A stretch of DNA of 40,951 bases, from positions 1-40,951 of the forward strand of contig CAMJJG010000023.1 in the NCBI GenBank assembly GCA_946406035.1, read 5' to 3'. Below are positions 1-40,951 of this stretch, in pieces. The first letter of the stretch is position 1, and every line of letters begins with the position of its first letter. The notes below the pieces were generated by a model. It was given only the letters and a program-made list of their open reading frames with translations, was not told the origin of the DNA and made no database searches. This stretch comes from an uncultured Prevotellaceae bacterium. Its GTDB lineage: Bacteria; Bacteroidota; Bacteroidia; Bacteroidales; Muribaculaceae. The position numbers and the translations under genes were made by a program.

Positions 1-53
1 GCCATTTTGGGAGATTTATTGTTTAAGATGTGGGTCACGTGCCGACTTTTTTG

Positions 54-61
54 TAAATTTG
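54..61 (+). promoter_or_regulatory. -7 promoter element of the tricorn gene
   Basis: TAAATTTG matches the Bacteroidota -7 consensus TAnnTTTG exactly. It would start a transcript with a leader of about 20-25 nt before the ATG at 90. No clean TTTG -33 box is seen 19-21 nt upstream; the region holds only a TGTGGG-like sequence. Confidence 0.55.
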
Positions 62-89
62 CAGGATAAAACCCAAAAAAGAAAACAAT

Positions 90-3000
90 ATGAAGAAAAT
101 CTTGCTTTCTCTCGCCGCTGTGACGGCGATGACCGCTATGGCCGACACGCCATTGTGGATGCGTTTTGCGAGTATCTCGCCCGACGGCGACAAGATTGCG
201 TTCTGCTACAAGGGCGACATCTATGTGGTGCCTTCGGCTGGCGGACAGGCTGTGCAACTCACGTCACAGCCCAGTTATGAATCCATGCCCGTCTGGTCGC
301 CCGACGGCACGATGCTGGCTTTTGCCAGCAACCGCAAGGGTAACAATGACGTGTTTGTCATGCCTGCCGGCGGTGGCCAACCCAAGCAGTTGACCCGCAA
401 CAGCGCTGCCGAGACACCGTGGACCTTCAGCCCCGATGGCAAGTATATCTACTTCAGCGCCTCCATCCAGGACCCTGCCAGCAGCATGCTGTTTCCCAGC
501 GGCCGCTTGACCGAGGTCTATAAGGTGCCCGTCGAGGGAGGCCGCGCCACCCGCGAGTTGGGCACTCCCGCCGAGTACATCTGCTGGAACAAGGGCGGCG
601 ATTACTTCGTCTATCAGGACCTCAAGGGCGGTGAGGACGAGTACCGCAAGCACCACACGTCGTCGATCACCCGCGACATCTGGTGCTATGACGCCAAGAC
701 CAAGAAGCATACCAACCTGACCAACATCGGTGGCGAGGACCGCAATCCCGTCCTGAGTCCCGACGGCAAGACGGTTTATTTCCTGAGCGAGCGCAACGGC
801 GGTTCGATGAACGTCTATTCGATGCCTCTGGACCGTCCCAGCCAACTCAAGGCCGAGACCGGTTTCACGGTCAATCCCGTGCGCTTCCTCTCGATTGCCG
901 ACAACGGCACCCTGTGCTTTACCCAGGACGGTGAACTCTACACCATGCGCCAGGGCGGTCAGCCCAGCAAGGTCAACATCAACCTGTGGCACGACGACAG
1001 CGACCAGGTGCAGCGCCTGTCGTTCACCCGCGGCGCCACCGACGCTGCCGTCTCGCCCGATGGCAAGATGGTAGCCTTTGTGGTTCGCGGCGAGGTCTTT
1101 GTGACTTCGGTAGAGTATAACACCACCAAGCGCATCACCAGCACCCCCGAGGCCGAGAATTGGGTATCGTGGGGCGCCGACAACCGCACGCTGGCCTATG
1201 CCACCGAGCGCAACGGCAACTGGGAACTCGTCCTGGCTACCATCGAGCGCAAGGATGACCCGAACTTTGCCAACGCAACGCTCATCAAGGAGGAAATCCT
1301 GTTGCCCTCAACCACGGTGGAGCGCACCCGTCCCTGCCTGTCGCCCGATGGCAAGAAACTGGCCTTTATCGAGGACCGCTTCAGCCTCAAGGTGCTTGAC
1401 CTCAAGACCAAGCAGGTGACCCAGGTGACCGACGGCTCGACCTGGTATGAGACCAACGGCGAGTTCAACTACTCGTGGTCGCCCGACGGCAAGTGGTTCG
1501 CCCTCGAGTTCATCGGCAATCAGCGTGATCCCTATACCGACATCGGTATCGTGTCGGCCAACGGTGGCCCCATCACCAACATCACCGGCAGTGCCTACAT
1601 CAGCGAGGATCCCCGCTGGGTGATGGAGGGTAATGCCATCATGTTCCGCAGCAACCGCTACGGCATGCGCAGCCATGCATCGTGGGGCTCGCAGGACGAC
1701 GTCTTCCTGGCCTTTGTCAACCAGGAGGCCCTCGACCGCTATAACCTCAACAAGGAGGATTATGAACTGCTGACCGAGGCCGAGAAGGAGGCCAAGAAGG
1801 CCGAGGAAAAGGCAGCCGAGGCCAGCAAGAACAGCAAGAAGAAAGGCAAGGCTGCCGCATCCGCAGCCAAGGCCGACGACAAGGGTGTGAAGGTCGAACT
1901 CGACGGCATCGAGGACCGCATCGTGCGCGTGACGCCCAACTCGAGCAATATCTCGGGCTGCATGATCACCCCCGACGGCGAGTCGCTGTACTACCTGTCG
2001 GCATTTGAGAAGGGCTATGACCTGTGGAAGATGGACCTGCGCAAGCACGAGACCAAGTTGCTCAACAAGATGGGCGGCGGTGGCGCCGACATCCAGGCCA
2101 GCAAGGACGGCAAGACGCTGTTTGTGCTGGGCGGCAGCAAGATGCAGAAACTCACCGTTGCCGGTGACAAACTCGCTCCCATCACCTACCAGGCCGACAT
2201 GAAGATGGACCTGTTTGCCGAGCGTGAGTACATGTTCAACCACGTGGACAAGCAGATCGAGAAGCGCTTCTACAACCTCACCTATCACGGTTGTGACTGG
2301 AAGGCCAATGTGGAGACCTACCGCAAGTTCTTGCCCCACATCAACAACAACCAGGACTTTGCCAACCTGCTGAGCGAACTGCTGGGTGAGTTGAACGCTT
2401 CCCACACCGGTGGCCGTTACTATCCCACCAGCGGCGAGGCTACCTCCGACCTGGGTCTCATCTATGACTGGAATTACACCGGCAACGGCCTGAAGGTGGA
2501 TGAGGTGATCGCCGGCGGCCCCCTGGCCAAGGCTAAGAGCCAGATCAAGCCTGGCACCATCCTCGAGAAGATCAACGGCACAGCCATCGACGAGGAGAAC
2601 GACTATACCGAACTGCTCAACGGCCAGGCCGGCAAGAAGACCCTGCTCTCGCTCTACAACCCTAAGACCGGCAAGCGCTGGGAAGAGGTGGTGAAGCCCA
2701 TCAGCAAGAGCGCCCTGAGTGACCTGATGTACAAGCGCTGGGTAAAACGTAATGCCCACATCGTTGACAGCCTGTCGGGCGGACGTCTGGGTTATGTGCA
2801 CCTGGAGTCGATGAACGACGCCAGTTTCCGTGACCTCTACAGTGACGTGCTGGGCAAGTACAACAAGCGCGACGGCATCGTGATCGACACCCGCTTCAAC
2901 GGCGGTGGCCGCCTGCATGAGGATATCGAGATGTTCTTCAGCGGCAAGAAGTATTTCACCCAGGTGGTGCGCGGCCGCGAGGCCTGTGACATGCCCAGCC

Positions 3001-3341
3001 GCCGCTGGAACAAGCCCAGCATCATGCTGCAGTGCGAGGCCAACTACAGCAACGCCCACGGCACGCCCTGGGTTTACAGCCATGACAAGCTGGGCAAGCT
3101 TGTCGGTATGCCCGTTCCCGGCACCATGAGCAGTGTCTCGTGGGAGCGTTTGCAAGACTCGTCGCTCATCTTTGGCATCCCCATCATCGGTTACCTGCTG
3201 CCCGAGGGTAATTACCTTGAGAACACGCAGCTCGAGCCCGACATCAAGGTGGCCAACAATCCCGAGACCGTGGTCAGTGGCGAAGACCTGCAACTCAAGG
3301 CCGCAGTCGAAGAGCTAATGCGCGAGTGCGGACTGAAATAA
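90..3341 (+). CDS. Tricorn-type S41 family peptidase
   Basis: Large exported peptidase of the tricorn family (S41), expected to degrade peptides in the periplasm. Residues 1-18 look like a signal peptide ending in MADT. The next 540 or so residues are WD40/TolB-like beta-propeller repeats with recurrent SPDGK motifs. A Lys/Ala/Glu-rich low-complexity linker follows (about 565-605), then a second propeller-like part. The C-terminal protease contains a PDZ region (about 800-890) between the two halves of the active site. Candidate catalytic residues are H772 in NASH, S987 in NYSNAHG and E1019 in SSVSWE. These follow the H-S-E order of tricorn, but the assignment is by motif only. The length of 1083 aa is normal for the family. 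The ATG at 90 gives a clean signal peptide. It is monocistronic, with a promoter just upstream and a terminator just downstream. Confidence 0.93.
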   Translation: MKKILLSLAAVTAMTAMADTPLWMRFASISPDGDKIAFCYKGDIYVVPSAGGQAVQLTSQPSYESMPVWSPDGTMLAFASNRKGNNDVFVMPAGGGQPKQLTRNSAAETPWTFSPDGKYIYFSASIQDPASSMLFPSGRLTEVYKVPVEGGRATRELGTPAEYICWNKGGDYFVYQDLKGGEDEYRKHHTSSITRDIWCYDAKTKKHTNLTNIGGEDRNPVLSPDGKTVYFLSERNGGSMNVYSMPLDRPSQLKAETGFTVNPVRFLSIADNGTLCFTQDGELYTMRQGGQPSKVNINLWHDDSDQVQRLSFTRGATDAAVSPDGKMVAFVVRGEVFVTSVEYNTTKRITSTPEAENWVSWGADNRTLAYATERNGNWELVLATIERKDDPNFANATLIKEEILLPSTTVERTRPCLSPDGKKLAFIEDRFSLKVLDLKTKQVTQVTDGSTWYETNGEFNYSWSPDGKWFALEFIGNQRDPYTDIGIVSANGGPITNITGSAYISEDPRWVMEGNAIMFRSNRYGMRSHASWGSQDDVFLAFVNQEALDRYNLNKEDYELLTEAEKEAKKAEEKAAEASKNSKKKGKAAASAAKADDKGVKVELDGIEDRIVRVTPNSSNISGCMITPDGESLYYLSAFEKGYDLWKMDLRKHETKLLNKMGGGGADIQASKDGKTLFVLGGSKMQKLTVAGDKLAPITYQADMKMDLFAEREYMFNHVDKQIEKRFYNLTYHGCDWKANVETYRKFLPHINNNQDFANLLSELLGELNASHTGGRYYPTSGEATSDLGLIYDWNYTGNGLKVDEVIAGGPLAKAKSQIKPGTILEKINGTAIDEENDYTELLNGQAGKKTLLSLYNPKTGKRWEEVVKPISKSALSDLMYKRWVKRNAHIVDSLSGGRLGYVHLESMNDASFRDLYSDVLGKYNKRDGIVIDTRFNGGGRLHEDIEMFFSGKKYFTQVVRGREACDMPSRRWNKPSIMLQCEANYSNAHGTPWVYSHDKLGKLVGMPVPGTMSSVSWERLQDSSLIFGIPIIGYLLPEGNYLENTQLEPDIKVANNPETVVSGEDLQLKAAVEELMRECGLK

Positions 3342-3356
3342 ACGATCATTAACCAG

Positions 3357-3376
3357 GTGGGGCCGGAAGGCCCCAC
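3357..3376 (+). terminator. Rho-independent terminator after the tricorn gene
   Basis: An 8-bp perfect stem, GTGGGGCC / GGCCCCAC, has a GGAA tetraloop and is followed by TTTAATTAAT. It lies 15 nt after the stop codon of the protease. Confidence 0.85.
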
Positions 3377-3397
3377 TTTAATTAATATATAAGCGAT

Positions 3398-3694
3398 ATG
3401 ATAGATTTTATTACTAACAACTTGACCGACATTATCGGTTACACTGCGTCAATCTGCTTGATTCTTGGTTACATGCCCCAAGCGATTTACACCATCCGCA
3501 CCCACGACACCGATGGCATTGCGCTGCCCACTTTCCTGATGATGGGATTGGGTGGAATTTTCTTTGCCATTCAGGGTTTACTGCTCAGGAACTGGCCCCT
3601 GTTTATCACTAATGTCATCACCACGATATCGAGCGGCATCGTGTTTGGCATCAAGATGTATAACGACTATTTCAAGAAGGACAAGGAGAAATAG
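3398..3694 (+). CDS. SemiSWEET / PQ-loop family small membrane transporter
   Basis: 98-residue protein with three hydrophobic helices and the diagnostic PQ motif in helix 1 (GYMPQAIYTIRT, about residues 25-36). This size and topology fit bacterial SemiSWEET proteins, which work as dimers and move small sugars or related solutes across the inner membrane. The substrate cannot be told from sequence. The ATG at 3398 follows the tricorn terminator directly, so the gene probably has its own promoter or relies on read-through. The next gene has its own consensus promoter. Confidence 0.85.
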   Translation: MIDFITNNLTDIIGYTASICLILGYMPQAIYTIRTHDTDGIALPTFLMMGLGGIFFAIQGLLLRNWPLFITNVITTISSGIVFGIKMYNDYFKKDKEK

Positions 3695-3748
3695 TCCTCA
3701 TGGGGTTTCCATGTGGGCTGCCTTTTTCTTAAAAAGCTGCTCAAAATA

Positions 3749-3779
3749 TTTGATAAGTGAAAAAAAATCAGTACTTTTG
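3749..3779 (+). promoter_or_regulatory. Consensus promoter of the TonB-receptor/nuclease operon
   Basis: TTTG (3749-3752), a 19-nt spacer and TACTTTTG (3772-3779) form a perfect Bacteroidota housekeeping promoter. Transcription would start near 3784-3787, giving a leader of about 110 nt. Confidence 0.8.
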
Positions 3780-3795
3780 GCAAATTTTTACCCAG

Positions 3796-3816
3796 CCAAG
3801 TGATTGTGTCGCTTGG
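3796..3816 (+). terminator. Terminator-like hairpin inside the operon leader (possible attenuator)
   Basis: CCAAGTGA (3796-3803) pairs with TCGCTTGG (3809-3816) in an 8-bp stem with one G-T pair and a 5-nt loop. ATTTTTCTT follows immediately. It begins only about 10 nt after the predicted start of transcription and lies about 80 nt before the receptor's start codon. It could terminate transcription early unless prevented, so an attenuator or a very short RNA are both possible. Its regulatory role is inferred from position only. Confidence 0.5.
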
Positions 3817-3894
3817 ATTTTTCTTAAATTAACTTAAAAGCAGCAGCTATTAGCTTAGCCAATATCTTTAACTTTAAATACATAATGTGAACTT

Positions 3895-6654
3895 ATGAGA
3901 CTTAAACTGTTTTTGCTATTAGCACTCTTTGCAACCTTACCGTTGCTGGCGCAGCGTGCGGGTGTGCAGGGCGTGGTGATTGACGCCAAGAGCGGTCAAC
4001 CCGTTGCCGGGGCAACCGTTCTGCTCGATAATCAGGGCAATGCGGCAACCACGGGGTCTGATGGCGCATTTGTCATCGATGATGCGCAGACCGGCGCCGA
4101 TCAGTTACTGGTGCTCGCCTATGGCTACAAAGACTGGTCCGAGGCGATTACGATTGTTGCCAATATGGTCGAGAATGTAGGCACGATTCAGATTGAGCCT
4201 GTCTCGTTTGAATCGGCCGAGGCGCTGGAATATCGCAGCAACCTGGCCGACATGGCGCTGTCTGAGTCACAGCTCGAGGATGAGGAAGGCAACACCCAGG
4301 AGGTGGCCCTGCTGAGTGGTGCGACCGACAACCCCTTCTATCAGGCTTCGAGCTACAACTTCAGTACCATGCGTTTCCGCATCCGTGGTTACGAGAATCA
4401 GAAGACCGAGACCTACATCAACGCCGTCCCCTTTAACGATGGTGTGCGTTTTGCCTTCAATTACTCGATGACTGGCGGCCTGAACCAGGCGTTCAGGAAC
4501 AAGACCATCGGCATGGGTCTGGAGGACAATGCTTACGGTTTCGGTGGCATCGGTGGTGCCAATAACATCAAGACCTTTGCCGCCGACTATGCCCCTGGCA
4601 CTCGACTCAGTCTGGCCTATACCAACGGCAACTACCGCTGGCGTGGCATGGTGACTCACGCCACTGGCTTGAACAAGCATGGCTGGGCAATGACAGTTTC
4701 GGCTGTTGCACGTTATGCCGACGAGGGCGTGTATCCCGGTTCGTTGTACAACAGCTGGGGCTACTTCCTCGCCTTGCAGAAGGTCTTCAACCCGCAGCAC
4801 TCGTTGACGTTGACCACCTTTGGCGCTCCCACCAAGCGTGCCGCCAACTCGGCCATCTTTGCCGAGGTGGGCCAGCTCATCAACAACATGTACAGCCCTG
4901 ACTGGGGCTGGCAGGACGGCAAGAAGCGCAATTCCAAGGTCGTCGAGTCGTTTGACCCCACTGCCATCCTCAACTGGCTGTGGAAACCCAACGAGAGCAC
5001 ATCGTTGAACACGGGATTTGCCTATCACAAGTCTTTCTATAGCAAGGCTGCCCTCAACTGGCACGATGCTGCCGACCCCAATCCCATCTACTACCGCTAC
5101 TTGCCCTCATACTATAGTGATGCCGACACCAAGGCGTTCTATACCGACCTCTGGACCAGCGAGAGCGACATGACCCAGATACGCTGGGATGAGCTATACC
5201 AGGTGAATTACCTGAACAACCACATGATGAATGCAACCGGCAACGAGATAGGATCGACCTATGTGCTGGAGAAACGTCACAGCAACCAGTCGAGTTTCAC
5301 CTTGTCGTCGGTGCTCAACAAGCGTTTCGGCAACCAGCTCTCGATGCAGACTGGTGCCAACGCCAACTATACCGTTTCGTCCTACTACAAGACCATTAAG
5401 GACCTGATGGGCGGTCAATTCTGGCTCGATGTGGACCAGTACAGCGAGCGTGATTTCCCCGATAACGCCGAGATGGCCCAGAATGACCTGGAGAACCCCA
5501 ACCGCAAGGTGCTTAAGGGTGATCGCTTCGGCTATGACTATGATATCTTGACCTTCAAGGCCCAGTTGTGGCACCAGTGGGTGCTCAACCTGCCCAAGTG
5601 GGAGATGTTTGCCAGCGTTAAGGGTGACTACTTCCAGTTCCAGCGCGATGGCCACATGCGCAACGGCCGTGCTCCGCACAACTCCTATGGCAAGGGCAAG
5701 GGACACCATTTCTTTACCTATGGAGCCAAGGGTGGTATTACCTATAAGCTCGATGGCCGCAACAGCTTCACGGGCCATGTCTTCTATGGCACCGAGGCTC
5801 CGCGACCCTATGACGCCTACATCTCGTCGCGCATCAAGGATGACGTGATCGACCTCAAGGTGGAGAAGATCTTCTCAGCCGACCTGAGCTATGCGATGAA
5901 CTACCGCAACTTCAAGAGCGTGGTTACCGTCTTCTTTACCGACCAGCGCGACAATACCGAGCGCACCGCATTCTATGACGACGTCCACAGCACGTTCATG
6001 AACTATGCCCTCACTGGCATCAAGAAGCAGTACAAGGGCGTTGAGGTGGGCTTGAGCTACAAGCTGTCTCCCTCGTTGACCGTGAGTGGCGCCGCCAACA
6101 TCGCTCGCTACCAGTACAAGAATAACCCTTATGGCACCCGCAGCTATGAGAACGGTTCAGAGGCCGATGTGACCAACCAGGTCTTCCTCAAGAACTACTA
6201 TGTTGCCGGCACCCCCCAAGAGTGTTACTCGCTGGCGTTTAACTGGGCTGGCCCCAAGCAGTGGTACGTCGAGGTGAACGGTGCCTGGATGAACCGCTCC
6301 TACGTGAGCCTGTCGCCCATTCGCCATGAGATGCGCGAGGACTTCTTCTTCCTTGCCGACACCGAGGAGGAGATCATGTCGTTGATCAAGGACTTCAGTG
6401 CCCAGGAGAAGCTCAACGAGGCTTTGGTAATCAATGCCAGCATCGGTCATGTGATCTACATCAACCGCAGCGCCTCGTTCAACATCAACTTGAACCTGAA
6501 CAACATCCTTGACAACAGGAACATCCAGACGGGTGGTTATCAGCAGGGTCGTACCGACACCAATGATTACACCAACACGTCGACCAAGTTCCCCAACAAG
6601 TACTACTATGCCCAGGGCTTCAAGATGTTCCTGAACTTGGGCCTGCGTTTCTAA
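3895..6654 (+). CDS. TonB-dependent outer-membrane receptor with carboxypeptidase-regulatory-like N-domain
   Basis: 919-residue outer-membrane receptor that should import a ligand with TonB energy. Residues 1-19 are a signal peptide (ending LLAQ). Residues about 23-100 form a carboxypeptidase-D regulatory-like fold (GVVIDAKSGQPVAGATV), common at the N-terminus of Bacteroidota receptors. A plug domain follows (FRIRGYENQKTETYIN), then a long beta-barrel ending in Phe (LNLGLRF), as expected for barrel assembly. It is the first gene of an operon with two DUF5689 lipoproteins and a nuclease/phosphatase, so the ligand is probably a product of that enzyme. It lacks a classical SusD partner; the lipoproteins may take that place. 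It is preceded by a consensus promoter and a leader hairpin. Confidence 0.92.
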   Translation: MRLKLFLLLALFATLPLLAQRAGVQGVVIDAKSGQPVAGATVLLDNQGNAATTGSDGAFVIDDAQTGADQLLVLAYGYKDWSEAITIVANMVENVGTIQIEPVSFESAEALEYRSNLADMALSESQLEDEEGNTQEVALLSGATDNPFYQASSYNFSTMRFRIRGYENQKTETYINAVPFNDGVRFAFNYSMTGGLNQAFRNKTIGMGLEDNAYGFGGIGGANNIKTFAADYAPGTRLSLAYTNGNYRWRGMVTHATGLNKHGWAMTVSAVARYADEGVYPGSLYNSWGYFLALQKVFNPQHSLTLTTFGAPTKRAANSAIFAEVGQLINNMYSPDWGWQDGKKRNSKVVESFDPTAILNWLWKPNESTSLNTGFAYHKSFYSKAALNWHDAADPNPIYYRYLPSYYSDADTKAFYTDLWTSESDMTQIRWDELYQVNYLNNHMMNATGNEIGSTYVLEKRHSNQSSFTLSSVLNKRFGNQLSMQTGANANYTVSSYYKTIKDLMGGQFWLDVDQYSERDFPDNAEMAQNDLENPNRKVLKGDRFGYDYDILTFKAQLWHQWVLNLPKWEMFASVKGDYFQFQRDGHMRNGRAPHNSYGKGKGHHFFTYGAKGGITYKLDGRNSFTGHVFYGTEAPRPYDAYISSRIKDDVIDLKVEKIFSADLSYAMNYRNFKSVVTVFFTDQRDNTERTAFYDDVHSTFMNYALTGIKKQYKGVEVGLSYKLSPSLTVSGAANIARYQYKNNPYGTRSYENGSEADVTNQVFLKNYYVAGTPQECYSLAFNWAGPKQWYVEVNGAWMNRSYVSLSPIRHEMREDFFFLADTEEEIMSLIKDFSAQEKLNEALVINASIGHVIYINRSASFNINLNLNNILDNRNIQTGGYQQGRTDTNDYTNTSTKFPNKYYYAQGFKMFLNLGLRF

Positions 6655-6706
6655 ATGTGACAGCATGAGAATGAGATATCAACAAAGACAAAAAAATCAC
6701 ACCATA

Positions 6707-8419
6707 ATGAAACGTTTTAATTTCTATCTGAGCCTGATGCTGCTGTTGGTGACTGCCGCGGCTTGCAGCGATAAGTTTGACGATCCTGCAATGAACAATC
6801 CTGTTGCCAAGCACAGCCCCAACATGACCATTGCCGACTTCAAGGCCAAGTACTGGCAGGATGCTGTCAACTACATCGATACCATCAAGGAGGATATCGT
6901 CATCCACGGATGGGTAACCAGTACCGACGAGAGTGGCAATATCTACAAGAATCTCTACATCAGCGACGGCACTGCCGGCTTGTCCATCTCCATCAACCAG
7001 AATAACCTGTGTAACAAGTACCGCATCGGTCAGGAAATCGTCCTGCCGTTGAAGGGCTACTACATCGGCAAGTATAATGGCCAGCAACAGCTGGGTTATC
7101 CCGCATGGTATGATAAAGGTCTCACCTGGGAGGCTACATTCCTGCCCCAGGCCATGTGGGAGTCGATCGTTGAACTCAATGGCCTGCCCGACCCGTCTAG
7201 GGCCGAGGTGCAGCCCATCGAGGTGAGCCTGTCGGACTTCTGCAAGGACTTCTCGACAGCAACGCTGCTCAAGTATCAGGGCCGCCTGGTGCGCATCAGT
7301 GGTGTTTATTTCAAGGGCGCCGGGGAGCTTACTTACTCTGAGGAGGATGCTTCCTCTAACCGCACCATCTATGATGACGCGGGCAACGAGTTGACCCTGC
7401 GCAACAGCAATTATGCCGACTTCCGTTCCGAGGTGCTGCCTACGGGCAAGGTGGATATCGTCGGTATGCTGGGTTCCTATTCGAGCAACACATGGCAACT
7501 GTATCTGCGCACCATCGATGACGTGCATGTCATCGAGAAGGGCGAGAAGGGTAATCCCTTCAGCGTTGACGATGTGATTGCCAACCAGGGTACGTCTGGC
7601 TGGATGCAGGGTTATGCCGTGGGCGCTGTCGCCGCTGGCGTGACCACAGTGACCAGCAATAGCGACATCGAGTGGAACGCTCCTGTCACCCAGGGCACCA
7701 CCATGGTGCTCGCCCCCGTGAAGAATTGCCGTGACTACGCCCAGTGTGTTGTTGTCAATGTCCCCGAGGGCACCGATTTCTACAATAAGGGTAACCTCAA
7801 GGACTATCCCATCGTGCTGGGCACGATGGTCAATGTCAACGGCAACTTTGTCAGCCAGTATGGCATGCCTGGCGTTGTGACCAGTGGCTCGGCCCAGGAT
7901 TTCAAGCTCAGTGTCAATACCGGTCCCGCAACCGAGCTGGTCGAAACCTTTGACTCGGGGCTGCCCTCCAACTGGACCAACATCGCCGTTAGCGGCAACA
8001 AAGTGTGGACCTGGAGCGCCTATAGCGGCAACGGTTATGCTACCGTGACGGGCTACCAGGGCACCCAGCCCCCGTTTGACATCTGGCTCATCACCCCTGC
8101 GCTCGACCTTGAACAGGCAACGAACCGCTCATTCTCGTTCCGCACCCAGGTTAACCTGTATGGCAGCACAGCCAGCCACTTTGAGGCGTATGTTCTCGAT
8201 TCCACCGACCCGACCCTGGCCTCGGTCAAGGTTCAACTCAATCCCACGCTGGCCCAGGCTCCTGGTGCTTCGGGCTGGAGCAGTTGGGCTGGATCGGGTA
8301 ACGTTGACCTGAGCCAGTGGAATGATGGCATCTACTACATCGGCTTCCGCTACCATTCTGAGCAAGCCGCCAAATATGCGACCTGGTGCCTCGATGAGTT
8401 TAAATTTGGAGTACAGTGA
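6707..8419 (+). CDS. DUF5689/DUF6359 lipoprotein with choice-of-anchor J domain (paralog 1)
   Basis: 570-residue predicted surface lipoprotein. I start it at the ATG at 6707, because MKRFNFYLSLMLLLVTAAAC gives a clean lipobox with Cys20; an upstream in-frame ATG at 6665 would add 14 charged residues. Residues about 45-230 match DUF5689, an OB-fold-like ligand-binding module (HGWVTSTDESG, NLYISDGTAGLSISI). Residues about 285-410 match DUF6359 (GWMQGYAVGAV, SNSDIEWNAP). The C-terminal ~150 residues are a jelly-roll 'choice-of-anchor J' / cleaved-adhesin domain (WLITPALDL, WCLDEFKFG). It is 52 nt downstream of the receptor and 35 nt upstream of a close paralog. The inferred role is capture of substrate for the receptor and nuclease. 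Confidence 0.85.
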   Translation: MKRFNFYLSLMLLLVTAAACSDKFDDPAMNNPVAKHSPNMTIADFKAKYWQDAVNYIDTIKEDIVIHGWVTSTDESGNIYKNLYISDGTAGLSISINQNNLCNKYRIGQEIVLPLKGYYIGKYNGQQQLGYPAWYDKGLTWEATFLPQAMWESIVELNGLPDPSRAEVQPIEVSLSDFCKDFSTATLLKYQGRLVRISGVYFKGAGELTYSEEDASSNRTIYDDAGNELTLRNSNYADFRSEVLPTGKVDIVGMLGSYSSNTWQLYLRTIDDVHVIEKGEKGNPFSVDDVIANQGTSGWMQGYAVGAVAAGVTTVTSNSDIEWNAPVTQGTTMVLAPVKNCRDYAQCVVVNVPEGTDFYNKGNLKDYPIVLGTMVNVNGNFVSQYGMPGVVTSGSAQDFKLSVNTGPATELVETFDSGLPSNWTNIAVSGNKVWTWSAYSGNGYATVTGYQGTQPPFDIWLITPALDLEQATNRSFSFRTQVNLYGSTASHFEAYVLDSTDPTLASVKVQLNPTLAQAPGASGWSSWAGSGNVDLSQWNDGIYYIGFRYHSEQAAKYATWCLDEFKFGVQ

Positions 8420-8454
8420 CATTATTTAGATAAGCCAAAAAAGAGAATAACGAT

Positions 8455-10704
8455 ATGAAACGCTTTAATTATTATCTTGGACTGTTACTCATGCTGGTCG
8501 TTGTGACGTCATGTCATGAGGAGTTTGACCAGCCGCCAGTTTACATCCCGGTAGCCGATGCTGTCCCCAACATGACCATTGCCGAGTTCAAGGCCAAGCA
8601 CTGGCAGGATGCCACCAACTATGTGGACACGATTACCGAGGACGAGGTCATTCATGGCTGGGTGACAGCTAACGACATCAGCAACAACATCTACAGGACC
8701 GTCTACATCAGCGACGGCAGTGGAGCCATTTCGATATCGGTCAGCCAGAATGAGCTTTACACCAAGTACCGTGTGGGTCAGGAAGTCGTCCTGCCCATGA
8801 AGGGGCACTATGTGGGAAAAGCCACTGGACAGATGCATGTGTCGGCTCCCTACTGGTATGTCAACAACAATAACGACAGCACCCTGGAGTGCTACTACAT
8901 GTCCTCCAAGGAGCTGGAATCCCTTGTCCAGTTCAACCAATTGCCCAATCCCAGCAAGATTGACACGATCGACGTGAGCATCAGCGACTTCCAGAACAAG
9001 TTTGATGCCGAGACCTTGCTCAAGTACCAGGGATTGCTCGTCCGCATACGCGATGTTGAGTTTGTCGAGGCCGATGGCATTACTCCGTTTGCCGATGCCG
9101 GCAGCTCGAGCACTAACCGCACCATCAAGGATGGAAACGGTAATCAGCTCATCGTGCGCAACAGCAGGAGTGCCGACTTTGCCACCAAGCCGTTGCCAAT
9201 GGGACGCGTTGATCTGGTGGGTATCCTCGGATACTACCAGACGAGTTCCAGCACATGGCAGTTCTACCTGCGCACCGCCAGTGATGCGCCCGACAAGGGT
9301 AGCAAGGGAACCAAGAGCCTGCCTTATTCGGTTGCCGACGCAATCGAGGCCCAGAACACGGGCTGTCGTGGATGGGTTGAGGGTTACATCGTGGGCGCTG
9401 TCGCTCCCGAGGTGACTGCCGTTACCAGCAACTCTGATATCGAGTGGAAGGCTCCGACCATGCTCGAAAACACCATCGTTATTGCCGATGATCCCGAGTG
9501 CAAGGACTACACCAAGTGCCTGATTGTGCCCCTGGCACAAGGATCGCCATTCCGCACCGATGCCAATCTGAAAGATAAGGACAACTCCAATGTCTATAAG
9601 GCTCATCTCAAGGTGCTGGGTGATCTGGCCTCCTATATGGGCGTCGCTGGCATTACTGGCAACTCGGGTTCGACGAGCGAGTATGAGCTCGACGTGGCGC
9701 TGCTCAAGCTGGATGAGGACTTCAACGCCGGTGCCATTCCTGGCCGCTGGGTCAACCTCTCGCTGAGCGGTGGCAAGTTGTGGTCGATTTATTCCTATTC
9801 CAACGTCACTTGCGCCCAGTTCCGTCCCTTGTCAAGCAACGTGAATGTGGATTCCTGGTTGATCACACCGCGCCTGGATATCAAGAGGGCCAAGAGCAAG
9901 GTCTTCAACTTTACCTCCGAGGTGAATAATACAGGTAACATCGTCCTGGATGTCTATCTGCTCAACACCAACGATCCCAGAACTGCTACTGTCAAGATCA
10001 AGCTGAATCCCATCCTGCCGTCAAAGCCCGTGGGCAAGACCTATAGCGACTGGACCTCGTCGGGTGACATCGACCTGAGCCAGTGGGCCGACGGCGAGTA
10101 CTATATCGGCTTCAACTACAGTTCCCCCGCTGGCAATGACCTTACCACTTGGTGTCTCGACGATGTCACCTTCGGTATGGGTGAGCCTGCTCCGGCCGAC
10201 AATCGTGCCGACTTTGAGTCAATGGGAGCAACGTTGGGTCAGTGGGGCACCTTTACCTCGGCAAAGGGCTGGGTGGCTACCAACTGCATGTTGCTCAAGG
10301 GTGGAGCCCTTAATAGCAACCCCGTGTTCCAGTTTATCGGTTTTGTGCCCGGTTCGACAACCACCTATGCTGTCGCTCCGACGATGAACGGTAACACCAC
10401 GAGCGTGGGCAAGATTGTATCGCCCACGTTGAATGGTGGCATGACCCGTCTGCACTTCAACTACGGCTATGCCTTCTCGGGCACCCAGATTGCCTTCCGC
10501 GTCCAGGTGAAGCAGAATGGCAGTGTGGTCAAGAGCTGGGATGTGACCCAGTCGGGTGTAAGCAAGTACACGGTTTACACCTTTGATGAGAGCTGCCCCG
10601 TTAACGGCAAGTTCACCATCGAGTTTACCAACCTGAGCCCGTCGGCAGCCGCTTCCGAGAAAGACCGTCTTTCGATCTGGAATGTGGAGTGGGACCTTCC
10701 GTAA
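8455..10704 (+). CDS. DUF5689/DUF6359 lipoprotein with choice-of-anchor J domain (paralog 2, extended)
   Basis: 749-residue lipoprotein, signal MKRFNYYLGLLLMLVVVTSC with Cys20. It repeats the domain order of the gene before it: DUF5689 (HGWVTANDISN, YISDGSGAISISVSQN), DUF6359 (GWVEGYIVGAVAPEVTAVTS), then anchor-J (WLITPRLDI, WCLDDVTFGMG). It adds about 170 C-terminal residues (NRADFESMGATLG onward) that resemble a second jelly-roll/carbohydrate-binding-like domain. The shared signal peptide, domain order and near-identical stretches such as VPNMTIAEFKAKHWQDA indicate tandem duplication. It is 15 nt from the nuclease gene, so the two are co-transcribed. Confidence 0.85.
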   Translation: MKRFNYYLGLLLMLVVVTSCHEEFDQPPVYIPVADAVPNMTIAEFKAKHWQDATNYVDTITEDEVIHGWVTANDISNNIYRTVYISDGSGAISISVSQNELYTKYRVGQEVVLPMKGHYVGKATGQMHVSAPYWYVNNNNDSTLECYYMSSKELESLVQFNQLPNPSKIDTIDVSISDFQNKFDAETLLKYQGLLVRIRDVEFVEADGITPFADAGSSSTNRTIKDGNGNQLIVRNSRSADFATKPLPMGRVDLVGILGYYQTSSSTWQFYLRTASDAPDKGSKGTKSLPYSVADAIEAQNTGCRGWVEGYIVGAVAPEVTAVTSNSDIEWKAPTMLENTIVIADDPECKDYTKCLIVPLAQGSPFRTDANLKDKDNSNVYKAHLKVLGDLASYMGVAGITGNSGSTSEYELDVALLKLDEDFNAGAIPGRWVNLSLSGGKLWSIYSYSNVTCAQFRPLSSNVNVDSWLITPRLDIKRAKSKVFNFTSEVNNTGNIVLDVYLLNTNDPRTATVKIKLNPILPSKPVGKTYSDWTSSGDIDLSQWADGEYYIGFNYSSPAGNDLTTWCLDDVTFGMGEPAPADNRADFESMGATLGQWGTFTSAKGWVATNCMLLKGGALNSNPVFQFIGFVPGSTTTYAVAPTMNGNTTSVGKIVSPTLNGGMTRLHFNYGYAFSGTQIAFRVQVKQNGSVVKSWDVTQSGVSKYTVYTFDESCPVNGKFTIEFTNLSPSAAASEKDRLSIWNVEWDLP

Positions 10705-10719
10705 AACAATGATTGAATT

Positions 10720-11829
10720 ATGGATATGAAGAAGAATGTTATTATCATGGCGCTAGCGCTGGTGGCACTGCTGCCGGCGCTGGCTTGGGGCCAGGCGCCT
10801 CAAGACAACACTCAGGACCAGAATGGGACTGAGCGCCGCTATACCCAGTATGGCGTGATGTTCTACAACCTCGAGAACCTGTTCGACACGATCAACAGCA
10901 ATGGCGTGTATGACAAGGAATTCTCGCCCGAGGGTGCCCGCCAGTGGAATGGCACCAAGTACTGGCAGAAACAGCACAACATGGCCTATGCCATCAGCCA
11001 GATGGAGGTTAAGGGCTCGCCAGCCGAGGGTCCCGTGCTTATCGGCGTGAGTGAGATCGAGAACATCACCGTGCTGCAAGACCTCGTGCGTCAGCCCGAA
11101 CTCAAGGATCGCCGTTACCAGATTGTCCATCATGACAGCCCTGACCGCCGCGGTGTGGACGTGGGTCTGCTCTACAATCCCCGTTTCTTTAAGGTGCTCA
11201 ACGTGACCAACCAGCGCATCAACAAGTATCTGCCCGATTATCCCGAGTTCCGTAGCCGCGACCAGTTGTGCGTTACCGGTATGCTGGCAGGCGAGAAGGT
11301 GTCGATCCTGGTCAACCACTGGCCGTCGCGCCTGGGTGGCGAGGAACAGTCGAGCTACCTGCGTGAGGCTGCTGGCCGCATGGCCCGAGAGACGATGGAC
11401 TCGCTGCTGCGCGATGATCCCAACCAGGGCATCATCTTCATGGGTGACTTGAATGATGACCCGCAGAACAAGAGCTGCAGCGAGGCGCTGGGTGCCAAGA
11501 AGGAAATGAAGGACTGCCCGGGCGACGGCACGTGCTTCAACCCATGGTGGAACATCCTGGGCAAGGGCATCGGTACGCTGGGCTACAAGGGCAACTGGAA
11601 CCTGTTTGACCAGATTATCTTCACCGACTACTTCTTGAAGCACTACGACAGCAAGGACAAGCCCACCTTGACGTTCTCGCGTGCCGAGGTGCTGAACCGC
11701 AAGTTCTTGCGCGGCAACGAGGGTGATCGCCTGGGCTACCCGTTGCGCACGTTCTCGGCCGGTATCTTCTTGAACGGTTACAGTGACCACTTCCCCACAA
11801 TGATCTATCTGGTGAAGGAAATCAAGTAA
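10720..11829 (+). CDS. Secreted endonuclease/exonuclease/phosphatase family protein
   Basis: 369-residue member of the EEP (DNase I-like) superfamily, which hydrolyses phosphodiester or phosphomonoester bonds with divalent metal. A signal peptide ends near ALAWGQ. All the family motifs are present in order: FYNLENLFDT, GVSEIEN (metal-binding Glu), DRRGVDVGLLY, NHWPSR, GDLNDDP (catalytic Asp/Asn) and YSDHFP (catalytic Asp-His). ATG 10720 is used; ATG 10726 is equally possible and gives MKKN. As last gene of the receptor/lipoprotein operon it probably breaks down extracellular nucleic acid or a related phosphoester for import. Its exact substrate is not visible from sequence. A strong terminator follows. 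Confidence 0.9.
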   Translation: MDMKKNVIIMALALVALLPALAWGQAPQDNTQDQNGTERRYTQYGVMFYNLENLFDTINSNGVYDKEFSPEGARQWNGTKYWQKQHNMAYAISQMEVKGSPAEGPVLIGVSEIENITVLQDLVRQPELKDRRYQIVHHDSPDRRGVDVGLLYNPRFFKVLNVTNQRINKYLPDYPEFRSRDQLCVTGMLAGEKVSILVNHWPSRLGGEEQSSYLREAAGRMARETMDSLLRDDPNQGIIFMGDLNDDPQNKSCSEALGAKKEMKDCPGDGTCFNPWWNILGKGIGTLGYKGNWNLFDQIIFTDYFLKHYDSKDKPTLTFSRAEVLNRKFLRGNEGDRLGYPLRTFSAGIFLNGYSDHFPTMIYLVKEIK

Positions 11830-11850
11830 CCAATAGGTTGAAAAAGTAAA

Positions 11851-11880
11851 ATCCCTGATAATCAATCGATTATCAGGGAT
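11851..11880. terminator. Bidirectional Rho-independent terminator
   Basis: A 13-bp perfect stem, ATCCCTGATAATC / GATTATCAGGGAT, has an AATC loop, with TTTTT on the right and A-rich sequence on the left. It can stop the nuclease operon from the left and the tRNA-Leu transcript from the right. Confidence 0.9.
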
Positions 11881-11889
11881 TTTTGGTAG

Positions 11890-11971
11890 TGCCCAGGGCG
11901 GGACTCGAACCCGCACACCTCGCGGCACACGCACCTGAAACGTGCGCGTCTACCAATTCCGCCACCTGGGC
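11890..11971 (-). tRNA. tRNA-Leu (anticodon CAG)
   Basis: Read on the minus strand it has a 7-bp acceptor (GCCCAGG/CCTGGGC), a D-arm (GCGGAATTGGTAGACGC) and an anticodon stem CACGT/GCGTG around the loop TTCAGGT, giving anticodon CAG. It also has a long class-II variable arm and a T-arm with GGTTCGAGTCC. The discriminator A is at 11890. CCA is not encoded. The long variable arm and the anticodon both support Leu. Confidence 0.95.
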
Positions 11972-11989
11972 ATTTTGGTTTTGCGACTG

Positions 11990-11997
11990 CAAAGGTA
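11990..11997 (-). promoter_or_regulatory. -7 promoter element of tRNA-Leu
   Basis: TACCTTTG on the minus strand is a perfect -7 box, about 19 nt before the mature tRNA. A CTTG lies 18 nt upstream as a near -33 match. The rest of 11998-12127 is A/T-rich with two short GCTGATTA direct repeats and no gene visible. Confidence 0.6.
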
Positions 11998-12127
11998 ATA
12001 CTTTTTTTTAATACGCAAGCAATTTGCCAAAAAAAATCTGAAAAAAACTGTTTCTACTCCTTATTTTAATGCTGATTACAGGTATTCACGCTGATTATAA
12101 CCAGTGTTAAACTTGATAATAGTGAAT

Positions 12128-13183
12128 CTATGAGTCGGCAATATGTTCCCCTAGGAATTGGACGCATACTGGGCGGCTGATGGCGATGTCACGGCCACTG
12201 TCGGTCAACAGGCCGGTGTTCTTGTCCCTGACGAACACTTGAATCCTGTCATCGTCGCGGCAGGCACAGAGCAGGAACTTGCCGTTAGGCGAGATGTTGA
12301 AATGGCGTGGATGCGCCCCGGTGGGTTGGTAGCCGATGTCGGTCAGCAGGCCAGTTGAGTCGTCGACCGCATAGATGCTGATGCCGTCATCTCGCAGCCT
12401 GTTGCTGCTATACAGGAAACGGCCGTCGGGACTCAAGTGGATGTCGGCACCGCCTCGGGCGCCGGCATGGTCAGATTCGATGACCTGCAACTGGTTCAGG
12501 CGCCCGTCGTGATAGTTGAAAACCGTCACCATGCCCGATAATTCGCTCATCAGATAGGCTCGCCGTCCATCGCTGTTAAAGGTGAGATGCCGTGGGCCGC
12601 TGCCAGGCTCCACGACAGCCGCAACGCCATGGGCCGTCACCGTGTCGCCGTCGATGCGGTAAGATAGAATGCGGTCGGCGCTGAAGTCGGTGGCAAGTAT
12701 ATATCGGCCATCGGGAGCAAACACGGCGCAGTGTACATGAGGTGACGACTGCCGCCTGGAGTCGGGACCGCCAAGCGATCCGGCAAAGACGTAGGCCAGT
12801 CGTGCACAACCGCCGTCCTTGCTCAAGGCATAGACACTCATTGATCCCGAGTAGTTGCCGGTGACGATCCAGCGTCCGTCGGTGGCGATATAGCAGGGAT
12901 CGCCAGCCTGCGTCGGCACACTCTGCACAAGCCTTGTGGTCCGGTCGCCGATGTCGATCAGATGCACTGGGGCCTCCTTGCCCGAGACCTCGCTGATGGC
13001 GTACAGAAAGCGCCCACCCGGGTCGATGGTCAAGAATGAGGGATGCGGCACGGCTATCGAGCCTATGGCTTGCGATTCACCCGTCAACTGGTTGAAACGC
13101 AGGGAATAGATGCCGTGACTACCCTGGTCGGTATAGGTGCCCAGATACAGGCCGATCCATTGTTCGGTTGGCGTCATAATCAT
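12128..13183 (-). CDS. Lactonase family beta-propeller protein (6-phosphogluconolactonase-like)
   Basis: 351-residue protein of the seven-bladed lactonase family (YbhE/Pgl type). Typical motifs are YLGTYTDQGSHGIYSLRFNQ at the N-terminus, HPSFLTIDPGGRFLYAISE, GSGPRHLTFNSDGRRAYLMSEL, HLSPDGRFLYSSNR and GAHPRHFNISPNGKFLL. Family members hydrolyse 6-phosphogluconolactone in the oxidative pentose phosphate pathway, or other cyclic lactones, so the substrate here is open. No signal peptide is seen, suggesting a cytosolic enzyme. The start is ATG 13183 (MIMTPTEQ); ATG 13177 also works. It is divergent from the permease gene. Confidence 0.9.
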   Translation of the reverse strand: MIMTPTEQWIGLYLGTYTDQGSHGIYSLRFNQLTGESQAIGSIAVPHPSFLTIDPGGRFLYAISEVSGKEAPVHLIDIGDRTTRLVQSVPTQAGDPCYIATDGRWIVTGNYSGSMSVYALSKDGGCARLAYVFAGSLGGPDSRRQSSPHVHCAVFAPDGRYILATDFSADRILSYRIDGDTVTAHGVAAVVEPGSGPRHLTFNSDGRRAYLMSELSGMVTVFNYHDGRLNQLQVIESDHAGARGGADIHLSPDGRFLYSSNRLRDDGISIYAVDDSTGLLTDIGYQPTGAHPRHFNISPNGKFLLCACRDDDRIQVFVRDKNTGLLTDSGRDIAISRPVCVQFLGEHIADS

Positions 13184-13202
13184 TAGTTGTCGATTCGTGT
13201 CA

Positions 13203-13234
13203 CAAAGGTAGGGCTTTAGTCCTGTTAAGGCAAA
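13203..13234 (-). promoter_or_regulatory. Consensus promoter of the lactonase gene
   Basis: On the minus strand TTTG (13231-13234), 20 nt and TACCTTTG (13203-13210) form a perfect Bacteroidota promoter about 20 nt before the lactonase ATG. Confidence 0.8.
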
Positions 13235-13293
13235 AAATCAAGGAACATTACTCAATTTTGAAATCAATATTTTTCATAATAGAAAAAAGGTAG

Positions 13294-13301
13294 TACTTTT
13301 G
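13294..13301 (+). promoter_or_regulatory. -7 promoter element of the uracil/xanthine permease gene
   Basis: TACTTTTG matches the -7 consensus and lies about 28 nt before the chosen ATG at 13329. The -33 region is T-rich (ATTTTTC) without a clear TTTG. Confidence 0.55.
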
Positions 13302-13328
13302 TAAAACTTTCAATAATCCGTGTTCGAT

Positions 13329-14546
13329 ATGAGAAATACAACGATGGATGCATCCGCGTTGTCTTGGGCAAGAAAGACAATCGTGGGCGTCCAGTTTCTT
13401 TTTGTTGCCTTTGGTTCTACAGTCCTTGTCCCCCTGCTCGTGGGGCTCGATCCAGCCACGGCGCTGTTTACGGCAGGACTTGGTACATTTATCTTTCACA
13501 TGGTCACCCGTGGTAAGGTGCCCATTTTTTTAGGCTCCAGTTTTGCCTTTATCGCTCCCATCATCTCTGCCTCCCAGCAATGGGGCATGCCTGGCACGCT
13601 AGCCGGCATCATGGGCGTGGCACTGGTCTATTTAGTGATGTCGGCCCTCATCAGGTGGCAGGGCCGTCGGCTGCTCGAGCGGCTGTTCCCGCCGGTGGTT
13701 ATTGGGCCAGTCATCATCTGCATCGGCTTGTCGCTCGCGCCAGCAGCTGTCAAAATGGCCCAGGAAAACTGGTTGCTTGCCCTCATCTCGTTGCTGACGG
13801 CCATCTTTGTGCTCGTGTTGGGTAGCGGTTTGGTCAAGTTGGTTCCTGTCGTGTGCGGTATTTTTGTCGGCTATTTGTCCGCTTGGCTGATGGGGCTGGT
13901 GGATGCCTCGGCCGTGTCCAGCGCCCCCTGGTTTGCATTGCCACACAGCATCGTCCACTTTGAGTTGCCTGAATTTGCCTGGGAGCCATTCCTGTTCATG
14001 ATTCCTGTTGCCATCGCCCCCGTGATTGAGCACATCGGCGACGTGTATGTCGTGAGTGCTGTAGCGGGCAAGGATTTTGTCAAGGATCCAGGCCTGCACC
14101 GCACCATGCTGGGCGACGGCTTGGCCTGCTTTGCAGCATCGCTCCTGGGCGGTCCTCCCGTGACCACCTATAGCGAGGTGACAGGCGCTATGCAGATAAC
14201 CCGAATTATCAGTCCCGCCGTTATCCGCATCGCAGCAGGCACGGCTATCGTGTTCTCGATCATCGGCAAGTTGAGTGCCATCCTGCAGAGCATCCCCAGT
14301 GCAGTGCTCGGGGGCATCATGCTGCTGCTGTTCGGCTCCATTGCCGCTGTGGGAATCCAGAATCTGGTTAACAATAAGGTCAATCTGGACCACACGCGCA
14401 ACATTATCATCGTGAGTGTGACGTTGACGCTGGGCATCGGTGGAGCGATTATCCCGATGGGGAGCTTCTCGCTGAGTGGCATCGGCTTGTCGGCCCTGGC
14501 TGGCGTGATCCTTAACCTTGTCATCCCTAAGCATAAAGACGCATGA
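13329..14546 (+). CDS. uraA: Uracil/xanthine permease (NCS2 family)
   Basis: Inner-membrane nucleobase:cation symporter of the NCS2 family, about 405 aa with many hydrophobic helices. Family hallmarks are QFLFVAFGSTVLVPLLVGLD near the N-terminus, PVAIAPVIEHIGD (the transport Glu in helix 8) and GGPPVTTYSEVTGAMQITR (the second acidic site, helix 10). UraA-like proteins take up uracil, while related members take xanthine or urate; the TTYSE region looks UraA-like. ATG 13329 is preferred over the GTG at 13320, because the former sits at normal distance from the -7 box. The last 4 bp overlap the next gene, suggesting translational coupling with an esterase, an unusual pairing. Confidence 0.88.
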   Translation: MRNTTMDASALSWARKTIVGVQFLFVAFGSTVLVPLLVGLDPATALFTAGLGTFIFHMVTRGKVPIFLGSSFAFIAPIISASQQWGMPGTLAGIMGVALVYLVMSALIRWQGRRLLERLFPPVVIGPVIICIGLSLAPAAVKMAQENWLLALISLLTAIFVLVLGSGLVKLVPVVCGIFVGYLSAWLMGLVDASAVSSAPWFALPHSIVHFELPEFAWEPFLFMIPVAIAPVIEHIGDVYVVSAVAGKDFVKDPGLHRTMLGDGLACFAASLLGGPPVTTYSEVTGAMQITRIISPAVIRIAAGTAIVFSIIGKLSAILQSIPSAVLGGIMLLLFGSIAAVGIQNLVNNKVNLDHTRNIIIVSVTLTLGIGGAIIPMGSFSLSGIGLSALAGVILNLVIPKHKDA

Positions 14547-15415
14547 GACATGATCACTACTATTCGCTGTTAGCACTGCTGATGCTACTTCTCCATTGCC
14601 AGCCGTGCCTCGCCGGACGCTTTGTTGACGATTCCGTCAAGGTGGATGGGCACATGCGTCAGTTGGCGATGTATCTGCCAGACGGCTTGCAGGACGGAGC
14701 CCCGCTGGTGTTCATCCTGCATGGCTATGGAGCCGGCATCTGGCGCGAGAACCCGATGCTGGCGGCTGCCGACCGCCACGGCTATGCCGTGTGCCTGCCC
14801 CAGGGGCTGAAGGATCCGCAAGGGCAACCCAGCTGGAACGTGGGCTACCCCTTCCAGCAAGGGTGGCAAGTGGATGACGTCAAGGCCTTGTGCCACATGG
14901 CCCGCCATGTGCAGAGGCGGTACCGCCTGAGTCGCGAGAACACATTTCTCACGGGCATGTCTAACGGTGGCGAGATGTGCTACCTGATGGCCTATAGCAA
15001 GCAGCATACCTTCAAGGCCGTAGCTCCCATCGCGGGACTGACGATGGCGTGGATCTACCAGACCATGCAGGCTCAACGCCCCATCCCCTTGATGGAAATA
15101 CACGGTACCGCTGACAGCGTGTCGCAGTGGGCGGGCGACATGGACAACCAGGGTGGCTGGGGTGCCTATCTGTCCGTGCCTGTTGCCGTCGGATACTGGG
15201 TGGCGCGCAACCGCTGCACCAGTGTGACCGAGGAGCGTGTCGAGAGCCTAAAAGGTACCACGGGGCACCCTGTTGTCAAGCATCGTTACAGCAGTCCGTC
15301 GACAGGCTGTGACGTGTGGCTGTATGAGGTTATCGGCGGCCAGCACTCCTGGCACACTGCCGACATCGATACCGGTGAGGAAATCTGGCAATTCTTCTCC
15401 CAGTACCTCAAGTAA
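14543..15415 (+). CDS. Secreted alpha/beta-hydrolase esterase (PHB depolymerase / LpqC / feruloyl-esterase type)
   Basis: 290-residue exported esterase. A signal peptide covers about residues 1-24 (LLALLMLLLHCQPCLAG). The fold is marked by the oxyanion region FILHGYGAG, the nucleophile elbow TGMSNGGEM (Ser in G-x-S-x-G), the acid in IHGTADSV and the His in GGQHSWH. This set is typical of the PHB-depolymerase/CE1-like group, which removes acyl or feruloyl esters from polysaccharides or cleaves polyesters. The substrate cannot be decided here. It overlaps the permease gene by 4 bp (ATGA), so both are expected on one transcript. Confidence 0.87.
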   Translation: MRHDHYYSLLALLMLLLHCQPCLAGRFVDDSVKVDGHMRQLAMYLPDGLQDGAPLVFILHGYGAGIWRENPMLAAADRHGYAVCLPQGLKDPQGQPSWNVGYPFQQGWQVDDVKALCHMARHVQRRYRLSRENTFLTGMSNGGEMCYLMAYSKQHTFKAVAPIAGLTMAWIYQTMQAQRPIPLMEIHGTADSVSQWAGDMDNQGGWGAYLSVPVAVGYWVARNRCTSVTEERVESLKGTTGHPVVKHRYSSPSTGCDVWLYEVIGGQHSWHTADIDTGEEIWQFFSQYLK

Positions 15416-15522
15416 ACGCCTCAAAGGGATTTTTCAGTGGTGGTGTGAGGGGATAGCGATGGGCTATAAAGTGATCATCGCGATTGTTTTTGTCGAGAGG
15501 AAGTGAGTTTTTGTCTATAATA

Positions 15523-15554
15523 TTTGTAGAGGCCGAAAGTGTTGACTACCTTTG
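15523..15554 (+). promoter_or_regulatory. Consensus promoter of the LytS/LytTR operon
   Basis: TTTG (15523-15526), 20 nt and TACCTTTG (15547-15554) form a perfect Bacteroidota promoter, 36 nt before the kinase ATG. Confidence 0.8.
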
Positions 15555-15590
15555 CAATAGAGAAATAATCCGAGAAAATCTTGAATTAAA

Positions 15591-16667
15591 ATGGCTACTA
15601 CTTTACAGGACAATAAACATAAATCCCGCTACCTGGTCTTGCACGTGCTGTGCTGGGCAGTGCTGATTGTGGCACCGTTGCTGTTCCATAATTCGGGCGA
15701 TGACTGGGCCGCGATGTTGCGTAGGTATTGCCGCTGGCTTGGGAACCCGTTGGCCTATATCCTGGTGTTCTACCTCAACTACCTGTGGATCGTGCCCCGC
15801 TTCCTGCTCAAGAAGAAAGACTGGAAGATGTTTCTGCTGGCCAATATGCTGGTCATCGCGCTGGGCCTGCTGGCGATCGACCTGTGGCACTGGATGGCTG
15901 TGAGCGTGTGGCCCGACATGAGTAGCGATACTCGCCTGCCTCGACGGCCGCGTGCGCCGCGGTACTTCTGGGCGACAACGACGTTTATCCTGATTATCGC
16001 GCTTGCTGTGGCCGTGCGCATGCTGCAACGGTGGCAGCACATCGAGAACGTGCGTCGCGAGGCCGAGGCAGCCCGCACCGAGGCCGAGTTGAGCAACATG
16101 CGCAACCAGCTGAATCCCCATTTCTTGCTGAACACGCTCAACAACATCTATGCGCTCATCGCGTTTGATCAAGAGAAGGCTCAGATGGCCGTTAGCGAGT
16201 TGAGCAAGCTGCTGCGGCACATGCTCTACGAGAATAATCAGGATTTTGTGCCGCTCAACAAGGAGGCCGACTTCATGCGCAACTACATTGAGTTGATGAA
16301 AATCAGGGTGACCGACAATGTGAAGATCGCAACCGACATCAGCGTCGGCCCCAACGACACGACCCCCGTGGCTCCGCTGATCTTCATCTCGCTCATCGAG
16401 AATGCCTTCAAGCATGGCATCTCGTCCCAGGGGTCGGGTGAAATCGCCATCAGCCTGTCTCAGGTCGATGGAGATATCACCTGTGAGACCCGCAATACCT
16501 GCTATCCCAAACGCGGTAACGACAAGAGCGGCTCGGGCATTGGGCTGGAACAGGTGAGCCGCCGCCTGGAGCTGATGTATCCCGACCGCTACACCTGGGA
16601 AAGGGGCAAGAGCGCCGACGGCAAGGAGTATTACTCTAAAATTATCATCAAGAAAGAGAAATCATGA
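15591..16667 (+). CDS. LytS-type sensor histidine kinase
   Basis: 358-residue membrane kinase of the HisKA-like 'His_kinase' family paired with LytTR regulators. Four hydrophobic segments lie in the first ~145 residues (around 15-30, 45-62, 78-95, 125-142). A short coiled coil follows, then the phosphoacceptor motif NQLNPHFLLNTLNNI with H177. The C-terminal ATPase domain has LIENAFKHGIS (N box) and GSGIGLEQVSRRLELMY (G box). No extracellular sensor domain is present, so the signal may be membrane-borne. The stop overlaps the regulator start by 4 bp. Its own consensus promoter lies upstream. Confidence 0.92.
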   Translation: MATTLQDNKHKSRYLVLHVLCWAVLIVAPLLFHNSGDDWAAMLRRYCRWLGNPLAYILVFYLNYLWIVPRFLLKKKDWKMFLLANMLVIALGLLAIDLWHWMAVSVWPDMSSDTRLPRRPRAPRYFWATTTFILIIALAVAVRMLQRWQHIENVRREAEAARTEAELSNMRNQLNPHFLLNTLNNIYALIAFDQEKAQMAVSELSKLLRHMLYENNQDFVPLNKEADFMRNYIELMKIRVTDNVKIATDISVGPNDTTPVAPLIFISLIENAFKHGISSQGSGEIAISLSQVDGDITCETRNTCYPKRGNDKSGSGIGLEQVSRRLELMYPDRYTWERGKSADGKEYYSKIIIKKEKS

Positions 16668-17389
16668 TTATCAAGTGTGCTATTGTTGACGATGAGCCGC
16701 TGGCTGTAGGGTTGCTGGCGAGCTATGTTGAGAAGATCCCGTTCCTGGAACTGTGTGGCAAGTACAATAATGCCACTGATGCCCTGCACGGCATCGGTGA
16801 GAACCCTGTTGACCTGCTGTTCTTGGATATCCAGATGCCCGAGCTTAACGGCCTGGAACTGAGTCGCATGTTGCCCGAGAATACCCGTGTGGTGTTCACG
16901 ACGGCTTTTAACCAGTATGCGGTAGATAGTTTCCGTGTCAATGCGCTTGACTACTTGATGAAACCTATCAGCTATGCCGATTTTCTTGAGGCAAGCAACA
17001 AGGCGATGCAGTGGTTCCAGCTGCTGCAGCAGAGCGAGCAGCCCGCAACAGCGCCCCAGACCGACGAGGAGCCGCGCAGCATCTTTGTCAAGAGCGAGTA
17101 TAAACTGTTGCAGATCGACCTCGACGACATCCGCTATATCGAGGGCTTGAAGGACTATGTAAAGATCTATACCGAGCAATCGCCACACCCCATCTTGTCG
17201 CTGATGAACATGAAGACCGTGGAGCAGATGCTGCCCGCGTCGCGCTTCATCAGGGTACACCGCTCGTTTATCGTGCAGAAGAGCAAGATACGCGAGATTG
17301 AGCGCAACCGCATCGTCTTTGGCGCAGTGTATATACCCATCGGTGATAGCTACAAGCAAGCTTTCCAGGAGTTTATCAATGCCAAGTGA
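16664..17389 (+). CDS. LytTR-family response regulator
   Basis: 241-residue cytosolic regulator. Residues 1-120 form a receiver with the acidic pair D9-D10, the phosphoacceptor D55 in LLFLDIQMP, and the conserved Thr and Lys (VVFTTAFNQYAVDSF, LMKPIS). Residues about 140-240 are a LytTR DNA-binding domain (SEYKLLQIDLDDIRYIEG, RFIRVHRSFIVQ). It forms a two-component system with the preceding kinase, to which it is translationally coupled. Its target genes are unknown; nothing in the window shows obvious paired LytTR sites. Confidence 0.93.
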   Translation: MIIKCAIVDDEPLAVGLLASYVEKIPFLELCGKYNNATDALHGIGENPVDLLFLDIQMPELNGLELSRMLPENTRVVFTTAFNQYAVDSFRVNALDYLMKPISYADFLEASNKAMQWFQLLQQSEQPATAPQTDEEPRSIFVKSEYKLLQIDLDDIRYIEGLKDYVKIYTEQSPHPILSLMNMKTVEQMLPASRFIRVHRSFIVQKSKIREIERNRIVFGAVYIPIGDSYKQAFQEFINAK

Positions 17390-17529
17390 TGCCCCTGGTC
17401 CATTAGGATCCTCCAAGGCTTCAACGCTCATCTGGCCCCCCTAAGAAAATCGGTTTTTCTTGCATAATCCAAAAATTATTATGTAATTTGCGTTATTAAA
17501 TTTTAATAATTTATTACCAATAATTAGTT

Positions 17530-17970
17530 ATGGCAAAGAAAACGGAGGTGCAACTCAAGAATCCATTTGTAAATCATGGATATGTGAGTCCTCGATACTT
17601 CTGTGATCGCAATCAAGAGACCGACTTGATGCTCAGCCATTTTGAGAATGGACGCAATATAACAATTATTTCACCTCGTCGAATCGGTAAAACCGGACTC
17701 ATAAAGAACCTGTTTTTTATCATTGAGAAGCAGGATAGGAATGCGATTTGCCTGTATATCGACTTCGAGGCCCAGTACCGCCATGCCAAGGATGACGATT
17801 ACAGTTGAGCCGTCTCGGTCCCAGCTGACGATCCAGCAGATATTTGAGCTCTTGCCGTGCAGTCGTCGTTGAGGGTGTTGACCGAGAAAGAGTTTGTCCG
17901 TAGGACAGCCCGAGGCTATTATGTGTATGACCGATTAATGGGCATCTGGCTCCAGCGCACGTTTGGGTAA
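17530..17970 (+). pseudogene. Remnant of an archaeal-type AAA ATPase (internal deletion)
   Basis: The first 92 codons (17530-17808) encode the start of the Bacteroidota/archaeal ATP-binding protein family: INPF-like KNPFVNHGYVSPRYFCDR, then a Walker A region ISPRRIGKTGLIK. The frame stops soon after strand beta-2 at DFEAQYRHAK. About 70 nt further, another frame (about 17875-17970) encodes the family's normal C-terminus: EFVRRTARGYYVYDRLMGIWLQRTFG and a stop. The central ~250 residues (Walker B, sensor, lid) are missing. This is therefore a deleted gene, not a short protein. The residual product could not hydrolyse ATP. The family is often carried as accessory genes. Confidence 0.8.
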
Positions 17971-18081
17971 CCACCTGGTGTAGCCGGTTGGCATAATAAT
18001 TGCACGGTATCACCCCAAGTAATCACATGATAATATAGATATTGTATAACCGATTTTTATTGAGAATAATAGAGCACAATT

Positions 18082-19017
18082 ATGGAATTTCATCTGATTG
18101 TCAACGGAAAACAGGAAGGTCCGTTTTCCATCGAGGAATTGTCGCAGCGGGGCATAACGCCCGAGAGCGAAGTGTGGGCACCTGGCATGGCCGACTGGAT
18201 GCAGGCCGGCGATGTGCCCGAGTTGACTGCCGTACTGCAGCGGGCCGAGTTCGAGGCCTCCCAGCAGACGGCCCGGGCCGCCGAGCGTCAAGTACTGTCA
18301 GGGTCGCCCTATGAGCCAGCCACGTCGCCAGGAGCGTTACCTCCCCAAGAGCCCCCCCGCGTCCCAGAGCAGCCTTCGCCCAAGAAGAGCGGTTGCACAC
18401 CGTGGCTTATCGCATTACTGATATTGTCTATCCTGTTCGCCACGATGGTGTTCACATGCCCCGACCGTCGGGACCACGAGGCTGCCATCAGCGAGGTGAC
18501 TAAGGCTTGGGTTGATGATAAAGTGGACGAGAACATCGGCGGCATCAGCGGCATTGGGGGAGCCTTTGGTGACTTGATCAACAAGGCCATCAAGGAACTC
18601 ACCGGCGCCGGTACCGACAAGATTGTGTCCAAATACCTTGACGTGAAGAACTACGTTGTGTGCTCGGTGGGCACGGTTGATGTGGGCAATAACGAGAACA
18701 AGATTGTATCGCTGGGTGTGTTTGGCCACGTGTTCACCTTCGGAGAGGAGGACATCGAGAAGGCTTGGACCCAGGCGATGGACGACTATGAGGCGGCCCA
18801 TCCCCGCATCATCCCTCCCGCTCCTGCGCCCCAGGACGAGAGCGATGACCCGATGGACGAGGAGGGAGCTATGCCTGACCCCACCATGCTGCCCGATAGT
18901 GTCATGGGCATCGAGATTCCCGAGGAGATGGACTCGATGGTCAACCGCATGGCCAATGATGCCGTCCGAATGGCCAAGGAGTGGGCCAAACGCCAGATTG
19001 ATGAGTTGGGAAAGTAA
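18082..19017 (+). CDS. GYF_2 (DUF4339)-domain membrane protein
   Basis: 311-residue protein. Residues 1-50 form a GYF_2/DUF4339 module (NGKQEGPFSIEELSQRGI, VWAPGMADWMQA), thought to bind proline-rich peptides. A Pro-rich stretch (about 75-105) and one transmembrane helix (about 112-130, WLIALLILSILFATMVF) follow. The remaining part has no family I recognise, with an acidic Pro/Asp/Glu linker near 240-270. The C-terminus (VNRMANDAVRMAKEWAKRQID) looks helical. It is a likely inner-membrane protein of unknown role. Another GYF_2 protein lies at 22007-22546. Confidence 0.75.
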   Translation: MEFHLIVNGKQEGPFSIEELSQRGITPESEVWAPGMADWMQAGDVPELTAVLQRAEFEASQQTARAAERQVLSGSPYEPATSPGALPPQEPPRVPEQPSPKKSGCTPWLIALLILSILFATMVFTCPDRRDHEAAISEVTKAWVDDKVDENIGGISGIGGAFGDLINKAIKELTGAGTDKIVSKYLDVKNYVVCSVGTVDVGNNENKIVSLGVFGHVFTFGEEDIEKAWTQAMDDYEAAHPRIIPPAPAPQDESDDPMDEEGAMPDPTMLPDSVMGIEIPEEMDSMVNRMANDAVRMAKEWAKRQIDELGK

Positions 19018-19065
19018 CACATGCAAATGTGTGAGGAAAATTGTGGATAAAGACAAAATTTATTG

Positions 19066-19073
19066 TACCTTTG
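19066..19073 (+). promoter_or_regulatory. -7 promoter element of tyrS
   Basis: TACCTTTG is a perfect -7 box about 45 nt before the tyrS ATG. An ATTG 22 nt upstream is a near -33 match. Confidence 0.6.
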
Positions 19074-19118
19074 CCCTCCAATAGATAATATCAAACACAA
19101 TATAACTATACTGAAACA

Positions 19119-20411
19119 ATGAATTTTGTAGAAGAACTGAAATGGCGCGGCATGATCAATGACATCATGCCTGGCACTGAGGAGCAATTGAACAAGGAAA
19201 TGACCAGTGGCTATGTGGGAATCGATCCCACTGCCGACTCGCTGCACATTGGCCACCTGGTGGGCATCATGATGCTCAAGCACTTGCAGCGTGCAGGCCA
19301 TCGTCCTATCGCCCTGATTGGCGGTGCAACTGGCATGATCGGCGACCCGTCGATGAAGTCCCAGGAACGCAAACTCATCGATGAGGAGACACTGCGCCAC
19401 AACCAGGAGTGCATCCGGCAGCAGCTGGCGAAGTTCCTTGACTTTGACAGTGATTCCCCCAACCACGCCATTGTGGTGAACAACTATGACTGGATGAAGG
19501 ATTTCTCGTTCTTGAGTTTCATCCGCGACATCGGCAAGCACATCACCGTCAATTACATGATGGCCAAGGACAGCGTCAAGAAGCGCCTTGCTGCCAATGC
19601 CGATCATGGCATGTCGTTCACCGAGTTCTCCTACCAGTTGCTGCAAGGTTATGACTTCCTGCACCTGTATGAGACCGAGAATTGCCGCTTGCAGATGGGA
19701 GGCAGTGACCAGTGGGGCAACATCACCACCGGTACCGAGCTCATTCGCCGCATGAACGGAGGCGAGGCGTTTGCCATCACGTGCCCCCTGATTACCAAGG
19801 CCGACGGAGGCAAGTTTGGCAAGACCGAGAGCGGCAACGTGTGGTTGGACCCCAAGCGCACGTCGCCCTACAAGTTCTACCAGTTCTGGATCAACGTGAG
19901 CGACGCCGATGCCGAGAAGTACATCAAGATTTTCACCGACTTGACTCAGGAGGAGATTGCCGCCCTCGTTGCTGAGCAGGAGAAGGATCCGGGATTGCGT
20001 CCGTTGCAGAAGCGCCTGGCACGTGAAATCACGACGATGGTACACAGCGCCGAGGAATATGAGAACGCTGTCGAGGCCTCGCAGATACTGTTCTCGAACA
20101 AGGCCAAGGACACCCTGCACAAGATAGACGAGGAGACGCTGCTGAGCGTGTTTGAGGGTGTTCCCACCTTTGAGGTGCCTCGCAGCGCCATCGATGAGGG
20201 CACCCCGCTCATCTCGTTGCTGACCGAGGTCGCTGCCGTGTTCCCCAGCAAGGGCGAGATGCGCAAACTCACTCAGGGCGGAGGCGTGAGCATCAACAAG
20301 GAGAAGCTCACCGACCCCAACATGGCAGCCAGTGCCGACCTGCTGCTCAATGGCAAGTACATCCTGGCCCAGAAGGGCAAGAAGAACTACTACTTGCTCA
20401 TCGTCAAGTGA
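19119..20411 (+). CDS. tyrS: Tyrosyl-tRNA synthetase
   Basis: 430-residue class I synthetase that charges tRNA-Tyr with tyrosine in the cytosol. The HIGH motif is at residues 43-46 ([10 protein letters not shown]). The KMSKS loop appears as KFGKT at 232-236, the usual bacterial TyrRS variant. The tyrosine-binding signature is [12 protein letters not shown]. The C-terminal ~65 residues form an S4 RNA-binding domain ([20 protein letters not shown]). The length is normal. It has a promoter element directly upstream, and tRNA-Gln follows about 110 nt after its stop. Confidence 0.97.
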
Positions 20412-20519
20412 TTTGAGCCCAAAAGGTCAAAAAAAGGTCAAAAAAAGGTTGCAAATCAAAAAAAAGCAGTAATTTTGCACCGCATTTGTGGCGGCATGCC
20501 GTCCAGATGACATAGGGAT

Positions 20520-20593
20520 TGCCTTGTAGTGTAATGGTAACACAACGGTTTTTGGTGCCGCATTTCCTGGTTCGAGTCCGGGCAAGGCAACCA
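20520..20593 (+). tRNA. tRNA-Gln (anticodon TTG)
   Basis: Acceptor stem TGCCTTG/CAAGGCA with discriminator A and an encoded CCA (20591-20593). D-arm GTGTAATGGTAACAC. Anticodon loop TTTTGGT gives TTG, read as Gln. T-arm CCTGG TTCGAGT CCGGG. The first pair of the anticodon stem is an A-C mismatch (ACGGT/GCCGC), a small oddity that does not prevent the call. Confidence 0.92.
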
Positions 20594-20600
20594 CAAGAAA

Positions 20601-20633
20601 AAAAGGAGATGGACACTACGTCAATCTCCTTTT
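20601..20633. terminator. Bidirectional terminator between tRNA-Gln and the acyltransferase
   Basis: AAAAGGAGAT pairs with ATCTCCTTTT around a 13-nt loop, with T-runs outward on both strands. It serves tRNA-Gln on plus and the acyltransferase gene on minus. Confidence 0.85.
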
Positions 20634-20643
20634 TCTATTCTTT

Positions 20644-21585
20644 TTATTTAAATGATTTGCCCAATATAAAAGGGAAGTACTTGAGAGTTACGTAGCTTAA
20701 TGTAGATCCTATCACCATGACAAAAAAGGTCAGAACCACTGGATGAAAACTATGGAATGTCAATTTATCAATTTGAGTGGTAATAAATAAATGAGATGCA
20801 AGAACTACGATTAGCCCCATTGAGGTCGTTTTAATAATATCACTATATAGGTGACTGAACAATGATTGAAAAAGGAAAATAAAAAAAGTAGAAATGAATG
20901 AAGCATTCAGATAGAAGAGAAATAAATGATTTCCTGCCGAGCATCTAAACATATTAACATTCCCATTGACTATTGAAAAATAGAAAAAAGGCAAAGAAAG
21001 AATGAGTATTAATAGTTTGTATTTAATGATATAACAGAAATATCTTTGTAGGTAAAAACCAAGCATGAAAAAGGGGAAGGCCATAATGGTTGTGTTAATT
21101 TGGAAAAAATCTGTTTCTTTTGAAATAAAGTTAAAGTAATATAATAGGATGAAAAGGCAAAGGCTTAAGATTGTGGTGAGAATACATGCCATGACTGATT
21201 TATTTATAATACTAGAAAACAGCCTTATAAGAGCAAGAGAGTATACAAACCACAATGGCCTTATGAGTAAAGGAACATTCTCTAAGGATCCTGTGGAGAT
21301 ATAAAAAAGTAGTCTTCCCACTGGCTCCGAACATAGTGGAATCAATAAAGAGGATAATATAAAATATGGTATAAAAAGTGACTTAAAAACTACTTTGCAT
21401 TCATCCTTGAAAGTGCGATGCTTGTTTAAAAAACCTGAAATGATAAAAAACAAGGGCATGTGAAAGGAAAAGATGAATCTATTCAATACACTTTGTGTAT
21501 CGATATGAGCATAGACAACTAAAACCATGCCAAATACTTTTAACCAATCAATCCAATAGATTCTATCTATGATTTTCCTTGTCAT
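20644..21585 (-). CDS. Acyltransferase-3 family membrane O-acyltransferase (AT-rich)
   Basis: 313-residue polytopic protein of the acyltransferase-3 family, which transfers acetyl or other acyl groups to surface glycans or small molecules at the inner membrane. The N-terminus DRIYWIDWLKVFGMVLVVYAH has the family's WID-x-LK opening and a candidate catalytic His, then PLFFIISGFLNKHRTFKDE (ISG motif). About ten hydrophobic helices follow. Base composition is strikingly A+T-rich, with codons such as ATA, TTA and AAA, unlike both neighbours. The gene lies between tRNA-Gln and a CD225-DUF2752 operon, 24 nt downstream of the latter. Recent acquisition is likely. The acceptor is unknown. Confidence 0.85.
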   Translation of the reverse strand: MTRKIIDRIYWIDWLKVFGMVLVVYAHIDTQSVLNRFIFSFHMPLFFIISGFLNKHRTFKDECKVVFKSLFIPYFILSSLLIPLCSEPVGRLLFYISTGSLENVPLLIRPLWFVYSLALIRLFSSIINKSVMACILTTILSLCLFILLYYFNFISKETDFFQINTTIMAFPFFMLGFYLQRYFCYIIKYKLLILILSLPFFYFSIVNGNVNMFRCSAGNHLFLFYLNASFISTFFIFLFQSLFSHLYSDIIKTTSMGLIVVLASHLFITTQIDKLTFHSFHPVVLTFFVMVIGSTLSYVTLKYFPFILGKSFK

Positions 21586-21609
21586 ACGAATATTTTGATT
21601 GAAAATGTG

Positions 21610-21984
21610 TTACCAGTTGAAGATGTTGCGCAGGAGCCACCAGATGAGAATGATGGCCATGAAGAGCCAGATGAGCAACGGTGCATTGAGGCGGGCATAC
21701 AGGCGCGGATTGCGGGTGCGGCGGCTCTCGGCGTAGGCGCACAGTCCTATCCATGGAACCGCAATGAACAGCAGCGCGTTGTGCCTGAATGCAGTGGCCA
21801 CATCGCCATGAAGCAGTGAGTGGATGGCCCGCTGACTGCCACAGCCAGGACATTTATAACCAGTGAGCGACAGGAATGTGCATCGAGGAAAAACTGACGA
21901 TGCCGACGGGTCGAGCGCATAGTAAATGCCACCGAACACCAGCAGTGCGGCTATGATGAGGATAAAGAGCATTGCGCGGCGCAT
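21610..21984 (-). CDS. DUF2752 family membrane protein
   Basis: 124-residue small membrane protein with the DUF2752 signature FLSLTGYKCPGCGSQRAIHSLLHGD, in which the paired cysteines of CPGCG and the following Arg are the conserved core. Three hydrophobic helices flank it (about 6-24, 72-88, 100-118). The function of the family is unknown. It follows the GYF/CD225 gene by 22 nt; this pairing is common in Bacteroidota and suggests one operon. Confidence 0.87.
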   Translation of the reverse strand: MRRAMLFILIIAALLVFGGIYYALDPSASSVFPRCTFLSLTGYKCPGCGSQRAIHSLLHGDVATAFRHNALLFIAVPWIGLCAYAESRRTRNPRLYARLNAPLLIWLFMAIILIWWLLRNIFNW

Positions 21985-22006
21985 GTTACCTCAATAAGAG
22001 GGCGGT

Positions 22007-22546
22007 TCACATGCCCATGCCCATGATTGCTGGGAGCATTGACATCAGGGGCTGACAGATGATGCCTAGGATAATCGAGGCGATGCACCACCATGCTCCC
22101 GTCTCGCTGGCGCGCTTGGCGCCCTCAATGTCGCCCTCGCGGTACTTGTTGGTGACCTTGAGGGCATAGATGATGGCGACGATGCCCACCGGGATGCAGC
22201 ACAGCACGGTTGCGGCGATGGCCCAGCCCAGGTTGGTGGGTGGGCAGGGCTCGGCGGGACTCGCTTGCTGGTCGCTGGCATACTGTGGTTGTTGGTAGGG
22301 CTGCCCCATGACCGCTTGGTCACGGGTTGACTGGGTTTGGGTCGCATCCAGCGGCTGGGTGGCAGTTGCAACAGGCTCACCATCCATTTCATACAATCCC
22401 TGCAATTCGGGCAACTGGGTGATCTTTATCCATCCAGGCAGTCCCTCGTGCCACACATAGGCTGCCGAGGTGAGGTGCAATTCCTTCAGGCTGTCAAGGT
22501 CCATTGGCCCAAACTGTTTTCCGTTATGGTTAATCCAGTATTGCAT
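22007..22546 (-). CDS. GYF_2 and CD225/dispanin-domain protein
   Basis: 179-residue protein joining two modules. Residues 1-50 are GYF_2/DUF4339 (MQYWINHNGKQFGPMDLDSL, VWHEGLPGWIKI). A Gln/Pro-rich linker runs to about 103. The rest is a CD225/dispanin two-helix domain (NLGWAIAATVLCCIPVGIVAIIYA, YREGDIEGAKRASETGAWW, a second helix). Such proteins sit in the inner membrane, and their role in bacteria is not established. A -7 box lies directly upstream on the minus strand. Confidence 0.85.
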   Translation of the reverse strand: MQYWINHNGKQFGPMDLDSLKELHLTSAAYVWHEGLPGWIKITQLPELQGLYEMDGEPVATATQPLDATQTQSTRDQAVMGQPYQQPQYASDQQASPAEPCPPTNLGWAIAATVLCCIPVGIVAIIYALKVTNKYREGDIEGAKRASETGAWWCIASIILGIICQPLMSMLPAIMGMGM

Positions 22547-22576
22547 AATTCAAGTTGTTAAGAGTCGCTATTATTG

Positions 22577-22584
22577 CAAAGGTA
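22577..22584 (-). promoter_or_regulatory. -7 promoter element of the CD225-DUF2752 operon
   Basis: TACCTTTG on the minus strand, 30 nt before the CD225 gene's ATG. No TTTG at the usual distance. Confidence 0.5.
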
Positions 22585-22635
22585 GTAATTATTTCCCAAA
22601 TTGTGCCCATTTGTTAGGGGCCATGTGGTATTTTG

Positions 22636-23487
22636 CTAGAAATCGCTGAAGAATCGCGGCCTGATGAGCAAGCCGATGCGCAACCGGGAGTGATACTGCT
22701 TGTAGTCCATCATGCACTCGCCGTAGCCGTTGTAATACTGCAGCATGATGAACTGGTTGGAATTGTGGTTGATGCGGTAACCCAGTTGAATGATGGTGTT
22801 GAAGTTGAAGGGTTTCCAGGTCTTGCGCTTGACTAGTGTCATGTCGAGCACCCACTTGTTGTCGTTGCTGATGGCTTGGAAACCAGCCTGGTAGATGCCG
22901 CTATAGTCCAGGATGTCCCTGTTGTATTTACCGTCAACGATGGGAATCCAGTACTTGGCGTGAGCCATGAAGTTGGGTGAGATATAGGCCTCGGCTGCAA
23001 TCGAGATCTTGTTCCAGCTGCGAGACAGGGTTCCGTCCTTGCCGTTGGACTCGTGCTCAAGCATCAATGTGGCCTTGCCCACGAGCCGGTTTTTCATAAT
23101 GATGTGCCGTGACAGGCCGATACCGGGATTGAAGTTCAAGTCGTGGAAGGGTAACGAGTTCCTGAAGACGTGCCAGATGGCCTTCTGGGTGTAGAACAGG
23201 TAGAGGTAGGTGTGCCCAGGGAGGATACTCTTAGTGAGACGCTGCTGGAAACTGATCTGGAACTTCACGTCACTGTTATAGGAGTCGGGGGTGCCGCCCA
23301 AGACGGTGCCGCCCACAAAGTAGGTGTCCTTGTAGAGGCTGAAGTAGGGGCGGTTGTCGAGTTCGGCACGGATGCTGTCGGCGATCTGACTTTGGGATTT
23401 TTCCATGTTCACGATCTGTGCGCCTGCGGGCGTGATCACAGCAACAAGCAATGTCAATGACATCAACAGACGGTTTATTATTCTCAT
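22636..23487 (-). CDS. pldA: Outer-membrane phospholipase A (OMPLA)
   Basis: Outer-membrane beta-barrel phospholipase A1/A2, about 283 aa from the ATG at 23487; an in-frame ATG at 23502 would add five residues. A signal peptide ends near PAGAQ. The catalytic region LEHESNGKDGTLSRSWN reproduces the E. coli triad with identical spacing: H145, S147 and N159. The SRSWN segment is also conserved. The protein ends in Phe (RPRFFSDF). The family hydrolyses phospholipids that reach the outer leaflet and becomes active as a calcium-bound dimer. It lies 63 nt downstream of the DUF554 gene on the same strand. Confidence 0.9.
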   Translation of the reverse strand: MRIINRLLMSLTLLVAVITPAGAQIVNMEKSQSQIADSIRAELDNRPYFSLYKDTYFVGGTVLGGTPDSYNSDVKFQISFQQRLTKSILPGHTYLYLFYTQKAIWHVFRNSLPFHDLNFNPGIGLSRHIIMKNRLVGKATLMLEHESNGKDGTLSRSWNKISIAAEAYISPNFMAHAKYWIPIVDGKYNRDILDYSGIYQAGFQAISNDNKWVLDMTLVKRKTWKPFNFNTIIQLGYRINHNSNQFIMLQYYNGYGECMMDYKQYHSRLRIGLLIRPRFFSDF

Positions 23488-23516
23488 TAGATAGATAATC
23501 ATTGGGTTACAGAGCG

Positions 23517-23524
23517 CAAAAGTA
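23517..23524 (-). promoter_or_regulatory. -7 promoter element of pldA
   Basis: TACTTTTG on the minus strand, about 30 nt before the ATG at 23487. No clear -33 box. Confidence 0.5.
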
Positions 23525-23565
23525 ATAATAAAAGTTGAATGTTACGCCCTAATTGGGGCATAATG

Positions 23566-24264
23566 TCATAGCTGGCCCATCAGACCCACCAGCAGGAACC
23601 ACAGTGGCGGCACGAGCAGCGAGGGGAGCATGTTGAGTACGTGGCAGTCGCGGATGCGTAACAGCGACAGACCCGATGCCGTGATGAGCAGGCCGCCGAC
23701 GATGAGCAGCTCAGCCATGAGCGCATCGCTCACGGCCGCACTCGACAACAGGGCCACACAATAGAACAGGCCCTGCCACAAGAATAGCACCGGCGCGGCA
23801 AGTAGCATGCCGATGCCATAGGTGGAGCCGAAGACCGTGGCTGTCACCAGGTCGAGCGTGGCGTTGGTGAACAGGAATGTGTTGTCGCCCTGCAATGCGC
23901 TGATGACGGGGCCCAGCATCGACAATGGCCCGATGCAGTAGACTAGGGTGGCGGTCGTGAGTCCATTGGCCAGGCTACTTGACGATGATGCGGCCTGCTT
24001 GCTATTGATGAGCCGCTTGACGCGTGCGTCGAGGTCGAGGGCCACACCAGCCACCGTGCCGATGGCGATGGCGGCGATGAACAGCACGGGATATTGGCTC
24101 TTGGGCAGGTTGGTCACCACGGCATTGAGGCCGATGGCAAAACACGCCAGCCCCAGGGCGTCGTGCAGTGCCGTCTTGTAGCGGTCCTTAATGCCCTTGT
24201 GCAGCGCCACTCCCAGCAGAGTCCCTACCACGATGGTGCAGGTGTTGACAATCGTTCCAATCAT
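23566..24264 (-). CDS. DUF554 family membrane protein (YqgA/YdfK-like)
   Basis: 232-residue polytopic inner-membrane protein. The DUF554 signature GTIVNTCTIVVGTLLGVALHKGIKDRYK is at the N-terminus, followed by DALGLACFAIGLNAV and YCIGPLSMLGPVISALQGDNT. Six or seven hydrophobic helices are visible. The family's function is unknown; transport has been suggested but not shown. Its 5' side faces the left end of the invertible segment at 24453, whose internal promoter now points toward this gene. It also has its own -7 box at 24293. Confidence 0.87.
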   Translation of the reverse strand: MIGTIVNTCTIVVGTLLGVALHKGIKDRYKTALHDALGLACFAIGLNAVVTNLPKSQYPVLFIAAIAIGTVAGVALDLDARVKRLINSKQAASSSSSLANGLTTATLVYCIGPLSMLGPVISALQGDNTFLFTNATLDLVTATVFGSTYGIGMLLAAPVLFLWQGLFYCVALLSSAAVSDALMAELLIVGGLLITASGLSLLRIRDCHVLNMLPSLLVPPLWFLLVGLMGQL

Positions 24265-24292
24265 GATTCAATCCAGTTATACAATCGGGTTG

Positions 24293-24300
24293 CAAAATTA
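24293..24300 (-). promoter_or_regulatory. -7 promoter element of the DUF554 gene
   Basis: TAATTTTG on the minus strand, 28 nt before the ATG at 24264. No TTTG at standard spacing. The stretch 24265-24585 (320 nt, no gene) also holds the palindrome at 24430, the left inverted repeat and the switch promoter. Confidence 0.5.
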
Positions 24301-24429
24301 CAACTAATTTCCACAACCAGTGGTACCTGTCCCATCGTTTTTTTCACGATTGCTGTGGGCTGGCACCGCAGGAGATAAGGGGCGTTCCTAGGGCGAAAAA
24401 TAGAGTTGAAAATATTAAAAAAGATGCAC

Positions 24430-24444
24430 TATAGTTAAACTATA
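24430..24444. repeat. AT-rich palindrome just outside the left inverted repeat
   Basis: TATAGTT, one A, AACTATA: a 7-1-7 palindrome 8 bp left of the repeat at 24453. On the minus strand a T-run follows about 6 nt later. It could be an operator, a weak terminator or an accessory-protein site. Nothing more can be said. Confidence 0.4.
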
Positions 24445-24452
24445 ATAAAAAA

Positions 24453-24477
24453 TGTAACTCTTGCGGAGAGTTACAAA
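24453..24477 (+). repeat. Left inverted repeat (IR-L) of the invertible segment
   Basis: The 25-bp repeat is an exact reverse complement of 25135-25159. It has arms GTAACTC and GAGTTAC around the asymmetric 7-nt core TTGCGGA (24461-24467). The identity stops just outside (AAACTG here against AAAACG in the reverse-complemented partner). Confidence 0.93.
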
Positions 24478-24484
24478 CTGCCTG

Positions 24485-24516
24485 CAAATTTAGATATAAA
24501 TAAATTAACGAGCAAA
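24485..24516 (-). promoter_or_regulatory. Switch promoter inside the invertible segment, now pointing left
   Basis: Read on the minus strand: TTTG (24513-24516), 20 nt, then TAAATTTG (24485-24492). This is a perfect Bacteroidota promoter. Transcription should begin near 24478-24481, at the inner edge of IR-L, and run left towards DUF554 and pldA. After inversion it would run right into the DUF4988 lipoprotein gene with a leader of about 95 nt. The right end of the segment shows no comparable outward promoter in the present orientation. Confidence 0.8.
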
Positions 24517-24585
24517 TAAAATAGCTAATTTTTGAAAATAATGATGTAAAATCTGAAATTTCATTTTCTCAAGTGTACTGGCAAT

Positions 24586-25002
24586 TCAAGACTGATGTTG
24601 AGCAATGACGTTACCCGTGACATACACTCTGATGAACTGATAGGGAGAGGCATTGGTTTTCAACACCGCGGCTTGCCTGAATTGCCCAGGACGAAGAGAC
24701 GGATCATAGGTAACAGTCATCGTGAGCGAATCTCCAGGTGGTAAAACGTCCTGTGAATAAGCGACTTGAGTGCATGGGCAGGTCGTTGAACCAGCCAGTA
24801 TCAAGAGCGGCGCACTGCCCACGCTCTTGAACTCAAAAGAGCACTCGACGGGTCCCCCGTCTTGCGGGATGTCGCCGAAATCGTAAGCCGCTTCACCCAC
24901 AATTTCAAATCTGGCACATGTGTCAGCAGTGCAATGGCCATCATCGGCCATCACACTGCACCATGTCATAATAAAGATGACGATAAAACAGATAAATCTC
25001 AT
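24586..25002 (-). CDS. DUF1573 secreted protein (cargo of the invertible segment)
   Basis: 138-residue exported protein with signal peptide MRFICFIVIFIMTWCSVMA. It is a single DUF1573 domain, an ASH/Ig-like beta-sandwich: YDFGDIPQDGGPVECSFEFKSVGSAPLLI, the Cys pair in STTCPCTQ, LPPGDSLTMTVTYDP and GQFRQAAVLKTNAS. Such small domains are common in the Bacteroidota periplasm and their role is unknown. It is wholly inside the inverted repeats, so its direction relative to its neighbours changes with the switch. Now it reads left towards DUF554; after inversion it would read right, upstream of the lipoprotein. The switch promoter lies just after its stop codon. Confidence 0.9.
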   Translation of the reverse strand: MRFICFIVIFIMTWCSVMADDGHCTADTCARFEIVGEAAYDFGDIPQDGGPVECSFEFKSVGSAPLLILAGSTTCPCTQVAYSQDVLPPGDSLTMTVTYDPSLRPGQFRQAAVLKTNASPYQFIRVYVTGNVIAQHQS

Positions 25003-25038
25003 AAAAAGTTATGTTCCGCAATCGTGCTTAGTAGTTGG

Positions 25039-25046
25039 CAAAATTA
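25039..25046 (-). promoter_or_regulatory. -7 promoter element of the DUF1573 gene
   Basis: TAATTTTG on the minus strand, 36 nt before the ATG at 25002. A TTG lies only 11 nt upstream, so the -33 element is not convincing. The promoter is inside the invertible segment and moves with its gene. Confidence 0.5.
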
Positions 25047-25134
25047 ATAAAAATAACCAATTGAGTGGTGCCTGTTTAAAGGGCGTGATAATACATACAA
25101 CTGCGTAAACGGCTGGTAAATAGCTCAGTATCGT

Positions 25135-25159
25135 TTTGTAACTCTCCGCAAGAGTTACA
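25135..25159 (-). repeat. Right inverted repeat (IR-R) of the invertible segment
   Basis: Exact 25-bp reverse complement of IR-L, with the core TCCGCAA at 25145-25151. Here the dyad is longer: arms TTTTGTAACTC and GAGTTACAAAA (11 bp) flank the core. It ends 69 bp before the lipoprotein start codon. Confidence 0.93.
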
Positions 25160-25228
25160 AAACAGGAAAAATGACTATTACATATAATAAATAATGTATA
25201 TTAACTAACTTTTTAAATTAATTCAATT

Positions 25229-28060
25229 ATGCGTAAACGTTTTTTGAGCTCATTGTTTGCGGGTCTTTTGCTTTTTGCGGGGGCCACAAGCATGTTTACA
25301 TCTTGCAAGGACTATGATGACGACATCGAGCGCTTGCAAGAGCAGATTGACAAGAACGCCAAGGCTATTGACCAGTTGAACAACCTGATTACCGACGGTA
25401 GCGTAATCAAGGAAGTGAAGAAGGTAGCCAATGGCATTGAGGTCATTATGAGTAATGGTAACACCTACACCATTACCAATGGTACTGATGCAGTAGTATG
25501 GACCATCGGTGAGGACGGTTACTGGTACCAGGACGGCAAGAAGACCGATTACTATGCAATCGGTAAGGATGGCGCCAACGGTATGAACGGTACCAACGGC
25601 ACCAACGGTATCTATTACGTGCCCAATGCCGAGACCGGCTGCTGGGACATCTACAATGGCGATGGCACCTTGAAGGAGCACACTACCATCTCGTGGAAGG
25701 CAGCCTCCAGCAACATGATCACCGCTGTCATGGACGGAAGCGACCTCAAGCTCTACAATGTAATGATGGGCGAGGGCTATACCGATGTTACTGTTGCCTT
25801 GAGCAATGCCCTGCGTGGTTTTGTATTCAAGCCCGAGGTGTATGTTGACGGTGTTCCCGCCATCCGCGTTGCATCCTACGGCTATCGTGCGCTCACCGTC
25901 AGCAGCAAGGATAAGCCCAGTGCCGAGAAGTATAACGAGAGCGGTGACAGCATCTTTGTTTCACCCAAGGTTTATGCTTACTACCACGTGAACCCCACCA
26001 ACGCAAACGTTGATGACCTGAAGAATCTGACCTTTGTGGTACAGGCTAACGATGACTACCTGGTAACCCGCCGTGCTCCTGCCAGCAACGACTTTAATGT
26101 TACCGCCAAGTTTGCCGACTTCAAGGACGGTATCCTCAAGGTTGAGGTTAACGTGACCGGCAAGCCCGCTACCAACGAGAAGATCTCGGTAGTTGCCCTG
26201 CAGACCACCAAGGAGAATGGCGAGAACGTGACCAGTGACTATGCCACCGTGATCAAGAAGAACATGGTTGACCTGCGCATTGCCGACAAGGACCGCTTTG
26301 CCCGTGGCAATGACTATCACTACCGCCGCTTCCTGGCTCAGCTCGACAACGAGGCTGGTATCGCAAACCACACCGTTATCGAGAAGGATGAGGCCAACAA
26401 CACCTGTGACCTGGTGATGCTCTATGACGAGGCATTCGACGTCGAGAAGTATGTTGAGGCTCATGAGCTGCTGAGCCCGCACAAGATCGCTGACCTGCAG
26501 GCTCTGGGCATGGAGTTCAAGTATGAGCTCGTTAACGGATACACCGTTGGTGACCCCAATGGCACCGATCAGGCCGAGTATGTTGAGTGGGTTAACGAGA
26601 ACCACACGATCCTCAAGGTTAAGGATAAATATGGCACGTCGGCAATCGACCGCACCCCCATCGTGCGCGTGCTGTTGATGCACGGCAACAAGGTGGTGAA
26701 GGTGGCCTACATCAAGATCAAGATTGCCCGCAAGGGTGTCCTTATCGACGATCCTCAAGTGACCATCGTTGTTGACGACTTCGCATTTGAGTGCGGCAAG
26801 AATGGCGTGAGTGGCTATGACTACAAGACCATGAGCCTCTACATCCTTGCACCCTATGGCTACAGCAAGGACGAGTTCCACTCATTCTATCCCATCCCTG
26901 TTGACTATGTTGATCCCACCGACGTGGGTACCGTTACCGAGGGTCCCGGTCTTACCGAGGAAGGCACCAACGTGCTCGTATGGACCATCTCTAACAACGA
27001 CCTGTGGAATCTGGCCGGCCAGACCGTTACCAACAAGTTCCGCTACTACACCAGCGATCGCAAGCACTACTTCGAGGTTGTCCTCAAGGCTACGATCAAG
27101 CCCGTTCAGAAGTCCTATAATGTGACCACGAGCCAGTACATCAGCAACTATTGGGATGCCGCCAAGACCTATGCCCGCTTCAACGTTGCTGTTCCCCAGT
27201 CGACCAATGACAGCAATCCCAACCATTGCCTGTATGACAATGACCTCAACTCGCCGTTCGTTACCAATAACCTGGGCGTACTTGAGATCGACAGCAAGAT
27301 CACTCAGATTGAGTACTTCTTCTGCAAGAGCCACATGCACAACAAGAGCATTGCCGGCAAGACCGTGACCATCTCGGCCAATGGCTTGCAGATGTACGTC
27401 GGCAACGAGCTGATTGCTACTATCATCAACAATGATGCTCCTGTTGCAAACCATATCGTCCTGAACAAGTCGAGCCAGATCGCTAAGGAGATGCTCAACA
27501 CCAAGAACCTGCAGGTTTACATCCAGGCCGTTGGTTACATCTGCGGTGAGAAGGGTGGCCAGAACACCAAGACCGTGAGCATCACCTTCAACGGTGAGGA
27601 CCACTATGTAGCTAAGTACATCCGTCCCATCGAGGCCGAGACGCTCGCAAGCGAGGGCTTTATCGACGGTGTTGACTTCGGCGAGAAGGGTTCTTACATC
27701 TCGATGGACAAGCTGGTTGTGCTGCATGACTGGCGCACCCGTGCCTTTGCGCAGTATCCCAACTACTGGGGCTACTATGGTCCGTTCTCCTTCGAGGCCG
27801 ACCTGGCAAACGCTACCTGTGACCTGGAGGTTAACGGTTCGACTGCCGAGAAGCCCGTTCCCTCGACCATCGAGCTCAAGCAAGTTGCTGGAACACCTCA
27901 CGACCTGATTACCTACAAGAACAACGGTACTGTTGTGAACAAGGACTTCAACATCTTTGTAAGGGTTAAGGTTAACTATGGTTGGGGTTCATTCTGGACC
28001 GATAAGATCACGGTTCCCGTATCCAAGACCATCACTCCTGCTGGTGCAAAGAGAAACTAA
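25229..28060 (+). CDS. Large surface lipoprotein, DUF4988-type N-terminus
   Basis: 943-residue predicted lipoprotein. The signal ends at the lipobox FTSC with Cys26, followed by KDYDDD, which resembles the acidic export signal that sends Bacteroidota lipoproteins to the cell surface. Residues about 30-55 (ERLQEQIDKNAKAIDQLNNLI) form a short coiled coil. Then come a DUF4988-like region with EVIMSNGNTYTITNG and a collagen-like DGANGMNGTNGTNG stretch (about 112-126). The remaining ~780 residues look like repeated beta-sandwich domains that I cannot name. No catalytic motif is seen, so adhesion or glycan binding is plausible but unproven. No consensus promoter lies between IR-R and the ATG or at the right end of the segment as it now stands, so the gene is probably OFF in this orientation. 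A strong terminator follows. Confidence 0.83.
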   Translation: MRKRFLSSLFAGLLLFAGATSMFTSCKDYDDDIERLQEQIDKNAKAIDQLNNLITDGSVIKEVKKVANGIEVIMSNGNTYTITNGTDAVVWTIGEDGYWYQDGKKTDYYAIGKDGANGMNGTNGTNGIYYVPNAETGCWDIYNGDGTLKEHTTISWKAASSNMITAVMDGSDLKLYNVMMGEGYTDVTVALSNALRGFVFKPEVYVDGVPAIRVASYGYRALTVSSKDKPSAEKYNESGDSIFVSPKVYAYYHVNPTNANVDDLKNLTFVVQANDDYLVTRRAPASNDFNVTAKFADFKDGILKVEVNVTGKPATNEKISVVALQTTKENGENVTSDYATVIKKNMVDLRIADKDRFARGNDYHYRRFLAQLDNEAGIANHTVIEKDEANNTCDLVMLYDEAFDVEKYVEAHELLSPHKIADLQALGMEFKYELVNGYTVGDPNGTDQAEYVEWVNENHTILKVKDKYGTSAIDRTPIVRVLLMHGNKVVKVAYIKIKIARKGVLIDDPQVTIVVDDFAFECGKNGVSGYDYKTMSLYILAPYGYSKDEFHSFYPIPVDYVDPTDVGTVTEGPGLTEEGTNVLVWTISNNDLWNLAGQTVTNKFRYYTSDRKHYFEVVLKATIKPVQKSYNVTTSQYISNYWDAAKTYARFNVAVPQSTNDSNPNHCLYDNDLNSPFVTNNLGVLEIDSKITQIEYFFCKSHMHNKSIAGKTVTISANGLQMYVGNELIATIINNDAPVANHIVLNKSSQIAKEMLNTKNLQVYIQAVGYICGEKGGQNTKTVSITFNGEDHYVAKYIRPIEAETLASEGFIDGVDFGEKGSYISMDKLVVLHDWRTRAFAQYPNYWGYYGPFSFEADLANATCDLEVNGSTAEKPVPSTIELKQVAGTPHDLITYKNNGTVVNKDFNIFVRVKVNYGWGSFWTDKITVPVSKTITPAGAKRN

Positions 28061-28107
28061 CCTTTACAGTTTTTTCATAGCATTAATAGCACAATAGTTC
28101 TTTTTTG

Positions 28108-28151
28108 GATTGGCACCGTCGCTTCACATCAAGATGTGTGCGGTGCCAATC
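28108..28151 (+). terminator. Strong terminator after the surface lipoprotein
   Basis: GATTGGCACCG (28108-28118) pairs with CGGTGCCAATC (28141-28151). An inner CACATC/GATGTG stem extends the hairpin, and ACTTTTTTA follows. Confidence 0.88.
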
Positions 28152-28173
28152 ACTTTTTTATAACAATTCTCAC

Positions 28174-28515
28174 ATGGCAAAAAGATTATTTCAAGCACTG
28201 GTGATCGCCGGCCTAGTGGCGACGGTCATCTCATGTGGCAAGAGTGCTGCCGAGGGTCCCGTGACGGGCAAGTATGTCGATGAGTTCGGCAACGAGTTTG
28301 AGTTGCGCGAGGACCACACGGCCACGATCCAGTTTGACGGCCAGGACAAGGTCAACGAGACCCGCTGGCATGACGGAGCCAACAATGACACCTCGTTTGT
28401 GACGATTGAGTACAATGGTGATACCACCTATTTCTATATGAGTCATGGCAAACTGTATCGTCATCTCGAGGATATGAAACAGGGGCACCCAGCCATCGAG
28501 CTGGAACGCCGTTGA
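28174..28515 (+). CDS. Small lipoprotein of unknown function
   Basis: 113-residue protein. I start at ATG 28174, which gives MAKRLFQALVIAGLVATVISC, a lipoprotein signal with Cys21; a TTG at 28105 lies inside the upstream terminator. The body is short and beta-rich (GKYVDEFGNEFELREDHTATIQFDGQDKVNETRWH), resembling lipocalin-like/META-type small domains. I cannot assign a family with confidence. It sits between two terminators (28108-28151 and 28566-28593), so it is likely its own unit, located between the switch-controlled lipoprotein and the recombinase. Confidence 0.75.
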   Translation: MAKRLFQALVIAGLVATVISCGKSAAEGPVTGKYVDEFGNEFELREDHTATIQFDGQDKVNETRWHDGANNDTSFVTIEYNGDTTYFYMSHGKLYRHLEDMKQGHPAIELERR

Positions 28516-28565
28516 GTTGGAGCAATGAAGACACGGAATTTAACTCTATCCATGCCATAAACCAG

Positions 28566-28593
28566 AGGGTGTGTCATATTGATGACATGCCCT
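28566..28593 (+). terminator. Terminator after the small lipoprotein
   Basis: AGGGTGTGTCAT pairs with ATGACATGCCCT (two wobble pairs) around ATTG, followed by TTTTC. The rest of the 302-nt gap 28516-28817 shows no gene and no second copy of the inverted repeats. A TACTTGC about 40 nt before the recombinase ATG is a weak -7 match. Confidence 0.82.
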
Positions 28594-28817
28594 TTTTCTT
28601 TGCACTGAGTAGAATCCAGTCTATAAATAAGGTCCCCCTAATTCTATGGTGTGGAGAGTGACCAGATGAATAGTCGCCATGCCCTCGCATCATGTTAAAT
28701 TACTTGTTTCTATAGGAGTTTTCGGCAAATATTCCGTTAGTCATATAGAGAAACCTCTGAATACTGTATTATCGATACTTGCTTATAAAAATAATAGTAA
28801 TCTTAAAAAGAATTGCA

Positions 28818-29843
28818 ATGTCCAGAATTGTATTAGACCTGAAAATTAATGGTGTTGACGTGTCACAGCATGAGTTTGTGTTGAGGATAAATGGAAGCAC
28901 CGTCAGCCATGAGACCAGTGTTGCATCCATCATGCATCCCAGCCCGCAAGGCTCGTTTATCACATTTATTCACGACGAGATACAGCGGATGCTCTCGAAT
29001 CATCGTGCCCGCTCAGCCGAGATTCACAAGAGCGTGCTCTCCCAGTTCAGGCAGTACCTAGGTGCTGAAACCGATATCGCCTTTGATGAGGTGACAAGTA
29101 CAGTGATCAAGCGCTTTGAGGAGCATCTGCAGGCGCGTGGCCTGTCGTTGAACACGATATCGTTCAACATGAGGGTGCTGCGCTCGTGCTACAACAGGGG
29201 CGTGCATCAGTACCAGCTAGCCGACCGTCAGCCGTTCAAGCACGTGTTCACGGGCATCGAGCAGACCGACAAGCGCGCCCTTGACATCGAGGCCATCAAG
29301 CTCATCAGGCAGTGCGAGCCAGCCAGTTATGACGATCGGTTTGCGCGCGATATGTTCCTGTTCAGTTTCTTTACCCGCGGCATGTCGTTTGTAGACATGG
29401 CCTATCTCAAGCGCGACAGCATCAAGAACGGCAACCTGTATTACAAGCGCCACAAGACGGGCCAGAGCATCACCGTGAAGTGGGAGCGATGCATGCAGGA
29501 GATTGTTGACCGTTACAGTGAGCGTGGCACTTGCTACCTGCTGCCGATCATACACACGTGTAATGGCAAGGAGCGCAATCAGTACCGCGGCATGCAGCAC
29601 AAGGTGAACAGCTGCCTCAAGAGGGTCGCGGCCCTGTGTGGCCTAGAGACCAACCTGACGATGTATGTTGCCCGCCACTCGTGGGCACAAGCGGCCAACA
29701 GCCTTAACCAGCCGCTGGAGCTCATCAGTTATGGCATGGGGCACACCTCGACCAAGACGACCAAGATCTACCTGCACTCGATCAGCATGTCGCAGATCGA
29801 CCAGTTGAACACTACCGTCTTGCAGGAGGTTGAGGCGCTGTGA
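28818..29843 (+). CDS. Tyrosine recombinase, candidate invertase of the upstream switch
   Basis: 341-residue site-specific recombinase, starting at ATG 28818 (a TTG at 28779 would add 13 residues with no family support). An N-terminal ~70-residue part is followed by a SAM-like core-binding domain (about 70-160: KSVLSQFRQYLG, LNTISFNMRVLRSCYN). The catalytic domain has R187 (FFTRGMSFVDM), K213 (KRHKTGQ), R286 (YVARHSW; Tyr283 stands where many members have His), H309 (GMGHTS) and the nucleophile Y318 (KIYLHS), nine residues after H309. The set is intact. No relaxase, mobilisation or phage genes are nearby, so it is an orphan recombinase. This matches the Tsr-type invertases that flip surface-gene promoters in Bacteroides. 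Pairing it with the 24453-25159 repeats is inferred from proximity. Confidence 0.9.
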   Translation: MSRIVLDLKINGVDVSQHEFVLRINGSTVSHETSVASIMHPSPQGSFITFIHDEIQRMLSNHRARSAEIHKSVLSQFRQYLGAETDIAFDEVTSTVIKRFEEHLQARGLSLNTISFNMRVLRSCYNRGVHQYQLADRQPFKHVFTGIEQTDKRALDIEAIKLIRQCEPASYDDRFARDMFLFSFFTRGMSFVDMAYLKRDSIKNGNLYYKRHKTGQSITVKWERCMQEIVDRYSERGTCYLLPIIHTCNGKERNQYRGMQHKVNSCLKRVAALCGLETNLTMYVARHSWAQAANSLNQPLELISYGMGHTSTKTTKIYLHSISMSQIDQLNTTVLQEVEAL

Positions 29844-29860
29844 CGGGCAATTACTTGTTG

Positions 29861-29884
29861 AAAAAGCGCCATGAGCCGCTTTTT
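29861..29884 (+). terminator. Terminator after the recombinase gene
   Basis: AAAAAGCG pairs with CGCTTTTT around CCATGAGC, continuing into a T-run. Confidence 0.7.
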
Positions 29885-29888
29885 TTAG

Positions 29889-29896
29889 TAATTTTG
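29889..29896 (+). promoter_or_regulatory. -7 promoter element of the LOG-family gene
   Basis: TAATTTTG ends only 5 nt before the ATG at 29902. If this box is used, the mRNA would be leaderless or nearly so. No -33 TTTG is seen; that position is inside the preceding terminator. Confidence 0.5.
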
Positions 29897-29901
29897 CGGC
29901 C

Positions 29902-30483
29902 ATGAAAAGAGAAACGAGAGGAAACGTGTGTGTGTTTTGCGCCTCGAGCGCCAGCATAGATGAGCAATACCTGAGCGCCGCCCGTGAACTGGGCGGGATG
30001 CTCGCGTGTGGCGGCTGGCGCTGTGTCAACGGAGGCGGAGCCGTTGGGCTGATGGGTGCCGTGACCGACGGCGCACTGGATGCCGGTGGCGAGGTGACAG
30101 GAGTCATCCCCAAGTTTATGGTCGATAATGGCTGGTGCTATGACAGGCTCGAGGATGTGGTCGTCACCGCCGACATGCACCAGCGCAAGCAGATGATGAG
30201 CGAGATGGCCGACGCGGTTGTCGCCCTGCCAGGAGGCGTGGGCACTCTCGAGGAACTGCTGGAGACGCTCACGTGGCGCCAGCTGGGGCTTGTCAAGGTG
30301 CCCGTGATCATCATGAACACACTGGGCTACTATGACTCGTTGCTGGCAATGATGCGTCACGCCATCGACGAGGGATTCATGAAGCCCTCCCATGAGCACT
30401 TGTGGCAAGTCGCCGTCACCCCGGGTGAGGTGATGTCGCTGCTCGATGACATTCATCCCGTTGAGTTTGAATCAAAGTATTGA
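29902..30483 (+). CDS. LOG family protein (nucleotide 5'-monophosphate N-glycosidase type)
   Basis: 193-residue cytosolic protein of the LOG/YvdD family, whose characterised members release adenine-type bases from nucleoside 5'-monophosphates (cytokinin riboside 5'-monophosphate phosphoribohydrolase). The N-terminus VCVFCASSASIDEQY matches the family's phosphate-binding opening. GGGAVGLMGAVTDGAL and the signature PGGVGTLEEL (residues 110-119), followed by WRQLG, complete the active site. The length is normal. It lies 9 nt from DUF4271, so it may lead this operon. The physiological substrate in Bacteroidales is not established. Confidence 0.92.
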   Translation: MKRETRGNVCVFCASSASIDEQYLSAARELGGMLACGGWRCVNGGGAVGLMGAVTDGALDAGGEVTGVIPKFMVDNGWCYDRLEDVVVTADMHQRKQMMSEMADAVVALPGGVGTLEELLETLTWRQLGLVKVPVIIMNTLGYYDSLLAMMRHAIDEGFMKPSHEHLWQVAVTPGEVMSLLDDIHPVEFESKY

Positions 30484-30492
30484 TAGATCACC

Positions 30493-31359
30493 ATGCCCGT
30501 GAACGCCTCAACAGCCGACACCATCCAGCACGCCGATACTGCCGAGCAGTATTATGCGCCCCAGTACCTTGACGGTTTCCCGCAGGTCGAGGCCGGCGAC
30601 TCGGCGCTGGGTTCAATGGACACGCTGGCAGTAATGACCGTTCCTGCCGCTGGCAAGGCCTTGCCGTTTGCCCACTCGCCGCTGCACGACACACCCTCGA
30701 TGCTGCTGTTGCTCGTGGGACTGCTGGCTGTTGCCCTGAGCTACCACACGGGCTACAAGTACATTGAGAACTTTTTTCACCACATGTTCTCGACCCGCCG
30801 GCGAGAGAACCTGTTCGAGGACCGCACGGTCAACGAGACCAAGATACTGTTAGCCCTGATAGCCAACACCTGCATCGTCGAGGGGTTCCTGATATACTTC
30901 GCGTTGCAGTTGTTGCGTCCCTCGATGGCCGTGTCGTTGCAGGGCAACGTATTCCTGCACGTGTCGGCCTACTGCGCCCTGGCGTTGGGCTTCCTGGCCG
31001 CTCAGTGGCTGGTGTACAAGCTGATAGGGTACACCTTCAGCGACAAGGTGGGGTCCAGGCTATGGCTTGACGGCTTCAAGGCGACTCAGGCATTTCTGGG
31101 TCTCGTGCTACTACCGGTAATGGTAATGATTATGGTTTATCCGTCGCATGGCAAATTGCTATTAGCCATAGGGTCAGTACTTTATTTGGTGGCTCGGTTA
31201 ATATTTATTTATAAGGGTTTCAGAATTTTTTATGGCAATTTGTCATCGATTGTGTATTTTATTTTGTACCTTTGCGCCGTCGAAATCGTTCCCTTGGTCA
31301 TCATGACGAGCGTAACGTTTTGGATTAGTGGTATTTTACAGAGTTTAATAGCTAAATGA
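30493..31359 (+). CDS. DUF4271 family membrane protein
   Basis: 288-residue polytopic inner-membrane protein. After a ~60-residue polar N-terminus come about seven hydrophobic helices. The DUF4271 hallmark is the segment HMFSTRRRENLFEDRTVNE, followed by helices to a C-terminal VPLVIMTSVTFWISG. The function is unknown, but the gene is regularly placed just before hemD in Bacteroidales, as here with a 4-bp overlap. The last ~230 nt become clearly A+T-richer than the rest and contain a -7 box that may serve hemD. Confidence 0.87.
   Translation: MPVNASTADTIQHADTAEQYYAPQYLDGFPQVEAGDSALGSMDTLAVMTVPAAGKALPFAHSPLHDTPSMLLLLVGLLAVALSYHTGYKYIENFFHHMFSTRRRENLFEDRTVNETKILLALIANTCIVEGFLIYFALQLLRPSMAVSLQGNVFLHVSAYCALALGFLAAQWLVYKLIGYTFSDKVGSRLWLDGFKATQAFLGLVLLPVMVMIMVYPSHGKLLLAIGSVLYLVARLIFIYKGFRIFYGNLSSIVYFILYLCAVEIVPLVIMTSVTFWISGILQSLIAK
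31267..31274 (+). promoter_or_regulatory. Internal -7 promoter element for hemD
   Basis: TACCTTTG lies inside the DUF4271 coding sequence (codons for Tyr-Leu-Cys), about 80 nt before the hemD start. The surrounding coding DNA is unusually A+T-rich. A TTTG lies 24 nt upstream, a little far. Confidence 0.45.
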
Positions 31360-32336
31360 GTATTAAGAAGATTCTGGTTTCACAACCCAGACCAACGTCC
31401 GAGAAATCTCCTTATTTTGACTTGGAGAAGAAATATGGTGTTGAAATAGTATTCCGTCCTTTTATCAAGGTGGAAGGCCTTTCATCCAAGGAGTTTAGAC
31501 AGTCCAAGATTAACGTGCCCGATTACACGGCCATCATCTTGACGGCTCGCACCGCAATTGATCATTTCTTCCGTTTGTGCAAGGAATTGCGTTACAATGT
31601 CCCCGACACGTTGAAGTACTTCTGTGTCAGCGAGACGATTGCTCATTATCTGCAAAAGTACGTCATTTATCGCAAGCGCAAGATTTTTTATAGCGAGACC
31701 GGTTTGATGGAGGACCTGATTCCCATCATCGCCAAGCATCACAAGGAGACCTACCTCATGCCCGTGAGCGACGTTCACAACGACAAGGCTGTGGTGCTTG
31801 ACAACAACAAGGTCAAGTATGTCAAGGCCGTCATGTACCGCACCGTGAGCAACGACTTCAAGCCCGGTGAGACCTTGGACTATGACATGCTGGTGTTTTT
31901 CACCCCTGCGGGCATCAAGTCCTACACGACCAATTTCCCCGATTACAAGGAGCGCAATGTGGTGATTGCCGCTATGGGTCAGACCACGCTCGAGGCCGCC
32001 GCCCAGGCTGGCATCAAGGTGGATGTCACAATCTCTCATGAGATGCCCTCGATGGCTGGTGCTATCGAGCAATACCTCAAGAAGGTGCGTGCCGATGAAG
32101 AGAAAGAAGAGCGTAAAGCCGCCCGTGAGGCTGCCAAGATAGAGAAGTCTCGCCAACTCGAAACTGCCAAGCGCTCGGCCGCTGCCAAGAAGGCAGCCGC
32201 CACGCGCAAGGCCAAGGCCGCTACTGCCAAGAATGCCGACGATGAAGCCTTTGCCAAGCGCTCGGCAGCCGCCAAGAAGGCAGCCGCTACCCGTAAGGCC
32301 AAAGCCGAGGCAGCCAAGATGGCCGAAAAGAAATAA
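31356..32336 (+). CDS. hemD: Uroporphyrinogen-III synthase family protein with Lys/Ala-rich repeat tail
   Basis: 326-residue protein. Residues 1-244 match the HemD fold: ILVSQPRP at the start, YGVEIVFRPFIKVEG, YTAIILTARTAIDHFF, VSETIAHYLQKY, FTPAGIKSYTTNF and AAMGQTTLEAAAQAGIKVD. HemD cyclises hydroxymethylbilane to uroporphyrinogen III for haem synthesis. Many Bacteroidales homologues stand alone without other haem genes, so the activity is not certain. The last ~80 residues are a basic Lys/Ala-rich tail resembling histone H1 C-termini, with a 17-residue unit (KRSAAAKKAAATRKAKA) repeated at 272-288 and 301-317. Such a tail is not part of the enzyme fold. It overlaps DUF4271 by 4 bp. Confidence 0.85.
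   Translation: MSIKKILVSQPRPTSEKSPYFDLEKKYGVEIVFRPFIKVEGLSSKEFRQSKINVPDYTAIILTARTAIDHFFRLCKELRYNVPDTLKYFCVSETIAHYLQKYVIYRKRKIFYSETGLMEDLIPIIAKHHKETYLMPVSDVHNDKAVVLDNNKVKYVKAVMYRTVSNDFKPGETLDYDMLVFFTPAGIKSYTTNFPDYKERNVVIAAMGQTTLEAAAQAGIKVDVTISHEMPSMAGAIEQYLKKVRADEEKEERKAAREAAKIEKSRQLETAKRSAAAKKAAATRKAKAATAKNADDEAFAKRSAAAKKAAATRKAKAEAAKMAEKK
32169..32306 (+). repeat. Two 51-bp direct repeats coding for the Lys/Ala tail
   Basis: Units at 32169-32219 and 32256-32306 encode the same 17 residues but differ at several third codon positions. The duplication is therefore old enough to have drifted and has been kept at protein level. Confidence 0.85.
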
Positions 32337-32359
32337 TTATCCAATTAGGTAATATTTTA

Positions 32360-32386
32360 ATGAGGTATGCGTCGAGTGTACCTCAT
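32360..32386 (+). terminator. Terminator after hemD
   Basis: ATGAGGTA pairs with TACCTCAT around an 11-nt loop, followed by TTTTG. A TAATTTCG just downstream (32394-32401) is a one-mismatch -7 box for rnpA. Confidence 0.8.
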
Positions 32387-32409
32387 TTTTGTGTAATTTC
32401 GCATCCTGA

Positions 32410-32826
32410 ATGGATTACAAGTTAAATAAAGACGAGAAATTGTGTAGCCGCACGGCGATCAACTCCCTGTTTGACGAGGGGCGCTCGTTGATGGCCTTCC
32501 CCTTGCGTGCCGCCTACAGGTTGCGCCCGCGTGGGGACCGCCCCGTGCAGTTTCTTATCTCTATCCCCAAGAAGCGCATCCGCAAGGCCGTGAATCGGGT
32601 TACCCTGCGTCGCCGCGTGAGGGAATCCTATCGCCTCAATCGCGAGGAGGCGCTGCTCATGCCCCTGGAGCGCATGGGGTGGGGCGTGGACATCGCCTTT
32701 GTGTATCTTGACAGCACCCCAGCCCCCTATAGCGTCATCAACGAGAAGATGACGTCACTGCTACAGCGCATCGCCCATGCTGCTGCCGACGTGCAACCAC
32801 CCCAGCCCGATGCTCCCGTGTCATGA
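32410..32826 (+). CDS. rnpA: Ribonuclease P protein component
   Basis: 138-residue basic protein that supports the RNase P RNA in 5' maturation of tRNAs. The N-terminus [23 protein letters not shown] is typical. The diagnostic RNR-type motif is [29 protein letters not shown]. It overlaps yidD by 4 bp, the classic rnpA-yidD arrangement. Confidence 0.95.
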
Positions 32827-33086
32827 AGAGCATCGGCCGCATAGTTGTTCAAGCCTGTCATGGAGTGCTGCGATTTCTCGGTTGGCTCCTCATCTTGCCC
32901 ATCCGTTTTTATCAGCGCTTTATCTCTCCGCTCACTCCCGCCACCTGTCGTTACACGCCCTCGTGCAGCCAGTATGCCGTCGAGGCCATCCGCAAGCATG
33001 GCCCCTTCAAGGGCTTGTATCTGGCCATTTGGCGCATCCTGCGCTGTAACCCGTGGGGGGGCAGCGGCTATGATCCCGTGCCATGA
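32823..33086 (+). CDS. yidD: Membrane protein insertion efficiency factor YidD
   Basis: 87-residue protein of the YidD family, which assists membrane-protein insertion near YidC. An amphipathic N-terminus precedes the signature [32 protein letters not shown] with three conserved cysteines, then [28 protein letters not shown]. It is coupled to rnpA upstream and to the TatD-type gene downstream, both by 4-bp overlaps. Confidence 0.96.
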
Positions 33087-33718
33087 CTGTGTTGACCGAT
33101 TGCCATACCCATCGCCTTGACGCCATCGGGGCCCTCATCGCCGTGAGTCCCCATGACTTTGACCCGCAGCCCGGATTGCGCTATGCCGTGGGTTATCATC
33201 CCTGGCATGGCGTGGAACAGTTGACCGATGCCGACTATGCCTTGCTGGAAGATTGCGCCCGGCATCGCCAGGTGCTGGCGATAGGCGAGACTGGTATGGA
33301 CCGGTTGCGTGGGCCGTCGCTTGACATCCAGGGACGGGCGTTTGTGGCTCACTTGCGGCTGGCGGCAATGCTGGGCAAGCCCGTGGTGGTGCACTGTGTG
33401 CGCACGGCACAGGACATCCTTGCCGAGCGGCGTCATGCGGGGCTTAATGGCGTTGTGATGATCGTCCATGGCATGAGAGGCAATCGGCATGTAGCCCGCA
33501 CGTTGCTCGATGCGGGATGTTACTTGTCCTATGGCCATGCCTTTAACGCCAGCGCTGTTGCCATAACGCCGCTGGACCGCCTGCTCATCGAGACCGATGA
33601 TGACGACGTGGGCATCAGCGAGGTTGCCGCCCGGGTGGGCGCGGCCCTAGGGTTGTCGCTAGAGCGCGTGACAGAAATCGCCTCAACCAATCTGGCCTAT
33701 TGCTTGGGTGCCAAATGA
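33083..33718 (+). CDS. TatD-family metal-dependent hydrolase (short)
   Basis: 211-residue member of the TatD amidohydrolase family, metal-dependent nucleases or phosphoesterases. TDCHTHRLD gives the first His-x-His metal pair. Further family landmarks are [18 protein letters not shown] (metal-binding Glu), [12 protein letters not shown] (His) and LLIETDDDD (catalytic Asp). It is shorter than the usual ~260 residues but all metal ligands are present. It is the last gene of the rnpA-yidD unit. The substrate is unknown. Confidence 0.9.
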
Positions 33719-33749
33719 GAAAAGACCGCAGCGTTGCCACGGTCTTTTC
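33719..33749. terminator. Bidirectional terminator between convergent genes
   Basis: GAAAAGACCG pairs with CGGTCTTTTC around an 11-nt loop. It lies between the TatD-type gene on plus and the lipoprotein gene on minus and can serve both. Confidence 0.85.
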
Positions 33750-33773
33750 TTGCTGATGTCTTCTGTATGAGGA

Positions 33774-34286
33774 TTACTTGTCCAGGGCGGCAGACTCAGG
33801 CTTGGAGAGAACAGCCCTGGAAGAGCCCTTGTCCATGTCCTTGTTGAGTTTTACCTTGGTGCCATCGATGGTGGGTTCCTGGGCGGGCGACCACGTCCTG
33901 CGGGGGGCATAGGCCGTGTAGCGGTAGAACCTGTTGTCGAGGGCCAGAATCAGGTAGCCGTTCCTGTCAAATCCGTAATATAGATACTCGCTATCGCCAT
34001 CGTAGTAGTCGATGAACAGGCGGTCTCCACGGGTCTCCCAGTTAAAGTCGACAAATGTCAAGCCATAGCGGGAATAGTAAGTATAGCGTCCTGTGTGGTT
34101 GGTATAGAAATCATAATAAACCACGTCGTAACCCACAATGTCATATTCGCTATAGCCATTAGAGCCGAAGTATGATTCCCAACTGCCGACGATGTCATCC
34201 ACATAATAGGGTGAATCCCAGCCGTCGCATGAGTTCATTGCCATTGACATGACTGCCAGAAGCATGATGTAGTAAAACTTTTTCAT
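33774..34286 (-). CDS. Small Tyr/Asp-rich lipoprotein of unknown function
   Basis: 170-residue protein with lipoprotein signal MKKFYYIMLLAVMSMAMNSC (Cys20). The mature part is very rich in Tyr, Asp and Gly (WDSPYYVDDIVGSWES, YYDGDSEYLYYGFDRNGYLIL), with a GSW motif like lipocalin-like Bacteroidota lipoproteins. The C-terminal ~45 residues are more polar. No family is recognised with confidence. It is transcribed alone from a -7 box at 34322-34329. Confidence 0.75.
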   Translation of the reverse strand: MKKFYYIMLLAVMSMAMNSCDGWDSPYYVDDIVGSWESYFGSNGYSEYDIVGYDVVYYDFYTNHTGRYTYYSRYGLTFVDFNWETRGDRLFIDYYDGDSEYLYYGFDRNGYLILALDNRFYRYTAYAPRRTWSPAQEPTIDGTKVKLNKDMDKGSSRAVLSKPESAALDK

Positions 34287-34321
34287 AGCGCAAATCAGTT
34301 AAAAAAATGTTAGTAGATATG

Positions 34322-34329
34322 CAAAAGTA
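34322..34329 (-). promoter_or_regulatory. -7 promoter element of the Tyr-rich lipoprotein gene
   Basis: TACTTTTG on the minus strand, 36 nt before the ATG. A small dyad AATCAC-ATA-GTGATT lies directly upstream (34343-34357), where an operator could sit. Confidence 0.5.
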
Positions 34330-34369
34330 AGAAAAAAATGTCAATCACATAGTGATTTGATAGAAAAAT

Positions 34370-34403
34370 GCGCGTGCCACCGGTGTGATGTAGTGGCACG
34401 CGC
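34370..34403 (-). terminator. Terminator after the outer-membrane beta-barrel gene
   Basis: On the minus strand GCGCGTGCCAC pairs with GTGGCACGCGC around 12 nt, followed by ATTTTTC. It lies about 34 nt after the barrel gene's stop. Confidence 0.88.
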
Positions 34404-34436
34404 CACCCAGAAATTAACGTTACGGGCAAAAAGCAC

Positions 34437-35114
34437 CTAGAAGTTCACACCTAAGTTTATCGTGAAGCAACCGTTGTGAGTGTCGTCAAAGTTGTCTTGA
34501 CCGATGTTTGAGAGTCCGATGTCGTAGCTGGCATCGAGATAGAGCATGTTGTAGCCCACGCCGCATCCGATCTTGAGCCCGCCGTCAAAGCGGTTGAAAT
34601 AGCCGTTGTCAAATGAGCTGAACGCCGTGCGGGTGCCATAGTTCTTGATCTGCCCATCGGTGCCCAGGGCTAGATAGCCGCCCGCATAGGGCTGGATGCT
34701 GGTGTGGTTACCCACAAAGTGCTTGTACTTGACCAGCAGCGGCAACTCCAGGTAGTTGAGGTCATAGGTGAACTTCTCGTGCCCAGAACCGCTCTTGCCT
34801 CCCTTCTGGCTATAGTAGAGGCCTGTTTCCAGGAATATGGGGGCGCGGTAGGAGAGTTGTGTGCCGGCGGCAACACCAATGTTTAATCCCGTCTTGGGGC
34901 TGCTGCCATCGAGCAACGCGCTCTCGCTGCTGACGTGGGACGCGTTCATGCCCACCCTGAGGCCGATGTAGTAGCGGTGCCAGCCGATGTACTCGTTGCC
35001 GTGGCGGCTTACCGTGTGCACGCGCGGTCCAGGGCCGTAGCCGTAACCCCGCTGGGCCATCGTGGGCAGGGAGAGCAGAATGCTCATCACAGCTAAGATA
35101 ATAGTCTTTTTCAT
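34437..35114 (-). CDS. PorT-like outer-membrane beta-barrel protein
   Basis: 225-residue outer-membrane protein. A signal peptide (MKKTIILAVMSILLSLPTMAQ) is followed by a Gly/Tyr/His-rich segment. Then come alternating barrel strands, such as YYIGLRVGMNASHV, LNIGVAAGTQLSYRAPIFLETGLYYSQKGGK and LNYLELPLLVKYKH. The last is the hallmark of the PorT/outer-membrane beta-barrel family in Bacteroidota. The C-terminal residue is Phe (FTINLGVNF). The role is unknown; the family includes a secretion-system component and many uncharacterised porin-like barrels. The 163-nt gap upstream (35115-35277) has no gene. Confidence 0.85.
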   Translation of the reverse strand: MKKTIILAVMSILLSLPTMAQRGYGYGPGPRVHTVSRHGNEYIGWHRYYIGLRVGMNASHVSSESALLDGSSPKTGLNIGVAAGTQLSYRAPIFLETGLYYSQKGGKSGSGHEKFTYDLNYLELPLLVKYKHFVGNHTSIQPYAGGYLALGTDGQIKNYGTRTAFSSFDNGYFNRFDGGLKIGCGVGYNMLYLDASYDIGLSNIGQDNFDDTHNGCFTINLGVNF

Positions 35115-35277
35115 AATCAGTCAGTTTTATGATTGTTATTATTTTGACTTTTAGACCGATTGATGCAGGCGAGGTTTAGTCACCCCATGCACTAAAAACG
35201 ATGAATCCCTAGCCAAGTATCGACCAAATGGCTGAATTCAATGACAAGCGGTGAGCGTTGAATTTCTGGGAGTGGGC

Positions 35278-36753
35278 CTACAAGTAGAGGAAATACTCCT
35301 TGAGGTAGTGGGCCAGGGGCAGGGTGTGAAGCATTCTGGATATGGTCGTGTGCTGCAATTCCAGGCATACCAGCAGGGTTGTGGCCAGCGTGATGACAAA
35401 GAATATGCTCCAGCGCTTGAAGGCCTTGCGATGGTTGCCATCGACCAGCTTGCACAGGACAAACAGCACCACAGGGATGAACAGCGGCTCAAACGGCAGA
35501 ACGTATCTCACGACAGATCCAGCCATGAGATAGGCAATGATCATGAACGATGCGGCAGGCCACCAGGGCCATAGGCCCATGCCATCGTGGCGTTTCCATC
35601 CCATGAACAGATAGTAGAACAAGGAGATGCCGCCCACGAGGTACCAGCCGTAATTTAACCGCAGGATCTCGTTGAAGATGATGGAGTCGTCGCCATAGTT
35701 GAGCCACGGGAATGGTATGACAAATTGCAGGCCCATCGTGACGGGCAGCATGAGCACCTTGTGCCATGTGGAGTACAGGAAATAGTAGCCGATGAGGGTG
35801 CGCAGATGCCTATTGTAGGCCTCGTCAACATAGACCTTCTGCATGCCCAGTCCCCCCTGGACGATGCGTGAGTGCTGGTCAAAGGAGTAGTAGGCAAAGT
35901 GGTTGCCGATGAGCATGGTCGCTGCGACGATGGCTAGCATCGCGAGAGCCATGACCCAATCGCGCCGCCAGTGTGGAAGCGCCATGATGATGACTCCCAG
36001 GGCTATAAAGTAGAGAAAGGTGGTGCGAACGAGCGCAATGATGCCGCATGCCAATATAAACATGATGATATCGCGCCACAAGTGTTGCCTCTCCTCGTCG
36101 GCCGCGGACATCGATGCCAGGGAATAGCCTATTATCGCGATTGCGAGGAACAGGGGCCCCTCTTTCAAGATGCTGATGCCGCTCAGCAGGTAGAACGACA
36201 ACAGGCAGTTTAGGGCCATGCCACAGGCGAGCAGGGCGCTGGGCCCGAGGGAACATCTGTTAATCAGTAGCCGGCGGGTGGTCATGCCCGTGATAACGAC
36301 GGCCGTGAGGGTGAACATGATGTTCATCGCCTGGGGCCAGATGACGCTGACGCCCAGTAAGCGCCACAGGGCCAGTATCATCATGGGAAACCCGGGAAAG
36401 GCTATCTTCTGGGGTCCCACGCGACCATCATAGTGGTGCAGTGCCCATTTATAATAGGTGCGCGCGTCGTTTTTCACGTTGGGCACCTCGAGCGAGTACC
36501 CGTCAACCGAGGTCCATTCCAGCAGGTTGACATAGGAGATGGCCATCAGGAATACCGATAACGCCAGTAGGATAACGACGGCAGTGAGCGAGGTGCCCTT
36601 GGCACGCGTCAGCACAGCGCGCGGCACCAGGTAGGCGACCAGATAGGCTGCGGTGAGGCGTCCGCCGTCGGCCAGCCCAAAGTGGCTAGATGACACGACG
36701 GCAAGCAAGGCAATGGCAATTACCTCGGCAAGCATCAGCAGCAGTTTGGGCAT
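35278..36753 (-). CDS. Polytopic inner-membrane protein, GT-C glycosyltransferase-like
   Basis: 491 residues from the ATG at 36753. A TTG at 36789 would add 12 residues and lies close to the predicted transcript start. About 11-13 hydrophobic helices are visible. The layout, with a first long periplasmic-like loop containing acidic residues (SVDGYSLEVPNVKNDARTYYKWALHHYDG) after helix 3 and no soluble catalytic domain, resembles GT-C fold glycosyltransferases or O-antigen polymerases. I do not see a decisive motif, so this is a tentative label. A perfect promoter lies just upstream. It is divergent from the glycine-lipid operon. Confidence 0.6.
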   Translation of the reverse strand: MPKLLLMLAEVIAIALLAVVSSSHFGLADGGRLTAAYLVAYLVPRAVLTRAKGTSLTAVVILLALSVFLMAISYVNLLEWTSVDGYSLEVPNVKNDARTYYKWALHHYDGRVGPQKIAFPGFPMMILALWRLLGVSVIWPQAMNIMFTLTAVVITGMTTRRLLINRCSLGPSALLACGMALNCLLSFYLLSGISILKEGPLFLAIAIIGYSLASMSAADEERQHLWRDIIMFILACGIIALVRTTFLYFIALGVIIMALPHWRRDWVMALAMLAIVAATMLIGNHFAYYSFDQHSRIVQGGLGMQKVYVDEAYNRHLRTLIGYYFLYSTWHKVLMLPVTMGLQFVIPFPWLNYGDDSIIFNEILRLNYGWYLVGGISLFYYLFMGWKRHDGMGLWPWWPAASFMIIAYLMAGSVVRYVLPFEPLFIPVVLFVLCKLVDGNHRKAFKRWSIFFVITLATTLLVCLELQHTTISRMLHTLPLAHYLKEYFLYL

Positions 36754-36823
36754 GGTGATACCTTGTTTCAAGCTAGCGGTTTCAACCAATTGTTTAGGTC
36801 TGTTTTACTCGTTATCGTCCCCG

Positions 36824-36855
36824 CAAAATTAGAACAAATAGCCATTATTGACAAA
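36824..36855 (-). promoter_or_regulatory. Consensus promoter of the polytopic membrane protein gene
   Basis: On the minus strand TTTG (36852-36855), 20 nt and TAATTTTG (36824-36831). The predicted leader to the ATG at 36753 is about 65 nt, which supports that start over the TTG at 36789. Confidence 0.75.
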
Positions 36856-36893
36856 TTTTTCCATCGAGATGTCACATTTTCGGTTAAAATATA

Positions 36894-36901
36894 TAACTTT
36901 G
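36894..36901 (+). promoter_or_regulatory. -7 promoter element of the glycine-lipid operon
   Basis: TAACTTTG matches the -7 consensus, 30 nt before the ATG at 36932. The -33 region lacks a clear TTTG. Confidence 0.55.
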
Positions 36902-36931
36902 TATGTTTAAATCGATATTAACTGGTGACAC

Positions 36932-37756
36932 ATGAACGGCCAACCGATGAAAATAGACGTGGATAAAGTGCTCAGGGAACGCCTCCCCAAGCACTATCGG
37001 TTTATACCACGGTGTGTGGTAAGGTGGCTGGAGCGCATCATCTGTCAAGACAAGCTCAATACCATCCTGGCACAGATGGCCGGAAAGAGCAGTGTTGACG
37101 CCGCTAGCGTGGCCCTTCACGAGATGGGTATCACTGTCCGGACCTCTGGGCTGGAGGCATTGCCCGCTGGCCGTTACCTGTTTGTGTCCAACCATCCGCT
37201 GGGGGGACTCGATGGGTTGGCGCTCATCTCGCTGCTGGGCAACCGCTATGACCACAAGATCAAATTCCTGGTCAACGATCTGCTCATGGCAGTGGAACCC
37301 CTGCGTGACGTTTTCCTGCCCGTGAACAAGTATGGCAGCCAGTCGCGTGCCGCCGCCGCTCAAATCGAGGGCGCGCTGGCCAGCGATGACCAGTTCATCA
37401 CCTTTCCGGCGGGCTTGTGCTCACGCATGATGCCCGACGGCTCCATTGCCGACCTGCCGTGGCAAAAGGCCGCGGTGGTACATGCCATCAACTATCACCG
37501 TGACATTGTTCCCGTCTTTTTTGACGCCCAGAATTCGCGCTTTTTCTATCGCTTTGCCAAGTGGCGCAAGCGTTTAGGACTCAAATTCAATATCGAGCTC
37601 ATCTTCTTGCCCAAGGAGATGATCAAGAAGAGTGGCAGCACGCTGAGTGCCGTCGTTGGCGCCCCCATCCCCTGGAGCTCGCTTGACGCAGCCCATCCCA
37701 AGCAGGAAGCCGCACGCCTAAGAGATATGGTATATAACCTCAAACCGACAAAATAG
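36932..37756 (+). CDS. glsA: Glycine-lipid O-acyltransferase (GlsA-like, PlsC superfamily)
   Basis: 274-residue acyltransferase of the PlsC/OlsA superfamily. NHPLGGLDGLALI carries the His-Asp catalytic pair. FITFPAGLCSR stands in place of FPEGTRS, and VPVFFDAQNSRFF follows. In Bacteroides, glsA and glsB together make glycine lipids and related serine-glycine lipids; GlsA adds the second, ester-linked fatty acid. The adjacent GlsB-like gene, four bases downstream, makes this assignment much more likely than a general phospholipid acyltransferase. It acts at the inner membrane. The start is ATG 36932; ATG 36947 is an alternative. Confidence 0.82.
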   Translation: MNGQPMKIDVDKVLRERLPKHYRFIPRCVVRWLERIICQDKLNTILAQMAGKSSVDAASVALHEMGITVRTSGLEALPAGRYLFVSNHPLGGLDGLALISLLGNRYDHKIKFLVNDLLMAVEPLRDVFLPVNKYGSQSRAAAAQIEGALASDDQFITFPAGLCSRMMPDGSIADLPWQKAAVVHAINYHRDIVPVFFDAQNSRFFYRFAKWRKRLGLKFNIELIFLPKEMIKKSGSTLSAVVGAPIPWSSLDAAHPKQEAARLRDMVYNLKPTK

Positions 37757-37760
37757 CCCT

Positions 37761-38732
37761 ATGGAACCTATCATCGAACCCATCCCCGTCCAACTTATCG
37801 AGCAGGAGCTCACTCCCGAGCGCCTGTTGCGGCACACCAACAAGGCCGACAACGACATCTATGTCATCAATGCCCACAACGCGCCCAACACCATGCGCGA
37901 GATCGGACGCCTGCGTGAAATCTCGTTCAGGTCGGCCGGCGGAGGCACGGGCAAGGCCTGCGACATCGACGAGTTCGACACCATGTCGGTGCCCTGCCAG
38001 CAGTTGCTGGTATGGAACCCCGAGAAAAGGGAAATCATCGGTGCCTACCGCTTCATCTGCGGCTGGGACGTCGTGGTCGAGGACGGGGTGCCGCACATCG
38101 CCACGGGACACATGTTCAAGTTCAGTCCCAGATTCCTCAACGAGATCCTGCCAGTGACCATCGAGCTGGGGCGCTCGTTCGTCAGGCCCGAGTACCAGTC
38201 CACGCGCGAGGGTGCCAGGGCGCTGTTTGCGCTCGACAACCTGTGGGATGGCCTGGGGGCCCTCACGATAGTCTATCCCGAGGTGAAATACATGTTCGGC
38301 AAGATGACGATGTACCCCTCCTACAACCGTGAGTGCCGCGACATGCTCCTTTGCTTCCTTAATCTCTATTTTAAGGACAAGGAAGCTCTTGTCACGCCCA
38401 TCGACCCGCTGCCCGGCACCCGCAACGACGACCCCGAGCTGGTGTCGCAGTTCCTGGGCAACGACTTCCGCGAGGACTACAAGCGCCTCAACACCTTCAT
38501 CCGCCAGCACGGCATCAACATCCCGCCGCTGGTCAACGCCTACATGGGCCTCTCGCCCAAGATGCACTTGCTGGGCACTGCCGTCAACCGCGAGTTTGGC
38601 GACGTGGAGGAGACGGGCATCCTCATCAACCTCGACGAGATCGCCGACGAGAAGAAGCGGCGCCACATCGATACCTACCTCGACCACTTGGCTCATATCC
38701 TCAACAATAACCCTGACACACATGATCGGTAA
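37761..38732 (+). CDS. glsB: Glycine-lipid N-acyltransferase (GlsB-like, GNAT/OlsB type)
   Basis: 323-residue N-acyltransferase of the GNAT/acyl-homoserine-synthase-like group that includes OlsB and GlsB. Landmarks are MREIGRLREISFRSAGGGTGKACDIDEFD, QQLLVWNPEKREIIGAYRFICG, ELGRSFVRPEYQ and a long C-terminal part (YKRLNTFIRQHGINIPPLVNAYM). GlsB puts the first fatty acid in amide linkage on glycine, which GlsA then extends. Order and spacing with GlsA support a shared pathway. The stop overlaps the Wzi-family gene by 11 bp, so translation is probably coupled. Confidence 0.84.
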   Translation: MEPIIEPIPVQLIEQELTPERLLRHTNKADNDIYVINAHNAPNTMREIGRLREISFRSAGGGTGKACDIDEFDTMSVPCQQLLVWNPEKREIIGAYRFICGWDVVVEDGVPHIATGHMFKFSPRFLNEILPVTIELGRSFVRPEYQSTREGARALFALDNLWDGLGALTIVYPEVKYMFGKMTMYPSYNRECRDMLLCFLNLYFKDKEALVTPIDPLPGTRNDDPELVSQFLGNDFREDYKRLNTFIRQHGINIPPLVNAYMGLSPKMHLLGTAVNREFGDVEETGILINLDEIADEKKRRHIDTYLDHLAHILNNNPDTHDR

Positions 38733-40353
38733 AATCCTGTCATCACTCCTGCTGTCGTTGTCATGTGCCACAACCATGCTGGCTCTGGATGCAACCGACA
38801 CGATACAGAACAGGCTTCACTTCACGACCGACACGGTCCAGTTGCGCGTTTGCCCTAACAAGATTTCACACGTCGATAATCGATACATTTTCGGCCTCAT
38901 CGCCAACGCGGGCAACAGCGAGTTGGCCCCCTACTACATCAGTTCCAACTGCGGCGGTGTCATCACCCAGCAATACTCGGTCCTCGCCCGGGCCGCGGTA
39001 TGCCACAACATGTCCACGACCAAGCGCTTCTCGTGGGGTGCCGGCCTGGATGTGTGGGGCGGCTATGCGTCAAGCGCGGGCTACCAGCGCTATGCGGGCG
39101 ACGGCCAGTTCGAGACACACCAGCAACATCCCGCCAGGGTATGGCTCCAGGAGGCTTATGTCGAGGCCAAGTACCGCAGCATCTTTGCCGTGGCGGGCCA
39201 GACCTACAAGGCATCGCCCATCGTCAACGCCTCGCTCAGCAGCGGCGACCTCGTGTGGAGCAACAATTCGCGGCCTCCCGTGGGCCTGCGCGCCGGTTTC
39301 ATCGACTTCCAGGACATCCCCTTTACCCGCGGCTGGGTGCAGATTCAGGGCGAGTTCGGCTACTTCCGCGAGCTGGACGACAAGTGGCTCGAGAACCACT
39401 ACAACTACTACAACCACTTCATCACCACCGACGTGTGGCTGCACTACAAGAGCCTGCACCTGCGCACCAACCCCCATCAGCCCCTGGTGTTCACCATCGG
39501 TGCCCAGTCGGCTTGCCAGTTCGGTGGCACGGCCACCTACTATGAGGACGGTCAGGTGACCCGCACGGTCAAGATGGATGCCGACGCCAAAGCCTTCTTC
39601 CGCACCTTCATCGCCGGCAGCGGCGGCAACAGCGCGGGCGACTCCTTTGTCGAGGGCAACCACTTGGGCACCTGGGACATCGCCCTGGACTATCATTTGC
39701 CCAACAATGGCACCCTGCGCGCCTACACCCAGTGGCTGTGGGAGGACGGCTCGGGCATCGGCAAGATGAACGGCTTTGACGGCCTGTGGGGACTGGAATT
39801 CCGTCAAGAAGCATTTAATTATATCTCGGGTGCGGTCATCGAGTATATCGATTTCACCAACCAGAGCGGCCCCATCCACTGGACACCCAACGACCATCCC
39901 GGAACGCCCATCACCAGCCACTCGTCGGGGGCCGACGACTACTACAACAACTACATCTACAACGGCTACCAGAGCCGCGGCATGTCCATCGGCTCGCCGT
40001 TCGTCAAGTCACCGCTCTACAACCGGGACGGCTACATGCGCTACCGCGACAACGTGTTGCGCGGCTTCCATGCCGCCATCGAGGGCTGGTTCACCACCGA
40101 GTGGTACTACCGCCTGCAGGGCTCTTACCGCAAGGCCTGGGGCACACCCTACATTCCCCGCGTGGGCAGCGTCGATGACTTCTCGATGGCTCTGAGGGTC
40201 AATTATTCCCCCTCCTGGCTCAAGGGCGGGCACATCCAGGGCCTGACGGTTAGTGCCACCGTGGCCATCGACCACGGCAAGCTCTACGGCAACAACTGGG
40301 GCGCACAATTAGGCATCAGCTACAGCGGCCACTTTAATATCAAGAAACGATGA
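38722..40353 (+). CDS. Capsule assembly Wzi family outer-membrane protein
   Basis: 543-residue outer-membrane barrel, starting at ATG 38722 (MIGKILSSLLLSLSCATTMLA signal peptide). Reading further upstream in this frame only runs antisense-like through glsB and gives no sensible sequence. Family landmarks are KASPIVNASLSSGDLVWSNNSRPP, QDIPFTRGWVQIQGEFGYF, TLRAYTQWLWEDGSG and YNNYIYNGYQSRGMSIGSPF. Wzi helps attach or organise capsular polysaccharide at the surface in Proteobacteria; Bacteroidota relatives are uncharacterised. It shares an operon with glycine-lipid genes. It ends in a barrel strand and overlaps the next gene by 4 bp. Confidence 0.85.
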   Translation: MIGKILSSLLLSLSCATTMLALDATDTIQNRLHFTTDTVQLRVCPNKISHVDNRYIFGLIANAGNSELAPYYISSNCGGVITQQYSVLARAAVCHNMSTTKRFSWGAGLDVWGGYASSAGYQRYAGDGQFETHQQHPARVWLQEAYVEAKYRSIFAVAGQTYKASPIVNASLSSGDLVWSNNSRPPVGLRAGFIDFQDIPFTRGWVQIQGEFGYFRELDDKWLENHYNYYNHFITTDVWLHYKSLHLRTNPHQPLVFTIGAQSACQFGGTATYYEDGQVTRTVKMDADAKAFFRTFIAGSGGNSAGDSFVEGNHLGTWDIALDYHLPNNGTLRAYTQWLWEDGSGIGKMNGFDGLWGLEFRQEAFNYISGAVIEYIDFTNQSGPIHWTPNDHPGTPITSHSSGADDYYNNYIYNGYQSRGMSIGSPFVKSPLYNRDGYMRYRDNVLRGFHAAIEGWFTTEWYYRLQGSYRKAWGTPYIPRVGSVDDFSMALRVNYSPSWLKGGHIQGLTVSATVAIDHGKLYGNNWGAQLGISYSGHFNIKKR

Positions 40354-40775
40354 AAAAGGCATTATCATATGTTGCGGCCTCGCTCACTATGCTATTGATA
40401 ATGGGCGCCTGCACGCGCAACCACGGCGACATCGGCCCGTGGTTCGGCACCTGGCACGTCGAGCAGATTACGGCAGCCGGCACGCCCGTCAATGTCGAGG
40501 GCGACTACTTCTTCCAGTTCCAGAGCCATGTGTTCAGGGTGACCAACGTGAGCGGTCACCAGGATGTGGTCGAGAGCTTCGGCACATGGCGGGAGGATGA
40601 TGACGGCTCCATGACCATCGATTTCCCCGACTCGACTGTTTACTATATACTGATGCCCGGCCTGGAGGCACACAACCACTTCGTCGTGGGAGCAACCATG
40701 GCGGGCAGAGTCAACCTAGTCAAAGAGGATGCCAACGGAACCGTCTATACTTACAGCTTGCACAGGCAGCCTTGA
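40350..40775 (+). CDS. Lipocalin-like lipoprotein
   Basis: 141-residue lipoprotein. The signal MKKALSYVAASLTMLLIMGAC gives Cys21. The mature part begins with GPWFGTWHVEQITAAGTPV, a G-x-W lipocalin-like motif, then beta-strands (YFFQFQSHVFRVTNVSG, FGTWREDDDGSMTIDFPD). It probably faces the periplasm or the surface. The ligand is unknown. It is the last gene of the glsA-glsB-wzi unit. Confidence 0.78.
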   Translation: MKKALSYVAASLTMLLIMGACTRNHGDIGPWFGTWHVEQITAAGTPVNVEGDYFFQFQSHVFRVTNVSGHQDVVESFGTWREDDDGSMTIDFPDSTVYYILMPGLEAHNHFVVGATMAGRVNLVKEDANGTVYTYSLHRQP

Positions 40776-40896
40776 TCCAAATCCATTAGGGTCTCCGGTA
40801 AAAATATTGCAGATCATTCGGCCAGCCCGCTTGACAAAGCAAGCCCCTTCACCCCAACTCACCATAACAGCATTGATTGCTGACCGCCCAATAATC

Positions 40897-40929
40897 ACTG
40901 CCCGCGGGCTTTTAAGGCCTGCGGGCAGT
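40897..40929 (+). terminator. Terminator of the glycine-lipid operon
   Basis: ACTGCCCGC pairs with GCGGGCAGT around 15 nt, followed by CGTTTTCC. The 120 nt between it and the preceding stop shows no gene. Confidence 0.75.
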
Positions 40930-40951
40930 CGTTTTCCCTTCGGGTTAGGGC

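Follow-up and report, generated by a model that had tools for sequence, protein, structure and literature searches.

The stretch of DNA analysed here, 40,951 nucleotides long and hereafter called the window, contains two 25-nt inverted arms (24453-24477 and 25135-25159) that are 100% complementary, leave 657 nt between them and precede the gene of a 943-residue surface lipoprotein; the coordinates given for arms and gene in a preliminary description of this DNA are right (Table 1). Among inverted pairs of at least 18 nt, the only other one in the window is of 18 nt at 94%. A chance origin of the pair had been called negligible, and the counts agree: the 21-bp inner core, allowing up to three mismatches, has two matches in the window and none in 100 dinucleotide shuffles. 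The whole 2.23-Mb genome holds these two copies and one match with three mismatches, and no further copy of the site with two mismatches or fewer. The inverted repeats enclose a promoter predicted from its motif, together with the gene that the segment had been said to carry, which encodes a DUF1573 protein on the minus strand and is the only ORF recognised there. The lipoprotein gene is followed by that of a small lipoprotein, which is possibly lipocalin-like, and by a tyrosine recombinase gene whose probable start codon lies 3.7 kb from the right arm, the distance previously reported.

Table 1. Coordinates of the features of the switch locus in the window
Feature	Position	Strand	Remarks
U-tract: A6 on the plus strand, U6 for leftward transcripts	24447..24452	-	directly after the site hairpin; terminator-like with the site, on the OFF exit
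Distal recombination site, 23-bp palindromic core	24453..24475	+	perfect repeat reaches 24477
Bacteroidota promoter motif TTTG-N20-TAAATTTG	24485..24516	-	perfect motif match, 9 bp inside the distal site, leftward (OFF)
Passenger gene, DUF1573, 138 aa	24586..25002	-	signal-like N-terminus, Ig-like fold family; on the invertible segment
TAATTTTG box, possible own promoter of the passenger	25039..25046	-	36 bp upstream of the DUF1573 start; consensus match only
Proximal recombination site, inverted copy	25137..25159	-	perfect repeat begins at 25135
Target, 943-aa surface lipoprotein, DUF4988 N-terminus	25229..28060	+	
Small downstream lipoprotein	28174..28515	+	adjoins the target in 9/10 switch loci; the tenth contig ends first
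Tyrosine recombinase, candidate invertase	28779..29843	+	probable ATG start at 28818

The N-terminus of the lipoprotein matches DUF4988, the type of target previously assigned to it, and shows, when read by eye, a lipobox-like Cys followed by an acidic stretch. The first part of the protein is conserved and the rest is more variable, mean pairwise identity being 0.72 at residues 1-60 and about 0.4 at residues 601-780. Its predicted structure consists of beta-rich domains in a chain (pLDDT 75.9, pTM 0.44), and the top Foldseek match to it is the S-layer protein EA1 (E 6e-10) with a TM-score of only 0.12, and the next matches are unrelated multi-domain proteins. With such a score and such neighbours, the model supports the protein only as a predicted chain of Ig-like domains. 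The recombinase contains the Pfam domains Phage_int_SAM_5 and Phage_integrase. Sequence searches of the PDB were uninformative for the lipoprotein and for the DUF1573 protein, and for the recombinase they returned only a short integron-integrase match.

Orientation of the segment across the genus

DNA matches to the region were found in 14 of the 101 genomes of the genus, four of them short and weak; these four (G031, G054, G063 and G075) gave no tblastn match to the queried neighbourhood proteins and were not counted. The lipoprotein was matched in 12 of the 101 genomes, from which G013 (a truncated gene on a 4-kb contig) and G005 (a weak N-terminal match) were left out, the upstream region being complete in the other ten. 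All ten evaluable loci have exactly two inverted sites (up to three mismatches) with 562-1116 bp between them, one DUF1573 gene inside the segment that passes the PF07610 cut-off, and a perfect outward promoter motif beside one of the sites. Over the 410 kb of strand sequence of the ten loci there are 22 such motifs, including the ten adjacent to a site, and the two strands of the 41-kb window together contain only five motifs of this type (spacing 19-20). None of the 101 genomes holds a second pair of exact-arm sites.

Orientation was judged by the DUF1573 gene and the promoter motif, with one assembly per species. The opposite orientation was sought in the related genomes and found, each orientation being represented by five of the ten species: the promoter points away from the lipoprotein (OFF) in G000, G085, G021, G018 and G036, a set to which the window belongs, and towards it (ON) in G048, G095, G081, G064 and G017. 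Between the window and G048, the inner DNA is 77% identical on the minus strand and the right flank 91% identical on the plus strand. A scan of 400 bp beginning at the right site showed no plus-strand promoter motif, either in the window or in the nine related loci; as the predicted promoter of the window is directed leftward, its lipoprotein looks OFF in this assembly. On a tree of the lipoprotein, which is not a tree of the species, three sister pairs (G000/G048, G085/G095 and G036/G017) are each in opposite states, five orientation changes are needed, a number also obtained in bootstraps, and orientation is unclustered when compared with shuffled labels. The lipoprotein lies on the right of the segment in all ten loci. 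The left neighbour varies, being a leftward DUF554 gene in six loci and the recombinase in G021 and G064, with neither matched in G036 and G017. In G068 and G061, which retain DUF554 and PLA1, the genes of the module are missing next to DUF554 (DUF554 was found in 2 of the 18 genomes searched).

Homologues of the recombinase (E up to 1e-40) are present, one each, in 13 of the 101 genomes, namely in all ten with the switch and in three of the 91 others (Fisher p 1.5e-11, a value that ignores shared ancestry). Recombinase and switch share a contig in eight of the ten switch genomes, and in G021 and G064 the recombinase match stops 10 and 13 bp, respectively, before the left (distal) site. The homologue is on another contig in G036 and G017, which are also the two genus loci devoid of the U-tract described below. 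Four of the 12 inner branches of the recombinase tree are well supported. No site pair of the window type was found around the recombinases of G034, G040, G099, G036 (C36) and G017 (C98).

Two observations were made near these other recombinases. About 3.9 kb past the homologue of G034 (L129), a perfect 19-nt inverted pair (14817-14835 and 15051-15069, 215 nt apart) sits between divergent genes for secreted-looking proteins of 1255 and 1000 aa and has a TAnnTTTG box 10 bp inside one arm, so that, of the three genomes with the recombinase but no window-type switch detected, one or more may carry a switch of another kind. A diverged site is located in G040 (L130, position 10614), 28 bp past the homologue and near the contig end, where the rest of the locus is missing.

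Recombination sites, promoter and exits of the segment

Each arm is itself a palindrome, TGTAACTCT-TGCGG-AGAGTTACA, made of 9-bp arms and a 5-bp centre, and the core is therefore 23 bp long; it is this centre that sets the two copies in opposite orientation, and the identity between arms ends at the outer edge of the 23-bp core in eight of ten loci. Core sites of tyrosine recombinases are composed of short arms around a short spacer, a layout that the window sites fit. The sites have the form GTAAC-N11-GTTAC and lack the GTTAC...GTAAC palindrome of the Bacteroides repeat class. The sites were compared among 13 loci of this type, ten from the genus, two from Prevotella and one from G796, a genome of another family. 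Within a locus, the two copies agree in their central 7 bp in 13/13 cases, but 69 of the 78 comparisons between loci show a difference there, a pattern that strand exchange in the spacer would maintain. Mismatches between the copies of one locus (G018 and G064) are confined to the outer arms.

The promoter motif lies 9-10 bp from the site in 12 of the 13 loci and 18 bp from it in G081, so that the ON mRNA should begin near the hairpin. The DUF1573 gene is oriented like this promoter and could thus be read into the lipoprotein only in the ON state. A TAnnTTTG box is present within 80 bp upstream of the mechanical DUF1573 start in six of ten loci. On a DUF1573 tree, six of the ten passengers constitute one supported clade apart from the other DUF1573 proteins of the genus, the tree leaving the remaining four unresolved, and 11 of the 12 core DUF1573 rows group together (90/91, not starred).

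On the OFF exit, directly outside the distal site, a run of five or more U comes after the hairpin in 11 of the 13 loci (eight of ten in the genus, the exceptions being G036 and G017, and three of three elsewhere); the ON exit has such a run in none of the 13. As a background, 73 of the 5710 nine-base windows of the left flanks contain such a run. A terminator scan of the region picked up the left site of the window on the minus strand; it yielded two sites in all, with 2.1 expected from shuffles, and the stem has only three G-C pairs. Folding of 61-nt RNAs gave the hairpin at both exits, with -11.9 kcal/mol on the OFF exit (another small stem included) and -16.2 kcal/mol on the ON exit. Since the fold of the right site is at least as good as that of the left site, the exits are told apart by the U-tract only. 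Taken at the level of sequence, these features indicate that the crossover site may double as a terminator, exclusively on the exit that should be silent.

Related units and other candidate switches in the order

A scan of the named genomes with exact arms returned 20 stretches, comprising nine that probably belong to species of the genus already found, four from two Prevotella contigs and seven single palindromes, which were taken as chance; tblastn found no module genes near one of these palindromes (L087). A circularly permuted form of the locus, with lipoprotein and recombinase between the sites, is present in two Prevotella genomes and in G796. The segment between the sites of Prevotella RGIG2926 and UBA2746 comprises the lipoprotein, a small lipoprotein and the recombinase; the promoter motif is found beyond the sites, 9-10 bp from the distal one. 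Both also have a second promoter motif between the proximal site and the lipoprotein (8006-8037 in the joined stretches L088 and L082; 5665-5695 in the joined stretches L093 and L096), and the lipoprotein there may consequently have a basal promoter. The lipoprotein-recombinase unit is 97-98% identical between these two Prevotella and its left edge falls within 4 bp of the site, whereas the left host flanks are 72-76% identical and the right neighbours differ; this disparity between unit and left flanks suggests a recent transfer. G796 shares the layout of the Prevotella unit with diverged arms. The DUF1573 protein of the window had no tblastn match in the two Prevotella units or in the G796 stretch.

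An order-wide profile search for the lipoprotein matched 13 of 393 genomes, window included, and 13 stretches of the other 12 genomes were read for perfect inverted repeats of at least 15 nt. Repeats suggestive of inversion lie beside the lipoprotein in five of the 12 (G796, G547, G705, G624 and G518). A recombinase match by tblastn was obtained in the stretches of these five genomes and of no others; in those of the remaining seven, the recombinase was not matched and no clear pair of repeats adjoined the gene. In G518 (L188), the two copies of a perfect 107-bp inverted repeat (7122-7228 and 9057-9163) span the 5' ends of two divergent lipoprotein genes, with a tyrosine recombinase gene between the copies; this segment may toggle between the two lipoproteins. 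In G705 (L196, 8637-9816) and G624 (L197, 9273-10556), it is the recombinase gene that lies between the inverted repeats, a DUF4988-type lipoprotein gene follows downstream, and a promoter motif points outward; GTTAC-N7-GTAAC is found in the repeat of G624 and in one of the two copies of G705. G547 (L195, 9853-10156) has 25-bp palindromic inverted repeats, 254 bp apart, between recombinase and lipoprotein, and is a candidate for a promoter-type switch devoid of passenger. Sites were also seen in six other family genomes (G402, G256, G357, G129, G212 and G210), in which the queried proteins had no tblastn match; in G212 (L123), two inverted palindromes at 6870 and 7034, 164 bp apart and with near-identical inner arms, may delimit an invertible segment. 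These arrangements suggest that, in different parts of the order, a single lipoprotein family has come under inversion systems of several architectures, including promoter flips, operon flips, a recombinase inside the segment and a possible two-gene toggle.

A probable phase-variation switch and its known relatives

Local promoter inversion, the reading advanced in the preliminary description, is supported by the two orientations between species, the outward Bacteroidota promoter motif and the co-occurring tyrosine recombinase, and we consider the window locus to be a phase-variation switch of the lipoprotein by segment inversion with a probability of about 0.92. The two palindromic sites would be paired by a tyrosine recombinase, the best candidate being the product of the linked gene at 28.8-29.8 kb, and strand exchange in the central spacer would then invert the segment, as the comparison between species indicates. 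In the ON state, the outward promoter, 9-18 bp from the proximal site, would drive the lipoprotein and the small downstream lipoprotein. In the OFF state, that of the window assembly, the promoter would point the other way and its transcript would form the site hairpin and meet the U-tract of the fixed flank, so that transcription should stop at once, with no promoter motif remaining before the lipoprotein. The DUF1573 passenger is co-oriented with this promoter and may have one of its own; it would then be expressed in either state, with transcription continuing into the lipoprotein in the ON state alone. The likely purpose would be a bistable display of the surface protein, as for the S-layer lipoproteins of Bacteroides.

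The terminator-like score of the left copy on the minus strand fits an explanation of the two palindromes as ordinary terminators of the DUF1573 gene and its neighbours, identical by accident and without any inversion. This is barely credible given that half of the species have the inner DNA turned around with respect to the flanks, that the spacer is the same in both copies yet changes between loci and that the proximal copy has no U-tract in 13/13 loci. Separate insertions, in either orientation, of a small IS- or MITE-like mobile element with palindromic ends upstream of the lipoprotein would account for the lack of module genes beside the DUF554 and PLA1 kept by G068 and G061, and for the near identity of the related unit in two Prevotella. 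This is highly improbable, because the fixed flanks keep their features in both orientations (U-tract on the left in 8/10 loci, on the right in 0/10), the distance between promoter and site is kept, the segment has no recognised ORF except the DUF1573 gene and none of the 101 genomes has a second exact-arm pair.

It is very unlikely that the switch mainly controls the DUF1573 passenger or the left-hand gene: the OFF promoter does face the left neighbour, a leftward DUF554 gene in six of ten loci, but a hairpin and U-tract stand on this leftward exit in eight of ten, and the left neighbour is inconstant while the lipoprotein is always on the right. The identity of the enzyme leaves more latitude. 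A real inversion performed by another recombinase (XerC/D-like, or an invertase acting in trans), with the linked gene unrelated, would agree with the location of the homologue on another contig in G036 and G017 and with the BF2766 enzyme of B. fragilis, which is described as serving a local and a distant promoter (PMC4747536). We judge it unlikely in view of the co-occurrence of recombinase and switch (10/10 against 3/91), the end of the recombinase match 10 or 13 bp before the distal site in G021 and G064, and the inclusion of the recombinase gene in the unit of Prevotella and G796.

Within the switch reading, a broader and doubtful proposal combines two ideas. The site would be both a recombination site and a direction-dependent terminator completed by the U-tract of the fixed flank, the OFF state being thereby actively insulated; and the whole module (site, promoter and DUF1573, site, lipoprotein, small lipoprotein, recombinase) would exist as linear cuts of one circle, represented by the types of the window, of G064 and of Prevotella and G796. 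If so, the module may pass from one genome to another as a circular cassette that uses its own sites for insertion.

Among openly licensed papers, the combination of DUF1573 and "invertible" gave no match; among those listed, DUF4988 occurred in none, and nothing close on phase variation in the rumen or in Muribaculaceae appeared from titles and the beginnings of abstracts; as the search was limited to such papers, these negatives are weak evidence of novelty. Promoter inversion by tyrosine recombinases before surface genes is itself well known in Bacteroides from the published accounts, here represented by excerpts (PMC12548429, PMC4747536, PMC12118408, PMC12632263). By its architecture, the window locus resembles the BT1927 S-layer lipoprotein switch of B. 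thetaiotaomicron, with which it shares a promoter between inverted and internally palindromic repeats, a surface lipoprotein operon and a nearby integrase (PMC12548429, PMC12118408). It differs from the excerpted description of that switch by the DUF1573 gene carried on its segment and by its sites, GTAAC...GTTAC in the window, whereas the 19-bp repeat of BT1927 (CCGTTACCTABVRAGTAAC) is a GTTAC...GTAAC palindrome (PMC12118408), a consensus that the repeat of the DUF4988-type relative in G624 does fit. The Tsr19/BF2766 system of B. fragilis likewise involves a tyrosine recombinase, a TAnnTTTG promoter and surface targets, including a cluster with a lipoprotein gene, and transcription there decreases as more repeats separate the promoter from the genes (PMC4747536); the enzyme serves more than one promoter, whereas the window genome has a single site pair. 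On these sequence comparisons, the predicted switch of the window is a novel variant of the Bacteroidota Tsr-type promoter inversion.

The CwpV switch of Clostridioides difficile offers a parallel for the silent exit, its OFF state being explained by a predicted intrinsic terminator at the repeat junction (PMC2784873). In CwpV, the inverted DNA does not include the promoter, which stays fixed, and the terminator forms in one orientation only, whereas the promoter motif of the window genus is inside the segment in 10/10 loci and the U-tract is in the fixed flank. The switch described here adds uncultured Bacteroidales, many of ruminant origin, to the bacteria with phase-variable surface lipoproteins, in an unusually clean comparative case of ten loci, five ON and five OFF. 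Relative to the excerpts of the literature compared, it adds a DUF1573 passenger on the flipping segment and a recombination hairpin that is terminator-like on one exit only.
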